NCBI GenBank assembly: GCA_023522315.1
Contig: JAHCSU010000516.1
Coordinates: 1 to 37,434, forward strand
Direction: 5' to 3'
Length of the DNA stretch: 37,434 nt
Source: Nostoc sp. CCCryo 231-06
GTDB lineage: Bacteria > Cyanobacteriota > Cyanobacteriia > Cyanobacteriales > Nostocaceae
A model generated the notes under the pieces. The model was not told the origin of the DNA and did no database searches. It saw only the letters and a list, made by a program, of their open reading frames with translations. Of this stretch, positions 1 to 37,434 are shown one piece after another. The first letter of the stretch is position 1; the number at the start of each line of letters is the position of its first letter. Both the position numbers and the translations under genes were made by a program.

Positions 1-702
1 TCCCCGACTGATTGATTCTGACTCCTGAATTCTGACTTCTGAATTCTTCTTCAATTCGACTGTCAGTTTATCATAACCGCTACGACGAACTGGGGATGCT
101 GACGGAGTGAAAAATGATAGACAAATTTATGGGACTTACCTAAAACACTTATTCCTACTTTGCAAAAAGCAACTTTTGTGCAGGGCGCTCCGCAAACGCG
201 TTTATGTGTATTTTACCACTTTAATCTCTCCATTTTTTTAGTTAAAATACGCAGTAACCTGACTTGCCTTTGCGGTAGTTTTATCCTTTTCCTGACAAAG
301 ACACTCTTGCTAGCTTGCTTCCACGTTCGCGGAGCGTGGTACAAAGACTCTAAATGAACGGCAAGTGCTTTGCCCTACATTTTTTCCTAATTTGGCGTAA
401 TTTAATATAATTTACAGGGATTTTGTTACGTAAATTACTCAATAACATCGAGAATAATTAATACAACAGAATTAGCAGGCTATGAATTAAGTATTGCTAA
501 GTACCATCGAGTGAACGCAAGTTTTGTATACTTGAGGCAATGTTTTCTCAGGAACACAGCCATTATGATGGCCGTCTCTTATGGTTGAACCTAAAATGCA
601 TTAGAGTAATTGATTGAAAATATACAATATTTTAATAAAGCTTAAAAAAGCAATATTATAATATTTCTAATGGTGTGAGTTAAGTTTTGGATTTAATTAG
701 CG
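1..702. other. Gene-free leader region with scattered short repeats
   Basis: I find no convincing gene here. Positions 13-50 carry alternating 'tctgactcctgaattctgac' type words that reappear in inverted orientation at 23201-23237, so this is a dispersed repeat. Positions 309-343 hold another palindromic word (cgttcgcggagcg) of the kind scattered through this genome. The rest is AT-rich and may contain the promoter of the small gene at 703, but I cannot place -10/-35 boxes with confidence. Confidence 0.5.
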
Positions 703-894
703 ATGCCTACTTGTTTATCTAATGTTTCCGATCGCGAGTCCCAGGCTAACTGGGTCAGTCAGTTAACCAAGTCTTATTATCAAGACGATCAGCAAGCTAA
801 GTTGATGCATTTACAAGCAGAGGTAGACTCTCTGTTGCAGCAGTTGGAAAACCTGAAACACCAACGTCTAGCCGACACTAACCAAAAAGAATAA
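703..894 (+). CDS. Small hydrophilic coiled-coil protein, function unknown
   Basis: A 63-residue protein that I do not recognise. Its C-terminal half (from about residue 30) is a heptad-like amphipathic helix rich in Gln, Leu and Lys (LQAEVDSLLQQLENLKHQR), suggesting a short coiled coil that could dimerise or bind a partner. There is no signal peptide, membrane segment or cysteine cluster. The ATG lies just after the AT-rich upstream region. Amino-acid composition looks like a real soluble protein rather than a chance frame. It stands alone: the next gene is on the other strand, and a nested repeat begins 16 bp after its stop codon. Confidence 0.5.
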   Translation: MPTCLSNVSDRESQANWVSQLTKSYYQDDQQAKLMHLQAEVDSLLQQLENLKHQRLADTNQKE

Positions 895-910
895 GTCAGT
901 TTTGCAGATA

Positions 911-983
911 GCGATGTCTACGATGGTCACTGAGCTTGTCGTTCGCGCAGCGTCTCGTAGAGAAGTGCGGGCTACGCCTACGC
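911..983. repeat. 30-bp dispersed repeat interrupted by a second small repeat
   Basis: Positions 911-923 (gcgatgtctacga) and 968-983 (cgggctacgcctacgc) are the two halves of the 30-bp repeat found intact at 27713-27742 and 21019-21048. Between them lies a block whose core, 930-965, matches 4737-4772 inside tnpB at 35 of 36 positions. One small repeat has therefore landed inside another. Such small dispersed repeats are known from Nostoc genomes (Elhai and colleagues); the assignment to a particular published class is not made here. Confidence 0.75.
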
Positions 984-1038
984 TTTTCCCCTCTCTAATC
1001 TAAATTTAAGTGAGGGGTAAATTTGACTAAGGGGCGTG

Positions 1039-3444
1039 CTATTCAAAGCGCTGATTTTTCTCTGACCAGCGCCTCAAACTGTAGTTATGAGCATTTTCTA
1101 CTAATAAAGCTAAGGATTGCACCCCTGAAAGCTTGGCGATCGCAGACAGTTTTTGTAAGTCATTTCCTGTAAAATCATTGTAAATAACTTCATTCCTATC
1201 AGAGAAAATTATAGTCCGGTCACGGCGTTGCTCTGTGTTTTTCCCCTGAATTTCAGATGTAGGTTGATTCAAGGATGCTATTGCGCCTGCTGAAATAGTT
1301 AGTATTATTTCTGGTTGAGCGTTATTTGTTAAATCAATCACTTGAACGGGCCAATCACCCAACTTTTCCTGCATCTGCTCAAAGCTAGGAATAGCACCAC
1401 CCGGAACTTCATCAGATTGCTGTAAAGATTGCCACACACTCGACAAGATTACCTTCACTCCTTGGGGATTTTGTTGATGTAGTTGTTGTAGAGTGATTGG
1501 AAATGGTTGTACCCATTCCAGCGCTGCATTTGTCAGGGCTAAAGGTTTCGGTTGGAGAACATCGTTTTGATTCTCTGGAATTTTTGGCCCAGCAGCTAAT
1601 AGGCGCAAAACTTTACCCTGTAGTTGCACCGCTTTGATAGCGGCTATAGTAATTTGTTGTTCTCCGTTAGGCAACCAGACCACAACTTGGATTTCAGGGT
1701 CAGAAGTGATTCCCAAAGTTTTCCAGAAAAATTTGGCGGCGTCAGTTTTGGGTGGGTTCAAATTCTCAAAGGGGAAATTTAGCCAGCTTTTACCGTTATG
1801 AAATGCACTCACCTCTATCTGATACCAAACTTGGTTATCTGTGAGTTTCAAGTCTACTGGGGAATTTGGTTGCAGCCATTCAGTGTTGGTAACTTGAGTG
1901 ATTGGTTGAACTGTACCAACAATCTGACTAGGGTGAGTAGAAAATATTTGCGACTTTGCACCCTCATTATTGAGTCTTGCTAACAAATCTTGAATATAGG
2001 CAAGATTATCTTTTGTAATTTTAGGTTGCGCCTTCAACCAAGAATTAGCATGTCCTTCTCCCTGCTGAACAGCTAAAATCAAAGCGAACCAAGCTTGCAC
2101 CTCTCGTCTATTTGGGTTCACCCGCAACGCCGCCGCCGTGCGATTCCACAACCGTTTTTCATCAGCTTTGAGTAGGGTAACAATTTCTTGGACATTATGT
2201 GGCGACGCTTCAAACACCTGTAAAGCTTTCTCCCAACGACCATCAATCAAATTTGCCAGCACTTCTTGACTAGGACTTGCCCAATTTTTCTGGGCTTGGG
2301 TTTTAGTAAGTTGGGAGTGCAGGCGAATCAAATCCATTTGCGCTTGCGCCGCCTCTGGCAAAACTCCTTTACGCTGTTTCTTGATGAATTTCAACCATTC
2401 AAAGGCTGGTGTCCACAGTCCACTACGGGCAATTGACAAAGCATTTTGGTATGCAGAATCCTTGAAGGCTGATGATTGGAGGGTAATCGCCTCCAATTGA
2501 ATTGGTTTGAGGAATAACTTCAGAGGCTTGACTTGGTAAACCTGTAAGTGTGGTTCTAAACCGATAGTTTGATCAACAACTAACTCTTTGGTACTATCAC
2601 CAGTTACTTGCTGCCATTTGGGTAATTGTCCGTTAGGACTAGTCCAAGACAACATTTGTAGTAAGTTTGTGCGTTCTGGATTGTAGTATACGACTTGACC
2701 GTAAGCGATGGCTGCGCCAACGTCTGCGACGAACGCATCAGTTCCTTGTTGGCGTTGACCCCGCAAATTAAACCAAACACCTAGTAATGGTGTCCCACCT
2801 TCAAAGCGTTGCACTTCAGTTAAAGGTAGGGGAATGCTGATATCTTGGGGTTCTGATGTCCCATCAAATGAGGGAGAAATTATAAAGGATTCATCTGGCC
2901 CAGTTACAGGTAATTGAGCCACTAGATAGTAGTAACTTTCTGACTGAGATTTAAACTCTAACTCTTCTGAGCGTTCGTAAACTCTGAGTTCCACCAGTTC
3001 TTCACAATCAGATTGACAATTAGGACGCTGTTGAAAGACTGGCAATAAAAGGGAGTCTTCCGCATTTTGATGTAAAGGCAGAGTTTCCCCAAATATTTGA
3101 TTTTTTTTACTCAAATCGAGTTGAATTTGTTTGAGAGTTTGGGGACGTTCGTGATTACCAAGGGGGATTTGTGCCCATGCAGGTAAAATTTTATTTAGCC
3201 AGCTTACCTGATCTGGATTGAAGATGAAGAGAACGCTAATCCAGGCAAAAGCCATAATTAGACTAGCACTACTGAAGAGAATTGCGTAGGCGCAGCCCGT
3301 CGTAGACATCGCTAGCATTGACGACAACCAACTTCCCCGTTTTAGCTTTTTCTGGGGTTTTTTAACGACGCGTTTCACCATACCTGCATGAGGTTTATTC
3401 TGTTTAGAGGCTTTTGGTGTCGGCTTGCGTGAACGATTTGCCAT
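1039..3444 (-). CDS. Large single-pass membrane-anchored protein, function unknown
   Basis: An 801-residue protein that I cannot assign to a named family. Residues 1-40 are strongly basic (Lys/Arg/Pro), residues about 54-75 form one hydrophobic membrane segment (ILFSSASLIMAFAWISVLFI), and the remaining 720 residues are polar. This implies a short cytoplasmic tail and a large periplasmic or lumenal domain (positive-inside rule, inference). Residues about 350-520 are helical and rich in Gln/Ala/Leu and could be helical repeats. The rest has a mixed composition with many beta-prone stretches. No catalytic motif is evident. Codons 45-54, immediately before the membrane segment, are exactly one copy of a 30-bp dispersed repeat, so part of the N-terminus is repeat-derived. 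The ATG at 3444 precedes a typical basic N-terminus. The gene is monocistronic as far as seen. Confidence 0.8.
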   Translation of the reverse strand: MANRSRKPTPKASKQNKPHAGMVKRVVKKPQKKLKRGSWLSSMLAMSTTGCAYAILFSSASLIMAFAWISVLFIFNPDQVSWLNKILPAWAQIPLGNHERPQTLKQIQLDLSKKNQIFGETLPLHQNAEDSLLLPVFQQRPNCQSDCEELVELRVYERSEELEFKSQSESYYYLVAQLPVTGPDESFIISPSFDGTSEPQDISIPLPLTEVQRFEGGTPLLGVWFNLRGQRQQGTDAFVADVGAAIAYGQVVYYNPERTNLLQMLSWTSPNGQLPKWQQVTGDSTKELVVDQTIGLEPHLQVYQVKPLKLFLKPIQLEAITLQSSAFKDSAYQNALSIARSGLWTPAFEWLKFIKKQRKGVLPEAAQAQMDLIRLHSQLTKTQAQKNWASPSQEVLANLIDGRWEKALQVFEASPHNVQEIVTLLKADEKRLWNRTAAALRVNPNRREVQAWFALILAVQQGEGHANSWLKAQPKITKDNLAYIQDLLARLNNEGAKSQIFSTHPSQIVGTVQPITQVTNTEWLQPNSPVDLKLTDNQVWYQIEVSAFHNGKSWLNFPFENLNPPKTDAAKFFWKTLGITSDPEIQVVVWLPNGEQQITIAAIKAVQLQGKVLRLLAAGPKIPENQNDVLQPKPLALTNAALEWVQPFPITLQQLHQQNPQGVKVILSSVWQSLQQSDEVPGGAIPSFEQMQEKLGDWPVQVIDLTNNAQPEIILTISAGAIASLNQPTSEIQGKNTEQRRDRTIIFSDRNEVIYNDFTGNDLQKLSAIAKLSGVQSLALLVENAHNYSLRRWSEKNQRFE
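3283..3312 (-). repeat. 30-bp dispersed repeat inserted in frame in the 801-residue gene
   Basis: The minus strand of this interval differs at only a few positions from 27713-27742 (intergenic). It covers exactly codons 45-54 (AMSTTGCAYA) of the gene at 1039-3444. The element is 30 bp, starts on a codon boundary, and contains no stop in this frame. Confidence 0.8.
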
Positions 3445-3760
3445 AAATTGGGGATTAGAAATTAAGGATTGGGAATTGAGAAAACTCTTGACTAGTTCCC
3501 AGTACCTAGTAGTGTGTCAAGAAATAATTGACGAATAGATTTGCTGTAGAGACGGCGATTTATCGCGTCTCTCCAACCGTCAAAATGATTTTGACAGACC
3601 ACTAGTCCCCAATACCCAATACCCTGTTATACTCGCCCTTTCAGAAGTTGCCCAGAAAGATTAAGTCTAATTTGGGACAAAATCCGTAAATGTCCCCATC
3701 TGAACGCTAGATGATAGCGAATACACTTTTCACTTAAGTATGTGAGCAAAGTGTAAAAAG
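3445..3760. other. Intergenic region with an AGACGCGAT-type palindrome
   Basis: This gap lies between the diverging 801-residue gene and the porin pseudogene. Positions 3549-3569 carry a palindrome (agacggcgatttatcgcgtct) of the same family as 24822-24841, 24854-24873 and 36189-36208. Nothing else is recognisable; promoters for both neighbours presumably lie here. Confidence 0.45.
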
Positions 3761-3960
3761 TTGAAAAGTATACTTATTAGCCGCAGTCATAGCAAAATCT
3801 GGATGCTCACATGGTTACTAATTGCGGGAGTAAATGGAGTTGCACAAAAAGCACTAGCACAAGAGTACACAGAAACTACTCAGGCGCAGGAGAGTATAGA
3901 TTTAAATGCCCCCTTCCTCTCCCCAGTAAATCCGATGGCGCAAGTTACCGAAAAATTGGG
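3761..3960 (+). pseudogene. Porin pseudogene, 5' part (signal peptide)
   Basis: The frame opens with a Sec signal peptide (MKSILISRSHSKIWMLTWLL followed by IAGVNGVAQKALAQ), predicted to be cut after ALA. A short mature part ending near NPMAQVTEK follows. The start is drawn at 3761. The reading frame then runs into the left end of an IS200/IS605-type element and stops artificially at 3997. The 3' remains of what looks like the same gene follow the element at 5336-5752. Cyanobacterial outer-membrane porins of the OprB/iron-uptake type are about 500 residues, so most of the N-terminal half, including the usual SLH region, is missing. The gene is dead as read. That both parts were one gene is inferred from position, strand and the porin-like 3' sequence. 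Confidence 0.7.
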
Positions 3961-4046
3961 TCTAAAGCCCCGTCGTTCTACGACGGATTTTTCTTGATTA
4001 TTGCTCATGACTATGATATAGTTACGCTAGGTGTCACGGTGTAACC

Positions 4047-5294
4047 ATGCTTGTATTCGAGGCAAAACTTAAGGGTAGTGATGAGCAATACGAAAAGCTT
4101 GATGAAGCAATTCGTACTGCTCGTTTTATCCGCAATTCTTGCCTTCGCTACTGGATGGATAACAAGGGAGTTGGGAAGTACGAACTGAGCGCTTATTGTG
4201 CTGTTCTGTCTAAAGACTTTTCCTTTGCCAATAACCTCAATTCGATGGCTCGGCAAGCATCTGCTGAACGGGCTTGGTCTGCAATCTCTCGGTTCTATGA
4301 CAACTGCAAGAAGAATGCGTCCAAGAAGGGGTTCCCGCGTTTTAAGAAGCATCAGACTCACGGTTCTGTGGAATATAAAACCACAGGCTACAAGTTGTCG
4401 GATGATAGACAAACTATTACCTTCACTGATGGCTTTAAAGCAGGAAGTTTCCGGTTGTGGGGAACCCGTGATTTGCATTTTTATCAGTTGAATCAGATTA
4501 AGCGAGTTCGGGTTGTGCGTCGGGCTGATGGGTATTACGCTCAATTCTGCCTTGATGTCGAGCGAGTTGAGAACCGAGAAGCAACGGGTAAAACCATTGG
4601 TCTGGATGTTGGGCTTGCCCACTTCTACACTGATTCTGATGGGCAAACGATTGAGAATCCGCGACATCTCAGGAAGTCTGAAAAGTCGCTCAAGCGTTTG
4701 GGGCGTAAACTTTCTAAGACTAAGAAGGGCGATGCCCTGAGCTTGTCGTTCGCGGAGCGTCTCGTAGAGAAGGGTTCTAAAAATAGGATCAAGCGCAGAA
4801 ATCGCTTGAGCAGAAAACACCTCAAAGTAAGTAGGCAGCGTAAAGATTTTGCTGTGAAGTTGGCAAGATGCGTTATCCAGTCTAACGACTTGGTTGCTTA
4901 TGAAGATTTGATGGTGCGAAACATGGTCAAGAATAGAAAACTGTCCAAATCTATAAGTGATGCGGCATGGTCGGCTTTCCGTGATTGGTTGGAGTATTTC
5001 GGTAAGGTGTTTGGTGTAGCAACAGTTGCTGTTCCACCCCACTACACTAGCGCCAATTGCTCCAATTGCGGGGAAGTCGTCAAAAAGTCTTTGAGTACAA
5101 GAACTCATAAATGTCACCATTGTGGGTTTGTGCTGGATAGAGACTGGAACGCCGCTCGGAACATACTTGAAATTGGACTTCGTACCGTGGGGCACACGGG
5201 AACGCTTAACGCCTCTGGAGACATCGACCTCTGCTTAGGTGAGGAAACTCCTCTAAGTAAGCCGAGTCGTGGAAAGAGGAAACCTAAAGAGTAA
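4047..5294 (+). CDS. tnpB: TnpB RNA-guided nuclease of an IS200/IS605-family element
   Basis: A 415-residue TnpB (OrfB/Cas12 ancestor family; family members are omega-RNA-guided DNA nucleases). Visible landmarks are an N-terminal helix-turn-helix-like part with FPRFK at 96-100, RuvC-I Asp187 in IGLDVGL, RuvC-II Glu286 in AYEDL, a zinc ribbon with Cys338/341 and Cys356/359, and the RuvC-III motif DRDWNAARN (364-372). All catalytic carboxylates are present, so the protein may be active. Length is close to the usual 380-420 residues. Residues 228-242 (GDALSLSFAERLVEK) are an in-frame insertion derived from a dispersed repeat, between KTKKG and SKNR, a junction that is normally continuous. The ATG at 4047 fits the usual start. 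The element sits inside a porin pseudogene. Confidence 0.93.
   Translation: MLVFEAKLKGSDEQYEKLDEAIRTARFIRNSCLRYWMDNKGVGKYELSAYCAVLSKDFSFANNLNSMARQASAERAWSAISRFYDNCKKNASKKGFPRFKKHQTHGSVEYKTTGYKLSDDRQTITFTDGFKAGSFRLWGTRDLHFYQLNQIKRVRVVRRADGYYAQFCLDVERVENREATGKTIGLDVGLAHFYTDSDGQTIENPRHLRKSEKSLKRLGRKLSKTKKGDALSLSFAERLVEKGSKNRIKRRNRLSRKHLKVSRQRKDFAVKLARCVIQSNDLVAYEDLMVRNMVKNRKLSKSISDAAWSAFRDWLEYFGKVFGVATVAVPPHYTSANCSNCGEVVKKSLSTRTHKCHHCGFVLDRDWNAARNILEIGLRTVGHTGTLNASGDIDLCLGEETPLSKPSRGKRKPKE
4730..4774 (+). repeat. 45-bp repeat insertion in frame within tnpB, flanked by 7-bp direct repeat
   Basis: The sequence agaaggg occurs at 4723-4729 and again at 4768-4774, exactly 45 bp apart. The intervening DNA contains 4737-4772, which matches 930-965 in intergenic DNA with one mismatch. 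The duplication resembles a target-site duplication. The insertion adds 15 codons without changing frame or introducing a stop. Confidence 0.8.
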
Positions 5295-5335
5295 TCTTTG
5301 GAATCACCGTGCCTTTAGGTCGGTGAGGATGTCAA
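5200..5335 (+). ncRNA. Candidate omega RNA (reRNA) overlapping the tnpB 3' end
   Basis: Two helices interleave as an H-type pseudoknot: 5282-5289 pairs with 5313-5320 (acctaaag/ctttaggt, 8 bp) and 5304-5309 pairs with 5321-5326 (tcaccg/cggtga, 6 bp). This lies exactly across the tnpB stop and right end, where TnpB systems encode their guide RNA scaffold. The guide would begin at about 5336, in the porin remnant. The 5' end given is only a guess; the 3' structure is the supported part. Confidence 0.55.
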
Positions 5336-5752
5336 TTGGCTACGAATTTCCTACAGATAGCTTGATTGTAAGTGACCTCAATTTTCATTGGCTGGTGACA
5401 GATAAATTAGCAGTAATGGTGGGAACAGAAGGCGTAAGTATACCAGCTGCTTTCCGAGGCCCCAATCGGGTAGAAAGTGCTGCAAGAGGGCCATTGTCTT
5501 ATTTTGCCCAAAGAAACCCAATTTTAAATATGGGATACGGTCACGGCGGTATAGCTATTGATTGGCAATACTGGTTTAGGACGTTCAGGTGGACAACCAG
5601 GAACCACCACTCAAATTGAGGCATTTTATCGTTTTCAGCTAACAGATAACATTAGCATTACATCAGGAATAATTCATATCTTGGAGCCTGGTCATACACC
5701 AGATAGTGACTCCGTTACCATTGGCATTCTGCGGAGTACTTTTACTTTTTAA
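5336..5752 (+). pseudogene. Porin pseudogene, 3' part with deletion and frameshift
   Basis: Translation after the insertion sequence gives porin-like beta-strand sequence (FHWLVTDKLAVMVGTEG, then LSYFAQRNPILNMGYGHGG) up to about 5575. A different frame continues with IEAFYRFQLTDNISIT and ends LRSTFTF at 5752. The aromatic C-terminus is the hallmark of an outer-membrane beta-barrel, and the RNPI and EAFYRFQ regions resemble cyanobacterial OprB-type iron-uptake porins. The switch of frame near 5560-5580 and the short distance between the two blocks point to a frameshift plus an internal deletion of a large part of the barrel. With the signal-peptide fragment at 3761 this makes a multiply broken gene. 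Confidence 0.7.
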
Positions 5753-6176
5753 TTCCGCTTACACATAAATATTATTGAACTTAAGTATTGACAGATGCTT
5801 ATAGGCAATTGGGCACAAAAATTAATGAAAATGTCTTTTTCAATCCCCCATACTCAATTTTTTATATACCATGCCCTATTTTAAATAGATATAAAAATAA
5901 GGTTTGGCGGTGAACCAAAGCTCTATATAAATCCAGTGCATAACAACATCCCGAATTAATTTACTCATTATTAGATTCATAGGGCATCTTCCCATAGGAT
6001 GTATGCAAATATCCTAAAACCTGATATGAAATTACCCTAGTATACCCGAATACTAAGAAAATCAATCTGCCATAGGCTAGAGGCTATGGCAGATCAACTA
6101 GATGTTAAATTTAATAAAATAAAATAAATATAAATATTTTTACGTCCAGAAGTTGCATTAAAGCGATTTTTTCAAC
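5753..6176. other. AT-rich intergenic region after the porin pseudogene
   Basis: No gene is recognisable. A small inverted repeat (ctgccatag/ctatggcag, 6068-6093) may act as a terminator-like hairpin. The rest is AT-rich with no coding bias that I can see. Confidence 0.35.
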
Positions 6177-6304
6177 TAAGTAGGTGGGCGTTAAAAAATA
6201 CAACTAGATTAAGAAATGTAAATTGCTTAAAAGCTTATATTCAAAGCCTTTCTGGTATTTTACATAAGTTTACATAGTTGGCTTTTATTCTGCCCACCTA
6301 CTTA
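6177..6304. mobile_element. 128-bp MITE-like element with 13-bp perfect terminal inverted repeats
   Basis: The left end taagtaggtgggc (6177-6189) is repeated in inverted form at 6292-6304. Both ends are bounded by TA, as for IS630/Tc1-mariner type elements that duplicate TA. The interior is AT-rich and has no gene. A second element with near-identical ends is at 26721-26839, which supports mobility. I cannot name the parent transposon. Confidence 0.7.
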
Positions 6305-6334
6305 GCAAAGAAAATAACTTTTAATTTTATAATC

Positions 6335-6450
6335 ATATCATGTCTGCTTGATTACTTATTAAACCCTAAGAACCCCACCCCGCCAAAGCTATGCTTTGTC
6401 TCCCCTAAGAGCTAGCGGGGAGGGGATTAAGGGGTGGGGTGCAATGACTG
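6335..6450. repeat. Dispersed repeat, copy 1 (116 bp, with internal hairpin)
   Basis: The start (atatcatgtctgcttgatta, 6335-6354) and end (aatgactg, 6443-6450) recur at 8557-8793 in the same orientation. The interior forms a GC-rich hairpin (ccaccccgcc... against ...ggggtgggg). The two copies flank the moaD-like/thrC pair. Confidence 0.65.
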
Positions 6451-6459
6451 TTCCCTTTA

Positions 6460-6735
6460 TTAACCACCGGCGACAGCTGGGACAATACTTACTTCATCGC
6501 CATCTTTCAAGGCTGTGTTTATACCATCTAAATAGCGGATATCTTCGCTATCCACATAAAAATTTACAAACCGACGTAACTTGCCTTCTTCATCGCACAA
6601 CCGGGATTTAATCCCAGGAAAGCTTTGTTCTAAGGAATCCAACAATTCAGCAATAGTGCTGCCGCTGGATTCTAGAGTAGCTTGATTATTAGTCAAATTC
6701 TGAAGAGTCGTAGGAACTAAAACTGTTACAGCCAT
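6460..6735 (-). CDS. MoaD/ThiS-family ubiquitin-like sulfur carrier protein
   Basis: A 91-residue beta-grasp protein ending in AVAGG. The C-terminal Gly-Gly is the site that E1-like enzymes adenylate and thiocarboxylate in MoaD, ThiS and CysO. I start it at the internal ATG 6735 ([11 protein letters not shown]), because the longer frame adds 26 residues translated from low-complexity repeat DNA and the family begins with this beta strand. It lies 101 bp downstream of threonine synthase on the same strand, so the two are probably co-transcribed. Pairing of a sulfur carrier with a PLP enzyme recalls mycobacterial CysO-CysM, where a thiocarboxylated carrier donates sulfur. Whether this protein serves amino-acid synthesis, molybdopterin or another pathway cannot be read from the sequence. 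Confidence 0.85.
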
Positions 6736-6836
6736 AGAAGTACAAAGTGAAAAGTGAGGAGTGAGGAGTGAGGAGTTAGGAATAAAGTTAAGAGTTATGA
6801 ATAAAAAACTCATAACTCATAACTCATAACTCCTAA

Positions 6837-8147
6837 CTAAACGAGAACTTGTTGCCATTCCAAGCGATCCAGAGTCCGCGATCGCTCTAGGGCACGTTCA
6901 AAACTATCGAGTTTGGCATCAATAGTCAAGGGTTCACCAACGTAGCCTTGGATTGCTTCTTGGGTTTTCAGACCATTGCCGGTGATGTAAATCACGGTAG
7001 TTTCATCTGGATCAATTTTGCCAGCTTCTACCAGTTTTTTCAGCACCGCCACAGTTGTACCGCCAGCTGTTTCTGTGAAGATGCCTTCAGTTTCTGCCAG
7101 CAGCTTGATGCCATCAATAATTTCTGCATCATTGACTGATTCAATGTTACCACCAGTTTTCTTAGCTAACTCCACAGCATAAATGCCGTCTGCTGGATTG
7201 CCGATCGCTAGCGATTTAGCAATTGTGTTCGGTTTAACTGGCTTAATAAAGTCGCGTCCTTCTTTAAAGGCTTGGGCGATAGGTGAACAACCTTCAGCTT
7301 GAGCGCCACTGAAACGGACGCTCTTGTTTTCTACCAAACCAACTTCGATAAATTCTTGGAACCCTTTATAAATTTTTGTAAAGAGTGAACCAGATGCTAA
7401 GGGAGCAACAACATGATCAGGTAGTTCCCAGCCTAGTTGTTCAGCAACTTCAAAACCTAGCGTCTTAGAACCTTCAGAGTAATAAGGACGGAGATTAATG
7501 TTGACAAAACCCCAACCATGTGTATTAGCAACTTCCGAACAGAGACGATTAACTTGATCGTAGTTGCCCTTGACGGCCATCAGCGTGGGACTGTAGATCA
7601 GGCTACCGATAATTTTACCAGCTTCTAAATCTGCGGGGATGAACACACAGCAGTCTAAACCGGCATGAGCTGCGAGAGCAGCTGTAGAATTTGCCAAGTT
7701 ACCAGTGCTAGCGCAAGAAACGGTAGTGAAACCCAACTCTCGCGCCCTCGATAGAGCAACTGACACTACCCGATCCTTAAAGCTAAGGGTGGGCATATTA
7801 ACGGCATCATTTTTTATATAAAGCTTATTTAGACCCAGGCGACGGGCAAGGCGGTGGGAACGAACCAAGGGAGTCATACCCGTTCCCACATCTATAACAT
7901 TATCAGTTGCGACAGGCAAAAAGGGACGGTAGCGCCAAATTGAATTGGGCCCGGCTTGAATTGTTTCACGAGTGACAGTCAGACGGAGGGCGCTGTAGTC
8001 ATACTTGACTTCTAAGGGCCCAAAGCATAACTCACAAACATTGCTGGCTTTGAGTTCATATTCCGCACCACATTCTTTACACTTTAAGGCTTGAAAGTAG
8101 GCACTGCTGCTTTGGGTTTGAGTTTGGGTTTTGATTGCCTGAGTCAT
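6837..8147 (-). CDS. thrC: Threonine synthase
   Basis: A 436-residue PLP enzyme that converts O-phosphohomoserine to threonine in the cytoplasm. The N-terminus carries a zinc-ribbon-like pair CKEC (23-26) and CELC (38-41), as in many cyanobacterial threonine synthases. The PLP lysine is Lys124 in the LSFKDR motif. SCASTGNLANS (about 150) and the glycine-rich TGNGLKT near residue 395 complete the fold type II cofactor site. Length is normal for the family. The start ATG at 8147 precedes a short Gln/Thr-rich tail. The downstream MoaD/ThiS-like gene on the same strand is likely part of the same transcript. Some cyanobacteria have more than one threonine-synthase-like gene, so the in vivo substrate is inferred. 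Confidence 0.92.
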   Translation of the reverse strand: MTQAIKTQTQTQSSSAYFQALKCKECGAEYELKASNVCELCFGPLEVKYDYSALRLTVTRETIQAGPNSIWRYRPFLPVATDNVIDVGTGMTPLVRSHRLARRLGLNKLYIKNDAVNMPTLSFKDRVVSVALSRARELGFTTVSCASTGNLANSTAALAAHAGLDCCVFIPADLEAGKIIGSLIYSPTLMAVKGNYDQVNRLCSEVANTHGWGFVNINLRPYYSEGSKTLGFEVAEQLGWELPDHVVAPLASGSLFTKIYKGFQEFIEVGLVENKSVRFSGAQAEGCSPIAQAFKEGRDFIKPVKPNTIAKSLAIGNPADGIYAVELAKKTGGNIESVNDAEIIDGIKLLAETEGIFTETAGGTTVAVLKKLVEAGKIDPDETTVIYITGNGLKTQEAIQGYVGEPLTIDAKLDSFERALERSRTLDRLEWQQVLV

Positions 8148-8212
8148 AAACTAGCTTTCCCTGTTTGTCTGTCGGCTGTCGCCTGATACTAACACGAGCA
8201 AAAATACCAGTC

Positions 8213-8245
8213 AAACATACCCGACTAAAAATGTCGGGTATGTTT
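8213..8245. terminator. 13-bp perfect hairpin upstream of thrC
   Basis: aaacatacccgac (8213-8225) pairs perfectly with gtcgggtatgttt (8233-8245) across a 7-nt loop. It has an intrinsic-terminator shape, but there is no clear poly-T tail. It lies 66 bp upstream of thrC on the minus strand, so it could be a terminator for upstream transcription or a leader structure of thrC. Confidence 0.45.
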
Positions 8246-8556
8246 AGTATTTAAGCAAATAATTTTTGTAAAATTTTTATACACATAATTGTTATATTTA
8301 GCGTTTACACTTACACTTACATTTACTTGTTCTGAAATCAGATAATAGCTCACATTCCGCACTTCATTTTGTAGTATAAATGCTGATGTTAAAATTTACG
8401 TAAAATTCACAAAAAAACACTTAGGTTGCTTAGTAATTAATACAAACAGGAACGCAGGCATCGATAATTGCTTGCCTAAAAATATCTGATTAGTTATTGG
8501 AATCTCTTCTAATATTCTAATAATTGAAGAGAATTGAAATTGAATATTATTGGATA
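8246..8556. other. AT-rich intergenic region, no gene seen
   Basis: Contains an AT-rich stretch and the word cattccgcacttc (8354-8366), a short repeat seen also near 8956, 20815, 36350 and 36505. No coding evidence. Confidence 0.35.
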
Positions 8557-8793
8557 ATATCATGTCCGCTTGATTACTTATTAAACCCGAAGAACCCCTC
8601 CCCGCAAGCGAGGAGGGGATTAAGGCTCCGCCAGTGCGGTCTTCTCCCTTGGCGTTAGCCTCTCCCTTTGGGAGAAGGGGAGACGCTAAAAGCGATAGCG
8701 CAGCGTTAGCGAGTCCGCGTTCGCGCAGCGTCTCGTAGAGAGCGTCTGGGGTCTCCCCAAGTGGAGCATCTGGCGGGTACAGTGTAATGACTG
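8557..8793. repeat. Dispersed repeat, copy 2, enlarged by nested repeats
   Basis: Begins with atatcatgtccgcttgatta (8557-8576) and ends with taatgactg (8785-8793), like copy 1 at 6335-6450. It is about 120 bp longer. The extra DNA (about 8625-8775) contains words of other repeat families, including gcgcagcgtctcgtagaga (8731-8749), which is shared with 946-964 and with the tnpB insertion. This reads as repeats inserted into a repeat. Confidence 0.65.
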
Positions 8794-9237
8794 TGAGAAT
8801 CATAACTAATTAACCGGACTTGATATAACTAGCTTTTTTTAGGAGATTTGAAAGCTGGTAATTTATCCTGCATAATTTATTTGTTTGAGGGTTACTTAGG
8901 AGTCCAAATTATAATTTGGGATTTTATTTAAATGTAGTTTATTAATACTACTAATTGAAGTGCGGAATATGGGATATAACAGTCCCCGCTTCGTTGCTAT
9001 CTCGCCTCGGAATAGAATTCCAAGGCTAAGTACAGCTTTGCGTAAAATCGTGGCGAATTGAGAGTTGAAATTTAAACGCATAGGCGCTTCTCTACGAGAC
9101 GCTACGCGTAGCTTGCTTCCCCGGAGGGGTACGCCTTCCCGCAGGGTAGAGGCGCAGAGGTAAGCGCAAAGGCACGCAGAGAATTCGCTACGAATTAATG
9201 AAATGCTGTACTAAGAGCTACTGTCCTCTCAAGAGGA
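8794..9237. other. Intergenic region with small repeats before the miaB stop
   Basis: No gene. Positions 9085-9155 are packed with palindromic words (cttctctacgagacgctacg and relatives) and a cgcagaggtaagcgcaaagg motif of the type seen at 11640-11680 and 26630-26665. At 9223-9238 a small hairpin (gtcctct/agaggac) overlaps the end of miaB and may contribute to termination. Confidence 0.4.
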
Positions 9238-10602
9238 CTAAACAAGAATTTTAGTCCTCACTTCAATTGGTTTACCCGTCAAGCTAAAAGGACGAACTTC
9301 AGTAATTTTTACCTTTACTAACTGCCCTTTCAATTCTTTGATGTCGCCACTGAAAAATGTCAGACGATTACCGCCAGTGCGTCCCATCACCTGGGTTTGA
9401 TCTTTAGGATTTTGGTCTTCTACTAAAACGGATTCAATGCGTCCAAAGTAACGTTGCGATCGCTCTGCTACTTTCAAGTTTCCTAAATGATTGAGTCGTT
9501 GGAGGCGATCGCTTTTAATTTCTTCACTCAGTTGATTGTCCCACAACGCGGCTGGTGTACCTGGACGCGGTGAATATGCTGCTGTGTTCAACATATCAAA
9601 GCCAATATCTTCCACCAGTTTCAGGGTATTTTCAAACTGTGCTTCTGTCTCCCCAGGAAAACCGACAATCGCATCAGCACTAATGGAAGCATCTGGCATA
9701 TACCGCCGAATGGTATCGATAATCCGGCGATATTTTTCATGGGTATAACCCCGCGACATCGCCTTTAAAAGTTCATTATCCCCAGATTGAAAGGGAATAT
9801 GGAAGTGTTTGCAGACTTTGGGCAACTCAGCACAAGCCTTAATTAATCTCTCTGTAAAATAACGGGGATGGCTAGTAGCAAATCTTAACCTTTCAATCCC
9901 TGGCACATCATGGACGTAATAAAGTAAATCTGTGAAGTTATGCAGATTCCGACCTTCTGCTGTTGTTCCTGGCAAATCTCTACCGTAAGCGTCAATATTT
10001 TGACCGAGTAAAGTAATTTCCTTGTAACCTTGCCGTCCTAATTCTTCCATTTCAGCCCGGATAGCTGGCGGTGTGCGAGATTGTTCGACACCGCGCACAT
10101 TGGGAACTACGCAATAGGTGCAGCGTTCGTTACAGCCGTAAATTATATTTACCCAAGCTGTGACTTTACTATCTCGTCGCGGCTGGGTGATATCTTCAAT
10201 AATATGAACAGACTCGGTTGCGACAACTTGGTTGCCTTCAAAAACTGACTCCAGCAAATCTTTGAGGCGGTTGGCGTGTTGTGGCCCCATTACCAAATCT
10301 AATTCTGGGACTCGCCGCAATAGCGCTTCACCTTCTTGCTGGGCAACACAACCTGCAACTATCAGGGTTAAATCAGGCTGCTCGTGTTTGCGCTTCGCTT
10401 GTCTGCCAAGATAGGAATATACCTTTTGCTCGGCATTATCCCGAATTGTGCAGGTATTGTAGAGAATTACATCTGCATTATTCGGATCTTCTGACCACTC
10501 AAAGCCCATGTCTTCCAAAACGCCAGCCATGCGTTCTGAGTCAGCTTTATTCATCTGACAACCGAAAGTAGTGATGTGGTAGTGGCGTTTAGAAGTGGTC
10601 AT
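9238..10602 (-). CDS. miaB: tRNA-2-methylthio-N6-dimethylallyladenosine synthase MiaB
   Basis: A 454-residue radical-SAM methylthiotransferase that adds a methylthio group to i6A37 of tRNAs. Counting from the ATG at 10602, the N-terminal MTTase domain has Cys15 (FGCQMN), Cys51 (NTCTIRDNA) and Cys85 (AGCVAQ), binding the auxiliary Fe-S cluster. The radical-SAM motif is Cys157-x3-Cys161-x2-Cys164 (GCNERCTYC). FPGETEAQF and the C-terminal TRAM-like domain ([10 protein letters not shown] to the GKPIEV end) follow. I prefer the ATG at 10602 (MTTSKRHYH) over a TTG two codons upstream. CTIRDNA and QSRTPP are typical of MiaB rather than the related MtaB or RimO. Gene stands alone. Confidence 0.95.
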
Positions 10603-10956
10603 GGGCAATTCTGTTTAATCAGGGTAATGTATCTAAGGTTTATTTCTATTCTAACCCGCGTAACGCAGTGTCTCTTTTTTACTCGCTATCTCAGCCGTAG
10701 TCCATTCATCTGTAAAAATGTTTGTAGTCAGGACTGAAGTGCTGCTTTTGTTCGCGTAACCCTCTTGACGAGACGTTATGCGTAGCAAGATATCCAAAGG
10801 GGTACACTACAAACTAACGTTTTTATTATGGAAATTTTGACCGAGGTTAGATAAATTTAAATGCAGTTTTTTGCACCTTTATATACATAAAAATAGACTT
10901 ATCAGTGATAAATGCTGATATTTGCGTTGTCGCTTAGTTAACCAGTTAGAGTGAGG
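10603..10956. other. Intergenic region with small repeats
   Basis: No gene is recognisable. 10750-10800 holds a degraded copy of the gcgtaac/gacgagacg/gcgtagc palindromic repeat family. The remainder is AT-rich. Confidence 0.4.
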
Positions 10957-11538
10957 TTATTCTTTAGCCTCAAAGTCAAATTTATCATAAATATCTGATA
11001 GAGGGATTTGAAATTGAATAGAGGATAGTGTTAAGATATTACCTTCTTCTTCATACTCTGAAAAAATCCATTTTTTTTCGTCAGTTTTAGAATACTGTTC
11101 TACATGATTTTTGTACTGATCAATCAGAACATATTCCTGAAAACTGGGGATGGTGCGATAAGCCGCAAATTTTTCATCTATATCATAGCTTCTGGTAGAT
11201 TTGGATAGCACTTCACAAATCACTAAGGGATTAGTAATTGTATCTTTACGTCCCTCAGAAAACTCTAATGAGCCTGCAACAACCATTACATCAGGATATG
11301 TATGAATTCGCTTTTTGGGAATCCATAGACGTTGATCGGCGATGAATACTTGATAAGTTTGTCGCTTGAAAGCAAAATTGAGGGCTGCATAAAGATTACC
11401 AGCTATTTGGTTGTGATTTGGTGTTCCACCTGTCATGGGTATAATTTGACCATCTATATATTCATGACGATACTCGGAAATGACTTCTAGTTCTAGGTAT
11501 TCTGTGGGAGAATAATGGCGTTTTTCTTGTAATTGCAT
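10957..11538 (-). CDS. Uma2-family (DUF820) putative restriction endonuclease fold protein
   Basis: A 193-residue member of the Uma2 family, a PD-(D/E)XK-nuclease-like group greatly expanded in cyanobacteria. Recognisable parts are YSPTEYLELE at the N-terminus, YRHEYIDGQIIPMTGGTPNHNQI (about 20-43), the acidic strand TYPDVMVV, and PLVICEVLSKSTRSYD with the Glu of the E-x-x-S/K core, then DKFAAYRTIPSFQEYVLID. I use the ATG at 11538 because the family starts close to the SPTEY motif and the longer version adds 22 unlikely residues. No partner gene suggests a target. Biological roles of this family remain mostly unproven. Confidence 0.88.
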   Translation of the reverse strand: MQLQEKRHYSPTEYLELEVISEYRHEYIDGQIIPMTGGTPNHNQIAGNLYAALNFAFKRQTYQVFIADQRLWIPKKRIHTYPDVMVVAGSLEFSEGRKDTITNPLVICEVLSKSTRSYDIDEKFAAYRTIPSFQEYVLIDQYKNHVEQYSKTDEKKWIFSEYEEEGNILTLSSIQFQIPLSDIYDKFDFEAKE

Positions 11539-11685
11539 AGGGCAAGATTTTTTGGTATTTTTGATTTTGCATTGACCAGATGCGAAAAATTTATGTCCGA
11601 TCAATGCTATTCGTTTTTACTGTAGCGTTGTTTTTTTAACGCAGAGGAACGCTAAGGGAAACGCAGAGGTAACGCAGAGGGTTTG
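11539..11685. repeat. Short cgcagagg-type repeats between Uma2 and the carotenoid oxygenase gene
   Basis: 11638-11680 carries repeated acgcagagg words (acgcagaggaacgctaaggg and variants), a common degenerate repeat in this genome, also near 9141-9175 and 26640-26665. Confidence 0.4.
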
Positions 11686-13119
11686 TTAGGCTGGGTTCCA
11701 AGTACCGTGGAAGCTGTGGGGAATGACGTTGGGTAGTCTTAGTTTGCAAAGGGGTTCGGCATTGAGGCGATCGCTATCAAATACCCAAACTTCGCTACTA
11801 TGAGAATTACCATCGTAAACAACGGTTAGCACCCAACTTTGTAAAGGGTTTTGGCTGTCTGGGGCGTGGATGGGTTCTGAGGGATAACGGTTTTCTCCAA
11901 AGTCTGCTTCGGTGAGGGTTTCGGTCTTGTAGTCGAAGCGGGCGATCGCATTTACTACTTCTTGGCTAATATCTGTTCCTGAACGGAATGTTGACATATA
12001 TGTGTACCGGGAAGCTTGCCCTACGTTTTGCTGTGGTACATTGGGAAATTCACAATGTTGGTTTAATAGTTGCTGAATTGACGTAACTTTGCCAGTTTGG
12101 GGATGCAGATGAACTCGCGTTAGTGTACTTTTAGCTGGGGTGTGCGTCTTACCTGTAGCTACTTCTTTGAGATATTGGTTAGTTTGAAAATCTTCATAAC
12201 GGGCAATATCCACAATCACTGAACCGCTAGCATCTACATAACCGTTAGCAAAATGCCATTGATACCAAGGTTCGGTTTCTCCACGACTTACCACAGATAG
12301 GGTTTCTCGGTCAATAACTAAAATTTGAGTTCCTAATCTAGGTTGCCACTCTAGTGAATCACTATAGTTGTTTGTCCCTATTAGCACGGGTAAGATATTC
12401 AACCGCACTGGCGGAATGAAAAATACAATATACTGTCCTGCTAAAACAAAATCATGTACCAATGGTACACCATCTAGCTGGTATGCGGCTTGTTGGATAA
12501 TCTTGCCAGTCGAATCGCTTTTGTAAATATTAAGCGTCGCATTTAGTCCAGGGCTGATGCCAAAGTTAAAAATCTCCCCTGTTTGCTTGTCACGCTTATA
12601 ATGTGCGGAATAGTTTAATCCTTTAGTTAATCCCCCTAAATCATCTTCGCTCGAAGTTTCTAAAGTTTGTAAATCGAGGGCGTGGGGTTTACCACCTTCC
12701 CACAGTGCCAAAAGTTTATCTAGAAGTGCTAGCACCGAAGTGTTGGCAACATTCTTGATGGGCTTTTGCCATTGATTCCAAATTGGCCCTGGTGCAGTCA
12801 TGCCATAATTGCCGTAGACTAGTTTACCTGCTGCGGCTTCTTCTTGATAGCCAGAGGTTTGCACGTAGCGATAAACCCCGGTTGCGACTGCATCGGTAAA
12901 ATTTACAGCAAGAATTGCCCCATCTCCATCAAACCAGTGTCCCATGCGAATGCCACCGCGTTCTAGCCGTGCAGGGCCATTGCGGTAAAGTGTGCCACGC
13001 AAGCCATCTGGAATTTTGCCAGAAAGAATTGGCAGTTGAGTAGGGGGGAATTCTGTAGCTGGTTTAGCGATCGCACCTGACCAAGCTTTTGTTGTTGACT
13101 TTTTCTCAATGGTATGCAT
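11686..13119 (-). CDS. Carotenoid cleavage oxygenase (apocarotenoid oxygenase/RPE65 family)
   Basis: A 477-residue seven-bladed beta-propeller dioxygenase with Fe(II) held by four His. They are visible as His173 (SAHYKRD), His222 (VHDF), His289 (WHFANGY) and His471 (SFHGTW), spaced as in Synechocystis apocarotenoid-15,15'-oxygenase. The early GTLYRNGPARLERGG and HWFDGDGA motifs are also typical. The family cleaves conjugated double bonds of carotenoids or apocarotenals with O2, giving retinal-type products; the exact substrate cannot be read. I use the ATG at 13119 because family proteins begin shortly before the ALA-LSG-like region, and the upstream 26 codons look non-coding. It diverges from the globin gene 201 bp away, so the two may share a control region. 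Confidence 0.9.
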   Translation of the reverse strand: MHTIEKKSTTKAWSGAIAKPATEFPPTQLPILSGKIPDGLRGTLYRNGPARLERGGIRMGHWFDGDGAILAVNFTDAVATGVYRYVQTSGYQEEAAAGKLVYGNYGMTAPGPIWNQWQKPIKNVANTSVLALLDKLLALWEGGKPHALDLQTLETSSEDDLGGLTKGLNYSAHYKRDKQTGEIFNFGISPGLNATLNIYKSDSTGKIIQQAAYQLDGVPLVHDFVLAGQYIVFFIPPVRLNILPVLIGTNNYSDSLEWQPRLGTQILVIDRETLSVVSRGETEPWYQWHFANGYVDASGSVIVDIARYEDFQTNQYLKEVATGKTHTPAKSTLTRVHLHPQTGKVTSIQQLLNQHCEFPNVPQQNVGQASRYTYMSTFRSGTDISQEVVNAIARFDYKTETLTEADFGENRYPSEPIHAPDSQNPLQSWVLTVVYDGNSHSSEVWVFDSDRLNAEPLCKLRLPNVIPHSFHGTWNPA

Positions 13120-13320
13120 ATAAAATTTCTGCTGATAAATTATCGATGTACACACTTGCATTCTTACATTTTCATTTTTGTTGCAATTTTTTAACAATGC
13201 CTCTAGCTGTGGATGTATAGAGGCTTTGGCTATTACTCGTTAACTGAGCTAGCTCATAGTCATCAATAAAAATAACCACTAGAGTGAAGTCAATCAACAT
13301 TCCAAGTGGTTCAAGAAACT

Positions 13321-13767
13321 ATGGTTAGCCAACAAACAATAGATATCGTTAAATCTACAGCACCTGTCTTAAAAAAGAACGGTCAGCAAATCACAACTCG
13401 GATGTATGAAATTATGTTTCAAAATCATCCAGAAATCAGAGAACAATTTAGTATGTCTGCTCAAGCAGATGGTTCTCAGCCTGCGAGGTTGGCTACAGCA
13501 GTTTATAGCTATGCTGCCCAAATTGATAATTTGCCTGCTTTAAAGTCGATGGTGGAAAAGATTGCCCATCGTCATGTGCAGACTCATGTTACACCAGAGC
13601 AATATCCTATTGTCGGAGAAAGTTTACTGCAAGCAATGAAAGATGTTTTAGGTGAAGCAGCTACAGAAGAAGTGATGGTAGCTTGGACTGAAGCTTATCA
13701 GGCATTGTCTGAGGTATTCATTCACACAGAACATGACATATATATAGGTGAAGAGAGAAAACAATAG
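13321..13767 (+). CDS. Single-domain globin (flavohemoglobin-like haem protein)
   Basis: A 148-residue globin that lines up in numbering with E. coli Hmp: Tyr29 (B10), Phe43 (CD1), Gln53 (E7) and proximal His85 (F8, in IAHRHVQTHVTPEQYPIVGE). Tyr-B10/Gln-E7 is the pair associated with NO dioxygenation or O2 binding in flavohaemoglobins. There is no FAD/NAD reductase domain, so it would need a separate reductase. This numbering match supports the ATG at 13321 over a GTG five codons upstream. Role in NO detoxification or O2 handling is inferred from the family. Directly downstream, partly overlapping its end, lies the 21-bp repeat array. Confidence 0.93.
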   Translation: MVSQQTIDIVKSTAPVLKKNGQQITTRMYEIMFQNHPEIREQFSMSAQADGSQPARLATAVYSYAAQIDNLPALKSMVEKIAHRHVQTHVTPEQYPIVGESLLQAMKDVLGEAATEEVMVAWTEAYQALSEVFIHTEHDIYIGEERKQ

Positions 13768-14014
13768 CTTGTGTATTCCTAACGACAAGACTTAGTGTCA
13801 TAACAACAGCTTGAGGGTTTGTTAGAACAACTTCAACGTTTATAACTACAGCTTGAGGGTTTGTTAGAACAACTTCAACGTTTATAACTACAGCTTAAGC
13901 ATTCATAACAACAGCTTAAGTTGTATTAACAACAGCTTCAATTTTACTTATAACAACTGGAGTTGTAGTAACTACAGGTTCAGCGTTTGTTACAACAACT
14001 TAAATTCTGTTAAT
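13765..14014 (-). repeat. Degenerate 21-bp tandem repeat array, readable as heptapeptides on the minus strand
   Basis: Words such as aacaacagctt recur with spacings of 18, 21 and 24 bp. One 42-bp block is perfectly duplicated (13807-13848 and 13849-13890). Read on the minus strand the units give TNPQAVV, INVEVVL, TNPQAVV, TNAEPVV and similar heptapeptides, interrupted by two TAA codons where CAA (Gln) is expected. No start codon or Shine-Dalgarno sequence is convincing. It is either a decayed repeat-protein segment or a noncoding array whose period happens to be 3 x 7 bp. Confidence 0.65.
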
Positions 14015-14036
14015 GAAAGCTTTTAGCGTAGCGACT

Positions 14037-14207
14037 TCAGCAAGCGAGAACTCTTCTAAATAAAGTTTCGTTGGCTTTTTCTATCGTCTCTCCTTGGCTG
14101 ACGGTTCCCACCTCTGGACATTCAGCTACATAAACATCCTCTTCCCAATACAAGATTGCTGTAAAGGTTCGAGTTTTTGTATCTTTATCCTGTTGTAATG
14201 AACTCAT
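14037..14207 (-). CDS. Short HicB-like protein (truncated type)
   Basis: A 56-residue protein. After the start MSSLQQDKDTKTRTFTAILYW it runs through VYVAECPEVGTVSQGETIEKA. This is the partial-RNase-H-like core of HicB-family antitoxins and related DUF1902-type proteins. The frame ends at a TGA soon after ANETLFRRVLAC, earlier than the usual 65-75 residues; a different frame downstream (LAEVATLKAFI) may be the lost tail, suggesting a frameshift. There is no HicA toxin next to it, so it may be a solitary HicB, common in cyanobacteria, or a decaying one. The start ATG at 14207 is the only good candidate. Confidence 0.7.
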   Translation of the reverse strand: MSSLQQDKDTKTRTFTAILYWEEDVYVAECPEVGTVSQGETIEKANETLFRRVLAC

Positions 14208-14248
14208 GGAGTGTTTATCTGGCTATTTTTTCATTTTTCTATTGTTGC

Positions 14249-16435
14249 TTAACTACCTGGAACCAACAACATCCGCGCCTCAATCGCTTCCCAGGTTTGG
14301 GGCGACACCCGCACTGCTGCTTGTTTGCACTGGATGATGAGGTAATTGGTGTAGAGATAATCGCCTAGTGCTTTCGCTTCTTCCTCAGATAAATCGATCA
14401 TTTCTAGGGTGAGATTGAAAGCATTGAGTAAGGTTTGTTGCAGATGTTTACCAAATGCCAGACGCACTTCCCTTGGCTGTTTATCATCAGGAATTCTAGC
14501 TTTAAGTGTTTTTAGTTGGGCCATCAGCATAGTAAAGTTGAGGTTATTGAAGATTTCTGATTTTTTTAGATTATCAGTATATTTGATGGCGTTGTCGTAG
14601 GCGTTGGCGTTGGCGATGGCGTAGGCGTAGGCGTTGACGATGGCGTAGGCGATGGCGATGGCGTAGGCGTTGACGATGGCGTTGACGTTGGCGTTGGCGT
14701 TGGCGTTGGCGTTGGCGTTGGCGTTGGCGTTGTCGTAGGCGTTGGCGATGGCGTTGGCGATGGCGTTGGCGATGGCGTTGGCGTTGGCGATGGCGTTGGC
14801 GTTGGCGTTGGCGTTGGCGTTGGCAATAGCAATAGCAATCGCAACTGCACGTTTACCCACAGGTTTAAAATCCCCTGGCGATCCAACTGTTACCTGTTCT
14901 GCCCAGTTTAATAAAGCTTGTAACTTCGGTGTATTAATATATTTTTGCGCTTCCTTTTCCATCAGCAGCAGCAAATCATCTGCACCACCACGCATTAACC
15001 CAGCTACTAACAAAAACACCTCTTTCCAGCGTTGATCTACAAGGTGTTCAGTAACTAACTTCTCGATTTGGCGATGATCATCAATATATTGTGCTGTTAA
15101 ATATTCCTGTAGCGTTAGATGAGAGAAGGAAAAAACATCCTCGGCTCGTTCTACCAAAATTCCTTGTTGAACAGCGATCGCATTCAGTACTGATTCTCCA
15201 TCTAAATGCTGAGGTGCATTCAGATTACTCGCTAAAAATGTTTTAATTTGATAAACAATATCGCGCTCTTGAAAGAATAGCCTGTCAGACTCAAAACCTG
15301 TATAAGCAATCTCTGATAGTAATATCTCTTCTAATTCTGTATGCAGTCCTTGATAAATCTCATCTCTGAGAATTCGCTTTTCTGATGCCCACTCTTCTAG
15401 CAATATCCGCAGTGCCTTCCGGTAAAGAATACTGCGATTATCTGGAAAACTTTGGGAACGATCATAAACTAAACACAGAAATGTCAGCAATAAAGGTGTG
15501 TGCGCCAACTCTTTTGCAGCTTTATGTTCTGGTTTTTGCAGTAACTCCCAGCATTTCTCGCCTGTCTTCGCCTGCTTGTCTACGTCTGAATGAAACCACT
15601 TATAAATAAATTGCTCAATTTGAGCATCGTCGAAATCCGCCATTGATACATCGCTAAAGCGACGAAAAGCGCTGCGATAAGCCGCCGTGCGACAGGAGGT
15701 AATGAAACGATTTTGATCATACTTGTCAACAAAATTTTGAATTTGACTAATTGCCTCAGTCAAGTTTTTTGTCGGTACTTCATCCAAACCATCTAGCAAA
15801 ATTAGTAAGTTACCTTTTTCTAAGGCTTTGGCTGTAAATTGCTCTGGTGATGGAAAGCCGCAAGTACGAAACTCTTCAGCAATAAACCTTTCAATATTGA
15901 TATCGCTGGATGCAAACCTTTTCAATTCAATAAAAACTGGAATGCAAGCGTGTTTAAACCCTCCTTTTTTACCTTTGAGCGCTTCTAGTCCCATTTTCCG
16001 CACAAATGTAGACTTTCCTGCACCAGGGCCACCAAGCACCATCAAATATTGCTTATCGTTAGCAACTTTAATTCCTGCTTGTTTTTTACCATTGTGAGAT
16101 TGAAAACTTCGGCTTTTAGCTTGGCGATAGACTTCTTCTAAATTCTCAATAGATTCAAAACTACGGATAGCATTAGCACCTAAAAACTGTACTGCTGTAT
16201 AGATCGATTCCAACTTTATAGGTTCACGCATTCCTAGTACTTTGAGAATGCCATGCCGTTCTTCATAGTTTTGGACATATTGTTTTGATGCGGCAAAAAT
16301 TATCTCACTAGTTTTTTCGTCCAGGCTTTTACCAAATATTCCTAGCAGCTTACCGCCACCTTCCCAAAGGATTTGAAAAATCGGAACTGCTAAACCGCTA
16401 ACGGCTTGTGCGGCAAAAGGTTCTATTCCTGTCAT
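14249..16435 (-). CDS. NACHT-domain STAND NTPase with an Asn-Ala repeat, NLR-like
   Basis: A 728-residue NTPase. An N-terminal helical region (1-125) is followed by a NACHT module: Walker [10 protein letters not shown] (135-143), Walker [13 protein letters not shown] (210-221), then SCRTAAYR (sensor) and [13 protein letters not shown], typical of NACHT. A winged-helix region contains [13 protein letters not shown]. Residues about 536-617 are an (Asn/Ile/Tyr/Val)-Ala dipeptide repeat encoded by a GGCGTT/GGCGAT hexamer array. The C-terminal 100 residues ([15 protein letters not shown] onwards) form a helical domain. Bacterial NACHT proteins include antiphage sensors of the bNACHT type; a defence role here is an inference, with no neighbouring effector gene. 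The ATG at 16435 gives a complete N-terminus. The thioesterase gene diverges 66 bp away. Confidence 0.9.
14583..14826 (-). repeat. Hexanucleotide tandem repeat coding the Asn-Ala dipeptide array
   Basis: About 40 consecutive hexamers of GGCGTT, GGCGAT and GGCGTA on the plus strand, giving Asn-Ala, Ile-Ala and Tyr-Ala on the coding minus strand. The only interruptions are single-base variants (gac, tgt). All six frames are essentially free of stops through the array, which explains a Pro-Thr/Ser-Pro-rich open frame overlapping it. Copy-number change by whole hexamers would keep the gene in frame. Confidence 0.9.
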
Positions 16436-16501
16436 AAGATTATTCAGTGAATATGTTTAAAAATTAAAGCAAAGTTGTATTATCCAACTCTAAATTATAT
16501 T

Positions 16502-17266
16502 ATGACAACTACACCAAGCTTCAATTCCTGGGTTATCTCTCCCCAACCAAATCCTCAAGCTAACTTGCGTTTATTCTGCTTTCCCTACGCTGGTGGGAAC
16601 TCGGCGATTTTTCGCACTTGGCCTAATAATCTACCTAGCAATGTCGAAGTCTGTGCTGTAGAATATCCTGGACGGGGAAGACAGATTAAGTCAGCACCTT
16701 TGACGCGATTAGAATCTCTTGTTGAAGCGATCGCTCCAATTCTGTTACCATATTTAGACAAACCATTCGCCTTCTTCGGTCACAGTATGGGCGGATTAGT
16801 TAGCTTTGAGTTGACTCATCTACTTCGCTCTAAATATAGTCTTGCTCCCTTTCACCTCTTCATCTCTGCGCGTCGCGCCCCGCAAATCTCGCCCACAAAA
16901 CCACCCCTGCACATCCTATCAGACGCTGATTTGCTCACTGAGCTACGCACCCTTAACGGTACACCCAAAGCAGTACTAGAGAGCATGGAACTGATGCAGA
17001 TGTTCCTCCCCATTCTGCGGGCAGATTTTGCCGTTCTGGAAACTTATATTTACACTCAAAAACAGCCCCTGGAGTGTCCTATTACTGTTTTTGGTGGTTT
17101 GCAAGATAAAGAAGTTAGTCATGAGGCTCTGCAAGCATGGCGAGAGCAGACGATCGCTGCTTTCTCATTACATGAGTTCTACAGTGACCACTTTTTTATC
17201 CATTCACAGCAAGAATTATTATTTAAACTTATATCTCAAGAATTGCAAATGCGTAATAGCCATTAA
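16502..17266 (+). CDS. Type II thioesterase (alpha/beta hydrolase, GrsT/SrfAD-like)
   Basis: A 254-residue alpha/beta-hydrolase. The catalytic triad is Ser95 in GHSMGG, Asp202 in GGLQDKEVS and His230 in YSDHFFIHS. FCFPYAGGNSAIFRTW (25-40) and EYPGRGRQ (54-61) are signatures of type II thioesterases, which remove wrong acyl groups from carrier proteins of nonribosomal peptide or polyketide synthases. I start at ATG 16502 (MTTTPSFNSW), since the frame upstream adds nine doubtful residues. No NRPS or PKS gene is in the window, so the enzyme serves a distant cluster or lies at an edge of a lost one. Confidence 0.9.
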   Translation: MTTTPSFNSWVISPQPNPQANLRLFCFPYAGGNSAIFRTWPNNLPSNVEVCAVEYPGRGRQIKSAPLTRLESLVEAIAPILLPYLDKPFAFFGHSMGGLVSFELTHLLRSKYSLAPFHLFISARRAPQISPTKPPLHILSDADLLTELRTLNGTPKAVLESMELMQMFLPILRADFAVLETYIYTQKQPLECPITVFGGLQDKEVSHEALQAWREQTIAAFSLHEFYSDHFFIHSQQELLFKLISQELQMRNSH

Positions 17267-17341
17267 ACAAAAAAGAGTTAGGAGTCAGAATATAGAATTT
17301 TCCTGACTCGCTGAACTTCTTATGTACAATATTTCTACTGT

Positions 17342-17764
17342 TTATTTTTGGGTAGCGATCGCTAACTTTGCCCCTTCAACTTGACGTACCCGATCCATCA
17401 CCGCTACTACCCGACCATAATCAACTTTCTCATCAGCATTAATAATTACCAACACTTCTGGATTAGAACCAACTAAAGTACGTATTTGCTTTGTCAAATC
17501 ATCAATTGCAACTGGTTTACGGTTCAGGCTTACCTGTTCTTTTTCATCTACCGTAATCGTAATTTTAGTGGGAACTTGCTGTTGTTTCGCTGTGCTGGCC
17601 TTTGGTAAATTTACTGGTAAACCTTCTGAACGCGTTAAAAACAAAGTTGACATGATGAAAAATGTCAAAATTGCAAAAATCACGTCAATCATCGGCAGGA
17701 TGTTGATCTGTAGTGGAAGTTCTGGTTCATCTGGTAGACGCATACGTTTTTTCTCCTTTTTCAT
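17342..17764 (-). CDS. exbD: ExbD/TolR-family biopolymer transport protein
   Basis: A 140-residue inner-membrane protein of the proton-driven ExbB-ExbD motor that energises TonB. After a short basic cytoplasmic tail one membrane segment runs from INILPMIDVIFAILTFF, with the proton-carrying Asp27. A periplasmic domain follows (LTRSEGLPVNLPKA to the C-terminus). The ATG at 17764 overlaps the 3' end of exbB by 38 bp; an internal ATG at 17743 (MRLPDEPE) is an equally possible start with 17 bp overlap. Overlap with exbB signals translational coupling in one operon. Confidence 0.9.
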   Translation of the reverse strand: MKKEKKRMRLPDEPELPLQINILPMIDVIFAILTFFIMSTLFLTRSEGLPVNLPKASTAKQQQVPTKITITVDEKEQVSLNRKPVAIDDLTKQIRTLVGSNPEVLVIINADEKVDYGRVVAVMDRVRQVEGAKLAIATQK

Positions 17765-18380
17765 AACGACGGCGGTAGAGTAATTCTAGCTGTCCCCCAT
17801 ACTCTTGAATTAATGCAATTTGCCGTTGGTACAGTCCCCGGAAGGTATTGGCAAACAAGAGTATGAATATGGCAACGATCAATCCTGATGCTGTTGATAC
17901 TAGAGCTTCACTAATCCCAGATGTAACACCAGTTGTTTTAGTACCTCCCACATCACCAAGATTTAGGGAAGCAAAGGAGGCTATCAATCCTAACACAGTG
18001 CCGAGCAGACCCAACAGTGGGGCTAAACTAATGATTGTCTCGAAAAGGTTTTGGAAACGTTTTAACACAGGTATCTCAGCCTGCGATTCGCTTTCTAACG
18101 CCAAACGAAATTCCTCTGGATTTGGCTCCTCTAATTCTAAAGCCGCCAGAAAAATCCGGGCGAGTGGCAAATCTGCGTTTTTCTGAAGTTTATCCATTGC
18201 ACCGACAACATTATCGAGGCGGTAGAGATTCAAAACATCTCGCACCACGCGGCTTTGACGCTGATTAATCCTTACCCAAAACCTGATCCGCTCGATGATC
18301 AGTGCCACACCTAATACTGAAAACGCCAACAGGGGCCACATGACGATACCACCTGCTGCAAACAAATTCTGAATTCCCAT
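17727..18380 (-). CDS. exbB: ExbB/TolQ/MotA-family proton channel protein
   Basis: A 217-residue inner-membrane protein with three membrane segments: residues about 8-28 (GGIVMWPLLAFSVLGVALII), 110-135 (IISLAPLLGLLGTVLGLIASF) and 155-178 (ALVSTASGLIVAIFILLFAN). The central LAPLLGLLGTVLGLI and the Thr-rich TTGVTSGISEALVSTASG are the ExbB/MotA signature. It forms the stator with ExbD and transmits proton motive force to TonB. It is the first gene of exbB-exbD and faces tonB across a 343-bp divergent promoter region, so the three form one iron-transport energising system. Confidence 0.92.
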   Translation of the reverse strand: MGIQNLFAAGGIVMWPLLAFSVLGVALIIERIRFWVRINQRQSRVVRDVLNLYRLDNVVGAMDKLQKNADLPLARIFLAALELEEPNPEEFRLALESESQAEIPVLKRFQNLFETIISLAPLLGLLGTVLGLIASFASLNLGDVGGTKTTGVTSGISEALVSTASGLIVAIFILLFANTFRGLYQRQIALIQEYGGQLELLYRRRYEKGEKTYASTR

Positions 18381-18723
18381 GTAGTGCCTCTATAACGTCG
18401 TCCACAATACAAAATCAGACTACCAGAATCTAGAGAAAAGCTGAAACTTTTTCTCAATAGAATATAAACTATAATGATAATTTTTTCAAATATAATCATC
18501 ATGATTTTTATTTACTTATCCGTTTGTTTTATATAAAATAATTTAATTTAATTGAAACAAAAATTATTCTTGTCCAAAAGCCATGATATATGCTGGTTTC
18601 AAAAGATGCTTTTGCTAGTGCAAGGTTTGGTAAGGCTATCTCAAGTAATTTTTATTTTTTACTTGATATTTGTAACCTTGCATTCTAAGATAGCTAAATT
18701 AGTGAGAATAGGTAGCAATAGCT
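18381..18723. promoter_or_regulatory. Divergent exbB/tonB promoter region with a Fur-box-like site
   Basis: This AT-rich 343-bp region separates exbB (minus) and tonB (plus). At 18471-18481 the sequence ataatgataat matches the repeated NATWAT core of Fur boxes (GATAATGATAATCATTATC); a related aatcatcatgatt lies at 18494-18506. Iron-dependent repression of both transcripts by FurA is a reasonable inference given the genes, but the match is partial and -10/-35 boxes are not assigned. Confidence 0.5.
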
Positions 18724-20190
<1,467 letters not shown>

Positions 20191-20244
20191 GGTAAACCAC
20201 GTCCACCTTGAAAACTGTAGTTCTTTCCGTATGAAAAGAAATAA

Positions 20245-20339
20245 ACCCTCATCCCCCAACCCCTTCTCCCAAATTTGGGAGAAGGGGAGCCGCAAAGTTG
20301 TCCCTCTCCCTACTTGGGAGAGGGATTTAGGGTGAGGGC
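20245..20339. repeat. Palindromic CCCTCATCCC-type repeat after tonB
   Basis: Two hairpins (ccttctcccaaatttgggagaagg and ccctctccctacttgggagaggg in meaning) sit inside an outer inverted pair ccctca/tgaggg. The element lies 55 bp after tonB and may double as a terminator. A related palindrome occurs inside the MITE at 26721-26839. Confidence 0.7.
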
Positions 20340-20419
20340 AAAAACTACGGTTCTCAACATAGATGAGGTTTAATACCAAAAAATAAATTATCCATTAGTT
20401 CCTTCCTTTGAGGTGAGTG

Positions 20420-20800
20420 ATGCAGCCTAAAGTTATTTTTGGGAATGCTGCTAGCGAAGGTGCAAATCGCTGGGGTTGGTTTATGGGTTACTTCATCACC
20501 CCAGATGATGATCCTCGCTCAACCACAGCACTAGAAATAAAGTGGGGTGTCCATAAAGCAGGAGACTGTAGAACCGAGTGGGGAGTAAATGACACAGCCG
20601 CGACTCTTTCGATCTTGATTAATGGCGAATTTTGCCTTCAGTTTGAGGATAGGGAGATGATTCTATCTCGTGAGGGTGATTATGTGCTGTGGTGTGCGGG
20701 TGTGCCACATTGTTGGGTTGCTAAGTCTGACTGTACTATTCTGACAGTGAGATGGCCTTCAACACCTGGCGATAGTGTAGCAGTGCGATCGCCACAATAA
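20420..20800 (+). CDS. Small cupin-fold protein, function unknown
   Basis: A 126-residue soluble protein with a cupin-like pattern: alternating beta strands, WGVHKAGDCRTEW around residues 44-56, then ILINGEFCLQF, SREGDYVLWCAGVPHCWVAKSDCTILTVRWPS. The GDYVLWCAGVPHCW block corresponds to cupin motif 2 (G-x5-P-x-G-x2-H-x3-N) with PH retained, but motif 1 lacks a clear HxH, so metal binding is uncertain. A good Shine-Dalgarno-like gaggtgag (20409-20416) lies just before the ATG at 20420, which decides the start over the overlapping GTG. I do not know its role; many cyanobacteria have similar short proteins. Confidence 0.75.
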   Translation: MQPKVIFGNAASEGANRWGWFMGYFITPDDDPRSTTALEIKWGVHKAGDCRTEWGVNDTAATLSILINGEFCLQFEDREMILSREGDYVLWCAGVPHCWVAKSDCTILTVRWPSTPGDSVAVRSPQ

Positions 20801-20892
20801 TAATTTTCAATGCACATTCCGCACTGCTTCTTCACTCATCCCACCCCCATGCACGTTATAGAAAAATTAATTTCTGCAAGAAGTTTAATTTC

Positions 20893-21414
20893 TCAGCGTT
20901 GCACAGCATATATATAGTGCGGTATGTCGCGCCAGAGTGTCTCCTGAACGATCTTGAGTCCGTTCTTTTCAGCAACGCGCCGAGAGGGGATGTTCTCTGG
21001 GCGAATTAGGGAAATGACGCGATGCCTACGGTGGGCTACGCCTACGCAGCAACCCAGCACGTTAAAGGCGTAGTTCTGGCAAGCAGATGCGGCTTCCGTG
21101 GCGTAACCCTGCATTTGTTGGTCACGGCGGACGTGGTATCCAATTTCGAGTTCTTGGTGTCCCTCGACTTCTTGCCAAACCAGTCCGCAGTCGCCGATTA
21201 CCTCGCCTGTCGCCTTGAGAACCATCGCCCACAAGCCGACGCCGTGCTGTGCGTAGTTGTGGCGGTGCCGATCAATCCACTTTTGCACCATCTCGCGGTC
21301 AAACGGCTTTGGATAGTAGCGCATCGACTCTGCATCACCAAGGACAAGCAGTAGCGCGTCGAGGTCAGAAATCTGCATTTCCCGGAGTAATAGGCGATCG
21401 GTTTCTAATATCAT
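20893..21414 (-). CDS. GNAT N-acetyltransferase, RimJ/RimL type, with repeat-derived insertion
   Basis: A 173-residue acetyl-CoA-dependent acetyltransferase. The start ETDRLLLREMQISDLDALL is the typical RimJ/RimL opening. The middle strands are GEVIGDCGLVW and ELEIGYHV, and the acetyl-CoA-binding loop is DQQMQGYATEAASACQNYAF (99-117). The C-terminus has RVISLIRPENIPSRRVAEKNGLK. Between VLGC (119-122) and VISLI (133-137) stand ten residues, 123-132 (CVGVAHRRHR), encoded exactly by a 30-bp dispersed repeat; related enzymes usually have only about one residue there. The insertion follows the acetyl-CoA-binding helix and may or may not be tolerated. Substrate unknown. Confidence 0.88.
   Translation of the reverse strand: MILETDRLLLREMQISDLDALLLVLGDAESMRYYPKPFDREMVQKWIDRHRHNYAQHGVGLWAMVLKATGEVIGDCGLVWQEVEGHQELEIGYHVRRDQQMQGYATEAASACQNYAFNVLGCCVGVAHRRHRVISLIRPENIPSRRVAEKNGLKIVQETLWRDIPHYIYAVQR
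21019..21048 (+). repeat. 30-bp dispersed repeat inserted in frame in the GNAT gene
   Basis: Differs at only a few positions from 27713-27742 (plus strand) and from 3283-3312 (minus strand). The element starts and ends on codon boundaries (codons 123-132 of the GNAT gene, which reads the opposite strand of the repeat). Confidence 0.85.
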
Positions 21415-21574
21415 GAGAGTTCAACCCAATCTAAATTTCGTGATTGTTATTGACAAAGGCAAATACAGTCAGATGATTAAGAAAATTGCACTTTTCCAAG
21501 TTTTTTTAGAGCAAATAATAAGGAACTAATATGTAATGTTTGCAGCAATATACCATTATGCTGAAAAATGCCAC
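21415..21574. other. Short intergenic region between GNAT and MBL remnant
   Basis: AT-rich, no recognised feature. Possible promoter region of the GNAT gene. Confidence 0.3.
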
Positions 21575-21661
21575 TCACTGGAAGGCACACCCACTATTTT
21601 TCTGGGAGCGATAGGTTGAGATGCGATAGATATCTGGGGCAATTTCGGTAATGCTAGTCAT
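21575..21661 (-). pseudogene. N-terminal stump of an MBL-fold metallo-hydrolase (ODP type)
   Basis: The minus strand starts MTSITEIAPDIYRISTY and loses similarity after residue 17, ending at TGA after 28 codons. ITEIAPDIYRISTY is the characteristic opening of cyanobacterial oxygen-binding di-iron/MBL-fold hydrolases, whose continuation would carry the HxHxDH metal site. None of that is present. The stump follows the HpxZ-like gene by 11 bp on the same strand. I infer a truncated gene from this short match only. Confidence 0.45.
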
Positions 21662-21672
21662 AGTTTTAAAAC

Positions 21673-22059
21673 TCACACTGGCAATAATGAAACATGGGCT
21701 GAAACTACTTTCCATCCTTCGGTAAACCTGTACCAAGTCTGGCTTTGTCGTCCGAAACGTTCTATACCATTAATATTGCGGCGAAACTCTAATGTTACTG
21801 TTGCTGCATCTTTCCCAAAGGTTACAACCTTGAGATTCAAGATTTCTCGCTCTATTTTCGGGTTTGGTCGAGAGGCGCGAAAGTTACGAATTTCATCACC
21901 GCCATAGAGGTTTTCTGTGATGCCAAACCGCACTACTTCGGGTGCATCCCAAAATAAGCTATCCATCACCTCCAAATTGTTATCACCAAGGGCTTCTTCA
22001 TACTTGAGGTACAAATCAGTTACTTCAGTTACAACAGCAGGATCATTTATAGTTGTCAT
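21673..22059 (-). CDS. HpxZ/AtzH-like protein (NTF2-like fold)
   Basis: A 128-residue protein of the AtzH/HpxZ (DUF3225) group, an NTF2/SnoaL-like fold. Recognisable are YLKYEEALGDNNLEVMDSLFWDAPEVVRFGITENLYGGDEIRNFR, with the conserved FW-D-P-x2-R-x-G-x2-E pattern, and RRNINGIERFGRQSQTWYR near residue 100. In purine or s-triazine degradation, relatives accompany amidohydrolases or amidases (HpxZ with oxalurate metabolism, AtzH as a hydrolase); no such partner lies here. I use ATG 22059 (MTTINDPAV) rather than the ATG four codons upstream. Confidence 0.78.
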   Translation of the reverse strand: MTTINDPAVVTEVTDLYLKYEEALGDNNLEVMDSLFWDAPEVVRFGITENLYGGDEIRNFRASRPNPKIEREILNLKVVTFGKDAATVTLEFRRNINGIERFGRQSQTWYRFTEGWKVVSAHVSLLPV

Positions 22060-22127
22060 TGTTGTTAGCAATTTTTGGTGTTATGGCTGATTATGCACTC
22101 TTTCAAATAGTCAGAGCTATTTTTCTT

Positions 22128-22281
22128 TTAAGCTCTTTCAGTACGTAGATTCAGACGAACTAGATCGCGGAAGGTGGAGATTTGCTGTATAAAGAAAATT
22201 GAGCCTGCAATACAAATACTTGCACCCAGGATGACAGTATTGCTACTACCAATTTTACTTGCTAGTGCGCCAGCCCAGTTC
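22128..22281 (-). pseudogene. C-terminal stump of an MFS transporter
   Basis: The minus strand, directly upstream of nothing but the TSUP stop codon, reads NWAGALASKIGSSNTVILGA, then SICIAGSIFFIQQISTFRDL and ends LRTERA at a TAA (22128-22130). This pattern (short loop, G-A-x2-A-x2-I-G, a hydrophobic helix, then a basic tail) is the last membrane helix and C-terminus of MFS exporters of the EntS-like type. No start codon or upstream helices exist; the TSUP gene ends exactly where the fragment begins. I infer a deletion that fused the end of an MFS gene to the TSUP gene end. Confidence 0.55.
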
Positions 22282-23058
22282 TTAACCGTGAATAAAAAAG
22301 TAGGCAGTCATGCTGAAGGCAACAATCATGACAAATTTCCGAATTAAGTGGGGTTCAAGTTTACGAGCATAATGGGCGCTTAAATAACCACCAAGAGAGC
22401 CACCTACGGCCATCAAAATAGCTTGATGCCAAGCAATCACACCTGCAAAAATAAATGGAACGATCGCAATACCATTAATACAACTCCCTAAAAATGTCTT
22501 AAAAGCATTCATTGTGTGAATACTTTTGATACCTAAAAATGTCAGAGTTGCCAGCATTAAAATCCCTAAACCTGCGCCGAAGAAACCGCCATAGATTGCG
22601 ATCGCTAGTTGAGCCACTACCAAATTAAATAAGGGTACAGATTTCGGTGATGTATTCTGGTTTTTACGCTGCAACCACTTTTTGAATGGTTCGCCAAAGG
22701 TAAATACCAGAGTTGCCAGCAGCAACAGATAGGGAATTAGCTTCTTAAAGATATCTGGCGATGTATATAACAAAGCTATGGAGCCAATCATGCCACCAAC
22801 TAAACTGACACCACATAAAAGTAAAAAATCTTGCCGCTCGATGCTTAAATCTTGACGATATGCTCCAGCACTTGCTAGAGCCGCCACCCACATCGCTGTA
22901 TTATTCGTGGCATTAGCTGCGATCGGAGATACACCAGTAAAGATGAGAGTTGGAAACGTGATAAAGCTTCCACCACCCGCTACAGCATTTAAGCCGCCTG
23001 CAATGAAAGCGGTACTAAAGAGAAGTAAGCTATGAAGAAGTGTTAATGATGGTGGCAT
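22282..23058 (-). CDS. TSUP-family (TauE/SafE) sulfite/organosulfonate permease-like membrane protein
   Basis: A 258-residue integral membrane protein with about eight hydrophobic helices. The N-terminal half contains AGGLNAVAGGGSFITFPTLIFTGVSPIAANATNNTA, the signature of the TauE/SafE family, and the second half repeats it in shorter form (YGGFFGAGLGILMLATL). The family exports sulfite, sulfoacetate or other anions; substrate cannot be assigned. Start ATG at 23058 gives a complete first helix. The stop codon abuts an MFS remnant. Confidence 0.9.
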   Translation of the reverse strand: MPPSLTLLHSLLLFSTAFIAGGLNAVAGGGSFITFPTLIFTGVSPIAANATNNTAMWVAALASAGAYRQDLSIERQDFLLLCGVSLVGGMIGSIALLYTSPDIFKKLIPYLLLLATLVFTFGEPFKKWLQRKNQNTSPKSVPLFNLVVAQLAIAIYGGFFGAGLGILMLATLTFLGIKSIHTMNAFKTFLGSCINGIAIVPFIFAGVIAWHQAILMAVGGSLGGYLSAHYARKLEPHLIRKFVMIVAFSMTAYFFIHG

Positions 23059-23200
23059 TATTTACGAATTACAAGTTTGGGAATATCGCTTGGAGAAAAA
23101 GAAGAAAGGTATCAGCCGTCAGAATTGGGCATGAATTGGAGTCCGACTGAGGTGTAGCTGCGTAATCAATAGCGATCGCGTTGCTAGAAAATGGATAAAG

Positions 23201-23357
23201 AAGAATTCAGAAGTCAGAATTCAGGAGTCAGAATCAAGACGCGACGCTCGTTCGCCCTTGGCGTCTCTCCTTGGGAGAAGACTCGCTCTTCCGTGTCGCT
23301 ATCCGCCAGTCGTACAGAAAACATTGCTGAATTCTGACTCCTGACTCCTGAATTCTG
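23201..23357. repeat. Inverted cluster of GAATTCTGACTCCTGAATTC words
   Basis: The 23201-23237 block (gaattcagaagtcagaattc and continuation) and the 23328-23357 block (gaattctgactcctgactcc) are inverted copies of one degenerate repeat, also found at 13-50. Between them lies another palindromic segment (23237-23310) of the cgttcgcccttggcgtctc type, so the whole forms a large imperfect hairpin with a nested insert. It sits between the TSUP and dihydroorotase genes. Confidence 0.6.
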
Positions 23358-23409
23358 TTTCGATAAAGTCGAGCTAAAAGGTCATAGCTGTGAGAGTCTT
23401 TTACATTTT

Positions 23410-24705
23410 TTAACACCATGTTTGCACAACATGACCCTTCAACTGTTGTCCTAACCAAGGTGTATTTTGTGAAAGTGTATAAAGACTTTTCCGTTCGACT
23501 TTCCAGGTTTGCTGGGGATCAAATAAAGTAAGTTCGGCTGGTTGATGAGGTAGAATCGCACTGACTTTTTGCCCCAAACACTCTGCTGGACTAGTACTCA
23601 ATGCCCGCCATAATTCTAAAGCTGTAAATTCCTCAGTTTCAACGAGATATTGCCACAGCAAGGGTAATGCTAACTCTAAACCAATTGCCCCTGGAGGTGC
23701 TTCGGCAAAGGCTTGGACTTTTTCTTCGTAGCTGTAGGGTGTGTGATCAATAGCGATCGCATCTATCACACCTGCACGCACCCCTGCACGCAACGCCGCC
23801 ACATCACTAGGATTTCCTAACGGCGGGTCTAAATGCAAGCTAGTGTTATAACTCTTAACTGCTTTTGTATCAAGTAAAAGGTGCATCCAGGTGGTGCTGG
23901 CGGTGATGGGTAAACCAGCAGCCTTGGCTGAAGCGATTAATTCCACGCTGCGAGATGTGGAGACGCGCATAATATGGACTGGTGTACCGATGGCTGCAAC
24001 TAATTCAAGCATTGCTGCGATCGCAGTAGTTTCTGCACTGGCGGGTATTGGGGGTAAACCGAAACGCAGAGCATCTGGCCCTTCTCTCATTACACCATTT
24101 GCTGTTAACTGGCGATCGCTAGGCCAAAATGCTAATGGTTTACCCAACGGCTGGACATATTCTAACACTCGCCGCACCAGCGCCAAATTCTCTAAGGGGT
24201 TACCATCGCTAAAACCAACAACTCCAGCAGACGCTAAATCTGCCAATTCCGTCATTTGCTTCCCAGCAACATCTAGGGTGATAGCACCCCAGATATGAAG
24301 CAGGGGGAGAGGAGAAGCAGGGGGAGCCAAATTAATTTTTTCCCTCTGTTTCATTTTCCCGTGTCTCTTTTGCTGCAATTGTGCCACAAGTGCAGGGTTA
24401 TCAATAGCTGGGGATGTATCGGGTAAGATGCTAACTCTGGTAAAGCCGCCAGCAGTAGCAGATTGCAAGAGAGACAACAGAGTTTCCCGTTCTTCAAACC
24501 CTGGTTCACCGGAATGGCTGTATAAATCCACTAACCCCGGCCCGAGAACTAATCCCCGACAATCTCTGATTTGAGTATCGGGGCTGATGTCAGCAATGTG
24601 CGAAGCCACTTCTTGGATATAACCATCAGCAATCAGCACATCAAAGAGTTCATCGATTTTAGAAACTGGGTCAATTACCCGTACTTTTTGCAATAGTTCA
24701 GTCAT
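23410..24705 (-). CDS. pyrC: Dihydroorotase-like protein with degenerate metal site
   Basis: A 431-residue amidohydrolase-superfamily protein of the dihydroorotase class (carbamoyl aspartate to dihydroorotate, pyrimidine synthesis). Overall sequence from VRVIDPVSKIDELFDVLIADG through PGLVDLYSHSGEPGFE and the late IDHTPYSYEEK is clearly of this family. However, key metal and substrate residues are changed: the usual DxHxHxR is DLYSHSG (60-66), with the first His replaced by Tyr62 and the Arg by Gly66. HVS is RVS at IMRVSTSRSVELI, and the H of DHAPH is Tyr in DHTPY. It is probably a catalytically inactive homolog (PyrC'-like), or has a changed function. An insert near residues 112-134 (KRHGKMKQREKINLAPPASP) looks extra. 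The symbol pyrC reflects family, not proven activity. Confidence 0.8.
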   Translation of the reverse strand: MTELLQKVRVIDPVSKIDELFDVLIADGYIQEVASHIADISPDTQIRDCRGLVLGPGLVDLYSHSGEPGFEERETLLSLLQSATAGGFTRVSILPDTSPAIDNPALVAQLQQKRHGKMKQREKINLAPPASPLPLLHIWGAITLDVAGKQMTELADLASAGVVGFSDGNPLENLALVRRVLEYVQPLGKPLAFWPSDRQLTANGVMREGPDALRFGLPPIPASAETTAIAAMLELVAAIGTPVHIMRVSTSRSVELIASAKAAGLPITASTTWMHLLLDTKAVKSYNTSLHLDPPLGNPSDVAALRAGVRAGVIDAIAIDHTPYSYEEKVQAFAEAPPGAIGLELALPLLWQYLVETEEFTALELWRALSTSPAECLGQKVSAILPHQPAELTLFDPQQTWKVERKSLYTLSQNTPWLGQQLKGHVVQTWC

Positions 24706-24821
24706 AAAAGTTTTTAGTTATGAGTTAAAAGTTAAGAGTTATGAGTTATTTGTTCCTCAGTCATTGCTTCTAAACTTTATTCCTCACTTCTAAATTCCTC
24801 GCTTCTAACTTTATTTCTCAT

Positions 24822-24873
24822 AGACGCGATAAATCGCGTCTCTACTTTTGTACAGACGCGATTCATCGCGTCT
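24822..24873. repeat. Two AGACGCGAT palindromes in tandem
   Basis: agacgcgataaatcgcgtct (24822-24841) and agacgcgattcatcgcgtct (24854-24873) are near-perfect palindromes; a partial third copy follows at 24881-24895. Related copies are at 3549-3569 and 36189-36208. Confidence 0.75.
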
Positions 24874-24908
24874 CTCTTGTACGCGATTCATCGCATTTCA
24901 GCACTCTA

Positions 24909-26261
24909 TCACAACGCCCCTGCTGCTGTTTTATCTAGTACGCCTCCACCGAAGTGAGTGGTAATGTTCATCGCTTGCAATACTGGTAAACCATCGATTC
25001 CAGAAGGGTAGTCAATAACGCTAACTGCGCCATTACCTTGGCGGAAATTCCAGAAATTTTCTAGCGATAAACCCAGAATGTGACAAAGTAAAGTTTTATT
25101 AGTTGCGTCGTGAGCTACTACTAATACAGTTTTGAATTGATTCGTTGATGCAGATTGTACAATTGATTGCCAAGCTGCAACGCTACGTTCCCACACCTCT
25201 TGCAAATTTTCTCCTTCAGGCATTTGCACTTGGGCTGGTACTAACCGCCAGCGCTGCAATTCTCCGGGAAATTCTTGCTCTATCTCTGTTTCTAATCTTC
25301 CTTCCCAGAGTCCGTGACTGATTTCTCTTAAACCATCTTGCAAGTCTAACTTTACATTAGGATGTTGTTTTAGAATAATCTCTGCTGTTTCTTTAGGGCG
25401 CAGCATTGGGCTACTGCAAGCATTATCAATCGCTACCTCTTGGAGAAAATCGCCTGCTTTTTGCGACTGTTGTCTACCGTTGTCGTTGAGGGGGACATCA
25501 ATTTGCCCTTGAAACCTGGTTTGGCGATTCCAGTCAGTTTCACCATGACGCACCAATAATAACCGTATTCCTTGATGATCCGGCCGCAATGAGGGTAGAC
25601 TTTCCCCAGTGTGTTGCGTCTGATTTAAGGATTCTAGCTGAACTGGTTCCCCCAAGCCTCCAGCAAAATTTAGTACGCTGATGCCACAGTTAGATTGCTG
25701 TATTGAATGGTAGCGACTTGGGGGGATTCCCAAGGCTGTGCTAATCAAGGCGCGATTAATGCCGTTATGTCCCACGATGAGAATAGTTTCGCCTTGATGT
25801 TGAGACAAAGTTTCTTGCCAAAACTGCCGTGCTTGTTCGTATAAAGCAAGAACGGGAAAATGTTCTCTTGTCCCTTGTGCATCATTCAGCAGCATCCGTA
25901 GTTCGTCGGGGCGTTGATGCCAAGTGCGGTAGTCTTCGGCAAATTTCTGCTTAACTTCAGCAGTCAGCAGTGCTTCCCATAAAGGTAAATCAATTTCTAG
26001 CAGCAAATCAGAAACTTGGATTACAGCAGACTGTTCAGCATGAGTAGCTAACTCACTATGGATAATATCTGCTGTGTGTTTCGCTCGTTGCAGGGGACTG
26101 CTATAGATAGCATTAAATAAAATATTGCTGAGGGCTTTGCCAACAATACTTGCATCGTTACGACCTTTTTCGGTTAATGTTGACGCATCAGTGCGTCCCT
26201 GAATACGCCGCTCGGTATTATAACCACTTTGACCGTGGCGCACAATGATGACACGAGTCAT
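24909..26261 (-). CDS. Two-domain histidine phosphatase (tandem phosphoglycerate-mutase-like)
   Basis: A 450-residue protein with two histidine-phosphatase domains. Domain 1 (1-200): VRHGQ with catalytic His9, Arg8, YSSPLQRAKHTA and His165 in IVGHNG. Domain 2 (about 230-440): VRHGETDWN with His239, CSSPMLRPKETA, LREISHGLWEGRLETE and a second His in VVAHDATNK (about 383). Domain 1 lacks the EGxxxGxWEG-like acid loop (has LLEIDLPLWEALL), so it may be less active. The family includes phosphatases of phosphoserine, sugar phosphates and alpha-ribazole-type substrates; the substrate cannot be read. The ATG at 26261 gives a perfect family start (MTRVIIVRHGQ). Confidence 0.9.
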   Translation of the reverse strand: MTRVIIVRHGQSGYNTERRIQGRTDASTLTEKGRNDASIVGKALSNILFNAIYSSPLQRAKHTADIIHSELATHAEQSAVIQVSDLLLEIDLPLWEALLTAEVKQKFAEDYRTWHQRPDELRMLLNDAQGTREHFPVLALYEQARQFWQETLSQHQGETILIVGHNGINRALISTALGIPPSRYHSIQQSNCGISVLNFAGGLGEPVQLESLNQTQHTGESLPSLRPDHQGIRLLLVRHGETDWNRQTRFQGQIDVPLNDNGRQQSQKAGDFLQEVAIDNACSSPMLRPKETAEIILKQHPNVKLDLQDGLREISHGLWEGRLETEIEQEFPGELQRWRLVPAQVQMPEGENLQEVWERSVAAWQSIVQSASTNQFKTVLVVAHDATNKTLLCHILGLSLENFWNFRQGNGAVSVIDYPSGIDGLPVLQAMNITTHFGGGVLDKTAAGAL

Positions 26262-26720
26262 CTAAAAGCCCTCCTCTTATCTAGACGATTAATTCTACTG
26301 CAAAATGATTGCACATTTAGCGACTTATACCATTTCACTTTAATAATGATACAAATATGCTGGTAGGGGCATGGCATTGCCATGCCCTTACGATAAATTT
26401 ATATCTATCAGGATTTTCGTGAATTGGTATTAGGAAGGCGGATTGAGTCAAGTACGAAACTTTATTCTTGTAGGGGACGTAGAATGAGCAGCTAAAAGCG
26501 CCGTTGTGTTAACAATGTTTGCTAACCAAACTGTTTTAATTCTAATATTAAATTTGGTTTAAGTTAAGTAACTAAGAACAATTAAATGTATATATAGCAG
26601 CCCTAAATCATTTGTGAAAGTTTCTGTTGATTCTTCTCTCTGTGTTCTCTGCGCCTCTGCGGTTCGTTATACCATTTAGACATAGCATTGAAGATGCAGG
26701 CACAATTTATCAATTGTGCC
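26262..26720. other. Intergenic region with dispersed repeats
   Basis: No gene. It holds a GGGGCATGGCATTGCC palindrome at 26363-26391 and the degenerate cgcagaggcgcagagaacac-type repeat at about 26628-26665. The segment between is AT-rich. Confidence 0.4.
26363..26391. repeat. 29-bp GTAGGGGCA..TGCCCTTAC palindrome, copy 1
   Basis: gtaggggcatggcattgcca and its inverted end form a near-perfect palindrome. Copies with the same arms but different central bases are at 34951-34979 and 36089-36117. Confidence 0.8.
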
Positions 26721-26839
26721 TAAGTAGGTAGGCGTAATTAAACACAAGATCAAACCTCACCCTCAATCCCTCTCCTTGTTAAGGAGAGGGATTGAGGAGG
26801 CAGGGTGAGGTTTTATATTTAATTTGACCCACTTACTTA
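26721..26839. mobile_element. 119-bp MITE-like element, same ends as 6177-6304, with an internal palindrome
   Basis: Left end taagtaggtaggcgtaatta (26721-26740) and the right end (26820-26839) are imperfect inverted copies bounded by TA. The left arm differs from that of the 6177 element by only one base over 13. The core (26756-26815) is a strong hairpin (aacctcaccct/agggtgaggtt outside ccctctcctt/aaggagaggg), a palindromic repeat apparently nested in the MITE. Confidence 0.7.
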
Positions 26840-26935
26840 CCAAGTATTTTGAGCAACCCGTAATTAATTAAAACTACAGCATTAACCTTGGGAGCATTCC
26901 AAATGTGTAAGTTATATCAAAACCACGTTATAAAT

Positions 26936-27022
26936 TGTCATTGCGATCGCAACGTAGTTGAGTGAAGCAATCGCAAGATATACAATTGCTTCACTACGCT
27001 ACCGCTTCATTCGCAATGACAA
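26936..27022. repeat. 87-bp element with 12-bp TTGTCATTGCGA inverted ends
   Basis: ttgtcattgcga (26936-26947) and tcgcaatgacaa (27011-27022) are perfect inverted repeats. Inside, gaagcaatcgcaa and ttgcttcactacg add further pairing, so the whole can fold into a long hairpin. Noncoding. Confidence 0.7.
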
Positions 27023-27076
27023 ATACCTTCGGGCAAAATTTGGATGCTCCCATTAACCTTTATATCTATTATCTGA

Positions 27077-27430
27077 TTATTCTCTTTGTAAATCCAACTG
27101 TACTTGCAATCCATCATTGTCACTTCCAGACTGAGCCGGTGCTAAGAAAACAGAAGTGTCTGGCTGTGATAATGATTCGTTAAACTGTATTCTGGCTGGA
27201 GTTTTATTGTCTCTTCTATTATTGTTGGAGATGCTTGCTGGATTAGTTTGCTCAAAAAAGCTTTTAAAGTCTTCTTGGGCTGTTCTATGATCAATTCCAA
27301 CTAAAGAATCACCAGTTAATCTGTATTGTTCTAAATTTGAACTTGATGCTGGTGACTGTGCGTATACTTGGCTTCCTAAGCTTACAAAGGCTGCCGTAAT
27401 CGCTAAGAAAGCAATAGTTTTGCTGTTCAT
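27077..27430 (-). CDS. Small exported protein, function unknown
   Basis: A 117-residue protein with a clear Sec signal peptide (MNSKTIAFLAITAAFVSLGS then QVYAQS, cleavage after VYA). The mature part is polar, rich in Ser, Asn, Gln and Asp, with no cysteine, and no family I can name. RLTGDSLVGIDHRTAQEDF is its most distinctive segment. The signal peptide starts at ATG 27430; no operon partner. The protein is probably periplasmic or secreted. Confidence 0.75.
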   Translation of the reverse strand: MNSKTIAFLAITAAFVSLGSQVYAQSPASSSNLEQYRLTGDSLVGIDHRTAQEDFKSFFEQTNPASISNNNRRDNKTPARIQFNESLSQPDTSVFLAPAQSGSDNDGLQVQLDLQRE

Positions 27431-27712
27431 TTGTTTTATCCAAATTATCTTTAATATTGCTGGTCTATTATTCTCTGAGAAAATTATTTTGATGAACTCT
27501 ATCTTTTGGTTCTACAACAATAATTGTATTGCGTATCTACTTAGAACGTCAATGATTCCGGCTCTATCTAAAGTTACTTATACTGTCATCGTATTGCTTA
27601 GATTTGTACAAGTTAGACAGTAGGGTTATCTGGTTCAGTTTCCGAGCGATCGCAGTTAAGTTTGTTGAGATATGCCAGGATTAAATTAAGGATATTTAAC
27701 AGTCGCAGTAGA
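27431..27712. other. Intergenic, no feature recognised
   Basis: Mostly AT-rich upstream DNA of the exported-protein gene; its promoter is presumably here. No recognisable gene. Confidence 0.35.
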
Positions 27713-27742
27713 GCGATGCCTACGGCGGGCTACGCCAACGCA
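27713..27742 (+). repeat. 30-bp dispersed repeat, intact intergenic copy
   Basis: This copy (gcgatgcctacggcgggcta and ten further bases) is the reference for the insertions at 21019-21048, 3283-3312 and the split copy at 911-983. All three plus-strand frames and one minus-strand frame lack a stop codon. Confidence 0.85.
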
Positions 27743-27794
27743 CTCAACACAGAAAGCCACATTTTTGTCAGGGTAAAACTGTCACACTTACCCA

Positions 27795-27920
27795 TATCCC
27801 GCCCAGAACTGAAGTTCAGGGCTGATAGCTGAAGTCCACTTAAGTGGACTAAATTAATTATTCAGTCCACAAAGCGTGGACTTCAGCTATGAGACTCGGA
27901 ATTCATTCCGAGGCGGGATA
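27795..27920. repeat. 126-bp hairpin-forming repeat element
   Basis: tatcccgcc (27795-27803) and ggcgggata (27912-27920) close a long imperfect stem. Inner arms include atagctgaagtccac (27824-27838) and gtggacttcagctat (27876-27890), with smaller hairpins at the tip (gtccacttaagtggac). Noncoding palindromic repeat, possibly a mobile or transcript-end structure. Confidence 0.75.
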
Positions 27921-28065
27921 GAAACGTAGTGCAAGATTTATTAATGATATGGCTGCGACAAGACTTGTGTGTACACCGTAGCTAACGTTAGTAGGGAAGG
28001 GATTGGGGGTTAGGTCTTTATTGGACTCAACAAAGAAGCGCTATTATATTGATGCGATCGCACTA

Positions 28066-28182
28066 CTTGCCAATCAGTGCCGTGTTGCCGTTGAGTATTG
28101 CATCGCCGTGTTATCTCAATGCAACCTCTTGCAATGCGGTTGTATCGACTAACAATGCGATTGTACCAACTTGCTACGCCTG
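28066..28182 (+). repeat. Second degenerate 21-bp repeat array
   Basis: Between about 28066 and 28182 similar words (caatgcggttgta, caatgcgattgta) recur at 21-bp spacing. Read on the plus strand they give NAVVSTN, NAIVPTC and weaker units, resembling the TN..AVV units of the array at 13765-14014. No start codon or stop-free long frame. Confidence 0.5.
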
Positions 28183-28230
28183 CCTAATAAGTATGATCTG
28201 GTCGCGCCCCTGTTAAATGCCATCACTCCA

Positions 28231-29808
28231 TCACTCTGGTAATCTTTCTAACGCCTCCCGTGCGATCGCCCCCCGATATTCATCCTTATACTCAACATAT
28301 ATCTCCAACGCTGTCTGTAAATTAACCCTCGCCTCTGCGTAGTTTTCTTCTGCTTCTGCAAGTGTTCCTAAACCGTGGTAGGTGAATGCTTGGGAATAGC
28401 GATCGCCAAATTCGATTTTGATTGCCAAAGCTTCTTTGTAATTGCGCCGCGCCTCCTCAAATTCCCGCAATTTTTGGGCAACTCTTCCCAACTCGTGGTA
28501 GGTGACAGCTTGAGAATAGCGATCGCCAAATTCGATTTTGATTGCCAAAGCTTCTTTGTAATTGCGCCGCGCCTCCTCAAATTCCCGCAAATCTTGGGCA
28601 ACTCTTCCCAACTGGTGGTAGGTGCTAGCAGAAGAATAGCGATCGCCAAATTCGATTTTGATAGCCAAAGCTTGTTGGTAATTGCGCCGCGCCTCCTCAA
28701 ATTCCCGCAAATATTGGGCAACTCTTCCCAACTGGTGGTAGGTGCTAGCTTGAGAATAGCGATCGCCTACTTGTTGTTCAATTTCTAGACGCTGTTGATA
28801 GAAAGTTGTCGCCTGTGTAAATTGTCTCAATTCTAAGTAAGCATTGCCAAGTTTCAACAAAGCAGCAATTTCGCCGCGAGGATTTTGAAGTTGCTGTGAA
28901 ATACTTAAAGATTTTTGATAATAAGTAATTCCTGTATCAAATTGCCTTTGTTGAGAATAAGACTTTCCTAATGTGTTGAGAACTTCAGCATGGAAGGTGG
29001 AATCTTGAAACTCATTAGCTATTTTTTCGGCTTCTTCTAAATATTCTCTAGCTTTGATAGGTTCTCTTTTACTCAGATAAGCAACTCCTAACTGATGCAA
29101 AATATTACTACAGTTGCGGAGGTTTTCTCCTATCGGATGATGTCCAGTAGGTTTATATTCCATTAGCAGACGGTGTAATAAATCGATCCGCTCTTGCTTT
29201 TCTGGAGGTTCTAATCTGTCTATAATTCTCTCAGTATTTTGAGCCTCATTAATCGCATGATCTTTAGTAATTTGAGGAGTTTGAAACCTAAACATCCCCG
29301 ATTGCCAAGCCCAAAAATCAGGAGCAAATTTGGCTAACCGAGTCAGGGCATAATCTGGCAGAATAAACAGAATCGGATGAGGAACAGTTCTTTTATAAGC
29401 ATCTCGGACAAAGTTGAGGTCTTGTAAAACTGGCGGGTAGTCTCCATAAACGCCAATAGACTTTTCTAAACCTTGTATAATCAAGACTAATTTTTTGTTA
29501 GATTCTATCTCAAGAGTTGGTAATATTTGGACAATTTCATCCCTAAGAAACCGCAAATTTTCATCAGAGAAATTCAGAGTCACAAACTGAATATCCCGAC
29601 ACTCAGGATTTGTCTTTAGTGCCTCAACTAATATTTCTGCATCTGGGGGAAAATTAATTTCTACAAAACCGATGGTAAACTTTTCTGCAAAGTCTACAAA
29701 GGTGAGTAATTCAGCAAATATCTCTTGATTAAGCGCGATAAATGCCCCGATTTCTGAGCTAAGGTTGCGCTGCGAGTGCGGATGCGAGGGCTTTCTGGAA
29801 GAATTCAT
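28231..29808 (-). CDS. TPR-repeat protein with N-terminal NTPase-like domain lacking a P-loop
   Basis: A 525-residue protein. Residues 1-185 resemble a P-loop NTPase fold without a Walker A: a Walker-B-like LVLIIQGLEKS (about 106-116) and HPILFILPDYALTRLAKFAP (about 142-161) appear, but no GxxGxGK. Residues about 225-520 are tetratricopeptide repeats, including 40-residue units that are nearly identical (ASTYHQLGRVAQ-LREFEEARRNY-ALAIKIEFGDRYS). The gene overlaps the 3' end of the AAA ATPase gene by 50 bp on the same strand, so the two form an operon and probably a complex. I know this gene pair in Nostocales genomes, but its function is not established. The start ATG at 29808 could be a little late or early. 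Confidence 0.88.
   Translation of the reverse strand: MNSSRKPSHPHSQRNLSSEIGAFIALNQEIFAELLTFVDFAEKFTIGFVEINFPPDAEILVEALKTNPECRDIQFVTLNFSDENLRFLRDEIVQILPTLEIESNKKLVLIIQGLEKSIGVYGDYPPVLQDLNFVRDAYKRTVPHPILFILPDYALTRLAKFAPDFWAWQSGMFRFQTPQITKDHAINEAQNTERIIDRLEPPEKQERIDLLHRLLMEYKPTGHHPIGENLRNCSNILHQLGVAYLSKREPIKAREYLEEAEKIANEFQDSTFHAEVLNTLGKSYSQQRQFDTGITYYQKSLSISQQLQNPRGEIAALLKLGNAYLELRQFTQATTFYQQRLEIEQQVGDRYSQASTYHQLGRVAQYLREFEEARRNYQQALAIKIEFGDRYSSASTYHQLGRVAQDLREFEEARRNYKEALAIKIEFGDRYSQAVTYHELGRVAQKLREFEEARRNYKEALAIKIEFGDRYSQAFTYHGLGTLAEAEENYAEARVNLQTALEIYVEYKDEYRGAIAREALERLPE
28381..28740 (-). repeat. Three near-identical 120-bp coding repeats in the TPR gene
   Basis: Units 28381-28500, 28501-28620 and 28621-28740 are about 95 percent identical by eye. 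They code 40-residue TPR units. Recent duplication or gene conversion is likely; each unit is a multiple of three. Confidence 0.9.
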
Positions 29809-31102
29809 TTTGCTTCACCACTGGATTGGGGTAATTCCACCGTTTATCGCCGTTGTATTCCAAAACTGAAGTGTTAAACAGCATTAACTGACCAATATCA
29901 TCTTTGCTGACATTCTTGGTGATGCACACTTGGGCTAAAAACGCATAATGTTCTTCAGGAATAAACCTTTCAAAATTAAATTGCTGTTGTTTCACAGCAT
30001 AGATAATATCTTCGGCAATAACTTTGGGATGTTTGCGAGTACTAGCAGTTAGGCAAGCAGTCTGTATCATCTGCATTAATTGGCGGACATGTCCTCCACT
30101 GGCTTTTGCTAAATCTAGCAATTCCTGGCGAGATTCAAATACAGCATCAATATCTACCCGCTTTTCAATGAGGCTGGCGACAGCTTCTAGTCCCGTTTGA
30201 TTGTAGTTTAAATGGCAGCGATCGCGTTCCAATTCATAAATATTCACCATTGGGACAATATGAGGATTCCCATCAAACTGATTGAGTGGGTTTTTAGGCG
30301 AACAAAGCACAGAAATTGGAACTGTATAAATTATCGTACAGTCTAGTTCTTGTAACTGAGCCGCATAGTCAAAAAATAAATGTTCTGCAATCGTCGGTGG
30401 TACACGATCCATGTTGTCAAAAATAATCAATAAACCCTTACATTTAGGGAATTTTTTTCGGAGTTTAACGTAGGCATCTCCTAATAAAAGGTTAATATCT
30501 GCCTTCAGACGTGATAGGTCTTTTTCTAAAGTTTGGCGAATAGTAGTTTTTTGCTTATCAGAACCTTTAATTTGTGCCAGTAATTTGACCATCAATTTAG
30601 CGATAAATGGAGCTTCTGGTTTCAGAGTCGCTTCTCCCTGAATACTCACAGACTTTTCTACACTTTCTTCAGTTTATTTGGTAATATCCTTAAACCAAGA
30701 TTCAAAGTTTTCCAAAAGTTGAGCATCAAATTTTAAACCTAATTTACGCAACTCAAATTCTACTTGTTTGATGACGATTAAATATAAGTCTGTATAACGA
30801 GCATCATTAATATCTGTTTCTTCGTTAACTTCTAAATAAATTACGTGGTATTGTTCTTCCCATTGCTTCTGAATGCGTTTTAACTCTGTACTTTTGCCAC
30901 AGCCGCGATGTCCAGTAAACAAAATTGTGCGGAAATCTGCGGGTTCTTGAAAGTCTAAAATTCTACTAACTTCTTCAATTGCTGAAGTTTTGCGGACTGC
31001 TGATAAATCAACATAGTACCGCTCCATGTCTGCACCCTCTAGCGGTTCAACATTACAAACTTGAAATGCAGCTTTGAGAGTATTAGCACGCTGGTGATTC
31101 AT
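29759..31102 (-). pseudogene. AAA-type P-loop ATPase gene split by one in-frame stop codon
   Basis: The gene reads in a single frame of 447 codons on the minus strand from ATG 31102 except for one TAA (30674-30676). The N-terminal part (142 residues) has Walker A GHRGCGKST (64-72) and ends ESWFKDITK. After the TAA the frame continues TEESVEKS and then the second part, with Walker-B-like LLIIFDNMDRVP, SGGHVRQLMQMI and a C-terminal helical domain. In intact relatives I recall a Glu at that junction (ITxETEESVEKS), so GAA to TAA is likely. As it stands the gene is a nonsense pseudogene or depends on readthrough. It could restart from a GTG at 30649, but without the P-loop. It is upstream of, and overlaps, the TPR gene. 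Confidence 0.85.
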
Positions 31103-31722
31103 TGGGTTTTGACTAACTTTATAAATATGACTTTCTCAACTTTAAATTTTAGGCGATCGCAGTGCAATCTTACATTTAATAAAAGTTTACTTTTTTAGCT
31201 AGCAATCCTTTGTAGTATATTATACTTTAATAAAGTGGATAACAATATACCTTTCAGCTTTACACAGCACTGGATTGCATAAGAGTGGTTTTGTTAAAAT
31301 AGCGATCGTTTATAAACCGCGCTATTAAGTAAGTATAATATGTTAACAAAATTCAGAATTGTATTTAATTGTCAATCCTCCAAAAGGTAGAATACATGTT
31401 ATTTTCCCTGACTTAGTTAATTTCGCTCAACCAGACTGGGTTGATGTGAAAAAATAGCACACTTTATCAATTAATATCAACTTCAGTAATAAAAGTGAGT
31501 ATTAGTAACTTCTAAAAAATTTACCCAAACAAGCTTGTATATTGCTCAAACATTTGAAAGAATAACTAAAATAATCATCAGTGACACTAAAATATTAATT
31601 GTTATTTCTAATTACTAAGTTATTAATTTTCAGTGTGATGATTGCCTCATATCGTGAAAAGTTTAACTTTGCTATTACTATGGCTTGCAAATTTATCTTT
31701 TTTAATTTAATACAAAAACTAC
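31103..31722. other. 620-bp AT-rich region between divergent ATPase and cyclase genes
   Basis: Contains the promoters of both divergent genes, but I cannot place boxes. A HIP1-like octamer lies near 31154. No small gene or RNA is recognisable. The cyclase begins directly with a PAS domain, so an N-terminal part could once have been here, but I see no remains in frame. Confidence 0.4.
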
Positions 31723-33627
31723 ATGGATCAAGTAATTACTGCAATGGCAGATGCTTTGTTTATAACCAATAATTTAGGGAAAATAAAAAAAGTAAATCGT
31801 GCCGCTCAAAAATTATTTGGTTTTAATGAAGAAGAATTAATTAATCAACCAATATCAATAATAATTGATGATGAACAAGTCTTAATGCAAGCTATTCACC
31901 AGCCTTCTTTTTATCAGCAAAATCTTCAGAACTTAGAGTTAGTTTGCCGAACCAAGACTAGAGAAAAGCGGTTGATTGCTTTTTCTTGTTCAGTAATTCC
32001 GAAAAAAATAAAAGGATTAGAAGAGATTATTTACATTGGTCGGGATATTACTGCTCGGCAGCAACGGGAACAACGTACAAGCGCCCAGTATGCTATCACT
32101 CGGATATTATCAGAATCCCAAAGTGTAAAACAGGTAATTCCGCAAATTTTGCAATCGATTTGTCAAAACTTGGGATGGGATTTAGGCGAACTTTGGACAC
32201 CAAGTCAATATATTGGCACTTCGGTACAGGGAAATAGCCTTAATGCAGTACTAAGGTGTGTGGAAATTTGGTCAAGTCGAGTAATTTCTGCGCGAGAGTT
32301 TAAAGCAGTCACCTGGCAAACTACATATACACCCGGTGTTGGCTTACCTGGCCGAATTTGGATCAGACGTTTGCCTCTGTGGATTCAAGATATCACAGAA
32401 GGTGGAGACACTCGGCGATCGCAACCTGCTGCTGAGGCTGGATTACACGCAGCTTTTGGCTTCCCCATCTTAGACGATAGTGAAATTTTAGGAGTAATGG
32501 TTTTTTTTAGCCGGGATGTACAACCAAAGGATAAAGAGTTATTGCAAATGGTGGGTTCTATTGGTAGTCAAATCGCCCAGTTTATCAAACGCAAACAAGC
32601 AGAAGATGCTCTTGTAGAAAGTGAAGAACGATATCGAGATTTATTTGAAAATGCTAATGATTTGATTCAATGCGTTAATGCATCTGGTCGTTTTTTGTAT
32701 GTCAATCGTGCATGGCAAGAAGCTTTGGGATATAGCGAATCTGAAATTGTGAATATGAATGTTTTCGATATTATACATCCAGAGTTTAAACAAGGCTGTT
32801 TGCAAAGGTTTTATCGGGTGCTGTCAGGAGAAAAGATCGGGCAAGTAAAAGCCGCATTCGTTACTAAAGACGGTCAGACAATCTTTCTAGAAGGTAATAT
32901 TAGCTGCAAATTTGTCGAAGGTCATCCAGTTGCGACTCGCGGCATTTTTCGCACTATCACCCAGCGACTAGTAGCAGAAGAAGCGCTGCGCCATCAGCAG
33001 GAAGAAACCGAACGTTTATTGCTGAGTATTTTGCCAACAGCAATCTCCAAACCTTTGAAAAAAGAACCAGCTAACATTGTCGAAGACGTTGCTGATGTCA
33101 CAGTTTTATTTGCAGATATTGTCGGCTTTACCGAAATTGCTGCTTCTATAAGTGCCATGCAACTGGTAAACTTACTCAACTCGATTTTCTCAACTTTCGA
33201 TCGCCTCACTGAACAATATGGTTTAGAGAGAATCAAAACCATTGGCGATGCTTATATGGTAGTTGGTGGTTTGCCCACACGCCGCCGGGATCATGCTCAA
33301 GCGATCGCTCAAATGGCACTCCAGATGCAAACTGCGATCGCTCTATTTAATACTGAGAATAACCAAAACTTTAGCATCCGTATCGGCATCCATAGCGGTT
33401 CAGTATTTGCGAGAGTAATTGACTTCAAACAAATTACGTATAATCTCTGGGTAGACACAGTAAACATCGCTAGGTGCATCGAATCCCAAGGTATTGTTGG
33501 TAAAACCCAAGTTACAGAAGATACTTATAAGTCATTGTGTAATGAATTTCTATTTGAAAAGCGGGGCGAAATCGAAGTTCAAGGCAAAGGCAAGATGATC
33601 ACTTATTTGTTGGTTGGGCAAAAGTGA
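31723..33627 (+). CDS. PAS-GAF-PAS class III nucleotidyl cyclase with altered active site
   Basis: A 634-residue cytoplasmic sensor. PAS domain 1 covers 1-115 (ending YIGRDITARQQ), a GAF domain 120-290 (ILQSICQNLGWDLGELW), PAS 2 297-415 and a class III cyclase domain 455-634 (VTVLFADIVGFTEIAAS, IKTIGDAYMVVGGLP). Both metal Asps (FADIVGFT and GDAYM) are present. In the second substrate loop, however, the adenine-binding Asp is Asn574 (YNLWVD) and the transition-state Arg is Cys585, with an Arg one place earlier (VNIARCIES instead of VNTASRMES). Activity is therefore doubtful. Presumed role is cAMP signalling. The ATG at 31723 begins directly in the PAS domain. Confidence 0.88.
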   Translation: MDQVITAMADALFITNNLGKIKKVNRAAQKLFGFNEEELINQPISIIIDDEQVLMQAIHQPSFYQQNLQNLELVCRTKTREKRLIAFSCSVIPKKIKGLEEIIYIGRDITARQQREQRTSAQYAITRILSESQSVKQVIPQILQSICQNLGWDLGELWTPSQYIGTSVQGNSLNAVLRCVEIWSSRVISAREFKAVTWQTTYTPGVGLPGRIWIRRLPLWIQDITEGGDTRRSQPAAEAGLHAAFGFPILDDSEILGVMVFFSRDVQPKDKELLQMVGSIGSQIAQFIKRKQAEDALVESEERYRDLFENANDLIQCVNASGRFLYVNRAWQEALGYSESEIVNMNVFDIIHPEFKQGCLQRFYRVLSGEKIGQVKAAFVTKDGQTIFLEGNISCKFVEGHPVATRGIFRTITQRLVAEEALRHQQEETERLLLSILPTAISKPLKKEPANIVEDVADVTVLFADIVGFTEIAASISAMQLVNLLNSIFSTFDRLTEQYGLERIKTIGDAYMVVGGLPTRRRDHAQAIAQMALQMQTAIALFNTENNQNFSIRIGIHSGSVFARVIDFKQITYNLWVDTVNIARCIESQGIVGKTQVTEDTYKSLCNEFLFEKRGEIEVQGKGKMITYLLVGQK

Positions 33628-33675
33628 GAAAAGGAGAGAGGTCAGCTATATGCACCACTCCCCACTCCCTACTCC

Positions 33676-34848
33676 CTACGTATTCGGAATCAACCGCCCA
33701 CAAGGATAAGTCGCTGTTTGCTTTTGGGCACTGTCAGCCACTGCTGCTGGAATCTGATCCGATGATTGGGTTTTGGCTGCTAGATAGTCTTTTTGCAGTT
33801 TATCCAAAATAGCTTCTCGCCTGTCGTACACGCGCTTCAGGGGACGAGGCTGGCACTTGTTCAAGACGTATGCTGTCACCAGTGGTAGAGCGATCGTGCT
33901 ATCGGTATAACAAACAATTGTGTTAGGTAACTCTTCCGGGTCAATCTTACCCCAACTGACAGCTTCCGATGGGGTTGCTCCAGACAAACCGCCTGTATCT
34001 GGACGCGCATCGGTAAACTGTATAAAGTAATCGTGTCCTCGTTCTTCTAGCCCCAACACTTCGTGAAGTTGCGGTTGGGTTTGGAGCAAAAAGTTTTTGG
34101 GACTACCGCCACCAAGAATTACAGCCGCACTTTTACCTCCTGATTCACGGGCATTATATGCGATCGCAGCCGTCTCATTTACATCGATTGATGGATCTAA
34201 AATCAACTGCGAACCTTCCAAAGCTAAAGCTGCCACGTTCATCCCAATTGAGCTATCTCCTGGAGAAGACGTATATATCGGTACTCCACACTCATAAGCT
34301 GTCGCCAGCAAGCAGGAATGCTGCACACCCAGCTGCTTTTCTACTTCCCGAACATACTTACCCAATAAATAGTGAAACTCAGCAGTTCCCATCCGCTTCT
34401 GAAACGCTTCCCCTTGCAGAATCTTGCGGATAAACGCATCAGTTTCTAGCAGCACATCGTAAGCAAAGATAATGTCATAAATGCGAATAGTGCCTTCCTG
34501 GCGCAGTTTCACATCATCCAAAAACGGATTACCAGCAAAAAGTTCAAAACCCAAACCGTAGTGCATATCGTGGTAAAGATTTGCACCAGTGCTAATCATC
34601 CAGTCAATAAAGCCGTTGCGAATTAAGGGTGCAAGCGCTGAAACCCCGAATCCTGCTGGCGTCATCGCACCAGAAAGGCTAACTCCCACCGTCACACCTT
34701 CTGTTAGCACATCACGACTCAGTAGTTGGCAGATTTCCCGCAACCGCGCTGAGTTGTAAGCGGTAAAGTATTGATCAATCAAATCCACCACATTGATATC
34801 ATTTGATATAGGTGTAGGTGCGATTTTTTGACCCAGTTGTTTTGACAT
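33676..34848 (-). CDS. Deoxyhypusine-synthase-family enzyme, probable homospermidine synthase
   Basis: A 390-residue protein of the deoxyhypusine synthase family. Family motifs are [19 protein letters not shown] (49-66), [14 protein letters not shown] (87-100), and [14 protein letters not shown] with Lys251 where eukaryotic DHS has its catalytic Lys. Bacteria have no eIF5A, so the likely product is homospermidine, formed from spermidine and putrescine with NAD; this is known of relatives (Shaw and colleagues). sym-Homospermidine is a typical cyanobacterial polyamine. The start ATG at 34848 gives a full-length protein. The gene converges with the cyclase gene across a 48-bp gap. Confidence 0.9.
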
Positions 34849-35182
34849 TTTGGCACTCCCGAACTAGTAAACACGCCGAATCTAATGTTATCTAGCTTTC
34901 AACCAAAGTGACAGCAATTTATAGCTATTTTTAGGTAAATAAACCACGCGGTAGGGGCACAGCAATGCTGTGCCCTTACGACAGATATGGTTCAAATACT
35001 TGAATTCTGCTGTAACTAGCTCTTTTCATCAAAAAACAGTACAACGGCTGAGATTAAATCGTGTCACCTACCTCAACGCCTACAAATGAGTTTCCGAAAA
35101 TATTAAATTTAATGGAAGATTTAATAGATCGAGACAGGTGTACGCTACCTACATGGAAATGTGTCAATAGAGGACTCAACCA
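34849..35182. other. Intergenic region with one palindromic repeat
   Basis: Holds the GTAGGGGCA palindrome at 34951-34979. The end carries the Shine-Dalgarno-like agagga (35169-35174) before parA. Promoters for both divergent genes presumably lie here. Confidence 0.4.
34951..34979. repeat. 29-bp GTAGGGGCA palindrome, copy 2
   Basis: gtaggggcacagcaatgctg and its inverted end. Same arms as 26363-26391 and 36089-36117; the centre differs in a compensatory way (acagcaatgctgt), preserving the palindrome. Confidence 0.8.
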
Positions 35183-36067
35183 ATGGGATATGTAATTGCT
35201 ACTGCAAATATGAAAGGTGGCGTTGGTAAAACCACCCTCACCGTCAACTTAGCTACCTGTTTAGCTAAAAATCATGGCAAGCGAGTGCTTGTCCTTGATT
35301 TAGACAGCCAAATTAGCGCTACACTCAGTTTGATGTCGCCTTTAGATTTTGCCAAGCGTCGTAAACAAAGTAAGACATTTAGGTATCTGATAGACCAAGT
35401 TATCAATCCAGAACCAGAAGCAAAATTGACAATTAAAGATATCATTCAATCCCAGGTTTGTAATCTTCCTGGGCTAGATTTATTACCAGGAGATATCGAC
35501 TTATATGATGAATTTGTTGTTTCAGAAATGCTGCATAAACAATCAACTGCTTTGGGTGAACAGGACTTTGAAACAATTTGGAATCGCTTTGAAAGAGTAT
35601 TGATAAATAATATTTTAAAACCTGTACGTCAAGAATATGATTTTATCCTCTTGGATTGTGCGCCTGGATATAATCTATTGACTCGTAGCGCTTTAGCTGC
35701 CAGTGATTTTTACATACTTCCTGCTAAACCAGAACCTTTATCTGTAGTGGGTATTCAACTGCTGGAAAGACGGATTGCCCGATTAAAGGACAGTCACGGA
35801 CATGAAAGCAAGATAGATATAAAAATGCTGGGAATTGTATTTAGTATGTCTAGCGCTAACCTTCTCACTGGCAGATACTATAAACAAGTTATGCACCGCG
35901 TTGTTGAAGATTTTGGTGTAGAAAAAATTTGTAAGGTACAAATACCAGTTGATGTCAATGTTGCTAAAGCTGTTGATAGTTTTATGCCAGCTGTTTTAAT
36001 TGCTCCCCAATCAGCTGGTTCAAAAGCGTTCTTTCAGTTAACTCAGGAGTTGTTGCAAAAGCTTTAA
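35183..36067 (+). CDS. Orphan ParA-family ATPase
   Basis: A 294-residue ParA/MinD-type ATPase. Deviant Walker A KGGVGKTT (11-18), the Walker A' VLVLDLDSQ at 35-43 and Walker B FILLDCAPG (about 154-162) are all intact. Members of this group move DNA, protein clusters or organelles on the nucleoid by ATP-dependent dimerisation. No ParB, no parS-like sites and no McdB-like partner lie beside it, so the cargo is unknown. The ATG at 35183 has a good Shine-Dalgarno-like agagga eight bases upstream. Codon use is like the neighbours. Confidence 0.9.
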   Translation: MGYVIATANMKGGVGKTTLTVNLATCLAKNHGKRVLVLDLDSQISATLSLMSPLDFAKRRKQSKTFRYLIDQVINPEPEAKLTIKDIIQSQVCNLPGLDLLPGDIDLYDEFVVSEMLHKQSTALGEQDFETIWNRFERVLINNILKPVRQEYDFILLDCAPGYNLLTRSALAASDFYILPAKPEPLSVVGIQLLERRIARLKDSHGHESKIDIKMLGIVFSMSSANLLTGRYYKQVMHRVVEDFGVEKICKVQIPVDVNVAKAVDSFMPAVLIAPQSAGSKAFFQLTQELLQKL

Positions 36068-36088
36068 TTTAAAGTTATGAGTACACCC

Positions 36089-36117
36089 GTAGGGGCACGG
36101 CAGTGCCGTGCCCCTAC
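36089..36117. repeat. 29-bp GTAGGGGCA palindrome, copy 3
   Basis: gtaggggcacggcagtgccg with inverted end. It lies 22 bp after the parA stop codon and could help termination. Followed at 36189-36208 by an AGACGCGAT palindrome (agacgcgattaatcgcgtct). Confidence 0.8.
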
Positions 36118-36218
36118 ACCTCGCAATATAATGTTGTACCTCATCTGAATGGGAACCGCTATATGGATTTTATTCCTAACTCCTGTACAGACGCGATTAA
36201 TCGCGTCTCTCCTAACTT

Positions 36219-36776
36219 TTAGAAGTTTCCGGCTAAGGCTGCAACACACCGATCGCAAATTAAGGGATGTTCTGCTGATTCTCCTATACGAGTAGAGTAG
36301 TTCCAACAGCGATCGCACTTCGTGTAGCAATACGGTTCAGTTAAGCCGACATTCCGCACTTCAAGATGTAACACATTGATATTCAAGAAGATTTCCTGAT
36401 AATGCTCAATGCTTAAGTATTAATACTGACAAATGTTGGTAATTTGTGATTGCTATTTAACCACCATTAGCCAGACATTGGAAATCTTCGTGTATTACAC
36501 GATGAAGTGCGGAATGTGGGTTAAGGATAATTGTAGGTTGGGTTGAGGGACGAAACCCAACAAAGTACCGAAAATGTTGGGTTTCGTCCCTCAACCCAAC
36601 CTACGCTGGTTTTGGTTTTTGACTTTAACCCAAGCGTATTGCTTCGTGTAGGCTTTGCCAACGCATTTTTCCCCGTCTGCATTCACTCCACCAATTACCC
36701 AGTCTTCTGTTTGTGCTGTATATTTTAATTTTTGTAGTACATCAGCAGAATCTAATAATTCCACTCAACTAATTGT
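36219..36776 (-). pseudogene. ileS: Isoleucyl-tRNA synthetase C-terminal remnant, split by repeats
   Basis: On the minus strand 36663-36776 reads VELLDSADVLQKLKYTAQ then TEDWVIGGVNADGEKC. 36219-36320 reads [20 protein letters not shown] then [13 protein letters not shown] and a TAA stop. Joined at EKC/KCDRC these are the end of IleRS, including its zinc finger with four Cys (CDRC...CDRC). The 342 bp between (36321-36662) is repeat DNA: a 30-bp perfect hairpin at 36533-36604 and small dispersed repeats. There is no upstream part of ileS: a TPR gene begins at 36810. The fragment is therefore a dead duplicate or a truncated paralog, and a functional ileS must lie elsewhere. Confidence 0.75.
36533..36604. 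repeat. Perfect 30-bp stem hairpin inside the ileS remnant
   Basis: 36533-36562 and 36575-36604 are perfect inverted repeats (gtaggttgggttgagggacg and ten further bases) around a 12-nt loop. Such a perfect long stem implies recent insertion or selection. It is part of the repeat block that splits the ileS tail. Confidence 0.9.
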
Positions 36777-36809
36777 TTTCTCCACTCTCAATTGCACAAA
36801 ACCAATATT

Positions 36810-37434
36810 TTAATTACGAATTAATTTTTTAATAAATCGCCACAGCAGGGAAAAGGGTAAAATTAATATCGCCTTTAATATTTGCATAAAGTGACTTAAT
36901 CGACCTTTGCGAATAGCGGGGGGATTAGACTGGCGTTGCAGGATTGCTAGATTTTCTTGAACTGTCGCTGTAGTGGGATGATTAACGCCTAACACCCGTT
37001 GGCACATTGCCAGGGCTTCAATGTACAGAGGTTCGGCATCGCTGTACCGTCCTTGCCTATCGTAGAGGTAAGCTAAATTGTTCAAGCTAGTAGCTACATA
37101 GGGATGCTCCCCAGCAAACAGGCGCTTTCTCATTGCCAGGGCTTCAATGTACAAAGGTTCGGCATCGCTGTACCGTCCTTGGCTATCGTAGAGGGAAGCT
37201 AAAGTGTTCAAGCTAGTAGCTACATCGGGATGCTCCCCAGCAAACAGGCGCTTTTTCATTGCCAGGGCTTCAATGCACAGAGGTTCGGCATCGCTGTACC
37301 GTCCTTGGCTTTTGTAGAGCAAAGCTAAATTGTTCAATCTATTAGCTACATTAGGATGCTCCCCAGCAAACAGGCGCTTTGTCATTGCCAGGGCTTCAAT
37401 CAACAGAGGTTCGGCATCGCTGTACCGTCCTTGG
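36810..37434 (-). CDS. Kinesin-light-chain-type TPR protein, 5' end outside the window
   Basis: Only the C-terminal part is present: the frame runs open to the window edge, so the N-terminus is not seen. It has four 42-residue TPR units of the kinesin-light-chain/NB-ARC-associated type (LFAGEHPDVATSLNTLASLYDSQGRYSDAEPLYIEALAM), encoded by 126-bp repeats. After them come LGVNHPTTATVQENLAIL, a linker, and a C-terminal hydrophobic helix (ILKAILILPFSLLWRFIKKL) that may anchor it in a membrane. Such repeats bind partner proteins; upstream parts of relatives often hold NTPase or protease domains. The start cannot be decided. Confidence 0.9.
   Translation of the reverse strand, partial: QGRYSDAEPLLIEALAMTKRLFAGEHPNVANRLNNLALLYKSQGRYSDAEPLCIEALAMKKRLFAGEHPDVATSLNTLASLYDSQGRYSDAEPLYIEALAMRKRLFAGEHPYVATSLNNLAYLYDRQGRYSDAEPLYIEALAMCQRVLGVNHPTTATVQENLAILQRQSNPPAIRKGRLSHFMQILKAILILPFSLLWRFIKKLIRN

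Follow-up and report, generated by a model that had tools for sequence, protein, structure and literature searches.

The 37,434-nt stretch of Nostoc sp. CCCryo 231-06 DNA analyzed here (the window, designated contig C464; the genome comprises 7.08 Mb in 720 contigs) raises the question of what kind of repeat can sit inside two unrelated genes, in opposite strand sense, and leave both frames open. A sequence-only reading of the window had answered with a mobile unit of 30 bp, or ten codons, tolerated by its host proteins and resembling the palindromic elements of Rickettsia. Comparison with orthologous and dispersed sites leads us to a related answer: the repeat is very probably SDR5, a mobile element of 21 nt which would enter the octamer HIP1 without target duplication and which, inside genes, would be filtered through the encoded protein.

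The dispersed repeat itself proved to be real, since the 29-mer GCGATGCCTACGGCGGGCTACGCCTACGC had three near-identical matches in the window (Table 1) and none in 100 shuffled sequences. The opposite strand sense of the two in-gene copies, the absence of stops from four of the six frames of the repeat, and the presence of a split copy and of an intact one outside ORFs of at least 100 aa were also borne out. However, the unit had to be redefined. Alignment of orthologs identified the moving part as a 21-nt insert, GYCTACGRCGGGCTACGCCTA, corresponding to seven codons and located between bases 5 and 6 of HIP1 (GCGAT^CGC); the 29-mer is the sum of this insert and its 8-nt target, and the supposed 30-bp unit contained one flanking base in addition. 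The exact codon phase said to be shared by both genes was an artefact of taking this 30th base at opposite ends. The phases actually differ, HIP1 being read GCG ATC GC in the 801-residue gene and GC GAT CGC in the GNAT gene, and the frame is kept by length alone, as a multiple of three. Two adjacent mini-hairpins of 9 nt, with 3 bp each, can be drawn within the insert; a long palindrome is absent, and the interpretation of the element as one was therefore rejected.

Table 1. Host genes and copies of the repeat in the window; copies are named after SDR5, which the repeat matches.
Feature	Positions	Strand	Remarks
Split SDR5 copy	911..983	+	halves 911-923 and 968-983; 44-nt nested repeat 924-967 between them
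Host gene 1, 801 aa	1039..3444	-	open frame; no Pfam match
SDR5 core + both HIP1 halves (GCGAT...CGC)	3284..3312	-	
SDR5 core, 21 nt	3287..3307	-	sense, inside 801-residue gene; empty HIP1 would read GCG ATC GC
Host gene 2, GNAT acetyltransferase (Acetyltransf_3), 173 aa	20893..21414	-	open frame
29-mer match in GNAT gene	21019-21047	+	
SDR5 core, 21 nt	21024..21044	+	antisense to GNAT gene; reading (C)VGVAHRRHR
SDR5 copy in HIP1	27713..27741	+	in no ORF of at least 100 aa

Distribution of the repeat was analyzed at the level of the genome, the genus and the order. All 53 genomes of the genus, including the present one, contained it, with 19 to 148 matches each, and a reversed-pattern control across the same 53 genomes gave zero matches. 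In an order-wide sample it occurred in 28 of 243 genomes, three of which belonged to the genus; the others had 1 to 15 matches each. The window genome harbors 139 cores, 60 of them exact. These 60 form a complete set, listed by a search blind to the flanks, and their HIP1 flanks were perfect in 51 cases, with one change in six, two changes in two and three changes in one. Other analyses of this genome concerned 114 to 116 of the 139 cores, among the matches listed and partly selected through their HIP1 flanks. Among 114 such copies, stem positions 2 and 8 were occupied by T-A in 60 and C-G in 52, the combinations T-G and C-A being found once each; the second stem hardly varied and was uninformative. 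As only this one pair switches, splitting the copies into two sequence types, the paired change does not represent many independent events.

These properties direct attention to SDR5, which is said to be a small dispersed repeat of Nostoc punctiforme described by Elhai et al. in 2008 (Genome Res 18:1484), the abstract reportedly giving a size range of 21-27 nt for such repeats and the study reportedly claiming mobility, a stem backed by compensatory changes, and confinement to a coherent cyanobacterial subgroup. Here, the insert measured 21 nt, an 18-nt variant existed besides, the stem was supported by one pair only (positions 2-8), and the repeat was present in the whole genus and sparse elsewhere in the order. 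According to the rule quoted in PMC4390886, SDR5 inserts between nucleotides 3 and 4, on either strand, of HIP1, in agreement with the insertion after GCGAT observed here. The repeat thus matches SDR5, on the basis of the HIP1 rule as quoted there and of the reported properties, and not of the consensus sequence. Both are small modules placed precisely in HIP1 and dispersed in Nostoc genomes, with paired stem changes. The element itself is known, and its in-gene life as measured here is a useful extension, which adds an in-gene census, a frame and orientation test, and filled and empty in-gene sites across 49 genomes. In the full-text papers searched, which comprised neither the 2008 article itself nor the bulk of the subscription literature, no description of SDR5 in coding genes was found; this is weak evidence.

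The likeness to Rickettsia palindromic elements stands as far as in-frame tolerance is concerned: in both cases unrelated protein genes are invaded and their frames kept open, here at 88 distinct in-gene sites from six genomes, among the matches listed. Kinship, however, is unsupported. Rickettsia elements are palindromes of about 150 bp in ten families, as summarized in PMC10969869, whereas the present element has 21 nt, a fixed 8-nt target and two possible 3-bp hairpins in place of a long palindrome, and fits SDR5. It works like these elements, yet is not one of them. REP and REPIN sequences, associated with RAYT transposases (GTAG families), are likewise short, high-copy, hairpin-forming DNA, and REP families are listed for Nostoc in PMC3733652 and PMC3116915; they differ by lying predominantly downstream of coding regions, although some occur within genes according to PMC3733652. 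MITEs such as Nezha are also non-autonomous mobile repeats of cyanobacteria. They measure 70-300 bp and carry terminal inverted repeats (PMC3733652), unlike the 21-nt insert, which showed no target-site duplication at its site in the 801-residue gene.

That site provided the largest set of filled and empty alleles. The gene had matches in 52 of the 53 genomes of the genus, the present one included and a few being partial or remnant, and the closest named relatives of its protein came from Nostoc and neighboring genera. The site was scored in 49 genomes, again including the present one; among the four others, one had no match and three had only remnants or a part lacking the site. The 21-nt insert was found in 11 of the 49, an 18-nt variant in seven, and 31 were empty. 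Empty sites read as the perfect HIP1 GCGATCGC in 26 cases (25 in the count itself and L101, a late-starting row that is perfect in the alignment) and with one change in the other five. At the site, filled and empty alleles differed by the insert alone, and target duplication was absent. One of the 11 filled sites ended in CAC in place of CGC, and one filled copy, L109 (G013), was a fragment with an internal stop. The six-codon variant of 18 nt, RCCTACRGYGGCAAGCTA, occupied the same HIP1 in L067, L076, L078, L079, L088, L089 and L095, one of these seven orthologs also having an adjacent deletion; together with its target, as a 26-nt pattern, it had 2 to 21 matches in each of the 53 genomes.

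The scatter of filled sites over the tree of the 801-residue gene can be read in two ways. With the first 250 nt removed from the alignment, the 21-nt state needed at least nine changes, six of them forced by well-supported branches, and a single clade of filled genes was rejected (p-AU 2e-40). Nine changes on a tree are not proof of nine insertions, and under shuffled labels a mean of 10.1 changes was obtained, 112 of 500 shuffles being as low as the observed value. This pattern is compatible with one old insertion followed by repeated precise excision, or with short-tract exchange between strains, an explanation to which we give slightly less than an even chance. Eight of the 11 inserts at the site belong to the same TGC-loop subtype, GTCTACGACGGGCTGCGCCTA, which is rare in the window genome (four of 114 copies, among the matches listed), so that part of the scatter may result from precise loss back to HIP1 or from exchange. 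Independent gain at every filled ortholog, which had been considered, is weakened by the same figure. On the other hand, L104, a filled gene from the distant clade, keeps the flanks of its own clade up to about ten bases from the site in either direction and matches its empty sister L107 in the flanks nearest the site, so that an exchanged tract could hardly be accommodated. Moreover, the sequence of the 18-nt variant is different from that of the 21-nt insert, which argues for probably at least two separate events at the same HIP1, the variant probably representing a separate arrival.

In the GNAT gene, three of ten orthologs were filled. Perfect HIP1 was found in two of the seven empty ones, and the other five had it in changed or altered form. 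The window copy and L032 carry 21 + 3 nt, hence a difference of 24 nt between the window gene and its intact-HIP1 orthologs, and L033 (G038) has the plain 21 nt. More distant GNAT homologs, when aligned, did not contain the same residues. An AlphaFold2 model of the window protein, built from 25 sequences with a mean pLDDT of 90.5, has the insert in the loop that connects helix 104-120 with strand 133-137; residues 124-128, within the insert, were the sole segment under a pLDDT of 50. The occurrence of orthologs lacking the residues, most of them with intact HIP1 in the case of the 801-residue gene, and of many further in-gene copies in related genomes supports the earlier proposal of a mobile-looking element that is probably tolerated by proteins; neither of the outcomes named beforehand as refuting that proposal was obtained.

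A census of in-gene copies was performed on stretches from six genomes, ORFs of at least 120 aa being called mechanically and distinct sites being defined by flank similarity. Besides the window genome, 30 exact copies each were fetched from G044, G013 and G047, 75 listed places from G002 and 11 of 19 listed from G003, and further copies falling within the fetched stretches were counted too. Among the matches listed, this gave 308 copies, 108 in ORFs and 200 outside, the 108 in-gene copies corresponding to 88 distinct sites. The two in-gene copies of the window, both present as claimed, are thus a large undercount: in their own genome, 46 of 116 copies lay in ORFs, among the matches listed. 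HIP1 was found 408 times in ORFs and 238 times outside in the same stretches. SDR5 thus lies in ORFs less often than HIP1 does, a deficit that would follow if part of the insertions were lost or disrupted the frame.

The orientation and reading frame of these copies were then compared with expectation. GC GAT CGC is the sole reading of HIP1 in which both orientations of the insert are free of stops. In this frame, 40 distinct sites were sense and nine antisense (p = 9e-6), with ratios of 34:6 in ORFs of at least 200 aa and 22:4 in those of at least 300 aa, all among the matches listed; previously unseen sites from the three last-added genomes gave 11:2 (p = 0.022) under the same restriction. 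Copies between co-directional genes were evenly divided, with 35 sense and 34 antisense among the matches listed, and this ratio differed from the in-gene ratio (Fisher p = 9e-4). Sense copies used the frames GCG ATC GC, GC GAT CGC and G CGA TCG C in proportions of 28:40:8, among the matches listed, as against 200:133:75 for the HIP1 background (p = 0.003 for the departure). A bias by replication strand was rejected, since a two-block pattern was absent among 40 exact copies on the main contig of G002 (p about 0.61).

Equal orientation between co-directional genes suggests that transcription does not guide insertion, and the sense bias in genes speaks for selection acting on the peptide. The simplest reading of these counts is that insertion heeds transcription little and that the protein filters the outcome afterwards. 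The bias could instead arise at the insertion step, through sense entry into transcribed strands or mRNA, the protein being irrelevant; we regard this as improbable. Over all frames, 76 in-gene sites were sense and 12 antisense in the six genomes, among the matches listed, but stops in two of three antisense frames make an overall skew expected in any case. A lean to sense was also seen within 150 nt upstream of genes (23:12), the sole noncoding figure of this kind; it is opposed by the parity between co-directional genes and by a ratio of 26:22 within 150 nt past gene ends, both of these near-gene counts being from three genomes, among the matches listed. The departure of frame use from the HIP1 background also argues against an effect limited to insertion.

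It is very unlikely that the in-gene matches merely reflect spurious ORFs or chance. ORF calling was mechanical, without gene models, which leaves room for such errors, but no match appeared in shuffled sequences or in reversed-pattern controls, the bias persisted in ORFs of at least 300 aa, and Pfam domains were recognized in 16 of 17 host proteins scanned, these having been hand-picked from the 46 in-gene copies, partly for their resemblance to known proteins. Hosts with such domains included ArgC, a homolog of FMN-dependent hydroxyacid oxidase, DnaB, a release factor, a SAM hydroxide adenosyltransferase, histidine kinases, a penicillin-binding protein and an Omp85 protein. Alignment with solved homologs placed a gap at the copy of seven residues against hydroxyacid oxidase 1, seven in ArgC, where an additional gap stands just ahead of the copy, eight in GNAT (21 + 3 nt) and five in a second DapF. 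The use of dapF as a case of insertion into an essential gene was abandoned, as the host is a second dapF copy and an ordinary dapF is found elsewhere in the genome; this second copy had long matches of 72-96% identity in ten other genomes, as well as fragmentary ones in some of the rest. Finally, that the ten residues are ancestral in both proteins and alike by chance has practically no probability, since nothing was found in its favor and orthologs of the two genes at 75-93% identity lack the segment, 28 of 38 showing a perfect HIP1.

The mechanism that we propose for SDR5 starts with insertion between GCGAT and CGC of HIP1, which would take place without target duplication. Since the insert spans seven codons and can be read without stops in four of six frames, a gene that is hit would usually have its protein lengthened by seven residues. 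Copies creating a stop or a poorly tolerated peptide would be purged by selection on the protein, so that sense copies and the predicted peptide D(A/V)Y(G/D)GLRLR would become overrepresented. Candidate movers may be a single-strand transposase of the Y1/REP type, recognizing hairpins, or an RNA route. An RNA route has reportedly been proposed earlier for SDR elements. Either would be in keeping with the pair of neighboring 3-bp hairpins, the strictness of the target and the lack of target duplication. A more far-reaching possibility, which we consider rather unlikely, is that SDR5 is tuned to life in genes as a genus-wide inserter of seven-codon peptides, with loops continually gained and lost in functional proteins and precise loss restoring HIP1; it draws on the two lengths observed, 21 and 18 nt, each a multiple of three, on the abundance of HIP1 in coding sequences and on the openness of most frames.

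These observations suggest that proteins, and not spacer DNA alone, are reshaped at a predictable position by a mobile element that ranks among the smallest known. As each of the 53 genomes of the genus has 19-148 matches, strains can be compared to trace how real enzymes gain and lose seven-residue loops, and the contrast in orientation between in-gene and noncoding copies helps to tell a preference at insertion from selection on the protein. To gene callers and protein aligners, such inserts will look like odd lineage-specific loops.

Other repeats were noted in the window. The SDR5 copy at 27713 is adjoined by an inverted repeat at 27795-27920, with arms of 45 nt, 78% complementary, around 36 nt. 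The TnpB (OrfB_IS605) gene at 4047-5291 (+) contains, near 4726-4772, an in-frame insert of 45 nt (15 codons), absent from seven related TnpB genes aligned and built from small repeats of other kinds, TGAGCTTGTCG... and ...AGCGTCTCGTAGAG, the placement of the gap being ambiguous; other repeats can thus also lie in frame within a gene. A 36-nt stretch of this insert, at 97% identity, is held in common with the 44-nt repeat nested in the split copy at 911-983. A perfect inverted repeat of 30 bp with a 12-nt loop is located at 36533-36604, and a dispersed repeat resembling GCGATTNATCGCGTCTCTCC, with HIP1-like halves inside, occurs at 3555, 24826, 24858, 24883 and 36193.
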